A stretch of DNA of 32,583 bases from Candidatus Faecicola pullistercoris (GTDB lineage: Bacteria > Bacillota > Clostridia > Christensenellales > CAG-917), in NCBI GenBank assembly GCA_018714105.1, contig DVNW01000017.1, forward strand, positions 1 to 32,583, read 5' to 3'. Numbering within the stretch: the stretch's first letter is position 1; every line of letters starts with the position of its first letter. The notes under the pieces are model-generated. The model was not told where the DNA came from. It made no database searches and was given only the letters and a program-made list of their open reading frames with translations. Below are positions 1-32,583 of this stretch, piece after piece. The position numbers and the translations under genes are program-made.

Positions 1-462
1 AAACAAAAAGACGTTGATTTTAAGAGCATATGGCAGTCAAAGAAAAATGGCAGGAACGGTTATGATTATAAGAACAGATTAGATACTTCAAATAATTTTG
101 CATTGCTATCATTAAAATGGATTCAACGAGAATTTGAACATAGCGAAGACAAATATGCATGTCCTAAATTTCGAAGAATTAAAGATATAAGAAATTATTT
201 GGAACATAAATACACAATAGTAAATATGTTTGAAAATTCGATCGAGAATAGTCATAGTAAGGAAGAGAAAGTTGCTTTAAATATTTCCGAAATAGAACTA
301 AGTAGCCATACTCTTATGCTGTTAAAACTTGTTCGAGAGGCCATAATTTGTGTCGCATTATGTGTAAATGTAGAAGAAAGAAATAGAATTGCAAAACGCG
401 GTAAAAATTTTGCTGCTTTGCAAATGATAGTAAACCAGTTTGATGATGAATATAAAATTTAA
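1..462 (+). CDS. 3' part of HEPN-domain protein (LA2681-like), truncated by window edge
   Basis: The frame is open from base 1, so the start lies outside the window; a TTG at 103 could be read as a start but has no ribosome-binding site and cuts a continuous frame. The visible 153 residues are charged and helical. They contain R-N-Y-L-E-H (codons 190-207), an Rx4H motif of the kind that forms the RNase active site in HEPN domains. The surrounding KDIRNYLEHKY resembles, from memory, the LA2681-like HEPN family, whose members are predicted RNases in defence or toxin contexts. The gene is very AT-rich (12 G/C in bases 181-240) against the GC-balanced genes after 1034, which suggests acquisition. 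The HEPN fold and Rx4H are reasonably supported; the exact family and any defence role are inference. Its partner domains upstream cannot be seen. Confidence 0.6.
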   Translation, partial: KQKDVDFKSIWQSKKNGRNGYDYKNRLDTSNNFALLSLKWIQREFEHSEDKYACPKFRRIKDIRNYLEHKYTIVNMFENSIENSHSKEEKVALNISEIELSSHTLMLLKLVREAIICVALCVNVEERNRIAKRGKNFAALQMIVNQFDDEYKI

Positions 463-474
463 TCTGGCACCATG

Positions 475-528
475 GTGTGCGCTTGTCTATGACAAGTGGC
501 GTCGCTTCGCTCCGCCAGACAAGCACAC
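475..528. repeat. Imperfect inverted repeat with two competing pairings
   Basis: GTGTGCGCTTGTCT (475-488) pairs with AGACAAGCACAC (517-528) except for a 2-nt bulge, and GGCG (498-501) pairs with CGCC (513-516) inside it. CTTGTC (482-487) can instead pair with a nearer GACAAG (491-496) in a tight 3-nt-loop hairpin, because GACAAG occurs twice (491-496 and 518-523). It starts 12 bases after the HEPN stop codon. No T-run follows, so it is not an ordinary terminator. It could be a cruciform, a recombination site or a 3' RNA structure; I cannot tell which. Confidence 0.55.
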
Positions 529-552
529 GTCTGAACAACTCTTTGACTTGCT

Positions 553-635
553 AAATGAAAGCGAGAGGCAAGCGAAGTTGCCCGCTGATCCGCTTGGGAA
601 ATCTTTCGCTTTTTGACTTCTCGCTATTTTCATTT
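553..635. repeat. Long three-block hairpin in intergenic region
   Basis: Three successive blocks pair in register: AAATGAAA (553-560) with TTTCATTT (628-635), GCGAGA (561-566) with TCTCGC (619-624), and AGCGAA (571-576) with TTCGCT (605-610). They are separated by short internal loops and closed by a 28-nt apical loop. Together with 475-528 this makes two large palindromic structures in tandem behind the HEPN fragment. No open reading frame of note lies in 463-740. A small non-autonomous element or a folded attachment site are possibilities; no flanking target-site duplication was identified. Confidence 0.5.
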
Positions 636-746
636 ATATTGCAAAGTCTATGCTTTCTCTTAATCCGTCTACCATATGGAGAAGAAGAAAAAGTATACAA
701 AATAAATATCTGAATATTGTACATATATTAATATATTATATTTTAG

Positions 747-882
747 CCCGGTCAAAGCGCATAAGTTAAGGACCGTGCCAACCTTAAACCGGGTATCTTT
801 ACCTCAGACCGCAAATCGCACGTTTACGGCTTGCGGATGAAGCCGCCTTATAATAATAAGTAAAAAATTACCGTTTTGCGGC
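747..882 (+). other. Multi-hairpin leader region upstream of pnuC, class unknown
   Basis: CCCGGT (747-752) pairs with ACCGGG (788-793) and encloses TTAAGG (766-771) paired with CCTTAA (782-787). CCGCAA (809-814) pairs with TTGCGG (831-836). GCCGC (842-846) pairs with GCGGC (878-882) around a small CTTAT/ATAAG hairpin (847-860). These sit in an otherwise gene-free stretch ahead of the transporter gene, in the position of a 5' leader. I looked for TPP, FMN, preQ1-I, purine, cobalamin, c-di-GMP-I, ZTP and T-box signatures and recognise none. It may be a riboswitch of a class I do not recognise, a separate small RNA, or part of the acquired island. 883-972 shows nothing further. Confidence 0.4.
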
Positions 883-972
883 GCATTAGGAATTAAAACG
901 CTTTACTAAATTTCAAATAAGTGGTATTATTTAAAAAGCTTAATAAAAATCAACTGCCACCGGGTAGTACTC

Positions 973-1027
973 GCATTCATTCGGATATCGTTAGGTCATA
1001 GAAGATATTCGGCATGGATGCTTTTTT
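973..1027 (+). terminator. Terminator-like hairpin directly before pnuC start
   Basis: GCATTCAT (973-980) pairs with ATGGATGC (1014-1021), with one G-U pair. GATATC (984-989) pairs inside it with GATATT (1004-1009), again with one G-U pair, and six T follow (1022-1027). This has the shape of an intrinsic terminator, yet its T-run ends only 6 nt before the pnuC ATG, so it would switch off the gene it precedes. That is the arrangement expected of a transcription-attenuating leader. Confidence 0.5.
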
Positions 1028-1033
1028 AAAACT

Positions 1034-1750
1034 ATGGAACGAATTAAAAAGTACGTAAATTATTTTTCCAAAACAGAAATTGCTTTATGGAGTCTGTCCG
1101 TAACGCTGATAGCGGTTTCTTTTGCAGCTTTCGGCCGCACCGATTATTTTACTTTGGCGGCTTCGCTTATAGGCGTGACTTCTCTGATATTTTGTGCGAA
1201 AGGAAATCCCGCGGGACAGGTAATGATGATTGTGTTCGGCGTGTTTTACGGGATTATTTCTTACGGATTCAGGTATTACGGTGAAATGATAACTTATTTG
1301 GGAATGTCGGCTCCGATGGCGGTGCTCGCGCTTATTTCCTGGTTGAAAAACCCGTACCGCGGTGATAAATCGCAGGTGAAAGTAAATAAAATAAGCCGTC
1401 GCGAAACCGTATTTATGCTTGTTCTGTCGGCTATGGTAACCGCAGTATTCTGGTTTATACTCAAAAAACTGGGTACGGCCAATCTCGTTCCGAGTACGGT
1501 ATCGGTTACAACCAGTTTTATAGCCGTTTATCTTACTTTCAGAAGAAGCGCTTATTATGCGCTGGGGTATGCTCTTAACGACCTGATTCTGATTGTATTA
1601 TGGATAATGGCGGCGACGGAAGATATTAATTATATATCAATGGTAATATGCTTTTTAGTGTTTCTGGCAAATGACGTATACGGATTTTTCAGCTGGCTGA
1701 AAATGCAGAAAAGGCAAGCTGCGGAAAGCGAGCAACAAGTAAGCGAATAA
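1034..1750 (+). CDS. pnuC: PnuC-family vitamin transporter (nicotinamide riboside type likely)
   Basis: The 238-residue integral membrane protein has about seven hydrophobic segments and the PnuC family layout. The C-terminal stretch NDVYGFFSWLKMQKR resembles the conserved end of PnuC proteins, and an earlier ALGYALNDLILI segment is also typical. PnuC proteins carry out facilitated uptake of nicotinamide riboside, which is trapped by phosphorylation for NAD synthesis; close relatives move thiamine or riboflavin, so the substrate is probable only. The ATG at 1034 has no visible Shine-Dalgarno sequence, being preceded by a T-run and TTAAAACT, and no better in-frame start is evident. The gene stands alone between a terminator-like hairpin upstream and a clear terminator downstream, which suggests control through the leader. 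Confidence 0.8.
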   Translation: MERIKKYVNYFSKTEIALWSLSVTLIAVSFAAFGRTDYFTLAASLIGVTSLIFCAKGNPAGQVMMIVFGVFYGIISYGFRYYGEMITYLGMSAPMAVLALISWLKNPYRGDKSQVKVNKISRRETVFMLVLSAMVTAVFWFILKKLGTANLVPSTVSVTTSFIAVYLTFRRSAYYALGYALNDLILIVLWIMAATEDINYISMVICFLVFLANDVYGFFSWLKMQKRQAAESEQQVSE

Positions 1751-1754
1751 AAAA

Positions 1755-1784
1755 AATCCCGCTACGTTTGCAGCGGGATTTTTG
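1755..1784. terminator. Bidirectional intrinsic terminator after pnuC
   Basis: AATCCCGCT (1755-1763) pairs perfectly with AGCGGGATT (1772-1780) around an 8-nt loop. A-rich sequence precedes it and T-rich sequence follows, so it can stop pnuC on the plus strand and the converging 1793-2350 gene on the minus strand. Confidence 0.85.
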
Positions 1785-1792
1785 TTTTTGGT

Positions 1793-2350
1793 TTACATAA
1801 GGAAAGTGATTATTTTGTACAAAGCATAGCCGGCAACGGCAAAACTTGCGACTGCCGCGATAATTTTGAGCGCTGTGTTGCATTTAGCAGCTTTGGAGCA
1901 CTCTTTTACGGTAACTTCGGCAGGTGCTTCTTCAAGAACGGGGGCAGTAGATTCCTCAACGGGAATTTCTTCCTCGACTGCTTCTTCTTCGACGGGTGCC
2001 TCTTCCACGGCTTCCTCGATAATTTCTTCCTGCTCGATTTCGGGAAGGGGAGTGTTGGACTGGTCAATAATAGAGGTAAGAATTGCAGCGGCGTTGGGAT
2101 TTACAACGGTGCCGTCAGGATTGTATTTGCCTGCCTGCGAAAGAACTTCCTTGATTCTTTCAAGCCAATCCTTGACTTCGGAGGCGGCCCTGTCCTCGCT
2201 GTAACCCTGCGCGACTATGCCGTCGTATTTCTGAGCTGCTTTAACTTTAATTACAGTAAGCAGTTTTGCAATGTTTTCGCTCTTTTCGAAATCCTCGAAC
2301 ATAAGATCGATAAGGTTTTCAAGCTGTGCGTCGATATATCTGCTTTCCAT
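1793..2350 (-). CDS. Hypothetical tail-anchored protein with acidic linker
   Basis: This 185-residue protein is not recognised. Residues 1 to about 90 are predicted helical and soluble, with a D-W-L-E-R-I segment. A strongly acidic Glu/Pro/Val-rich, low-complexity linker (about 103-145) follows. The chain ends in a single hydrophobic segment (about 160-183), so it is probably anchored by its C-terminus with the N-terminal domain in the cytoplasm. The start is supported by AGGAG seven bases upstream and by a well-formed promoter at 2381-2410. It is transcribed alone and divergently from the PadR gene. Linker and tail are seen directly; the function is unknown. Confidence 0.7.
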   Translation of the reverse strand: MESRYIDAQLENLIDLMFEDFEKSENIAKLLTVIKVKAAQKYDGIVAQGYSEDRAASEVKDWLERIKEVLSQAGKYNPDGTVVNPNAAAILTSIIDQSNTPLPEIEQEEIIEEAVEEAPVEEEAVEEEIPVEESTAPVLEEAPAEVTVKECSKAAKCNTALKIIAAVASFAVAGYALYKIITFLM

Positions 2351-2380
2351 TGTTCTTCTCCTGACACTTAATTAATTACT

Positions 2381-2410
2381 ATTATACACTACTTATAATC
2401 GCTAAGTCAA
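2381..2410 (-). promoter_or_regulatory. Sigma-A-type promoter for 1793-2350 gene
   Basis: Read on the minus strand, TTGACT (2410-2405) and a perfect TATAAT (2386-2381) are separated by 18 nt, about 30 nt upstream of the start codon. Confidence 0.7.
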
Positions 2411-2471
2411 AATATTTTTTGTAATTTTTCGCGCTTATTGAATAATTTAGACATATAAAATGTTTTTTATA

Positions 2472-2494
2472 ACGCAATTTAAATTTATTTGCGT
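2472..2494. promoter_or_regulatory. Inverted repeat upstream of padR promoter
   Basis: ACGCAA (2472-2477) and TTGCGT (2489-2494) form a perfect inverted repeat with an 11-nt AT-rich spacer, ending 7 nt before the -35 box. It may be a regulator-binding site; there is no direct support beyond symmetry and position. Confidence 0.25.
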
Positions 2495-2501
2495 ATTTTA
2501 C

Positions 2502-2530
2502 TTGACTTATGAACGGCGAGATGGTATTGT
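2502..2530 (+). promoter_or_regulatory. Promoter of padR operon
   Basis: TTGACT (2502-2507) and TATTGT (2525-2530) are 17 nt apart and 53 nt upstream of the padR start codon. The -10 box abuts a perfect palindrome. Confidence 0.6.
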
Positions 2531-2551
2531 GTATATAAACAGGTTATATAC
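2531..2551. promoter_or_regulatory. Candidate PadR operator palindrome
   Basis: GTATATAA (2531-2538) and TTATATAC (2544-2551) are perfect inverted repeats around a 5-nt centre, starting immediately after the -10 box where the transcription start should lie. PadR proteins are dimeric winged-helix repressors that commonly autoregulate from such sites, so autorepression is the likely role. Confidence 0.5.
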
Positions 2552-2583
2552 TTGTTTCGTTAAAATATTCGGGCGGTGCAACG

Positions 2584-2922
2584 ATGACAATTTCCAACGA
2601 TATATTAAGAGGACATACCGAAACAATCATTCTTAATATTCTTCGTCAGGGCGACAGCTACGGCTACGAGATCGGTAAAAAAATTCTCGAAGCAAGCGAC
2701 GGTCTGGTGGAATTTACCGAAGCCACAATTTATATAGCTTTCCGCCGCATGGAAAAAGAGGGGCTTATCGCGTCCTACTGGGGCGACGGAGTGGGAGGCG
2801 CCCGCAGAAGGTATTATACCATAACTGATTACGGACTCGACGTTTACCGCGCTCAGGCCGACAACTGGAAAACCATTAGCAAAACTTTAAATAATTTAAT
2901 TGGAGGAGACATTAATGATTAG
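2584..2922 (+). CDS. PadR-family winged-helix transcriptional regulator
   Basis: The 112-residue protein is one PadR domain. It has the typical N-terminal helix, SYGYEIGKKI at the start of the winged helix, T-I-Y...R-R-M-E-K-E-G-L-I in the recognition region, and RRRYYTITDYG in the wing. The short C-terminal helix is that of the small PadR-s2 type, which dimerises. The start has a weak GGGCGGTG ribosome-binding site. Its stop codon overlaps the start of the next gene by 8 nt (2915-2922), so the two are translationally coupled; this pairing with a HAAS-type membrane protein is common in Clostridia and suggests the regulator controls that gene and itself through 2531-2551. The inducing signal is unknown. 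Confidence 0.9.
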   Translation: MTISNDILRGHTETIILNILRQGDSYGYEIGKKILEASDGLVEFTEATIYIAFRRMEKEGLIASYWGDGVGGARRRYYTITDYGLDVYRAQADNWKTISKTLNNLIGGDIND

Positions 2923-3682
2923 ACGTTTTAGGTCGTTTTTGGACAGAGAGTTCAGTGGTTATCCCGAAAGTCAGCAGCTTTCGGACCTGAAAGAAGAGCT
3001 TACCGCTGTTCTTATGGACAAGTACAACGAGGGGCTGAAAGAAGGACTCGGAGAGCTTGACGCTTATTCTCAGGCAGTAAACTCAATGGCCGATTTAAGA
3101 GTTCAGTATAAAGAACAGATGGACGCATTGCAGTTTACCAAAACCGAAGTCGTCAAGAAAACCGGAAATCTGTTTGTAAGCAGTTTATGGTATTTTTTAG
3201 GCCTTACAATCGTCTTTCTCGTGCTTCAGTTGCTTGTGTTCAAAGGACAGAACAAGCCCGTATGGCTTATATGGCCTTTCGGCGCGCTGGTTTACGTTAT
3301 AGCTTTCCTGCTTTACGTCAACTTTAACGCAAAACTTTCCAAAGGAAACATTACGAAAACGCTGACAATATACGGGGTATCGGTTATTTCGGCGCTGATA
3401 ATATTTTTGGCCCTCGGCTTTTTTGCCGATTTGTGGCACCCGGCATGGCTTATGATGCTGGTCGGCATTGCGGTAGCATGTATCCTTAACGGAGTCCTTA
3501 CGGTTTCCAATAAAATAGCGAAAATCGTATTGATAGCGGCAGGCGGTATTCTGTGTGCGGTTATAATACATCTCGGATTACTGTTTATCTTCAAAATCAG
3601 CGAAGGCTGGCTTATCTACCTGTTGATAGCATTCGCCGCGCTGGCGGGGCTCAGCTTTCTTCTTACCAAAAAGAAAAAGTAA
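2915..3682 (+). CDS. HAAS/DUF1700-like membrane protein, partner of PadR
   Basis: An ATG at 2900 is in frame, but GGAGGAGA lies just before the ATG at 2915, so 2915 is chosen (255 residues). Residues 1 to about 70 form a helical cytoplasmic domain like the HAAS (DUF1700) signalling domain: an R-x-F-L-D-R-E-F start, then a D-L-K-E-E-L helix, then G-L-G-E-L-D-A-Y-S-Q-A-V. Six hydrophobic segments follow, and the chain ends in a KKKK tail. HAAS proteins are regularly encoded next to PadR regulators and are thought to couple membrane or envelope stress to an effector. The permease-like membrane part is not recognised, so transport or sensing are both possible. It overlaps padR and is followed by a strong terminator. 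Confidence 0.75.
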   Translation: MIRRFRSFLDREFSGYPESQQLSDLKEELTAVLMDKYNEGLKEGLGELDAYSQAVNSMADLRVQYKEQMDALQFTKTEVVKKTGNLFVSSLWYFLGLTIVFLVLQLLVFKGQNKPVWLIWPFGALVYVIAFLLYVNFNAKLSKGNITKTLTIYGVSVISALIIFLALGFFADLWHPAWLMMLVGIAVACILNGVLTVSNKIAKIVLIAAGGILCAVIIHLGLLFIFKISEGWLIYLLIAFAALAGLSFLLTKKKK

Positions 3683-3700
3683 AAGCCAAAGCAAAAAATA

Positions 3701-3727
3701 AAAACGGCACGACGGTGCCGTTTTTTT
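3701..3727. terminator. Intrinsic terminator between convergent genes
   Basis: CGGCAC (3705-3710) pairs with GTGCCG (3715-3720) in a 4-nt-loop hairpin flanked by four A and seven T. It works on both strands, ending the padR operon and the 3742-4233 gene. Confidence 0.85.
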
Positions 3728-3741
3728 ATGCGCGGAAAAGG

Positions 3742-4233
3742 TTATTCGGGTTTATCGTCGGGATTGAACACGGTATGAATAATCCCGGGATTTTTTTCTT
3801 TTAAAAGTTTAAGAAATTCGGGATAATCTTCGTCGCTTATGAGAAGCATCTGTAAACCCGGAACGCCCGTAGCCGCCGTGTTTTTCAGACAGAATAATAT
3901 AAATCTTTCGCCCGTGGAGCTGTTCTCCTTTACTTCCGTAATGTCTTTATAGGCGTATTTGAAAGTCACGGGCCCGATGCAAAGCCTGAGATGTTCGGCG
4001 GCGAACACGTATTTGAAGTTAGCCAGAACGCTTATCGTCAGCAGGGCGAACACGACGCACGCGCAAAGTGAAATAACCGTAACCACCGGCGTGGCGTTCA
4101 CGAAACCGGCAGCCTCGGCGAGAATGAGCGAATCCGTAACCGCGGCGGCAAGGCATATCACGAGTATCGCAATTACCAGCGCACGGAACTTATTCATCGT
4201 GGATTTGACGAATTTTGCTTTGAATTTTTTCAT
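3742..4233 (-). CDS. Membrane-anchored bacterial PH-like domain protein
   Basis: This 163-residue protein has a basic N-terminus, two hydrophobic segments (about 17-40 and 48-70), and a C-terminal domain of about 85 residues rich in beta strands. The sequence AYKDITEVKENSS followed by F-I-L-F-C-L-K resembles the small bacterial PH-like (DUF1200, bPH_4) domain, which usually sits on the cytoplasmic side after two membrane spans. AAGAGGT lies at normal distance from the ATG, and a TTGCAC-17-TATGAT promoter precedes it. The function of this family is not established. The gene is alone and divergent from the 4347 gene. Confidence 0.65.
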   Translation of the reverse strand: MKKFKAKFVKSTMNKFRALVIAILVICLAAAVTDSLILAEAAGFVNATPVVTVISLCACVVFALLTISVLANFKYVFAAEHLRLCIGPVTFKYAYKDITEVKENSSTGERFILFCLKNTAATGVPGLQMLLISDEDYPEFLKLLKEKNPGIIHTVFNPDDKPE

Positions 4234-4249
4234 GATTACCTCTTAAAAA

Positions 4250-4278
4250 ATCATATCACAAATATTTTCCCGGTGCAA
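4250..4278 (-). promoter_or_regulatory. Promoter for PH-like protein gene
   Basis: On the minus strand TTGCAC (4278-4273) and TATGAT (4255-4250) are separated by 17 nt, with the -10 box about 17 nt upstream of the start codon. Confidence 0.55.
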
Positions 4279-4286
4279 CAAATTAA

Positions 4287-4315
4287 TTTCTTTATAGAAA
4301 ATTTTATGCTATAAT
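4287..4315 (+). promoter_or_regulatory. Extended -10 promoter for DUF2156-GNAT gene
   Basis: A perfect TATAAT (4310-4315) is preceded by TGC, an extended -10 element. The -35 region TTTCTT (4287-4292) is weak, with a 17-nt spacer. Confidence 0.5.
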
Positions 4316-4346
4316 GATTAAAGACAAATTAAATTGACGGTTATAT

Positions 4347-6197
4347 ATGCTTTTTCGTAAATTTACTGAAGACGACGTTAAAATTTTGCGCGGATATTTA
4401 AAGGATTCGGGCGTAACAGGCAGCGATTATTCTTTCGGAAGCTGGTACAGCTGGTATATCGCCGACAAGACCGAGTATGCCGAACAAAACGGTTTTTTAT
4501 ATTTCAAAGTTATTTTTACCGACAACACAACGGCTTTTCTCCCGCCTTTGGGCGAAGGCGATTTTGCCGCGGCCGTAGCTGAACTCAGCAATTTCTGCCG
4601 TTCCGAGAAAATACCGTTCCGCATGGTGTTTGCGACAAAAGAACAGGTTAATTGCTTAAAAGGATATACTTTAACCCTTAATAGGGATAATTCCGAATAC
4701 GTTTACAATACTTCCGACATAATCGGGCTGAAAGGGAAAAAATATCATTCGAAGCGCAATCACATTAAAAAATTCCAAAGCCTGTACAATTACGAATTTA
4801 CCGACTATACAGACGCCGATTTCGACGGCGCGCTTGCCTTGATGGACTTGTGGATTTCCGAAAAGGACGACCTCGAAGAACAGAAAAACGGCCAGATAAA
4901 CGCCATGGCCGAACGCGAAGCGCTCGTAAAAATGCTGCGCAACAGGGAAAAACTCGACCTCAAAGTCGGCGTGTTGAAAGCGGACGCAAAGATAATAGGC
5001 CTGTCGGTGGGCGAAGTGTTGCCTTCCGGGACGGGCGTCGTGCTTTTCGAAAAGGCCGATTTTGCCTATGAGGGGGCTTATTCCGCCATCAACAACTTTT
5101 TCGCCGTCAGGTATCTTTCGGAAACCCGTTATATAAACAGACAGGAAGATATGGGTATCGAGGGGCTGAGAACGGCAAAACTGAGTTATCATCCGCAGTT
5201 TCTTCTTGACAAGTATACGGTAACAGAGGGGCGCGACGCTCAGCTGAGGCGGCTTTACGAGCTTTCGTTCGACGACGGGCGGGAGTTTACGGATTATTTC
5301 TTCGAACGGAAAATCCTGGAAGCAGGGGTTTATACGACAGAGGAAGAAGGCCTTGTCGTAAGCGCGCTTTACGTGTTCGGCAAAAAACTCCGGGCGGGCG
5401 GCAACGTTTTGGATACGGCTTTTATAACGGCGGCCGCAACCTTGCCCGAATTCAGAGGGCGGGGATATATAGGGCAAGTAATTAAAAAATGCCTTGTGGA
5501 TTTATATGCGCTGAATACTCCGTTCGTGTTGTTGAAATCCTTCAAAAAAGGTTTTTACGACAAATTCGGTTTCGGAAAACTTACGGACGAGCGCAAAACC
5601 CGGATTGCGTTCAGAACTTACGACAAATATCTTGAAACGCATGTAACCGAGGACGCTGCGCTTCTTGCGCGCGCTTACGAAACGTACGCTTCGGGATTCG
5701 GGTTCAGCATGAAGAGAGAGGTGTCGGATTTTGAAAAAAGGCTTGCAGAACTAAGGGGCGGCGAGGCTTACGCAGTAACGCGTAAAGGAAAAATAACGGG
5801 CGGTTTTTTAAAGTGCGGCGATACGGCGGAAGAGGTTTTCGTGCCGAATAACTTTCTCAGAAACATTAAAGAGCTCGACGGCTGCGCGGCTTCCGTACCC
5901 GGGCGCGGCGACGGAGCGCAGGTACGCACGGTAAATCTGTACGCATTTGTGGACGCTTTGCGCTTCGAGAATGATTTTTCGCTCAGATTCAAACTCGTAG
6001 ACCGCGTTTTCTCGGCTAATTCGGGCGTTTTTCTGCTGAAAGCCGAAAACGGCAAGGCTTCGCTTTCGGTATCCGACGCCTTCGATATGACTTTTACGCC
6101 GTCGTCTTTTGCGGCTTATATGATAAAAATCTGCGCCTGCGGTTCCTTTAACGTCGGGGATTGTACCGTAAAAGGTTATATAGCGGACGCATATTAA
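4347..6197 (+). CDS. Two-domain protein: DUF2156 (LPG-synthase C-like) fused to Eis-like GNAT acetyltransferase
   Basis: The 616 residues split into two acyltransferase-fold units. Residues about 20-290 match DUF2156, related to the catalytic domain of phosphatidylglycerol lysyltransferase: W-Y-S-W-Y near the start, a K-R-N-H-I-K-K-F segment, and E-D-M-G-I-E-G-L-R near residue 270. From about 295 an Eis-like GNAT domain follows. It has the acetyl-CoA loop R-G-R-G-Y-I-G at 370-376 and F-Y-D-K-F-G-F-G at 403-410, where Tyr404 is the likely general acid. A C-terminal region of about 150 residues resembles the sterol-carrier-like tail of Eis proteins. Acylation of an amine is therefore likely, but the substrate is unknown. 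There is no good ribosome-binding site, only GACGG. The gene is monocistronic. Confidence 0.75.
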   Translation: MLFRKFTEDDVKILRGYLKDSGVTGSDYSFGSWYSWYIADKTEYAEQNGFLYFKVIFTDNTTAFLPPLGEGDFAAAVAELSNFCRSEKIPFRMVFATKEQVNCLKGYTLTLNRDNSEYVYNTSDIIGLKGKKYHSKRNHIKKFQSLYNYEFTDYTDADFDGALALMDLWISEKDDLEEQKNGQINAMAEREALVKMLRNREKLDLKVGVLKADAKIIGLSVGEVLPSGTGVVLFEKADFAYEGAYSAINNFFAVRYLSETRYINRQEDMGIEGLRTAKLSYHPQFLLDKYTVTEGRDAQLRRLYELSFDDGREFTDYFFERKILEAGVYTTEEEGLVVSALYVFGKKLRAGGNVLDTAFITAAATLPEFRGRGYIGQVIKKCLVDLYALNTPFVLLKSFKKGFYDKFGFGKLTDERKTRIAFRTYDKYLETHVTEDAALLARAYETYASGFGFSMKREVSDFEKRLAELRGGEAYAVTRKGKITGGFLKCGDTAEEVFVPNNFLRNIKELDGCAASVPGRGDGAQVRTVNLYAFVDALRFENDFSLRFKLVDRVFSANSGVFLLKAENGKASLSVSDAFDMTFTPSSFAAYMIKICACGSFNVGDCTVKGYIADAY

Positions 6198-6218
6198 TCA
6201 AATCCGCACGCTTTTAGG

Positions 6219-6247
6219 TTGATTTTTATCGCGCGGTATTCTATAAT
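6219..6247 (+). promoter_or_regulatory. Promoter of hydratase-rsmD-coaD operon
   Basis: TTGATT (6219-6224) and a perfect TATAAT (6242-6247) are separated by 17 nt, about 50 nt upstream of the hydratase start codon. Confidence 0.65.
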
Positions 6248-6271
6248 ATAAAATTGTTAAACTTACTTTTT

Positions 6272-6300
6272 AAGGAGAGCGGTTTCCGCGTTTTTATATG
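6272..6300 (+). promoter_or_regulatory. Ribosome-binding site with hairpin between it and the start codon
   Basis: AAGGAGAG (6272-6279) is the only Shine-Dalgarno sequence, yet the first possible start codon downstream in frame is the ATG at 6298, too far for a normal spacing. GCGG (6279-6282) and CCGC (6286-6289) form a small hairpin between them that would bring the two closer when folded. No alternative in-frame ATG, GTG or TTG lies between the site and 6298. Confidence 0.45.
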
Positions 6301-8556
6301 ATTAAACTTATTGACCACGGCGTTTATTACTGCGCCGGCGAATTTCTGACATTAGAACAGCTCAAAGCGGCAAGGCCCGAATATTCCGATTTCGAAAACG
6401 CTTATAAAGGCACGATTTCGTACGGTATTTTAAACGCGCATAACTGCGGTCCAACCGACAGAAGAATGCCGCTTAAACTTAAATTCGACGCCCTGGCTTC
6501 GCACGATATCACTTATGTGGGCATTATTCAGACGGCGAAGGCAAGCGGCCTTGAAAAGTTTCCGGTGCCTTACGTGCTTACCAACTGCCACAACAGTCTG
6601 TGCGCGGTAGGCGGTACGATAAACGAGGACGACCACCTGTTCGGCTTGTCAGCCGCAAAAAAGTACGGCGGTATTTACGTGCCCGCTCATCTTGCCGTCA
6701 TTCATACGTACATGAGGGAAAACATGGCCGCTTGCGGAAAAATGATTCTGGGAAGCGACAGCCATACCCGTTACGGCGCGCTCGGCACAATGGCTGTCGG
6801 CGAGGGAGGGCCCGAACTCGTAAAACAGCTGCTTAACCGCACTTACGACATCGGCTACCCCGAAATAGTCGCCGTCCGTCTGACCGGCAAGGTAAGAAAG
6901 GGCGTGGGTCCGCAGGACGTTGCCCTCGCGCTTATAGGGGCAACTTTCAAAAACGGCTTCGTTAAAAACAAGGTTCTCGAATTCGTGGGGGATGGGATTG
7001 GCGAACTTCCCGTCGAGTTCCGGAACGGTATCGACGTCATGACTACCGAAACAACCTGTCTTTCCTCGGTATGGACCACGGATTACCGCGTGCACGATTA
7101 TTTCGTAACGCACGGACGGGTTAAAGATTTTAAGGAACTCGAGCCCGCAAAGGTGGCGTATTACGATTCGGCTATCGAAATAAATCTGTCCGAAATCGAG
7201 CCGATGATAGCGCTTCCTTTCCATCCTAGTAACGTATACAAGCTGTCCGATCTGCTTGCCAATCCCATGGATATTCTTTCCAAAGTGGAACAGGAAGGCA
7301 ATAAGCAGCTTAACAACCCCGCAGTTAATTTCAGGCTTACCGATAAAGTGGTAAACGGCAAGATTATGGTAGGTCAGGGCGTGATAGCAGGTTGCGCGGG
7401 AGGTACTTACGACAATATCGTAAACGCGGCCGCCATATTAAAAGACAAATCGGTAGGCCACGGTAACTTCACGCTTAACGTGTATCCGTCCAGTCAGCCC
7501 GTATATCTCGACCTTATTCAGAAAGGCGTCGCCGCCGAACTTATCAAATCGGGCGCGATAATGAAAACGGCTTTCTGCGGTCCGTGTTTCGGCGCGGGCG
7601 ACGTGCCTGCCAACAACGCGCTGAGCATAAGACATACCACGCGCAATTTCGAAAGCCGTGAGGGAAGCAAGCCCGCCGGCGGTCAGATTGCGTCGGTTGC
7701 CCTTATGGACAGCCGTTCCATAGCCGCTACTGCGGCCAACGGCGGCGTGCTTACAAGCGCAATGGACATAAATTACGACGATACGGTAAAAGATTTCGTA
7801 TTTGACGGCAGCATTTACAAAAAGCGCGTTTACTTCGGTTATAACGCCGCCGATCCGCGCGAAGAGCTGGTGTACGGTCCAAACATTGCCGACTGGCCCG
7901 TTATGCCCGAGCTTGCCGACAACGCAATGTTCAAGCTGGCCGCCGTCATCGAGGACGCGGTTACCACTACGGACGAACTTATTCCGTCGGGCGAGACTTC
8001 TTCTTACAGAAGCAATCCTCTTAAACTGGCGGAATTCGCTCTGTCGAGGAAGTGTCCCGATTATGTCGCAAAGGCGAAAGCTGTTAAAATCGACGCCGAT
8101 AAATTTGCGGAGGGAGATATTCCCGAAGAGTACCGCAAAGCACTTGCGGCATTCGGACCCGTTGAAGGCACGCTTTCGCTGGCAAGCGCGATATACGCCG
8201 TAAAACCGGGCGACGGCAGCGCGAGAGAACAAGCAGCTTCCTGTCAGCGCGTACTGGGCGGACAAGCCAACTTCGCGGTTGAGTACGCGACAAAACGATA
8301 CAGAAGCAACCTTATAAACTGGGGTATGCTGCCTTTTGTGACCGAAGAAAAGTTCAAGGTAGGAGATATAATCATGGTAACGGGCGTAAAAGCGGCCTTA
8401 GAGGCGGGCGAAACGCGTTTCGGCGGCATGATTCTGTCGCAGGGCAAAGTTCGCAAAGCGGAGTTTTCCATAGGAAATATAACTTCGGACGAAAGGGATA
8501 TTCTGCTGGCGGGTTGCCTTATCAACTATTATAAAAAGTCCTTTCAGGCCCGATAA
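6298..8556 (+). CDS. Aconitase-superfamily hydratase (YbhJ-like)
   Basis: The 752-residue protein belongs to the aconitase superfamily. The signature G-S-D-S-H-T is at 152-157. The three cysteines expected to bind the [4Fe-4S] cluster are Cys366 (in V-I-A-G-C) and Cys427/Cys430 (in F-C-G-P-C). The substrate-contact segment N-F-E-S-R-E-G and a C-terminal swivelling domain (about 600-752) follow. Length and motif context fit the YbhJ-type hydratases better than citrate-cycle aconitase, so the substrate is uncertain; a hydro-lyase acting on a small carboxylate is expected. No isocitrate dehydrogenase or citrate synthase lies nearby. It leads an operon with the folate enzyme 8 nt downstream, rsmD and coaD. 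Translation start is constrained by the hairpin at 6279-6289. Confidence 0.8.
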
Positions 8557-8564
8557 TAAAACAT

Positions 8565-9131
8565 ATGTCAGACAAAAGCGAGATACGGAAGCATGTCAAA
8601 ACCGTGCTGAAAAACCTGAGTCCTTATAAAAAATTTACCTTTTCGGGCAGGATTCAGGCCGCCGCGATAGATATTAAACAGTTTAAAAAGGCGCGGAGTA
8701 TAATGATATTCATGGCGCTGGGAGACGAGCCGCAGACGGATAAAATCATTTCCGCCGCGCTGTCCAAAGGCAAAAAGGTTTACATTCCCAAAGTCGACGG
8801 CGACGATTTACTCGTGACCGAACTTGCGCCCGACACTGTTTTTGAAAAAAACAGGTGGGATATCGCCGAAGGCGGCGCACTTACGGATAAGCGCGATTTC
8901 GACCTTATATTCGTACCGCTTGTGGCCTTTGACGGAAATCTTAACCGTATGGGACGGGGCAAAGGTTATTACGACAGATTTCTTAAACAGGCAAAAGGAG
9001 TTAAAGTCGGGCTGGCGTTCTGCTGTCAGAGAGCGGACGAACTGCCCGTGGAAGAACACGACGTGCCGCTCGATATAATTGTTACCGAGCAGTATACGAT
9101 AGGTAGATTGAATGAGAATAATATCGGGTAA
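8565..9131 (+). CDS. 5-formyltetrahydrofolate cyclo-ligase
   Basis: This enzyme (188 residues, normal for the family) converts 5-formyl-THF to 5,10-methenyl-THF using ATP in the cytoplasm, returning stored folate to one-carbon metabolism. The family fingerprint is clear: an N-terminal K-S-E-I-R-K-H-V-K helix, a central V-Y-I-P-K-V segment, L-I-F-V-P-L-V-A-F-D, and the phosphate-binding G-R-G-K-G-Y-Y-D-R-F-L at about 130-140, followed by H-D-V-P-L-D near the end. It starts 8 nt after the hydratase stop and overlaps rsmD by 20 nt, so it is co-transcribed. There is no clear Shine-Dalgarno before its ATG, which suggests translational coupling to the hydratase. Confidence 0.92.
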   Translation: MSDKSEIRKHVKTVLKNLSPYKKFTFSGRIQAAAIDIKQFKKARSIMIFMALGDEPQTDKIISAALSKGKKVYIPKVDGDDLLVTELAPDTVFEKNRWDIAEGGALTDKRDFDLIFVPLVAFDGNLNRMGRGKGYYDRFLKQAKGVKVGLAFCCQRADELPVEEHDVPLDIIVTEQYTIGRLNENNIG

Positions 9132-9648
9132 ATACCGTGGGCGCAGGCTTGTGGCGCCGGACGGAAAAGACGTTCGTCCCACCGTTGACCGCGTTAAGGA
9201 ATCGCTGTTTAATATTTTACAGCGCGACGTGCCCGACGCACGGGTTTTGGATTTGTTTGCAGGAAGCGGCAGTCTGGGGATAGAGGCTTTGTCGCGCGGC
9301 GCTAAAGAAGTGATTTTCGTGGACGCTAGTCCCGTCAGCATTAAAACCGTCAAGGCGAATATCCCGCCAGACGCAAGCGGTTATGCCGTTTTGAACAAGG
9401 ATTTCCGCGCGGCGGCAGACTCGTTCGACCAACCGTTCGATATAGTGTTTCTGGATCCGCCTTACGGCTCAGGTCTTGCCGAGGAGGCTATACTGCTGCT
9501 GAATAGCAAGTCGCTTATCGGCGACGGGATTATATGTTACGAGCACCTTGCCGATTACAATTACGAACCGCCCGACGGGCTTGTGGCTTTTGACAGAAGA
9601 AAATACGGTACGGTAGCGATAACTTTTATCAGAAAAGGAAACAATTAA
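9112..9648 (+). CDS. rsmD: 16S rRNA (guanine-N2)-methyltransferase RsmD
   Basis: RsmD (178 residues) methylates G966 (E. coli numbering) of 16S rRNA with S-adenosylmethionine during 30S assembly. The N-terminus R-I-I-S-G-K-Y-R-G-R-R-L and R-P-T-x-D-R-V-K-E-S-L-F-N are family hallmarks. V-L-D-L-F-A-G-S-G-S-L-G-I-E-A is the SAM-binding loop, and F-L-D-P-P-Y is the catalytic D-P-P-Y motif. It overlaps the cyclo-ligase by 20 nt and touches coaD by one base (TAATG). The rsmD-coaD order is that of Bacillus ylbH-coaD. Nothing looks abnormal. Confidence 0.95.
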   Translation: MRIISGKYRGRRLVAPDGKDVRPTVDRVKESLFNILQRDVPDARVLDLFAGSGSLGIEALSRGAKEVIFVDASPVSIKTVKANIPPDASGYAVLNKDFRAAADSFDQPFDIVFLDPPYGSGLAEEAILLLNSKSLIGDGIICYEHLADYNYEPPDGLVAFDRRKYGTVAITFIRKGNN

Positions 9649-10058
9649 TGAAAAAGGTTTTATACGCAGGCAGTTTTTATCCCTTTACCGACGGGCATAA
9701 AGCCGTTGTGGAACGCGCTCTTAAAGTGTTCGGGAAAGTCGTGATTGCCGTTATGGTGAACAGTGACAAATTCATACCCGAATCTACCGAGGAGCGAGCC
9801 GAAGCCGTAAAAAAACTGTATGCCGGCAATCCTGACGTCGAAGTCGTATGGGATAACGGATATACCGCCGACCTTGCGCGAAAACTCGGCGCGGATTATC
9901 TTGTCCGCGGCGTGCGCGACGCCTTCGATTTCGGATACGAAACTAAAATCGCCGCATTTAATTTCCAACGTACGGGAATAAACACTTTTTATTTTCTTGC
10001 GGACGAGAAGCATAAAAACGTAAGCTCCACAAAAGTAAGACAAAGGTCTTGCACCTGA
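9648..10058 (+). CDS. coaD: Phosphopantetheine adenylyltransferase, short C-terminus
   Basis: CoaD transfers AMP to 4'-phosphopantetheine, the fourth step of CoA synthesis. Motifs seen are F-T-D-G-H (the T/HxGH nucleotidyltransferase motif), the T-E-E-R-A-E-A segment, V-R-G-V-R-D-A-F-D-F-G-Y-E, and V-S-S-T-K-V-R near the end. Two features are odd. The usual G-S-F-D-P reads G-S-F-Y-P. The protein stops after 136 residues, about 20-25 short of the family. In the +1 frame just after the S-S-T-K-V-R-Q codons, bases 10045-10074 read G-L-A-P-D-Y-I-H-K-E, which resembles the normal G-L-V-P end of CoaD. A frameshift, or an error in the sequence, is likely. The start is supported by AAGGA upstream. 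Confidence 0.85.
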   Translation: MKKVLYAGSFYPFTDGHKAVVERALKVFGKVVIAVMVNSDKFIPESTEERAEAVKKLYAGNPDVEVVWDNGYTADLARKLGADYLVRGVRDAFDFGYETKIAAFNFQRTGINTFYFLADEKHKNVSSTKVRQRSCT

Positions 10059-10080
10059 TTATATACATAAGGAGAAAAAT

Positions 10081-10539
10081 ATGGAAAACATCGATTTATT
10101 GCTCGACGAACTTCAAGGCGCTGTGGAACACGCCAAAAAATCCGTTTTTTCCGGAAGCGATATAATAATAAACCGTTCTTATCTGCTGGAACTGATAAGC
10201 CGCATACGGGCAGGACTTCCCGAGGTTATCGCCGAGGCAAATTACATTAAGCAGCAGCGCGAGGAAATGCTTTACGACGCTTCCGAAAAAGCCACCAAGC
10301 TGGTGGCGGACGCCGAACAGCGCGCAAACGACCTTTTGGATCAGTCCGAAATTATTGCCAAAGCCGAGGCCGAAGCCAAGGCTATTGTCGAGGACGCAAG
10401 CGCGTATAAGGAAAAAATGGAATTTGACGCCAAAATCAAAATAGACAAAATGCTTGCCGACAGCGAACAGACCATTACGGATACTCTGATGCTTATTAGA
10501 AACAACAGAGAGGAACTTCGCGGCATGCTTAAAAAGTAG
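10081..10539 (+). CDS. Coiled-coil protein resembling ATP-synthase subunit B/H
   Basis: This 152-residue protein is almost entirely helical. It has a short N-terminal region (1-50), then a long charged Ala/Glu/Lys coiled coil (about 55-140) with repeats such as A-E-A-E-A-K-A-I-V-E-D-A. It has no membrane segment, so it is not a true F0 subunit b. Proteins like this, annotated as ATPase- or DivIVA-like, are often found beside coaD in Clostridia; a structural role at the cell pole or membrane is possible but unproven. AAGGAG at normal distance supports the ATG at 10081. It is the last gene of the operon that begins at 6298, and converges with ylbJ with only 4 nt between stops. Confidence 0.7.
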   Translation: MENIDLLLDELQGAVEHAKKSVFSGSDIIINRSYLLELISRIRAGLPEVIAEANYIKQQREEMLYDASEKATKLVADAEQRANDLLDQSEIIAKAEAEAKAIVEDASAYKEKMEFDAKIKIDKMLADSEQTITDTLMLIRNNREELRGMLKK

Positions 10540-10543
10540 CCTT

Positions 10544-11515
10544 TTACAAAATCAGCAGACAAACAGGTAAACATATTCCGCAGGACACAATCGCCTGCGT
10601 AAGTTTCGAAAGCAGGTAAAAGCCTGCTTTTATTTTACATTTCGAAAGAAATGTAAGCGATTGAAGGGTAACGGATAATCCTCCGAACGAAATAAGAAAG
10701 CACGCGCACGTAGCGGTAAGAGCCGGCCCGAGCCCCGTCCGCGACAGTTCCAGACAGCCGCGAGTAACTTCTATAATACCGGTAATCAGGGCGTTGGCGC
10801 AGGAAAGCGTGTCTTCCGAAGCTTTAACCAATTGAAGCGGGAAGGTAATTATACCGAAAAGTCCCGTGTCGGACAGAGCGTCGGCAATCATATTGAAAAC
10901 GGCGATGTATCCTCCTACTATAAGTACGCTTTTAAGCGCGGAGGTAATGCCTTCCGAAAGAAGATTATCGTAACTTATCAAGGCCGAAGCCGGAACGGCG
11001 GAAGTGTTTTCCGTCTTAATGTTTCTGTATAAGAGGCCGTTTAAAAGGGCGCCCGACACGTGCGAGAAAAGAATAATATATCCGGCCAGTTTATTGCAAA
11101 GCATTGCCGTGCCTACCGTGCCGACTATAAAAAGCGGCCCGCTCGTAGAGGTAAATGTAGATATTTTAGCGCATTCTTTGGAGGAAAGTCTGTTGGCAGA
11201 GTAAAGATCCGCAAGAAGTTTCGCGCCTACGGGATAACCGCTCAGAATGCTTATGCTGAAAACGTATGCGCCTACGGGCGGCACTTTGAACAGCTTTCTC
11301 ATAGGACGGTCGAAAACGCGCGCCAGAGCGTCAGCCGCGCCCAGCAACGTTAGAAGGCCCGAAAAGAAGAAAAAAGGAAACATGGCGGGCAGGACGTTGA
11401 CGGCAAACAGTAAAGTACCGTTATATACCGACTGAACGTATTTCTCGGGAAATGCAATGAGCATCGAAATGAAGAACAGAATAATCAGCGACGGGGCATA
11501 CCTGAAAAATCTCAT
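10544..11515 (-). CDS. ylbJ: YlbJ-type integral membrane protein (nucleoside-recognition fold)
   Basis: The 323-residue membrane protein has about eight hydrophobic segments. The paired signatures N-V-L-P-A-M-F-P-F-F-F-F (about 38-50) and S-G-Y-P-V-G-A-K (about 92-99), the latter followed by S-G-P-L-F-I-V-G-T-V-G, are those of YlbJ and the nucleoside-recognition gate fold. In Bacillus, YlbJ is a sigma-E-controlled sporulation protein needed for heat-resistant spores; homologues also occur in non-sporulating Clostridia, so it does not prove sporulation. The start codon lies inside a perfect 20-nt palindrome, and the only Shine-Dalgarno-like GGAG is over 20 nt away. It sits 34 nt behind tmcAL and probably shares its transcript. 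Confidence 0.85.
   Translation of the reverse strand: MRFFRYAPSLIILFFISMLIAFPEKYVQSVYNGTLLFAVNVLPAMFPFFFFSGLLTLLGAADALARVFDRPMRKLFKVPPVGAYVFSISILSGYPVGAKLLADLYSANRLSSKECAKISTFTSTSGPLFIVGTVGTAMLCNKLAGYIILFSHVSGALLNGLLYRNIKTENTSAVPASALISYDNLLSEGITSALKSVLIVGGYIAVFNMIADALSDTGLFGIITFPLQLVKASEDTLSCANALITGIIEVTRGCLELSRTGLGPALTATCACFLISFGGLSVTLQSLTFLSKCKIKAGFYLLSKLTQAIVSCGICLPVCLLIL
10609..10636 (+). terminator. Possible terminator for the 6298-10539 operon, inside ylbJ 3' end
   Basis: AAAGCAGG (10609-10616) pairs perfectly with CCTGCTTT (10623-10630), 6-nt loop, followed by TATTTTA. It lies about 70 nt past the plus-strand stop, within the coding end of the converging ylbJ gene. No other terminator is visible between the two stops. 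Confidence 0.5.
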
Positions 11516-11530
11516 ACTTATTAGTATGAG
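11511..11530. repeat. Palindrome covering the ylbJ start codon
   Basis: CTCATACT (11511-11518) and AGTATGAG (11523-11530) are perfect inverted repeats with a 4-nt loop. The ylbJ ATG (11515-11513 on the minus strand) is in the 3' arm. Folded in RNA it would hide the start codon; in DNA it could be an operator. Confidence 0.45.
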
Positions 11531-11549
11531 ACCGCGGCTCCGAATATGT

Positions 11550-12719
11550 TCAAAGGCCTTTAACTATCGGGCTTTTGGGAATTTTGCCTTTGTAAGGAAA
11601 AACCGTCTGCCTGAGTCTGGCTGCTTTTCGGGTAAATTCCGTAAGCGGCGCACAGCTTTCGGGCAGGCGGGAAAAATCGGCTGATTTTACGGTTACGGGC
11701 GCTTTTTCGGCCAGCAGAGAAAGGTATTCCGTTTTGCTTTCTCTGACTGCAAGCACGTTAAAGAAAAGCGGCGCGTCAAAGCATTTTTGCGCAATCTCTG
11801 CCGTGAATCCCGTAATCATGTAAAGCATAATCCTTTTCAGTTTGGTCATGGTATAGCGTTTTGTTTTAACAAAGTCCAGAATGTTTTCGTAGCCGTCTGT
11901 CGCGGCCGCTTTCAGATAACGGTTTTCAAGCCCTTCGGAAATTTCGTAAATTCTGCGTATGTCGTCGGCTGAACGGGTCAAAGAAAATTCCGCCAGAGCG
12001 TCCAGGGCCGCGGCTTTGAACTCCGCTTTTTGCAAATCGGCAAGCGAATAGGGGGGCAAGTAGTCCTTTAAATCGTAAAAATTGCCTTTAAAGAACGCAT
12101 TTCTGACAGCGGTTGCCGAGGCAAACCCTTTGCCGAGATTTTTATCGTTATAGTCGGATTCGCGTTTTACGGTGTGAAACTCGAGCGAGGGAAAATACTT
12201 GCGGGCGGCCTTTATGTATTCGACGGCAAGCAGATTGTTGGGCGAGTCGGTTATTCCGTTAAACTGCGGATAAAGTTTTGCGGTGGCTTCGGAATGGGCG
12301 CGCGGATAGCTTTTGCCCTGTTTGAGAAGTTCTTTTATTTCAAGACCGAATTCCCGGCTTTCCGTCTGAGCGAAAGAAGCATAATCGCAAAGCAGAGAAA
12401 GGTCGCCGCATTCGCTTCCGAAAGACAGTACGGCGTTCGGGAATACCGACAGCGTTTTTATCGCGCCTTCGGCAAACCTTTCGGCGGAGTTGACCGCATA
12501 ACAGAACGGAAGTTCGATTACTATATCGGCGCCGGCCGCAACCGCGTGTGCGGCACGCACGTTTTTCGGTAAAACCGAAAACTCTCCGCGCTGAACAGCG
12601 TCGCCGCTCATTACGACCACGGTAACGTCGCCCTCGGTTTGCTCGATTGCGCGCTTTAAATGATACTCGTGTCCGCAGTGCAGCGGGTTATATTCGGCTA
12701 TTATGCATCTTGCTCTCAT
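11550..12719 (-). CDS. tmcAL: tRNA(Met) cytidine acetate ligase
   Basis: TmcAL (389 residues, formerly YlbM) makes N4-acetylcytidine at the wobble position of elongator tRNA-Met, using acetate and ATP through acetyl-adenylate. The N-terminal nucleotidyltransferase fold is evident: I-I-A-E-Y-N-P-L-H-C-G-H with its HxGH motif (about 6-17), then V-V-V-M-S-G-D-A-V-Q-R-G-E-F and A-D-I-V-I-E-L-P-F. The central S-E-C-G-D and G-F-A-S-A-T-A-V-R-N segments are also as expected. The last about 150 residues form the tRNA-binding helical part. No good Shine-Dalgarno is visible before the ATG. It diverges from pta-ackA, which makes acetate, its own substrate. Confidence 0.93.
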   Translation of the reverse strand: MRARCIIAEYNPLHCGHEYHLKRAIEQTEGDVTVVVMSGDAVQRGEFSVLPKNVRAAHAVAAGADIVIELPFCYAVNSAERFAEGAIKTLSVFPNAVLSFGSECGDLSLLCDYASFAQTESREFGLEIKELLKQGKSYPRAHSEATAKLYPQFNGITDSPNNLLAVEYIKAARKYFPSLEFHTVKRESDYNDKNLGKGFASATAVRNAFFKGNFYDLKDYLPPYSLADLQKAEFKAAALDALAEFSLTRSADDIRRIYEISEGLENRYLKAAATDGYENILDFVKTKRYTMTKLKRIMLYMITGFTAEIAQKCFDAPLFFNVLAVRESKTEYLSLLAEKAPVTVKSADFSRLPESCAPLTEFTRKAARLRQTVFPYKGKIPKSPIVKGL

Positions 12720-12767
12720 TTTTTTGATTTTACCCGAAAATTTATTGCCCGAAAGCCCTTAAATCGT

Positions 12768-12795
12768 TTGCCTTTTATTTTAATTATAGTATAAT
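12768..12795 (+). promoter_or_regulatory. Promoter of pta-ackA
   Basis: TTGCCT (12768-12773) and a perfect TATAAT (12790-12795) are 16 nt apart, leaving a leader of about 65 nt before the pta ATG. The -10 box touches the -10 box of the divergent promoter. Confidence 0.6.
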
Positions 12796-12821
12796 TATAT
12801 CGTGTTTTGAGGAATTGGCAA
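12794..12821 (-). promoter_or_regulatory. Divergent promoter toward tmcAL-ylbJ
   Basis: On the minus strand TTGCCA (12821-12816) and TATAAT (12799-12794) are 16 nt apart, giving a leader of about 68 nt before the tmcAL ATG. It shares two bases with the pta -10 box, so the two promoters cannot easily be occupied together. Confidence 0.5.
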
Positions 12822-12867
12822 ACTCTTTTTCCCTTTCCGTCAAAAATTTTATTTTTTGGAGTAATTT

Positions 12868-13866
12868 ATGGATAAGTTTCTTGAAAAACTTTACGACAGA
12901 GCCGCAAAAGCAAACAGAAAAATCGCTTTGGCGGAGGGTACCGACCACAGAGTGGTCAAGGCCGCGGAAATTCTCACCAAAAAGAGAATTGCACGAGTCG
13001 TTCTTATCGGCGACGGAGAAGTCATCAAATCCAAATTTCCCGATATAGACTTTTCAGGCATAGAAATAGTGAATCCCGCAACCAGCGAAAAGGCCGACGA
13101 ATACGCCGTTCTGCTTTACGAACTCCGCAAATCCAAGGGTATGACTCTCGAACAGGCGCAAAGCCTCGTAAAATCGCATCCCTTGTATTTCGGTACCACC
13201 GCGCTTAAAGCGGGCGATATCGACGGTTTGGTAGGCGGCGCCGTATACAGCAGCGCGGACGTTTTAAGAAGCGCTTTGCAGGTAATTAAGGCCGCCCCCG
13301 GCATCAAATCCGTATCCAGCTGTTTCGTGCTTGTTCCGCCCGACGGATTCAAGTATTGCTCGGCTCCCGCCATGATTTTCTCCGATTGCGCAGTTATTCC
13401 CGAACCCGATTCCGCTCAGCTTGCCGACATTACCGTAGCGGCGGCCGAAAGCGCCAGAAGTATAGTTCAGGTCGAGCCCAAAATCGCCATGCTTTCGTTC
13501 TCTACCAAAGGCAGTGCGAAGCACGACAGCGTTTGCACCGTTCAGAGGGCGCTCCATCTCGTTAAAGAAAACTATCCCGATCTTGCCGTAGACGGCGAAC
13601 TTCAGCTCGATGCCGCCATAGTTCCCGTTGTGGCTAAGCAGAAGGCTCCCGACAGCAAAGTTGCCGGCGACGCTAACGTGCTTATATTCCCCAATCTGTC
13701 CGCGGGCAACATAGGTTATAAAATCGCTCAGCGGTTCGGCAACTGTATGGCGATAGGTCCCATAATGCAGGGGCTCGACAAGCCCGTAAACGACCTTTCG
13801 AGAGGTTGCGTAGCGGAAGACATAGTCGCCGCGGCGGCAATTACCGCTTTGCAAAGCGTAAAATAA
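12868..13866 (+). CDS. pta: Phosphate acetyltransferase
   Basis: Pta (332 residues, the short single-domain clostridial form) converts acetyl-CoA and phosphate to acetyl-phosphate and CoA. Family features are E-G-T-D-H-R-V-V-K-A-A near 25, the P-L-Y-F-G-T-T-A-L segment, L-S-F-S-T-K-G-S-A-K-H in the middle, and the C-terminal P-N-L-S-A-G-N-I-G-Y-K with G-P-I-M-Q-G-L. GGAG precedes the ATG at normal spacing. It is followed after 12 nt by ackA, forming the standard acetate pathway in which substrate-level phosphorylation yields ATP. The large antisense frame across this gene is a codon-bias artefact. Confidence 0.96.
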   Translation: MDKFLEKLYDRAAKANRKIALAEGTDHRVVKAAEILTKKRIARVVLIGDGEVIKSKFPDIDFSGIEIVNPATSEKADEYAVLLYELRKSKGMTLEQAQSLVKSHPLYFGTTALKAGDIDGLVGGAVYSSADVLRSALQVIKAAPGIKSVSSCFVLVPPDGFKYCSAPAMIFSDCAVIPEPDSAQLADITVAAAESARSIVQVEPKIAMLSFSTKGSAKHDSVCTVQRALHLVKENYPDLAVDGELQLDAAIVPVVAKQKAPDSKVAGDANVLIFPNLSAGNIGYKIAQRFGNCMAIGPIMQGLDKPVNDLSRGCVAEDIVAAAAITALQSVK

Positions 13867-13878
13867 CGAGGTGATTTT

Positions 13879-15078
13879 ATGAAAATTCTTGTAGTGAACG
13901 CCGGCAGCAGTTCTTTGAAATATCAGCTTTTTAACATGGATACCGAATCCGTTATGGCCAAAGGTCTGTGCGAGAGAATAGGCGATAACAACTCCTTGCT
14001 TTCCCAAAAGCGCGCAGACGGCGCCGAATTTAAAATTCAGAAAGCCATGCCCACGCACAAGGAGGCCATGGAACTCGTCCTTAAAGCCTTGCTCGACGAA
14101 AATGCCGGAGCTATTGCTTCTGTCGACGAGATAGGCGCGGTAGGACACAGAGTTCTGCACGGCGCCGAGGATTTCAAAAGCTCGGCTCTCGTAAACGACG
14201 AAGTGCTTGCCGTATGTAAAAAGAATATCGACCTCGGGCCTCTCCACATGCCCGGCAATATATCCTGCGTCGAAAGCTGCAGGGACGTAATGGGGGATAT
14301 ACCCATGGTTCTCGTTTTCGATACCGTTTTCCACTCCACCATGCCCGAAAAGGCTTACATGTACGGAATAAGGTACGAGGATTATAAAAATTTCAACGTC
14401 AGAAAATACGGTTTCCACGGAACTTCGCATCAGTACGTTTCGGGCGAGGCCGCGAAATGGCTGGGTACCGACAAATGCAAACTCATAATATGCCATCTCG
14501 GTAACGGCAGCTCGCTTTCTGCGGTTAAGGACGGCAGATGTATGGACACCACGATGGGCTTTACTCCTCTCGAAGGCGTTATGATGGGCACCAGAAGCGG
14601 CGATATAGACCCCGCCGCGGTTGATTTCCTTGCCGCCAAACTCAACAAGACGCTGCCCGAAATGGTGCAGTATCTCAACAAGGAATGCGGCATGAAGGGC
14701 ATAGGCGGAATAGGAAGCAGCGATTGCCGCGACCTTACCAAGGCAATGGAAGAGGGCAATCCCCGCGCGAGACTCGCGCTTGAAATGACCGCTTACCGCA
14801 TCAAGAAATACGTAGGCGCGTTTGCGGCCGTTCTCGGCGGAGCGGACGCGATTGTCTTTACGGGCGGAATAGGCGAACACAGCCCCCTTATCCGCGGTCT
14901 CGTGCTCGAAGGTTTGGAATATATGGGAGTCAAGTTCAGTAAAAAGCTGAACGATAATCCGCCGTCTGCGGACGTTGCCGTTATATCCGAACCCGATTCC
15001 TCAGTCAAAGTGGCCATTATTCCCACCAACGAAGAGCTGGTTATCGCCAGAGAAACGCTTAAACTGGCCTCTAAATAA
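13879..15078 (+). CDS. ackA: Acetate kinase
   Basis: AckA (399 residues, normal) converts acetyl-phosphate and ADP to acetate and ATP. The N-A-G-S-S-S-L-K-Y signature is at 7-15. H-R-V-L-H-G holds the substrate arginine, F-D-T-V-F-H holds the catalytic aspartate, and Y-G-F-H-G-T-S-H carries the active-site histidine. H-L-G-N-G-S-S and M-M-G-T-R-S-G-D-I-D hold the second arginine, and the C-terminal I-P-T-N-E-E-L contains the magnesium-binding Glu. GAGGTG precedes the start. Together with pta it points to acetate as a fermentation product. Confidence 0.97.
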   Translation: MKILVVNAGSSSLKYQLFNMDTESVMAKGLCERIGDNNSLLSQKRADGAEFKIQKAMPTHKEAMELVLKALLDENAGAIASVDEIGAVGHRVLHGAEDFKSSALVNDEVLAVCKKNIDLGPLHMPGNISCVESCRDVMGDIPMVLVFDTVFHSTMPEKAYMYGIRYEDYKNFNVRKYGFHGTSHQYVSGEAAKWLGTDKCKLIICHLGNGSSLSAVKDGRCMDTTMGFTPLEGVMMGTRSGDIDPAAVDFLAAKLNKTLPEMVQYLNKECGMKGIGGIGSSDCRDLTKAMEEGNPRARLALEMTAYRIKKYVGAFAAVLGGADAIVFTGGIGEHSPLIRGLVLEGLEYMGVKFSKKLNDNPPSADVAVISEPDSSVKVAIIPTNEELVIARETLKLASK

Positions 15079-15127
15079 TATTAAGAGACGCATTGACGGG
15101 CGTTTACGCTGTTTTTGTCTATTTTAG

Positions 15128-15156
15128 TTGACAAATACAGATTTAATTTATATAAT
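15128..15156 (+). promoter_or_regulatory. Consensus sigma-A promoter for DUF177-rpmF
   Basis: TTGACA (15128-15133) and TATAAT (15151-15156) both match the consensus exactly, with the ideal 17-nt spacer. This is the strongest promoter seen in the window, as expected ahead of a ribosomal-protein gene. Confidence 0.85.
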
Positions 15157-15185
15157 CTATTTTGCCTAATTTCGGAGGATACAGT

Positions 15186-15716
15186 ATGATTATCGACACT
15201 TCAAAGGCCGTTCAGGGCGTCAGCTATCCGTTTTCGGGCAGCTGTCCTGTCGATAGCGACCTCATGGCGGACAGAAATGTTACCTTTTCGGGCCCTGCCG
15301 AGGTCAGCGGCACTTACCTGTGTTCCGAAGACGAGGTTTCGGTAAAGATGGAGGTTACCGTGGCTTTCTGCGGTTTTTGCGAAAGATGCGGCGTCGCCGT
15401 CGAGCAATCGCTGAAATCCTCTTTCAGGCAGACATATCTTAAAAATTCTGTTCAGTCGGATTTGCCGTGCTGTCGCAATTCGTGCGTAGATTTGACCGAC
15501 GCGGTTAACGAATGCGTATTGCTTGCTTTTCCGTCTAAACTTCTTTGCTCGCCGGATTGCAAGGGGCTTTGCCCCGTGTGCGGCGGCAATCTGAACGCGA
15601 ACGAGTGTTCCTGCAACGCCGTTTCGCTTAACGATAATCCCTTCAAGGTTTTGTCGGATTTGAATATTACATCGGGAGGTAGCAAAAATGGCAGTTCCAA
15701 AAAGAAAAGTTTCTAA
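15186..15716 (+). CDS. DUF177 (YceD/YlbN) family protein
   Basis: The frame can be opened at a TTG (15162), but CGGAGG at 15173-15178 points to the ATG at 15186, giving 176 residues. DUF177 proteins are encoded next to rpmF across bacteria; in E. coli and plants relatives affect 23S rRNA accumulation, so a role in large-subunit biogenesis is likely. Two cysteine-rich spots are visible. F-C-G-F-C-E-R-C-G lies at about 60-70, and C-S-P-D-C-K-G-L-C-P-V-C-G at about 120-132 is a probable zinc ribbon. The last about 10 codons overlap the start of rpmF in another frame, and the C-terminus ends in a basic S-S-K-K-K-S-F tail. Confidence 0.88.
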   Translation: MIIDTSKAVQGVSYPFSGSCPVDSDLMADRNVTFSGPAEVSGTYLCSEDEVSVKMEVTVAFCGFCERCGVAVEQSLKSSFRQTYLKNSVQSDLPCCRNSCVDLTDAVNECVLLAFPSKLLCSPDCKGLCPVCGGNLNANECSCNAVSLNDNPFKVLSDLNITSGGSKNGSSKKKSF

Positions 15717-15876
15717 GGCAAGAAGAGACAGCAGAGCCGCTCAGACTTATAAAGTAAGCGCGCCCAATCTGGTTGAATGCCCTCAGTGCCACGAACTTAA
15801 AAAGAGCCATGTGGTTTGCCCTAAATGCGGTTACTACAACGGCGAATTAGTTGTTGCAAAAAAGGATAAAGAATAA
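15688..15876 (+). CDS. rpmF: 50S ribosomal protein L32, zinc-ribbon form
   Basis: L32 (62 residues) begins M-A-V-P-K-R-K-V-S-K-A-R-R-D, the conserved basic start of the family. It has C31-P-Q-C34 and C44-P-K-C47, so it is the zinc-binding (C+) form, sensitive to zinc supply in species that also have a C-minus paralogue. GGGAGGT just upstream is embedded in the DUF177 coding sequence, and the two genes overlap by 29 nt. Both are read from the consensus promoter at 15128, and a terminator follows immediately. Confidence 0.97.
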   Translation: MAVPKRKVSKARRDSRAAQTYKVSAPNLVECPQCHELKKSHVVCPKCGYYNGELVVAKKDKE

Positions 15877-15883
15877 TTTGAAG

Positions 15884-15912
15884 CGAGGCTGAAAAGGCCT
15901 CGTTTTGTGTTT
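15884..15912 (+). terminator. Intrinsic terminator after rpmF
   Basis: CGAGGC (15884-15889) pairs with GCCTCG (15897-15902) around a 7-nt loop, followed by TTTTGTGTTTTT. It lies 8 nt after the rpmF stop codon and 51 nt before plsX. Confidence 0.75.
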
Positions 15913-15917
15913 TTGGC

Positions 15918-15937
15918 AAGCCGATTCATATCGGCTT
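15918..15937 (+). promoter_or_regulatory. Second hairpin in rpmF-plsX gap
   Basis: AAGCCGAT (15918-15925) pairs perfectly with ATCGGCTT (15930-15937) around TCAT, followed by a T-rich but interrupted tail. Its stem is the same 8 bp as the ftsY terminator at 22276-22297. It could be a second terminator or an attenuator before plsX, for which I see no separate good promoter. Confidence 0.5.
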
Positions 15938-15962
15938 CCTTTGTGTTTCTTCGGAGGAAAAT

Positions 15963-16973
15963 ATGAAAATAGTAGTTGACGCTTTCGGCGGCGACAACGC
16001 GCCTCAGGCCATAGTGGACGGGGCGGTAGCGGCAGTAGCCGCAAGAGAGGGACTGGAAGTAGTCCTTACGGGCGACAGTGAGAAACTGAACGCTCTTTTA
16101 GAAGGCAGAAGCCGCAACATTACCGTTCTGCACGCGCCCGACGTCATAACCAACGACGACGCGCCCACTTCCGCCGTCAAAAAGAAAACCCGTTCCTCAA
16201 TGGTGGTCGGGCTGGATGCGCTGGCTTCCGACGATTCTGTTTCCGCCATGGTATCCGCCGGCAGTACGGGAGCTTTGCTGACCGGCGGCTTTATGAAACT
16301 CGGCAGAATAAAAGGCATTTCGCGCCCCGCCATGGCGCCCATGCTTCCTTCGCTTTCCTCGCAGGGAGTGGTGCTTTGCGACTGCGGCGCCAACGCCGAT
16401 TGCAAACCCGTGAATTTACTGCATTTCGCTATTATGGGCACGACCTTCTATACCGCAATGACGGGCAAGGAGAATCCCGCGGTAGCCCTTCTTAACAACG
16501 GCACGGAAGAACACAAAGGCAACGAACTTACGAAACAGGCATACGAATTGTTAAAGCAATCTGGCCTTAATTTTATAGGCAACGTCGAGGCTCGCGATCT
16601 TATTACGGGCGCGGCCGACGTAATAGTTGCCGACGGTTTCAGCGGCAACGTGGCTCTGAAAAGCTGCGAAGGCACGGCGCTTTCCATGTTTTCGCTTATC
16701 AAAAAGGGCATAAACGAGGGAGGGCTGAAAGCCAAAATAGGCGCTTTGCTGCTTAAACCCGTATTCAGAAAAATCAAAAAGGTCATGGATTACGGCGAAA
16801 ACGGCGGAGCGTGTTTTCTCGGCATAAACAAGGTGCTTATCAAGGCTCACGGCTCGGCCAGCGCGAAATCCGTATGCGCCGCGGTTTTGCAGGCCGCTCA
16901 GCTTGCGGAAGCGGGTATTACGGACAAAATAAGAGAGGGAGTGGCCGGATTCGTTTCCGAGACTGCCGAATGA
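15963..16973 (+). CDS. plsX: Phosphate acyltransferase PlsX
   Basis: PlsX (336 residues) converts acyl-ACP to acyl-phosphate, the donor for PlsY in phosphatidic acid synthesis; it is a peripheral membrane enzyme. The N-terminal V-D-A-F-G-G-D-N-A-P (5-14) is the family signature. D-A-P-T-S-A-V-K-K-K-T-R-S-S-M, V-S-A-G-S-T-G-A-L-L, and V-A-D-G-F-S-G-N-V-A-L-K in the second half are all characteristic. CGGAGG precedes the start. The stop overlaps the rnc start (ATGA), so the two are coupled. In Bacillus plsX is followed by fabD, fabG and acpP; these are absent here. Confidence 0.96.
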   Translation: MKIVVDAFGGDNAPQAIVDGAVAAVAAREGLEVVLTGDSEKLNALLEGRSRNITVLHAPDVITNDDAPTSAVKKKTRSSMVVGLDALASDDSVSAMVSAGSTGALLTGGFMKLGRIKGISRPAMAPMLPSLSSQGVVLCDCGANADCKPVNLLHFAIMGTTFYTAMTGKENPAVALLNNGTEEHKGNELTKQAYELLKQSGLNFIGNVEARDLITGAADVIVADGFSGNVALKSCEGTALSMFSLIKKGINEGGLKAKIGALLLKPVFRKIKKVMDYGENGGACFLGINKVLIKAHGSASAKSVCAAVLQAAQLAEAGITDKIREGVAGFVSETAE

Positions 16974-17638
16974 ACCGAGATACTTTATTGAAAATTCAGG
17001 ATATAACCGGTTACGTTTTTTCCGACCCCGGTCTGGCGGAACTGGCCTTCACGCATAAATCCTTCAAGGGCGCGAAGTCCAACCAGTGTATGGAATTTTT
17101 CGGGGACAGCATCCTCGACTTTATCGTTTCCGAAATTATTTTCAGAAAATACACAGACCTGGACGAAGGCGAACTTACCAAACTGCGCGCCGCGGTCGTG
17201 TCCGAAAAACCGCTTGCGGCCGTTATAAAAAAGTCAGGGCTTAACGAGTTTCTCATAATGGGTAAAAACGAAATCAAACAGGGCATAAACGAAAATCTTT
17301 CGGTTATGTCCGACCTTTACGAGGCTTTGCTAGCCGCCGTTTATATGGACGGCGGTCTGGAAGCGGCCTTTGCGTTTGTGAAAAAAACCCATTCGGACCT
17401 GATAGAAAAAAAATACGCCTCTCTTAAAAAAAACGGGTTCGGGGATTATAAATCCGAACTTTACGAATTCTGTGCAAAGCATAACCTCGGGCTGGAATTC
17501 GTAACCGAAAAAAGCGGGGCCGTTTTCGTCAGCGAGGCTTATATCGAGGGGGATTTCGTGGCTTCCGGCAAGGGCTCGTCCAAAAAAGAGGCGGAGCAGT
17601 CCGCCGCCGCCGAGGCCTGTAAAAGACTGGACAGATAA
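16970..17638 (+). CDS. rnc: Ribonuclease III
   Basis: The start is set at the ATG overlapping the plsX stop (16970-16973), giving 222 residues. A longer frame begins at 16811 but lies inside plsX. RNase III cleaves double-stranded RNA, maturing 16S and 23S rRNA precursors. The catalytic domain has H-K-S-F, M-E-F-F-G-D-S-I-L-D with the catalytic Glu and Asp, and S-D-L-Y-E-A-L-L-A-A-V-Y with the second acidic pair. The C-terminal double-stranded-RNA-binding domain (about 155-222) ends G-S-S-K-K-E-A-E-Q-S-A-A. The usual N-E-R-L-E-F-L-G-D reads N-Q-C-M-E-F-F-G-D, a departure in non-catalytic positions. A terminator follows. Confidence 0.95.
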   Translation: MNRDTLLKIQDITGYVFSDPGLAELAFTHKSFKGAKSNQCMEFFGDSILDFIVSEIIFRKYTDLDEGELTKLRAAVVSEKPLAAVIKKSGLNEFLIMGKNEIKQGINENLSVMSDLYEALLAAVYMDGGLEAAFAFVKKTHSDLIEKKYASLKKNGFGDYKSELYEFCAKHNLGLEFVTEKSGAVFVSEAYIEGDFVASGKGSSKKEAEQSAAAEACKRLDR

Positions 17639-17643
17639 CCGCA

Positions 17644-17666
17644 GCCGCCGGCGAGGCGGCTTTTTT
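17644..17666 (+). terminator. Intrinsic terminator after rnc
   Basis: GCCGCC (17644-17649) pairs with GGCGGC (17655-17660) with a 5-nt loop, followed by six T. It separates plsX-rnc from smc-ftsY, which are often one operon in Bacillus. Confidence 0.88.
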
Positions 17667-17690
17667 ATATATTTAAACCTTAAAAATAGG

Positions 17691-17719
17691 TTGTTATCGC
17701 AAGCTTTTTATGTTATAAT
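17691..17719 (+). promoter_or_regulatory. Promoter of smc-ftsY
   Basis: TTGTTA (17691-17696) and a perfect TATAAT (17714-17719) are 17 nt apart, about 30 nt before the smc start codon. Confidence 0.65.
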
Positions 17720-17750
17720 CTTTATAGATTATATTTTTCGGAGTACTGTT

Positions 17751-20700
17751 TTGAATTGTAAAAAAATAGAGCTTTACGGCTTTAAATCTTTCGCGGATAA
17801 AACGGTTATAACCATTAAGGACGGTCTTACGGCCATAGTCGGCCCCAATGGCAGCGGCAAAAGCAATATCGCGGACGCCCTCAGGTGGGTTTTAGGCGAA
17901 CAGAGCGCCAAGACGCTGAGAGGCAAAAACATGCAGGACGTTATCTTTCAGGGTACCGATACCCGAAAGAAGCTTTCCTATTGCGAGGTAAACCTTTATT
18001 TTTCCAACGCCGACGAGGTGGACGATCCCGCCGATATTTCCGAGATAATCGTATCGAGAAGGCTGGACCGCAGCGGTAACAGCGAATATTTTCTGAATAA
18101 CGAGAAAGCCCGTCTGAAAGATATCATAAACCTGCTTCACGATATAGGAATAAGCACGGACGGCTACGCAATCATAGGCCAGGACAAGGCTAAGGACATC
18201 GTTACCAACAAGCCGCTTGACAGAAGAATCGTTTTCGAGGAAGCCGCGGGCGTTTCCAAGTTCAAAGGACAGAAGAAAGAGACCGAGCGCAAACTCGAAC
18301 GCACGCAGGAAAACCTCAATCATTACGCCGCCATTCTCAACGAGATGGAAAACAGGCTTGAACCTCTGCGCAAACAGGCCGATACGGCAATCAAATATAA
18401 CGAACTCAGCAACGAGCTCAAACATCACGAAGTCAATTACTACATATATCAGTACGAAAACAACAAGTCGGTTACCGACGCCATAACGGCAAAACTGAAT
18501 AAAGTTACGGCCGAACTCGAGCTTGCCGAAAAGGAAGAAGCGGAGGCGCGCGAAACCTACGACGTCAAAAGGCTGGAAATAGACCAGGTTGACGTAAAAA
18601 TAATGGCTATCAACAGCCAGCTTACCGCTCTTAAAATAAATCAGGCTTCGGTATCGGGCGACGCGAAACTTCACGCCGATCGCGCAGTAAGGCTGTCGGA
18701 AGAGATTCAGCAACTGGAAAAACAGAAGGAAATGGCCTCGCTCGATCTGGACGCCAGGGCCGTCGAACTCGAAAACGCCGTCAAAAACAAGGCGGGCAAG
18801 GAAGAAATACTTAAAAACTTAGAAGCCGAACTGAAAGAGTGTTTAGAGGCTCAGGAAAGAATAAACCTTAAAATTTCCGATGACGAAAACAGCCTGGAAA
18901 ACTCCAACAGGCGCATTCTTGAAGCTTCGGAAGAGCTTGCCAACATCAAGGGCAATCTGTCGGCCCTTCTTGCCGAAAAGGAAATTCATCAGGGCCGTCT
19001 CGTAAACCTTAAAGAAAGTCTGTCGGTAAAAAAGGCCGCGCAGGACGCCGAAATCAGAGATAAAGCGATCTTTCAGGGACAGATATCCGAAATAAGACAA
19101 AAAGGCAGCGCTCTTACACAGAAATACAATTCCATGGTAAGAGAACTTGAGGAAACCAAAAATTCCGGCCAGTCCTTGCAGGAGGACCTGGTAAAGGCCA
19201 ACGCCCGCGTCAGCAGCTTCGAGGCCAAGGTCAACCTTCTTATCGAACAGAAGAAGAGTTACGACGGATTTCAGCTTTCCGTCAAGCGACTTATGCAGGA
19301 CGCTCAGTCCAGGCCCGACATACAAAACCGTATACTGGGCGTGGTAGGCGAGATAATCAAGGCGAAAGACGGGCTTGAAACCGCAATCGAAACCGCGCTG
19401 GGAGGCGCGCTTCAAAACGTGGTTACCGCCGACGAAGAAGATACCAAACAGATTATTTATTATCTGCAAAGCAAAAATATGGGACAGGTTACCTTCCTTC
19501 CGTTGACCTCATTCAAGGTGCGCCGTCTCGAACCCGAATACGAAAAAGCGCTTACCGAACCGGGTTGTTACGGGCTGGCTTGCGACCTTGTATCCTACGA
19601 CTCGCGCTTCGATACGATTATCAAAGGTCTGCTGGGCAAGACCGTAGTCGTAAACAACCTGGATACCGCGATACGCATGGCAAAACAATACCGTTACGGG
19701 TTTAAAATCGTAACGCTCGACGGTCATCAGACCGCCACCAGCGGCGCGGTAAGAGGCGGTTCGGTAGCGAGAGGAGAGGGCGTCAGCCTGCTTGCCAAGG
19801 AAAAGGAAATAGAAAACAACAAACGTCTTCTCGAAAGCGCGAAGAAGCAGGTAGAACAGCTTACGAAAATGCGCGACGAGGCTCAGTCCGCCGTTGTCGA
19901 ACTCGACAAGCGCATCAAAGAATGCGACGGAGAGATAAACGAATGTTCTATAAAACTCAACGTAACGCAGGAAAAACTCAAAAAATGTAACGAAACGATA
20001 GACAATCTCGACGCCGAGGTCAAGACGCTTGCCGACGAAATAAGAAGCATTGAATCTTCCATCAAGGACACCGACGTAAAGGTCAGATCCATCGACGAAC
20101 TCGAAAGCGAAATCAGCGAGAAAAAGCAGTTCTCGGGCGAACTTATCGAAAAAGCAAAACTCGAAAGCGACCAGAACAAGCGCGAGAAAGAGCTTAACAG
20201 CCGCAGAGAAATGACTCTTAAAGTGGAAATCGCGTCGGCTAAAAGCGAAATCGAACAGACGGATAACGAAATCTTCCGTCTTAAACGCGAATGCTCCAAA
20301 CTGCAAGAGGATATCATGGACCTCGAAGCGCGCCTTAAAACGGACAATGCCGCTCTCGATATAGCAAAGCAGGCTACCGACAAGGCCAAACTTACGGCGG
20401 AAGACAGCAGAATGATTGACGAGCTGGAAGCCGAGCTCGAAAAAGCGCAGGAATTAAAGCGCACCACGCAGGAAGAGGTTACCGCCCTCGACCGCAAGAA
20501 GCTAGAACTGGGCGACAAGATAAGGATTCTCGAAAACCGCAAGTATAACGAACAGACCGCCCTGGAGCGCAACGACAGCAATATCAAGTATCTGCAGGAG
20601 CACATCTGGGAAGAATATACCCTTACTTATCAGAACGCCCTCGAACTTAAAGAAGAGGGCTACGAGGCGGATAAGGCCCCAGCTAACATCAACCGAATCA

Positions 20701-21347
20701 AGCGCGCCATAAATCAGCTGGGCGCGGTAAACCATCACGCGGTGGAGGACTTCGAGGACCTCAACGCAAGATATAACGAAACCAAGGAGGTTTACAACGA
20801 CCTCGAACAGGCAAAAGCCGATCTTGAGAAAATCATTTCCGAACTCGTAAACGAAATAGACGGTAAATTTACCGAAGCGTTTAACAAAATCAACGATAAT
20901 TTTGCCGTTACTTTCAAACAGCTGTTCGGCGGCGGCGAGGCAAAACTCATGCTGGTCAAGTCCGAAACGGAAGATCCGCTTGACGCAGGCGTGGAAATTT
21001 ACGCTCAGCCCCCCGGCAAGAAGGCGAGGTTGCTTTCCCAGCTTTCGGGCGGGGAACAGGCCCTTACTTCCATAGCCATTCTTTTCGCGATATTGCAGTT
21101 CAAGGCCATGCCGTTCTGTCTGCTCGACGAGGTTGAAGCCGCGCTGGACGACTCCAACGCCGCGCTCTTTGCCGAGTATCTCGGCCAGCTTTCGGGCGGT
21201 ACGCAGTTTATAGTAATCACGCACAGAAAACCCACCATGGAAGCCGCCGACCATATCTTCGGCGTCACCACGGAGGAAAGGGGCGTGTCCAAAATCATTT
21301 CCATAGAGCTTTCCGAGGCTCAGAAACACGCGCAAGGAGACGATTGA
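17751..21347 (+). CDS. smc: Chromosome partition protein SMC
   Basis: A TTG start at 17751 is chosen: CGGAG is 7 nt upstream, and the protein then begins L-N-C-K-K-I-E-L-Y-G-F-K-S-F-A like other SMCs. The frame opens earlier at 17691, but that is the promoter -35 box. The 1198 residues show Walker A G-P-N-G-S-G-K-S-N (31-39), then a long coiled coil. A globular hinge follows at about 510-650, with I-L-G-V-V-G-E-I-I at its start and G-G-A-L-Q-N-V-V, and then the return coiled coil. The chain closes with the ABC signature L-S-G-G-E-Q (1098-1103) and Walker B L-L-D-E (1124-1127). With ScpAB it forms condensin, which organises and segregates the chromosome. ScpA and ScpB are not in the window. 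Confidence 0.97.
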   Translation: MNCKKIELYGFKSFADKTVITIKDGLTAIVGPNGSGKSNIADALRWVLGEQSAKTLRGKNMQDVIFQGTDTRKKLSYCEVNLYFSNADEVDDPADISEIIVSRRLDRSGNSEYFLNNEKARLKDIINLLHDIGISTDGYAIIGQDKAKDIVTNKPLDRRIVFEEAAGVSKFKGQKKETERKLERTQENLNHYAAILNEMENRLEPLRKQADTAIKYNELSNELKHHEVNYYIYQYENNKSVTDAITAKLNKVTAELELAEKEEAEARETYDVKRLEIDQVDVKIMAINSQLTALKINQASVSGDAKLHADRAVRLSEEIQQLEKQKEMASLDLDARAVELENAVKNKAGKEEILKNLEAELKECLEAQERINLKISDDENSLENSNRRILEASEELANIKGNLSALLAEKEIHQGRLVNLKESLSVKKAAQDAEIRDKAIFQGQISEIRQKGSALTQKYNSMVRELEETKNSGQSLQEDLVKANARVSSFEAKVNLLIEQKKSYDGFQLSVKRLMQDAQSRPDIQNRILGVVGEIIKAKDGLETAIETALGGALQNVVTADEEDTKQIIYYLQSKNMGQVTFLPLTSFKVRRLEPEYEKALTEPGCYGLACDLVSYDSRFDTIIKGLLGKTVVVNNLDTAIRMAKQYRYGFKIVTLDGHQTATSGAVRGGSVARGEGVSLLAKEKEIENNKRLLESAKKQVEQLTKMRDEAQSAVVELDKRIKECDGEINECSIKLNVTQEKLKKCNETIDNLDAEVKTLADEIRSIESSIKDTDVKVRSIDELESEISEKKQFSGELIEKAKLESDQNKREKELNSRREMTLKVEIASAKSEIEQTDNEIFRLKRECSKLQEDIMDLEARLKTDNAALDIAKQATDKAKLTAEDSRMIDELEAELEKAQELKRTTQEEVTALDRKKLELGDKIRILENRKYNEQTALERNDSNIKYLQEHIWEEYTLTYQNALELKEEGYEADKAPANINRIKRAINQLGAVNHHAVEDFEDLNARYNETKEVYNDLEQAKADLEKIISELVNEIDGKFTEAFNKINDNFAVTFKQLFGGGEAKLMLVKSETEDPLDAGVEIYAQPPGKKARLLSQLSGGEQALTSIAILFAILQFKAMPFCLLDEVEAALDDSNAALFAEYLGQLSGGTQFIVITHRKPTMEAADHIFGVTTEERGVSKIISIELSEAQKHAQGDD

Positions 21348-21349
21348 TT

Positions 21350-22243
21350 ATGGGTTTCTTTTCCAAAATAAAAGAAGGTCTTAAAAAGACAAAGGACAAT
21401 TTTTCCAAAAAACTTTATTCCGTGTTTACGGGGCGCAGGCTCGACGACGAGTTTTACGAGGACCTCGAGGACGCTCTTATCTCGGCGGATATGGGCGTTA
21501 CCGCCGCTTCGCAGATTATAGAGGACCTCAAAGACAGGGTTTACCGCGAAAAGGTCAGAGAGCCCGAGGACGCGCGCGAGCTTCTTAAAGAAATAATGAT
21601 TGAAAGCATCGATTACGAAATTCCGCCTTACGAATATCCCCTGATACTGCTCATAGCGGGCGTAAACGGCGTGGGTAAAACCACAGCGATAGGCAAACTC
21701 GCAAACATGTTCAAAGAACAGGGTAAAAGCGTTGTTGTCGCGGCCGCGGATACTTTCCGCGCGGCGGCTTCGGAACAGCTTGAAATTTGGGCAGAGAGGG
21801 CCGGCGTAAAAATAGTCAAACAGGGCGAGGGAAGCGATCCGGCAGCCGTCGTGTTCGACGCAATAGCTTCGGCCAAGGCCAAAAAAAACGACGTGATTTT
21901 AATCGATACCGCGGGGAGACTTCATAATAAAAAGAACCTTATGGAGGAGCTTAAAAAGATTTACCGCGTAATCGGACGGGAGTATCCCGAGGCCGACCTG
22001 AGAAGCTATATTGTTCTCGACGCGACGACGGGGCAGAATGCCGTGCAGCAGGCGCAGGTATTCGGCGAGGCCGTAGACGTGGACGGCATAATTCTTACCA
22101 AGCTCGACGGTACGGCGAAAGGAGGCGTGGTGCTGGCTATCAGCGCGGAGATGGAAATACCCGTCGTATACGTAGGAGTTGGCGAGAAAATCGACGATCT
22201 TATCGAGTTTAACGCACGCGATTTTATTGACGCGATTTTATAA
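21350..22243 (+). CDS. ftsY: Signal recognition particle receptor FtsY
   Basis: AAGGAG at 21334-21339 fits the ATG at 21350 better than an in-frame TTG at 21344; this gives 297 residues. FtsY is the membrane-associated GTPase that docks the SRP-ribosome complex for co-translational membrane insertion. After a short basic N-terminal helix come the N domain (about 30-90) and G domain. G1 is G-V-N-G-V-G-K-T-T, D-T-A-G-R-L-H-N follows, then T-K-L-D-G-T-A-K-G-G, and the closing G-V-G-E-K-I-D-D-L. The acidic A domain of E. coli FtsY is absent, as in many Gram-positives. The start is 2 nt after the smc stop. Confidence 0.97.
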   Translation: MGFFSKIKEGLKKTKDNFSKKLYSVFTGRRLDDEFYEDLEDALISADMGVTAASQIIEDLKDRVYREKVREPEDARELLKEIMIESIDYEIPPYEYPLILLIAGVNGVGKTTAIGKLANMFKEQGKSVVVAAADTFRAAASEQLEIWAERAGVKIVKQGEGSDPAAVVFDAIASAKAKKNDVILIDTAGRLHNKKNLMEELKKIYRVIGREYPEADLRSYIVLDATTGQNAVQQAQVFGEAVDVDGIILTKLDGTAKGGVVLAISAEMEIPVVYVGVGEKIDDLIEFNARDFIDAIL

Positions 22244-22272
22244 TTAACCCTGTATATTTTTCAAAAAAACGC

Positions 22273-22300
22273 AAAAAGCCGATGAAATCATCGGCTTTTT
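22273..22300. terminator. Bidirectional terminator between ftsY and DivIVA-like gene
   Basis: AAAAAGCCGAT (22273-22283) pairs perfectly with ATCGGCTTTTT (22290-22300) around 6 nt. Symmetric A- and T-runs allow use from both directions, ending ftsY and the minus-strand gene at 22318. Confidence 0.9.
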
Positions 22301-22317
22301 TGTATCGTTGAGCTATA

Positions 22318-22935
22318 TTATAATCCTTTTAACGCATTTTCGAGTTCAGCAACGGGCTCGGCTTCGCTTTCCTGCGCGGCTTTGGATTCGAGATTGTTTT
22401 TAAGAGTTTTAATTAGCGAGTGAAGTTCGTCTTCGTCCGTTTGCAGCCGTTTGCTTTCTTCCTTGAACTGGCTTTCGGGCCCTCCGGCTCCGGGGGTCAG
22501 TTTTATGCCGAAATCCTTATTCAGTTTGCGTTCGAGTTCGAGAGAGGTCTGCGTTATAACGGCCTCCATGTTAAGCGCGTCCTTTTCGAAACCGTATCGC
22601 TGTTTGAGTACGTCGTACGCTTCCGTCCACTTAGCCTGAAAAAGTTTTAATCTTTCTATTTCCATGGCGTATTGCAATTTGAGTTCGGTTTCGATTTCGT
22701 CGGCTTTTTCTGCCGCTACTATCAGTACGTCCTGAACCGATTGTTCCCGTTCCCGGTAAGAGTCGATAGTCTGTTGTTTTCTGCCTAATTCGTCAACGAG
22801 ACTTTCTATTCTGGCGCGCTGTTCTTCCATACGGGATTCCGCATATTCTTTTTGTCTTTTGACGTACTCGTCCGTGCTGCGCGCCGTATATCCGAAGCCT
22901 TTTTTAAGAACGCCTTCCGTCGTTTTTCTTTTCAT
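22318..22935 (-). CDS. DivIVA-like coiled-coil protein
   Basis: The 205-residue protein has a short N-terminal segment G-F-G-Y-T-A-R-S-T-D-E-Y-V resembling the DivIVA membrane-binding start. A coiled coil (about 25-120) follows that includes S-Y-R-E-R-E-Q-S-V-Q-D-V-L-I-V-A-A-E-K-A-D-E-I, close in pattern to the second DivIVA block. A linker P-G-A-G-G-P-E and another helical stretch come next, and the C-terminus is acidic. DivIVA-type scaffolds bind curved membrane at poles or septa and recruit partners for division, wall growth or chromosome anchoring. AAGGAG lies about 10 nt before the ATG. It may be the last gene of the 24876-22318 transcript or have its own promoter; a TATAAT occurs upstream without a convincing -35. 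Confidence 0.7.
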   Translation of the reverse strand: MKRKTTEGVLKKGFGYTARSTDEYVKRQKEYAESRMEEQRARIESLVDELGRKQQTIDSYREREQSVQDVLIVAAEKADEIETELKLQYAMEIERLKLFQAKWTEAYDVLKQRYGFEKDALNMEAVITQTSLELERKLNKDFGIKLTPGAGGPESQFKEESKRLQTDEDELHSLIKTLKNNLESKAAQESEAEPVAELENALKGL

Positions 22936-23019
22936 ACAGCAATATCTCCTTACCGCTAGATTATATAACGCGCGGGAGATAACTGCCTGACGGTTACGGT
23001 CGAAAAATGCCTTGATTTG

Positions 23020-24021
23020 TCATAAACAGTCGCTTACGTCCACGTTGTATATTTTATCGTCTTTGAGACTGAACTTGATTTTCCTGCAAACGAAAACGCC
23101 GCGCCGCGCAGTTACGTTTTCGGTATAAATTACCTTGCTGAATCCGCTGTCCGAATCCTGACAGCTGAAATCGGTAAACGGGCCTATGAACTCTCTGAGA
23201 GCGAGTATGCGGTCTTTGAGGTCGTCGCTCAGATAAGTTCTGGCCAGGTCGTAATCGTCCGTCTGCATAGCTTCCATAAAAAGGCAGGGGAGCAGGGCAA
23301 GAGGATAAGAAATCAGATGATTATAGCGGTAAGTTTTTTCGCATTCGCAGAAAGCGTCGTTTTCGTAACGGAATTTGCGTGTGATTTCGCGGCCGAGCAT
23401 ATCGGGCTTTTTATCGGTGACGAAAAAACCGTCCTCGGCAAAAGACAGCCCGTCGCAGAGCCTTTCGAATACCGTGCGGTAGAGCCCGTCGTATAGTATT
23501 ATCAAGAGGTATTTCTTGCCCTGCGCGTTGCCCGTTACGGTTATAAGCAGGCCCGCTCCGCTTGCCCGCGAAGCTATTTCGGCGTCGGTAAGCCTGCAGT
23601 TGAGATCTTTGGTGAAAACCTCGCCTTCGCTTTCAATCATGATTCTGGCCGCGCAATCCGTATATACGGTTACGGTGTGCGGCGAATTTCTGTAATAGGC
23701 TTTTTGCTGGGCAAGAGCTACGGGCGAGCGGTAATCGTCTACGGTTTCCGCAACGTATCTTATTTCGTAAAAATCATCGCGGACAACGGCTATAAGACCG
23801 CCGAACAGCCTGATGCCGTTATCTACGGCGATTATGCCGTTTACGGGAAGCAAATGTCTGCCGAAGGGCAAATCGGCGGGCGGCTTGTCCGAAAAAATCC
23901 GTACGTAAAAGAAATCGCCGTCGGCGCCCGTAAGCATTACGGGGGATTGTGACGAAGTATAATATTTTCCGTTTATCACGGCAACGTCGCCGTTTTGTAC
24001 AGTAAAAGAAAAGACCGACAT
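23020..24021 (-). CDS. Hypothetical protein, unrecognised
   Basis: The 333-residue protein has no signal peptide and no membrane segment, so it is probably cytoplasmic. It appears beta-rich in the first 200 residues and helical at about 230-280 (L-A-L-L-P-C-L-F-M-E-A-M, then Y-L-S-D-D-L-K-D-R-I-L-A-L-R-E-F). It returns to beta strands at the end, finishing K-I-Y-N-V-D-V-S-D-C-L. No catalytic motif is recognised. AAGAGGTG fits the ATG at 24021. The gene lies 54 nt behind a lipoprotein gene on the same strand, and its start codon is buried in a 12-bp hairpin (24010-24054). I cannot assign a function. Confidence 0.7.
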   Translation of the reverse strand: MSVFSFTVQNGDVAVINGKYYTSSQSPVMLTGADGDFFYVRIFSDKPPADLPFGRHLLPVNGIIAVDNGIRLFGGLIAVVRDDFYEIRYVAETVDDYRSPVALAQQKAYYRNSPHTVTVYTDCAARIMIESEGEVFTKDLNCRLTDAEIASRASGAGLLITVTGNAQGKKYLLIILYDGLYRTVFERLCDGLSFAEDGFFVTDKKPDMLGREITRKFRYENDAFCECEKTYRYNHLISYPLALLPCLFMEAMQTDDYDLARTYLSDDLKDRILALREFIGPFTDFSCQDSDSGFSKVIYTENVTARRGVFVCRKIKFSLKDDKIYNVDVSDCL

Positions 24022-24054
24022 CGTTTCACCTCTTTAAAGGTTATGCCGGTCTTT
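24010..24054 (-). promoter_or_regulatory. 12-bp hairpin holding the start codon of the 24021 gene, RBS in loop
   Basis: In the minus-strand RNA, bases 24054-24043 (AAAGACCGGCAT) pair with 24021-24010 (ATGTCGGTCTTT) in 12 consecutive pairs, one of them G-U. The second arm is the first four codons of the 23020-24021 gene. The 21-nt loop contains its AAGAGGTG ribosome-binding site. A T-rich run (TTCTTTTA) follows the second arm, so the same element could act as an intrinsic terminator for the upstream lipoprotein gene. Sequence and pairing are certain; the regulatory role is inferred. Confidence 0.6.
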
Positions 24055-24075
24055 TAAAAAATATAAGCGGTTTTA

Positions 24076-24876
24076 TTATTTTGTGAGGGAAATGTTTTTA
24101 AGCGTGTACGTTACGTCGCCTTCCACGAATTTCACAAGCGCGTTAATAACGCTTTTGCCATCCACGGTAAATGCGGTGCTCGCGTAAAAAGTGGTGAACG
24201 GCGAACCTGTCAGCTTTTCGTCGCGTGATACCGTCATGGAGTAGCAGGCGACAGGCGTTTCGGAATAAGGACAGCTTACCTGCACCGAAGCTCCCGCCGC
24301 GCATTTAAGAGCGACAGCCTGTTTCTCGGCGGGTATCATGGCTTTGTAGGTAAAGTTTGCGCTGCCCGTAGCGCGCATAAGGATGTAAATCTGACTGTTG
24401 TCGTAGTAAGGAGTGGAAAGTTTAACGTCCGTAAAATCCTCTCCGCCGTCAGAGAATCTGGCAACGCCGTCCTTATAGTTTACCGTGGTAACCGTAGTAA
24501 CTCCGTTGCGAGTAACGCTGCGAGCGGACAGGACGGGCGTAAGGTTCTGACTTTGGTTTATCGCGCCGAACAACAGCTCTTCACGAATCACGGTGTCGCC
24601 TATTTCGAGACGGCTTTCGTAATAATGTCCGCTGGCCTTTTGAAGCTTGATGCCGCCGATTTCGACGTCGGTGCTTCTGATTATGCTTATTTCGGCGGTA
24701 AACGTGCCTTTTTCGTCCGAGTCGGCTACCGTTACGTCATACTCGAACCTTTCATAATCCTTCCATACGGCGCTCACGGTGGTGTAGAAGGGCTGATTGT
24801 TGCAGGCCGTAAACGACGCCGCGGTAAGAGTAAGCGTTAAAACCAGAATTATTGCGGTAAAGACTTTTCTTTTCAT
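24076..24876 (-). CDS. Secreted lipoprotein of unknown function
   Basis: The 266-residue precursor has a basic start M-K-R-K, a hydrophobic stretch (about 8-22) and the lipobox S-F-T-A-C, so it should be cleaved before Cys25, lipidated and anchored on the outside of the membrane. The mature part is Thr/Val/Ser-rich and beta-stranded, with many alternating strands and only a few lysine/tyrosine-rich turns. I do not recognise the domain; no enzyme motif is seen. CGAGGT supports the ATG and a good promoter lies at 24904-24932. It probably forms an operon with the 23020-24021 gene. Confidence 0.75.
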   Translation of the reverse strand: MKRKVFTAIILVLTLTLTAASFTACNNQPFYTTVSAVWKDYERFEYDVTVADSDEKGTFTAEISIIRSTDVEIGGIKLQKASGHYYESRLEIGDTVIREELLFGAINQSQNLTPVLSARSVTRNGVTTVTTVNYKDGVARFSDGGEDFTDVKLSTPYYDNSQIYILMRATGSANFTYKAMIPAEKQAVALKCAAGASVQVSCPYSETPVACYSMTVSRDEKLTGSPFTTFYASTAFTVDGKSVINALVKFVEGDVTYTLKNISLTK

Positions 24877-24903
24877 ACTATACCTCGGTAACAGTCTTTG
24901 CTT

Positions 24904-24932
24904 ATTATAACAAATAGCTTGATATTTATCAA
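24904..24932 (-). promoter_or_regulatory. Promoter of lipoprotein operon
   Basis: On the minus strand TTGATA (24932-24927) and a perfect TATAAT (24909-24904) are 17 nt apart, with the -10 box about 27 nt before the start codon. Confidence 0.65.
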
Positions 24933-24971
24933 TTATTTACCGACGTATTTTATTTATTTGACCGACTATAA

Positions 24972-25000
24972 TTGATTTTAGTTCGTTTTACTGCTAAAAT
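24972..25000 (+). promoter_or_regulatory. Promoter of addBA
   Basis: TTGATT (24972-24977) and TAAAAT (24995-25000) are 17 nt apart, and GAGGAG with the ATG at 25022 follows closely. Confidence 0.55.
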
Positions 25001-25021
25001 ATTTATTGACGAGGAGAAAAC

Positions 25022-28000
25022 ATGTCTTATAATCTCATCCTTTCCGAGACTTTCGACGGAGCTTACAAAGGACTTACCGAAAAACTCAAAGCCAATCTCG
25101 CGGCAAACCCCATACAAAGTCATTACGTGATAGTACCCGACAAGTTTTCGCTTACGCTGGAAAAGCGTATTCTGTCGGATTTGGGGCTGAGGGGCTCGGT
25201 GTCGGTGAGAGTAATGTCGTTTACGCGTATGGCGGCTTATTTCCTTAAAGGCAAGATTAAAGCCTGTCTGACGCCCGAAGGCGCGGTTATGCTTTTGCAG
25301 AAGGTGATAAGCGAGAACAAAGCGTCGCTTAAAAGGTATGCCGGGGCGGCGGAAACGGCAGGTTTTGCGGGAGAAATGTATGCCGCCATTACGGCGTTCA
25401 GAAACAGCGGCGTATCTCCCGAGCGGCTTAAAGCCGCGCATGACAGGATTCCGGGCGGAAAGCTGAAAGCCAAAATAGCGGATATCGGACTTCTATACAC
25501 GGGGTATCTTGAAGCCTTGCAGGACAGGCACAGCGACAGTTCCACGCGTCTGGAAGCGTTTGCCGCAACCATCGGAAATTTACAGGAAATAGTTACGGCA
25601 AACATATACGTTACCGATTTTTACATGTTTACCGCCCCGCAGTACGCCATATTGAGGGAGCTGCTGCTGCACGCCGCTTCGCTGAACGTGGCCATTGTAA
25701 GCGGGGAGGGAGAAAACTCTCGCATTTATCCATCGCATACTCTGCTTAAACTCAACAATTTAGGTAAAGAAGAAGGCATTGTGCCTGACCGCACGGTAGT
25801 TCCTTCCGAAGCGGGCGAGCCCTTTTTACATATCGCGCGCAATCTTTACGCGTACGGAAAGGTAAACGCGGCGGAGTGCGGCGACAAAATCAGGATTTTC
25901 CGTGCGGATAACCCATATGCCGAAGTGGAGGACGCGGGTGAAAGAATCAGGTATCTGATAACCGAAAAAGGCGTGCGCTTCAAAGATATCGCCGTTGTCG
26001 CCGGGAATATCGACAGCTATGCGCCCGTTATAGAAAAGGTATTTGCAAGGTTCAATATCCCTTATTTTCTCGACCTGAAAAAACCTTTGTCGGGGCAGGC
26101 GGGAATAAGGTTTATACTTTCTCTGCTCAGGGCGGCGCAGACCTCGGAAACCGACGACGTGTTCGAGTTTTGCCGTAATCCCGTGTTCACCGAAGTGTCG
26201 GGGATAAGCCGCGCGGATATCGACGCAGCCGAGAACTTCTGCTTAAAACGCAATATAAAGTATTTTTCGGGCGACGTGCCGTCGGGCGCGGAAGACGGTA
26301 AAACGCGTGAAACTCTGAGCGCGATAACCGCGTTTATTCCCAAAATCGCGAAAAGCGGGACGGCTTCCTATTATACCTCGAAAGCGGAAGGCATTCTGGA
26401 ACGGCTCGGCTTCGAGTCGGTTATGGAAAAAATCGCGCGGGCGCAACGCGATTCGGGCGACGGAGATATTGCAAAATGCACCGTTCAGCTGTACGGTTAT
26501 ATCGTATCCGTTCTGGAAGAAATCGACAAAACGCTGGGCGACATGAAAGTGACGTTTGCCGAATTTACCGATATATTTGCCGGCATGACCGATAAAATAA
26601 AGATAGCCATTACCCCGCTTTATATAGACTGCGTATTCGTGGGGGAAACGAGCGAAAGCCGTTACGACGACGTAAAATACATGTTCGTTATAGGCGCGAC
26701 GGAAGGAAACATACCCGCCGAAGGGGGCGACGCCGCCGTCATATCTGCCGCCGACAGGGAAAATCTCGAAAAGGCCGACGTTTTATTGTATCCTTCAAGG
26801 TTGCAAGCCTGTCGCAACGAATGGTTTTACATAACGCAGTTGCTTGCCAGACCGTCCGAAGGACTGTACGTATACTACCCCGAAAAGACTTTCGAAAACG
26901 ATTGCCGCCCCTCAAACATAATAATGCAGCTGAAAGATATGTTTGTCAGAGACGGCAAACCCGTCGCGGAAGAAAAGATTGCCGACGATAAAATAGCGCT
27001 TTGTCTTCGCGCAGGCGATACTGACGGAGCCGTAAGGATACTGGCTACAAGGGAAAACGCCTTTTATACCTTGCTTTCAAGGGCGGTAAACGAAAAACCC
27101 GACGCAAAAAGCAAGCCGTTTTACGACGTCGCGTACACATTGCTTGACAGCGAGGGTAAAAATAAAATCGCAAGATACGCCGTGGCGGAAGAACTGCCTT
27201 ACATAGCCGAGGCCGACAAGCTGTTTTTCAGAGGGCGGACTTCGGTAAGTCAGATGGAGTGTTATTTCGCGTGTCCGTATAAGCATTTTTTAAGATACGG
27301 CCTCAGACTTTTGAAAAGAGAGGAAGGCGAGGTCAGAAATACGCTGGCCGGAAGCTTCGTGCATGCCGTACTTGAAAAGTATTTCAATCTGTTTATTTCG
27401 GGGGAGCTGAGCTTTGAAACCGTCGGTTCGCAGGAGATAAAAATAGCGGTGGAAAAAGCGGCTGAGGAGGTTGTCGGCGAAGACGAATTCAGAGTGTTTT
27501 CGGCAAGCGGAAAAAATGCTTCTACGTACCGCCGTCTCGTAAAAGAGTGCGTATACGTGTGCGAGGCTCTTACCTCTTTGCAGCAGAATTCGCAGTACAG
27601 ACCGTACAGGCTTGAAGCGGGCTTCGGCGACGGAGCCGAGTATCCGCCCGTCCCCGTGAAAACGGCTGACCGTACTCTGAAACTTAAAGGGTATATCGAC
27701 CGTATCGATACCTGCGGCGACCGCTTTTACATCATAGATTATAAAAGTTACAATAAGGATTTAGAGGTAAGAGACGTCTATTGCGGCAGGGCCGTGCAGC
27801 TTGTCGCGTATATGTATGCGCTGGCGGCGGCCGAGGGCAGAAAACCGTCGGGCGTATTTTATCTGCCCGTGACTTCGGGCTACTTTAAAACCCAATCTCC
27901 TTTCAAAATGCACGGTTTTGTCACCGAAAACGCCGACGAAGCCGTCAAACTCGATAAAAACGTAGCCGTTACGGGAACAAGCGAACTGTTTCCCGTAAGC

Positions 28001-28267
28001 GCCGACCTGAAAAAAGGCGTTGCAATCAAAAACCTTAAAAACGTTTTTTCCGACGAGCAATTTGAAAATATCGGCGTATACGTCATAAAGCTTATAGGGC
28101 AGGCCGCCGACGAAATAGAGAGCGGCTATATCAATCCGTCGCCGCTGAGCGACAGTTGCGAGCTATGCGATTACGCCAAAATATGCGCTTACAAAAACGT
28201 GTGCGTGAAACGCGAGCCGGGGCTGGGCGTTAAAAAGGAATTTTTCGGGGGTGGTAAAAATGGCTGA
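25022..28267 (+). CDS. addB: AddB, helicase-exonuclease subunit
   Basis: AddB (1081 residues) pairs with AddA to resect double-strand breaks and load RecA after Chi recognition. The C-terminal RecB-like nuclease is evident: Y-I-D-R-I-D, then I-I-D-Y-K-S (904-909) with catalytic Asp906 and Lys908, and Q-L-V-A-Y-M-Y-A-L. The iron-sulfur cysteines fit the AddB pattern: Cys751 (in A-C-P-Y) and Cys1046, Cys1049 and Cys1055. The N-terminal half has the inactive helicase-like domains, including V-I-V-P-D-K-F-S-L-T. The Walker A motif present at the N-terminus of Bacillus AddB is not visible here (S-E-T-F-D-G-A-Y instead), as in RexB-like variants. It overlaps addA by 8 nt. Confidence 0.9.
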   Translation: MSYNLILSETFDGAYKGLTEKLKANLAANPIQSHYVIVPDKFSLTLEKRILSDLGLRGSVSVRVMSFTRMAAYFLKGKIKACLTPEGAVMLLQKVISENKASLKRYAGAAETAGFAGEMYAAITAFRNSGVSPERLKAAHDRIPGGKLKAKIADIGLLYTGYLEALQDRHSDSSTRLEAFAATIGNLQEIVTANIYVTDFYMFTAPQYAILRELLLHAASLNVAIVSGEGENSRIYPSHTLLKLNNLGKEEGIVPDRTVVPSEAGEPFLHIARNLYAYGKVNAAECGDKIRIFRADNPYAEVEDAGERIRYLITEKGVRFKDIAVVAGNIDSYAPVIEKVFARFNIPYFLDLKKPLSGQAGIRFILSLLRAAQTSETDDVFEFCRNPVFTEVSGISRADIDAAENFCLKRNIKYFSGDVPSGAEDGKTRETLSAITAFIPKIAKSGTASYYTSKAEGILERLGFESVMEKIARAQRDSGDGDIAKCTVQLYGYIVSVLEEIDKTLGDMKVTFAEFTDIFAGMTDKIKIAITPLYIDCVFVGETSESRYDDVKYMFVIGATEGNIPAEGGDAAVISAADRENLEKADVLLYPSRLQACRNEWFYITQLLARPSEGLYVYYPEKTFENDCRPSNIIMQLKDMFVRDGKPVAEEKIADDKIALCLRAGDTDGAVRILATRENAFYTLLSRAVNEKPDAKSKPFYDVAYTLLDSEGKNKIARYAVAEELPYIAEADKLFFRGRTSVSQMECYFACPYKHFLRYGLRLLKREEGEVRNTLAGSFVHAVLEKYFNLFISGELSFETVGSQEIKIAVEKAAEEVVGEDEFRVFSASGKNASTYRRLVKECVYVCEALTSLQQNSQYRPYRLEAGFGDGAEYPPVPVKTADRTLKLKGYIDRIDTCGDRFYIIDYKSYNKDLEVRDVYCGRAVQLVAYMYALAAAEGRKPSGVFYLPVTSGYFKTQSPFKMHGFVTENADEAVKLDKNVAVTGTSELFPVSADLKKGVAIKNLKNVFSDEQFENIGVYVIKLIGQAADEIESGYINPSPLSDSCELCDYAKICAYKNVCVKREPGLGVKKEFFGGGKNG

Positions 28268-31200
28268 AACTAAATGGACTGACGACCAGAACAACGCTTT
28301 GAACTGCGAGGGAAACGTCATACTGTCCGCATCCGCCGGAAGCGGCAAAACCACCGTAATGCTGCAACGCTTCGTGAGCAGGCTGAACGCAGCCGACGTC
28401 AAGGATATGGTTGTCATAACTTTCAACAATTCCGTTGCCGTCGAACTGAAACACAAAATTACCCAAAAACTTTACGAACTAATAAAGGAAGAAACAGATT
28501 CGGAAAAGAGAGATGCGCTTAGGCGTCAGATAGACAATTTGCCCGACGCCGTTATTTCCACTATACACGGATTCTGTCATTCGCTTTTAAAAACGGATTT
28601 CGAGCAGGTCGGGCTGGATCCGTCTTTTACCGTGGTCGACGAGAAGCAGGCCGACGATTTGCGGGCAAAGGCCTTGCGAAAGGTGTTCGACAGATATTAC
28701 GACAGCGGCGACGACGCTTTTTTACAGCTGTCCGAGATTTTCGCAAAGCCATCCGACGAAGGCGGACTAAGCGACGTAATACTTAAAATAGCTCAGTATG
28801 CGCTTAACAGACCGCAGCCGGAAGAGTTTCTCGAACAGGCAAAGGCAAAATGCCGAGTTCCATTTGAAAACAGTGAGGCGGCACGGTATATTACGGATTA
28901 TTTCGCAAAGCGGTTCAAGGCTTTGGGAGACCTTGCCGATTCCCGTCGGTTTGTTTTGGGAAGAAGTTTGCCCGACTCTTTCAAAAGCGTGCTGTCGCAT
29001 ATATCCGCAACGGGTAAACGCGCCGCAAAAGCAAGGAATATCGACGATATTTTCCGTATAGTTTCCGAGGAGGACAGGCCTGCCGTAAGACTTTACGCAA
29101 AAGAGGCCGACAAAGGCGCTTACGAATTCGTAAAAGAACTCAGAGACAGCTTCAACAAAGCGGTAAAAGAAGCGGAAAAATACATTCCGGATCCCGACGC
29201 GCTGCGCGCCGATTACGGCCGCAACGCGGAAGTTGCGGAAAAACTTGCCGAAGTGACCTCGGCTTATCTGAAAGAGTATTCCGAAAGAAAAAAACAGCTT
29301 AACTCTCTTGATTTCAACGATCTGGAACACTTTGCTCTGCGCCTGCTTTCGGACAAAAAGCGCGCAAAAGAAATTTCCGAGAGATTTTCCTATATTTTTA
29401 TAGACGAATATCAGGACGTCAACTATACGCAGGAAGCCATACTTTCGGCGGTAATTTCTTCCGACAACGCATTTATGGTGGGCGACGTAAAGCAGAGCAT
29501 ATACGGTTTTCGGCTTACCGAGCCCGAAATATTCATAAACAGGTTTAACAGATACAGGTCGGAAAACAGCGGACACGCTCTTCCGCTGAACGACAATTTC
29601 AGAAGCGCGCCCGAAATTCTCGACTTCGTAAACAAGATTTTCTGCGAAATCATGACGAAGGATACGTGCGACGTGGATTACAAAAACGATGCGGCTTTCA
29701 TACTGCGTAATAAAGACGGACTCTCCGCGGGGAAAGCGACAGTGTACGTGATATCCGAGCCCGACGAGAAAAAAGAGGTAAGGGAGGCCGAGCCTCTTTA
29801 CAGCGTAAAGAACGACGACTTTTCTAGCGAAGAAAGCGAAGACGCGTGCGGTGCGTTCATAGCCGATCTGATCGAGGAAACCGTAAAAGGCAAAGAAGGG
29901 TTCAGATACGGTGACATAGCCTTGCTGTACCGCTCCTCCGGCGAAAAGGTGAAACGGATAATCCGAACGCTGGGCGGCAGGGGGATACCCGTGTCGGGAG
30001 CGGCTTTTGCCGACGAGAAAAACGACAGGGAAATAAACGAAATCAATAACCTTATCAAAGTTATCGACAATCCCGCTCAGGATATACCGTTGGCAGGTTT
30101 TCTCACGGGCTTTTTCGGCGGGCTCACCGCCCGGGAGGCGGCCGATATACGAATGTATGCGGGCGGAGAAAAGACGGATTTTTATACTGCTTGTTTAAAG
30201 ACGGCCCAAAGCGGCACTCTGTTGGGCGAAAAAGTCGGACGTATACTTAAAAATCTCGATGATTGGCGCATAAAAGCAGGTTATACCGACGTTTTTGACT
30301 TTATAAACGGCCTGATTGCCAAAACGGGTTACGACGCATACATTTTAAAAGGGCATAACGGCATGGCGGCCCTTAACGCCCTTAACGCCTATCTTGCCAT
30401 GATAAGAGGGAAGGATTTCGCCTCAACCCCGCGTAAATTCGCAAGATACGCCGAAAGCCTTTCCGACAAGGATTTTCCCGTGCCCGAGCTGGCAGGTGAA
30501 AACGCGGTAAAGGCGGTTACAGTTCATAAGAGCAAAGGCCTGGAATATCCCGTGGTAATTTACGTCGCCGACGATCGGTTCAATTTCAGAAACTCGTATT
30601 CTGACGTGGTTATCCACGGAGACATAGGTATCGGGGTAAGAAATTATTTTCCGGATACGCGAAAAGTAGCAGATTCGGTTCAGTACCTGGCCGCCGCGCT
30701 TTACGAAAAGGAAAAGACGGTCAAAGAGGAAATGCGCCTGCTTTACGTTGCTCTTACGCGGGCTCAAAGCAGACTTGCGGTAGTTTGTAAAGCGAGAGGG
30801 GCGGGCTCCGCTGCGCCCGAAAACTGGGCTTTGCCGTCGCTGCTGGCCAAATCCTGCGCGGATTTTCTGTACGACGCTTATTTTAACTGTCCGTCTTTAA
30901 GAGACTCGTTTGCTTTTCTGACCTACGGAGGGCGCAAAGCGGTTAAGCCCGTGAGAGGCATAAACGTATTCGCGACAGATATAAACAGAGAGGGCGAACT
31001 CGTAAATAAAATAAATAATATATATAATTATGAATATCCATATTATAACGCTACCCGCACCGAGCAGAAATTTACGGTAACGGCTCTTAACGACGCCGAT
31101 CTTTCCGCCGAGCGATTTGCGTCGGCCGTCAATATATCTGGGGACGACCCGAGGGCCGAAGGTATAGCGTATCACACCGTCATGGAAAACATAGATCCGG

Positions 31201-31634
31201 GGCTTACAGACGAAAAGCAGGTTGCGGATGCCGTAAAAAACATGGCGGACGCCGGGTTGCTCAGCCGCAAAGAGGCGGAAACGGTAGACGCGGCAAAGAT
31301 TTTCAGATGCATATCCTGCGATCTGATGCAATACGCCGCGCAAAACAGGAGATTTACCGAACTTCCGTTTATGCTTAATCTGCCCGCAAACGAACTGTTT
31401 GATACTTCGGTTACCGATAAAATACTGATACAGGGCACGATAGACTTGCTTATTATGGGCGAAAAAAATATCATAGTAGATTTCAAAAATTCTTCCAAAA
31501 CGGGCAAAGATTTAATAAATTCGTACAAAAAGCAGCTTTATTATTACAAAATGGCGGTTGAAACATCGTTTGGTGTTAAAATAGACGATTTGGTCATCCA
31601 TTCGTTCAAAGACGGCAATATATATTATCTGTAA
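28260..31634 (+). CDS. addA: AddA, UvrD-type helicase and nuclease subunit
   Basis: The start is set at the ATG 28260 after GGGGGTGG; a GTG at 28251 is less likely. The 1124 residues carry motif I S-A-S-A-G-S-G-K-T (23-31), and motif II I-D-E-Y-Q-D (381-386). G-D-V-K-Q-S-I-Y-G-F-R follows in motif III, then V-T-V-H-K-S-K-G-L-E-Y-P and L-L-Y-V-A-L-T-R-A-Q-S. The C-terminal nuclease has G-T-I-D (1059-1062) and V-D-F-K (1073-1076) with Q-L-Y-Y-Y at the end. AddA is the 3'-5' motor and cuts one strand; AddB cuts the other. It overlaps addB and would be translated by coupling. Only a weak terminator-like GCAA/TTGC hairpin with seven T follows (31653-31672). Confidence 0.95.
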   Translation: MAETKWTDDQNNALNCEGNVILSASAGSGKTTVMLQRFVSRLNAADVKDMVVITFNNSVAVELKHKITQKLYELIKEETDSEKRDALRRQIDNLPDAVISTIHGFCHSLLKTDFEQVGLDPSFTVVDEKQADDLRAKALRKVFDRYYDSGDDAFLQLSEIFAKPSDEGGLSDVILKIAQYALNRPQPEEFLEQAKAKCRVPFENSEAARYITDYFAKRFKALGDLADSRRFVLGRSLPDSFKSVLSHISATGKRAAKARNIDDIFRIVSEEDRPAVRLYAKEADKGAYEFVKELRDSFNKAVKEAEKYIPDPDALRADYGRNAEVAEKLAEVTSAYLKEYSERKKQLNSLDFNDLEHFALRLLSDKKRAKEISERFSYIFIDEYQDVNYTQEAILSAVISSDNAFMVGDVKQSIYGFRLTEPEIFINRFNRYRSENSGHALPLNDNFRSAPEILDFVNKIFCEIMTKDTCDVDYKNDAAFILRNKDGLSAGKATVYVISEPDEKKEVREAEPLYSVKNDDFSSEESEDACGAFIADLIEETVKGKEGFRYGDIALLYRSSGEKVKRIIRTLGGRGIPVSGAAFADEKNDREINEINNLIKVIDNPAQDIPLAGFLTGFFGGLTAREAADIRMYAGGEKTDFYTACLKTAQSGTLLGEKVGRILKNLDDWRIKAGYTDVFDFINGLIAKTGYDAYILKGHNGMAALNALNAYLAMIRGKDFASTPRKFARYAESLSDKDFPVPELAGENAVKAVTVHKSKGLEYPVVIYVADDRFNFRNSYSDVVIHGDIGIGVRNYFPDTRKVADSVQYLAAALYEKEKTVKEEMRLLYVALTRAQSRLAVVCKARGAGSAAPENWALPSLLAKSCADFLYDAYFNCPSLRDSFAFLTYGGRKAVKPVRGINVFATDINREGELVNKINNIYNYEYPYYNATRTEQKFTVTALNDADLSAERFASAVNISGDDPRAEGIAYHTVMENIDPGLTDEKQVADAVKNMADAGLLSRKEAETVDAAKIFRCISCDLMQYAAQNRRFTELPFMLNLPANELFDTSVTDKILIQGTIDLLIMGEKNIIVDFKNSSKTGKDLINSYKKQLYYYKMAVETSFGVKIDDLVIHSFKDGNIYYL

Positions 31635-31661
31635 AAAATATAAATAATCCGCGCAATTAGT

Positions 31662-31690
31662 TTGCTTTTTTTATTCTTTATTGTTATAAT
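31662..31690 (+). promoter_or_regulatory. Promoter for 31730 gene
   Basis: TTGCTT (31662-31667) and a perfect TATAAT (31685-31690) are 17 nt apart, overlapping the T-run behind addA. GGGAGGAG and the ATG at 31730 follow. Confidence 0.6.
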
Positions 31691-31729
31691 ATTTTCGTAA
31701 TCAATCCGTATACGGGAGGAGTTATTGTT

Positions 31730-32583
31730 ATGGATTTTCTGACCAAACTCATCGAATCGCTTACCGGAAATACGCTTCCCGAAGCTGTTTCGTATCTTTC
31801 GGTTATAGGCGTTCTGGTTGCAGTTATCCTTTTTGTCTGCTTCCTTGGCAAAGTAGGTAAGAAAAAAAGCGAAGTCGTTGCATATTGCAAAAAGGTTTCA
31901 GACTATCTCGCTTCTGCAGGCACGGTTACCGAAGACAATCTTGCCGATTTTAACGAAAAATGTTTCGGCCCGGACGCCCCCGCGGCCATCAAACAGGGTT
32001 GGTCGGCGTTTTTACAGGATAAATTCGGTTATCCCAGCGAATACATAGATACGACTAAAGTTACTTTGGCTTCCGCAAATTCGTTTGCCGCGGCCGGAAG
32101 TAAACTTTATATGGCCATAGTTTCCGTGGCGTTTATCGTGGCGGTAGGTCTGGCTTCCACGCCCGTTGCCGCTTTCCTTGCTTTATTGACCGTTCCCGTA
32201 GCTTTTATACTCAATTACGTTTTGTGCAAAAAAGCTCTTAAGAATTCCGAAGCAGTAGTAGCGGAAGAACTTCGTGCCCTCGAAGATTTCGAAGACGACC
32301 TCGACGCCTGCGTCAATATTCAGAGGCTTTGCGATTACAGCCGAGATACCGCCGATATGCAGGAGGTTATCGACGCTATAAACGAAATAGCAGATTATGA
32401 AAACAGCAAGCAACCTAAATCCAAAAAGGAAATGCTTGAAGAAGAGGAAGAGGAGGTTGAGCCCGAACCTGAGCCTGAGCCTGAACCCGAGCCCGAACCT
32501 GAGCCCGAACCTGAGCCCGAACCCGAGCCCGAACCCGAGCCCGAACCCGAGCCCGAACCCGAGCCCGAGCCCGAGCCCGAACC
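31730..32583 (+). CDS. Membrane protein with C-terminal Glu-Pro repeat, cut by window end
   Basis: The frame is open from the ATG at 31730 (preceded by GGGAGGAG) to the last base, giving 284 visible residues. Residues about 19-40 are a first membrane segment. A soluble stretch of about 85 residues contains F-G-P-D-A-P-A-A-I-K-Q-G-W and F-G-Y-P-S-E-Y-I. Two close membrane segments follow (about 127-146 and 148-168), then an acidic helical region (170-235). From residue 244 the chain is a pure Glu-Pro dipeptide repeat that continues past the window. Such rods often span a cell wall or act as spacers. Topology, length and function cannot be settled without the missing end; the protein family is not recognised. 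Confidence 0.75.
   Translation, partial: MDFLTKLIESLTGNTLPEAVSYLSVIGVLVAVILFVCFLGKVGKKKSEVVAYCKKVSDYLASAGTVTEDNLADFNEKCFGPDAPAAIKQGWSAFLQDKFGYPSEYIDTTKVTLASANSFAAAGSKLYMAIVSVAFIVAVGLASTPVAAFLALLTVPVAFILNYVLCKKALKNSEAVVAEELRALEDFEDDLDACVNIQRLCDYSRDTADMQEVIDAINEIADYENSKQPKSKKEMLEEEEEEVEPEPEPEPEPEPEPEPEPEPEPEPEPEPEPEPEPEPEPEPE
32459..32583 (+). repeat. Hexanucleotide tandem repeat encoding (Glu-Pro)n
   Basis: Twenty complete GAR-CCY units (6 bp) plus five bases of another fill the last 125 bases without interruption, in frame with the 31730 gene. Variation is limited to silent third positions (GAG/GAA, CCC/CCT). The array becomes purer toward the window edge. Six-base units cannot shift the frame when gained or lost, so the length may vary while the gene stays intact. 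Confidence 0.95.

Follow-up and report, generated by a model that had tools for sequence, protein, structure and literature searches.

A terminator-like hairpin over a start codon and a sigma-E-like promoter motif as a candidate read-through lock in Candidatus Faecicola pullistercoris

Results

Genes and hairpin at the locus

We analyzed positions 1 to 32,583 of contig DVNW01000017.1 from Candidatus Faecicola pullistercoris (genome G000), a stretch of 32,583 nucleotides that we call the window. The gene under study lies on the minus strand (23020-24021) and encodes a 333-aa protein of unassigned function. Within the order, 154 of 396 genomes carried a homologue, and no Pfam family matched the protein at E values up to 1. 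A predicted lipoprotein gene lies upstream on the same strand (24076-24876), with a gap of 54 nt between the two genes. The lipoprotein has a lipobox-like FTACN, read by eye, and its Pfam search returned a single weak, unconvincing match. Ahead of the lipoprotein gene we observed a promoter motif of the vegetative, sigma-A type (TTGATA-17-TATAAT, 11/12 matches; 24904-24932, minus strand).

The 333-aa gene adjoins a DivIVA-like gene (22318-22935, minus strand; Pfam DivIVA E = 3e-4, under the cut-off of that family). In three members of the window's own family (L003, L004 and L005), a DivIVA-like gene that is similar by eye lies upstream of the homologue, not downstream. A symmetrical hairpin (AAAAAGCCGATGATTTCATCGGCTTTTT, 22273-22300) separates the DivIVA-like gene from an ftsY-like gene and is likely a two-way terminator of these convergent genes.

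Between the lipoprotein gene and the 333-aa gene, the minus strand is predicted to fold into a hairpin at 24055-24009. Thirteen consecutive pairs, one of them G-U, join AAAAGACCGGCAU (24055-24043) to AUGUCGGUCUUUU (24021-24009). The stem has 5 G-C pairs, a computed energy of -18.8 kcal/mol and the tail CUUUUACU. A 65-nt fold at the hairpin reached -19.3 kcal/mol compared to a shuffle mean of -9.0 (z = -3.6; equalled by 2 of 200 shuffles). The initial annotation had described a 12-bp hairpin with the start codon in the 3' arm, the ribosome-binding site in the loop and a T-rich run behind the stem. The computed fold bears out the hairpin, its coordinates and these three placements, with 13 pairs instead of twelve.

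The 5' arm (24043-24055, minus strand) doubles as the spacer and the first three -10 bases of an inner promoter motif. The 21-nt loop (24022-24042, minus strand) contains an inner 5-bp stem and the Shine-Dalgarno (SD) sequence AGAGGTG (24033-24027). The 3' arm (24009-24021, minus strand) spans the beginning of the 333-aa gene, from its start codon through codons 2-4 to one base of codon 5. It is followed, downstream of the stem's own UUUU, by the U-rich tail CUUUUACUG (24000-24008, minus strand), which covers codons 5-8.

The 5' arm begins at stop+21 of the lipoprotein gene, whose stop codon ends 20 nt ahead of the hairpin. Like an intrinsic (Rho-independent) terminator, the element is a stable, G-C-containing stem that comes after a stop codon and is followed at once by a U-run. 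It differs from such a terminator in that the 21-nt loop holds an SD sequence, and the coding sequence of the downstream gene supplies both the 3' arm and the U-run. Loops of 3-5 nt were found in 34 of 40 after-stop stems of the window genome. We regard a short loop as typical of terminators, not as defining them. Because the 21-nt loop is unlike those of the other terminators of the genome, termination here may be weak.

Frequency of comparable stems

Our scan covered 382.9 kb, comprising the window and 20 further stretches of its genome, with 315 crudely called genes. Of the 93 terminator-like stems of at least 10 pairs, none but the hairpin at 24055-24009 overlapped a predicted start codon. 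Shuffled 382.9-kb sets (8 sets, both strands together) contained 0 or 1 stem of at least 13 pairs per set. From this rate, we estimated post hoc that about 0.02 start-overlapping stems of such length would be expected in the sample. A scan of 307 genes gave 31 stems of at least 8 pairs near the SD sequence or the start codon. Four of these had at least 5 T in the tail, and the hairpin was the strongest of the four. These data agree with the initial annotation that pairing of this length across a start codon is unlikely to arise by chance.

The hairpin came up while 32 kb were being read, strong stems occur elsewhere too (some within ORFs), and conservation of the pairing does not extend to distant relatives, as shown below. 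These points would fit a chance hairpin without function. Its uniqueness among the 315 crude genes and the yield of the shuffled sets argue against chance, as does its location at the position where relatives have their terminator. We consider a chance origin very improbable.

Comparison with related genomes

We compared 31 lipoprotein-homologue pairs, 25 from 52 distinct homologue loci and 6 from 17 further loci (L136 repeats L036 and was left out of the count). A separate terminator was found past the lipoprotein stop in 23 of the 25 pairs, at stop+3 to +50, and in all six of the others. The resulting 29 of 31 pairs are non-independent, since 28 of the 31 come from family f5, two from f7 and one is the window, and some are near duplicates of each other. 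No lipoprotein gene preceded the homologue at the four loci examined in the window's own family (L002-L005).

The two pairs that lack a separate terminator are the window and L039, from genome G379. Strong start-overlapping hairpins were found among the 31 pairs only in the window (about -19 kcal/mol) and in L039 (about -25 kcal/mol). By random draw, the two exceptions would coincide with the two hairpins 1 time in 465, a figure for a coincidence that was spotted afterwards. Weaker start-overlapping stems stood alongside a separate terminator in L055 (-7.5), L139 (-8.3) and L140 (-7.6). The L039 stem runs from AUCCGUCGUAUUU to AUGGCGGAU and is followed by UUUUUAUUUU; a 93-nt fold reached -26.6 kcal/mol (equalled by 4 of 200 shuffles). 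The lipoprotein-homologue gap in L039 was 67 nt, compared to 77-151 nt in its twelve genus mates. The shorter gap suggests that the old separate terminator was lost in this lineage, and G379 is a second case, probably convergent with the window.

The window hairpin very probably acts as the terminator of the lipoprotein gene, as the initial annotation had proposed, because 29 of 31 pairs have their terminator at this position.

In 49 homologue loci, we then assessed how far the start region pairs with sequence upstream of it. The mean was 0.34, compared to 0.31 in shuffles, and p was ≤0.05 in just 8 of the 49 loci; we rejected start-codon hiding as a general feature of the homologues. The initial annotation had named orthologues that keep the protein and lose the pairing of the upstream arm as evidence against its proposal, and the distant relatives are of this kind. 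The window had the strongest start-region pairing of the 49 loci (0.96; 0 of 100 shuffles), and L039 was next in significance (p = 0.01). No genus mate or close relative of the window genome was found among 38 stretches from a contig search with the 333-aa protein, a search whose scope possibly excluded very near genomes.

The terminator position, the lack of conserved start-codon pairing and an intergenic gap of just 54 nt would also fit a simpler explanation. In a compact genome, the lipoprotein terminator may have shifted until it overlapped the beginning of the gene behind it, with start hiding as a by-product without a role. The small loops of most other after-stop terminators of the genome speak against this explanation. 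So does the finding of hairpins across promoter motif, SD sequence and start codon in two distant lineages (the window and G379). A similar hairpin over the sigG SD sequence, described below for the window genome and six of eleven others, also argues against it. We judge a role in termination only to be unlikely.

A sigma-E-like promoter motif

By eye, we read a motif common to the DNA ahead of the homologues, TCATAT-N15-CATAnnnT, using 49 of the 52 loci (L010, L014 and L067 were dropped because the start was unclear or too near an end). We take this motif to be sigma-E-like, with consensus letters that come partly from our reading of these loci. A score of at least 9 of 11 was reached in 36 of the 49 loci, a result that is partly circular because the motif was read from the same loci. 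Independent support came from 9 homologue loci added afterwards, all of which reached this score, compared to 33 of 900 shuffles; only 6 of 305 other genes in the window genome did so. Among spoIVA loci of the order, 16 of 20 reached it, compared to 70 of 2000 shuffles (the spoIVA start could be placed in 20 of the 31 loci given). The spoIVA gene of the window genome itself scored only 8, and 70 of the 305 other genes scored as high or better. According to PMC517825, spoIVA is under sigma-E control in B. subtilis, and sigma-E elements have an 8-nt -35, a spacing of 12 plus or minus 1 nt and a 10-nt -10. We judged the spacing of our motif compatible with that report. It is possible that sigma-K instead of sigma-E stands behind the motif.

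In the window, the -35 is TTATAT (24061-24066, minus strand; 5/6 matches to TCATAT) and the -10 is CATAACCT (24038-24045, minus strand; 5/5 fixed positions of CATAnnnT), with a spacer of 15. This sigma-E-type pair of elements at the fixed spacing, TTATAT-N15-CATAACCT (24066-24038), lies 16 nt from the ATG and scored 10 of 11 (14 of 5000 shuffles were as good). The initial annotation had missed the promoter motif inside the hairpin. The strict form TNATAT-N15-CATAnnnT occurred 7 times in the genome, compared to 4 for the reversed control.

The distance between the best match and the start codon varied among the 49 homologue loci. It was 14-18 nt in 20 loci and 5 nt in 12, which leaves no room for an SD sequence; in the remaining 17 the match lay elsewhere. 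At a distance of 5 nt from the end of the -10 match to the start, sporulation mRNAs would be leaderless (L006, L009, L011, L012, L013, L015, L016, L048, L052, L054, L059 and L060).

Sigma-A motifs had a different distribution. Scores of at least 10 of 12 were found at 22 of 24 lipoprotein starts (24 of the 25 pairs; L016 was omitted because it had too little upstream sequence), compared to 1 of 49 homologue loci, 0 of 20 spoIVA loci and 53 of 305 other genes. The window genome contains sigE (TIGR02835, above cut-off; G000:C1:64628-65326) and spoIVA (above the curated cut-off). A sigE search of 20 genomes, including 14 homologue carriers, gave 13 strong matches; G331 had no strong match (best E = 7.7e-21). 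We observed spoIVA in 145 of 154 homologue carriers compared to 189 of 242 non-carriers, as raw counts that ignore kinship. This table was read by eye, with both draws of 396 genomes taken as the same genomes, and 9 of the 154 carriers were not in the spoIVA list.

The promoter motif also bears on a regulated attenuator, which the initial annotation had implied. The lipoprotein gene and the 333-aa gene would then form an operon; opening of the hairpin, whether by a ribosome, a ligand or a protein, would allow the second gene to be transcribed and translated. The 54-nt distance between the genes is in favor of such an arrangement. In addition, the SD sequence would emerge from the polymerase ahead of the 3' arm, which could let an early-binding ribosome keep the stem from forming. 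An attenuator is at odds with a promoter-like motif that belongs to the 333-aa gene itself and lies inside the hairpin, and with the relatives, which insulate the two genes by a plain terminator instead of joining them. An Rfam search of the window at gathering scores likewise gave no match, be it to a riboswitch or to another known cis-regulatory RNA. An attenuator is in our judgment quite improbable.

Predicted RNAs from the two promoters

The start of the 333-aa gene's own mRNA is expected at 24030-24033 (minus strand) from the position of the -10. Because the -10 begins in the 5' arm, this transcript, starting near 24031, cannot contain that arm. By motif position, this second promoter is thus placed to yield an RNA that lacks the 5' arm, with the start deduced from the -10. 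In that case, only read-through RNA from the vegetative promoter of the lipoprotein gene would be subject to the hairpin.

We computed the accessibility of the start region in both RNAs. In read-through RNA the helix hid the start, with an unpaired probability of 0.13 for the start codon and 0.01-0.02 for codons 2-4. The corresponding values in RNA from 24031 were 0.41 and 0.56. Within the SD region, the bases AGGTGAA (24031-24025) were unpaired at 0.42 in the own RNA compared to 0.43 in read-through RNA. This unchanged accessibility suggests that the start codon would be released, and not the whole initiation region. We also found a weak sigma-A-like site just ahead of the hairpin (CTCACA-16-TATATT; 24060-24087, minus strand), which would start RNA near 24053. 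Such RNA would retain most of the hairpin, and its start codon was computed to be unpaired at 0.13.

The initial annotation had the hairpin block translation of the next gene. The computed folds support this for read-through RNA. A general block is unsupported, because the sporulation-type promoter motif lies inside the hairpin and the own transcript should lack the 5' arm.

Related hairpins

The closest known kind that we found is the read-through hairpin of B. subtilis sigG. In PMC5942855, a hairpin of at least 20 pairs is proposed to block translation of spoIIG read-through RNA, and it cannot form in RNA from the sporulation promoter of sigG itself. The window hairpin is like this one in that it would form only in read-through RNA and is proposed to block translation. 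Compared to the sigG hairpin as described there, the window stem adds a U-run and occupies the place of a terminator. The promoter in the window is sigma-E-like, whereas that of sigG is of the sigma-F/sigma-G type. The gene in the window is an unassigned 333-aa gene, and the gene upstream of it has a sigma-A-type promoter.

In PMC3014915 and PMC2988022, the T4 genes e and I-TevI have the ribosome-binding site or start codon in a helix of the early RNA. Their late promoters are placed so that the 5' part is missing from late transcripts, which are translated. These accounts also list soc among further T4 genes whose start sites are concealed. The window resembles e and I-TevI in that promoter placement would remove the 5' part of the helix. 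In contrast, T4 uses phage late promoters, and its hairpin is not described as a terminator in the passages cited. The union of such a lock and a terminator in front of a gene of the sigma-E type may be new relative to the sigG and T4 cases as described in these accounts; our search covered the open-licence literature, and an earlier report in print is possible.

We also assessed sigE-sigG junctions within the order. At the junction of the window genome (L132:3334-3366, G000:C1), AAATTCCTCT...GGAGGAATTT forms 10 pairs that cover the sigG SD sequence. A -10-like CATAATTT lies in the loop, and the tail is T-rich (TTTATAT). We tried 16 junctions and could place the sigG start in 12. Besides the window genome, a stem over the sigG SD sequence followed by T was found in G001, G003 and G007. 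The SD sequence was paired without a T tail in G006, G298 and G379, and the stem was absent from the predicted fold in G005, G008, G009, G048 and G076.

A further strong hairpin was observed over the start codon of murB (L078:10536-11372, minus strand), which follows an hprK-like gene; both names were read from the translation. The hairpin (-21.1) is formed by AGCTTTTTCGGCATAT...ATGGTCGAAAAGGTT, has a -10-like CATATATT/TATTAT inside and lacks a T-run.

Discussion

Our data suggest that the hairpin may be a read-through lock with a sporulation promoter at its core. The element would combine a vegetative terminator with a translation block, and the inner promoter would bypass both. We assign this reading a probability of roughly 0.6. 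The sequence itself shows the stem and its U-tail, the start codon in the stem, and the sigma-E-like and sigma-A motifs in a genome with sigE and spoIVA. Counting against the reading are the poor conservation of the pairing among distant homologues, the long loop, the modest match of the window's motif when taken alone, the slight excess of the strict motif over its reversed control, the low score of this genome's own spoIVA and the G331 carrier with its missing strong sigE match.

In growing cells, RNA polymerase would arrive from the sigma-A promoter of the lipoprotein gene, and the emerging hairpin would terminate most transcripts at the U-run. In transcripts that escape, the first four codons of the 333-aa gene, start codon included, would stay locked in the stem. 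During sporulation, sigma-E RNA polymerase would use the -35 just upstream of the hairpin and the -10 in its 5' arm and loop. The resulting transcript would begin in the loop at about 24031 without the 5' arm and could be translated. As a result, the 333-aa gene would be off during growth and its product made only during spore formation.

More tentatively, the arrangement may be a double lock that recurs across the order, a proposal that we hold to be possible but somewhat doubtful. The promoter, ribosome-binding site and start codon of a spore gene would lie in one U-run stem after a gene of different timing. Read-through RNA would be both terminated and untranslatable, and the gene's own RNA, with its short leader, would escape. 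Such locks would have emerged on more than one occasion, each taking the place of a separate terminator, as in the window and G379, with a relative at the sigE-sigG junction.

If the read-through lock is real, a compact sporulating genome would silence a spore gene during growth despite transcription of the gene that precedes it. One short DNA stretch would serve as terminator, translation lock and promoter. A sporulation -10 within a start-codon hairpin would provide a search rule for more such locks. An uncharacterized family that is carried by more than a third of the genomes surveyed in the order (154/396) would be tied to the mother-cell program.
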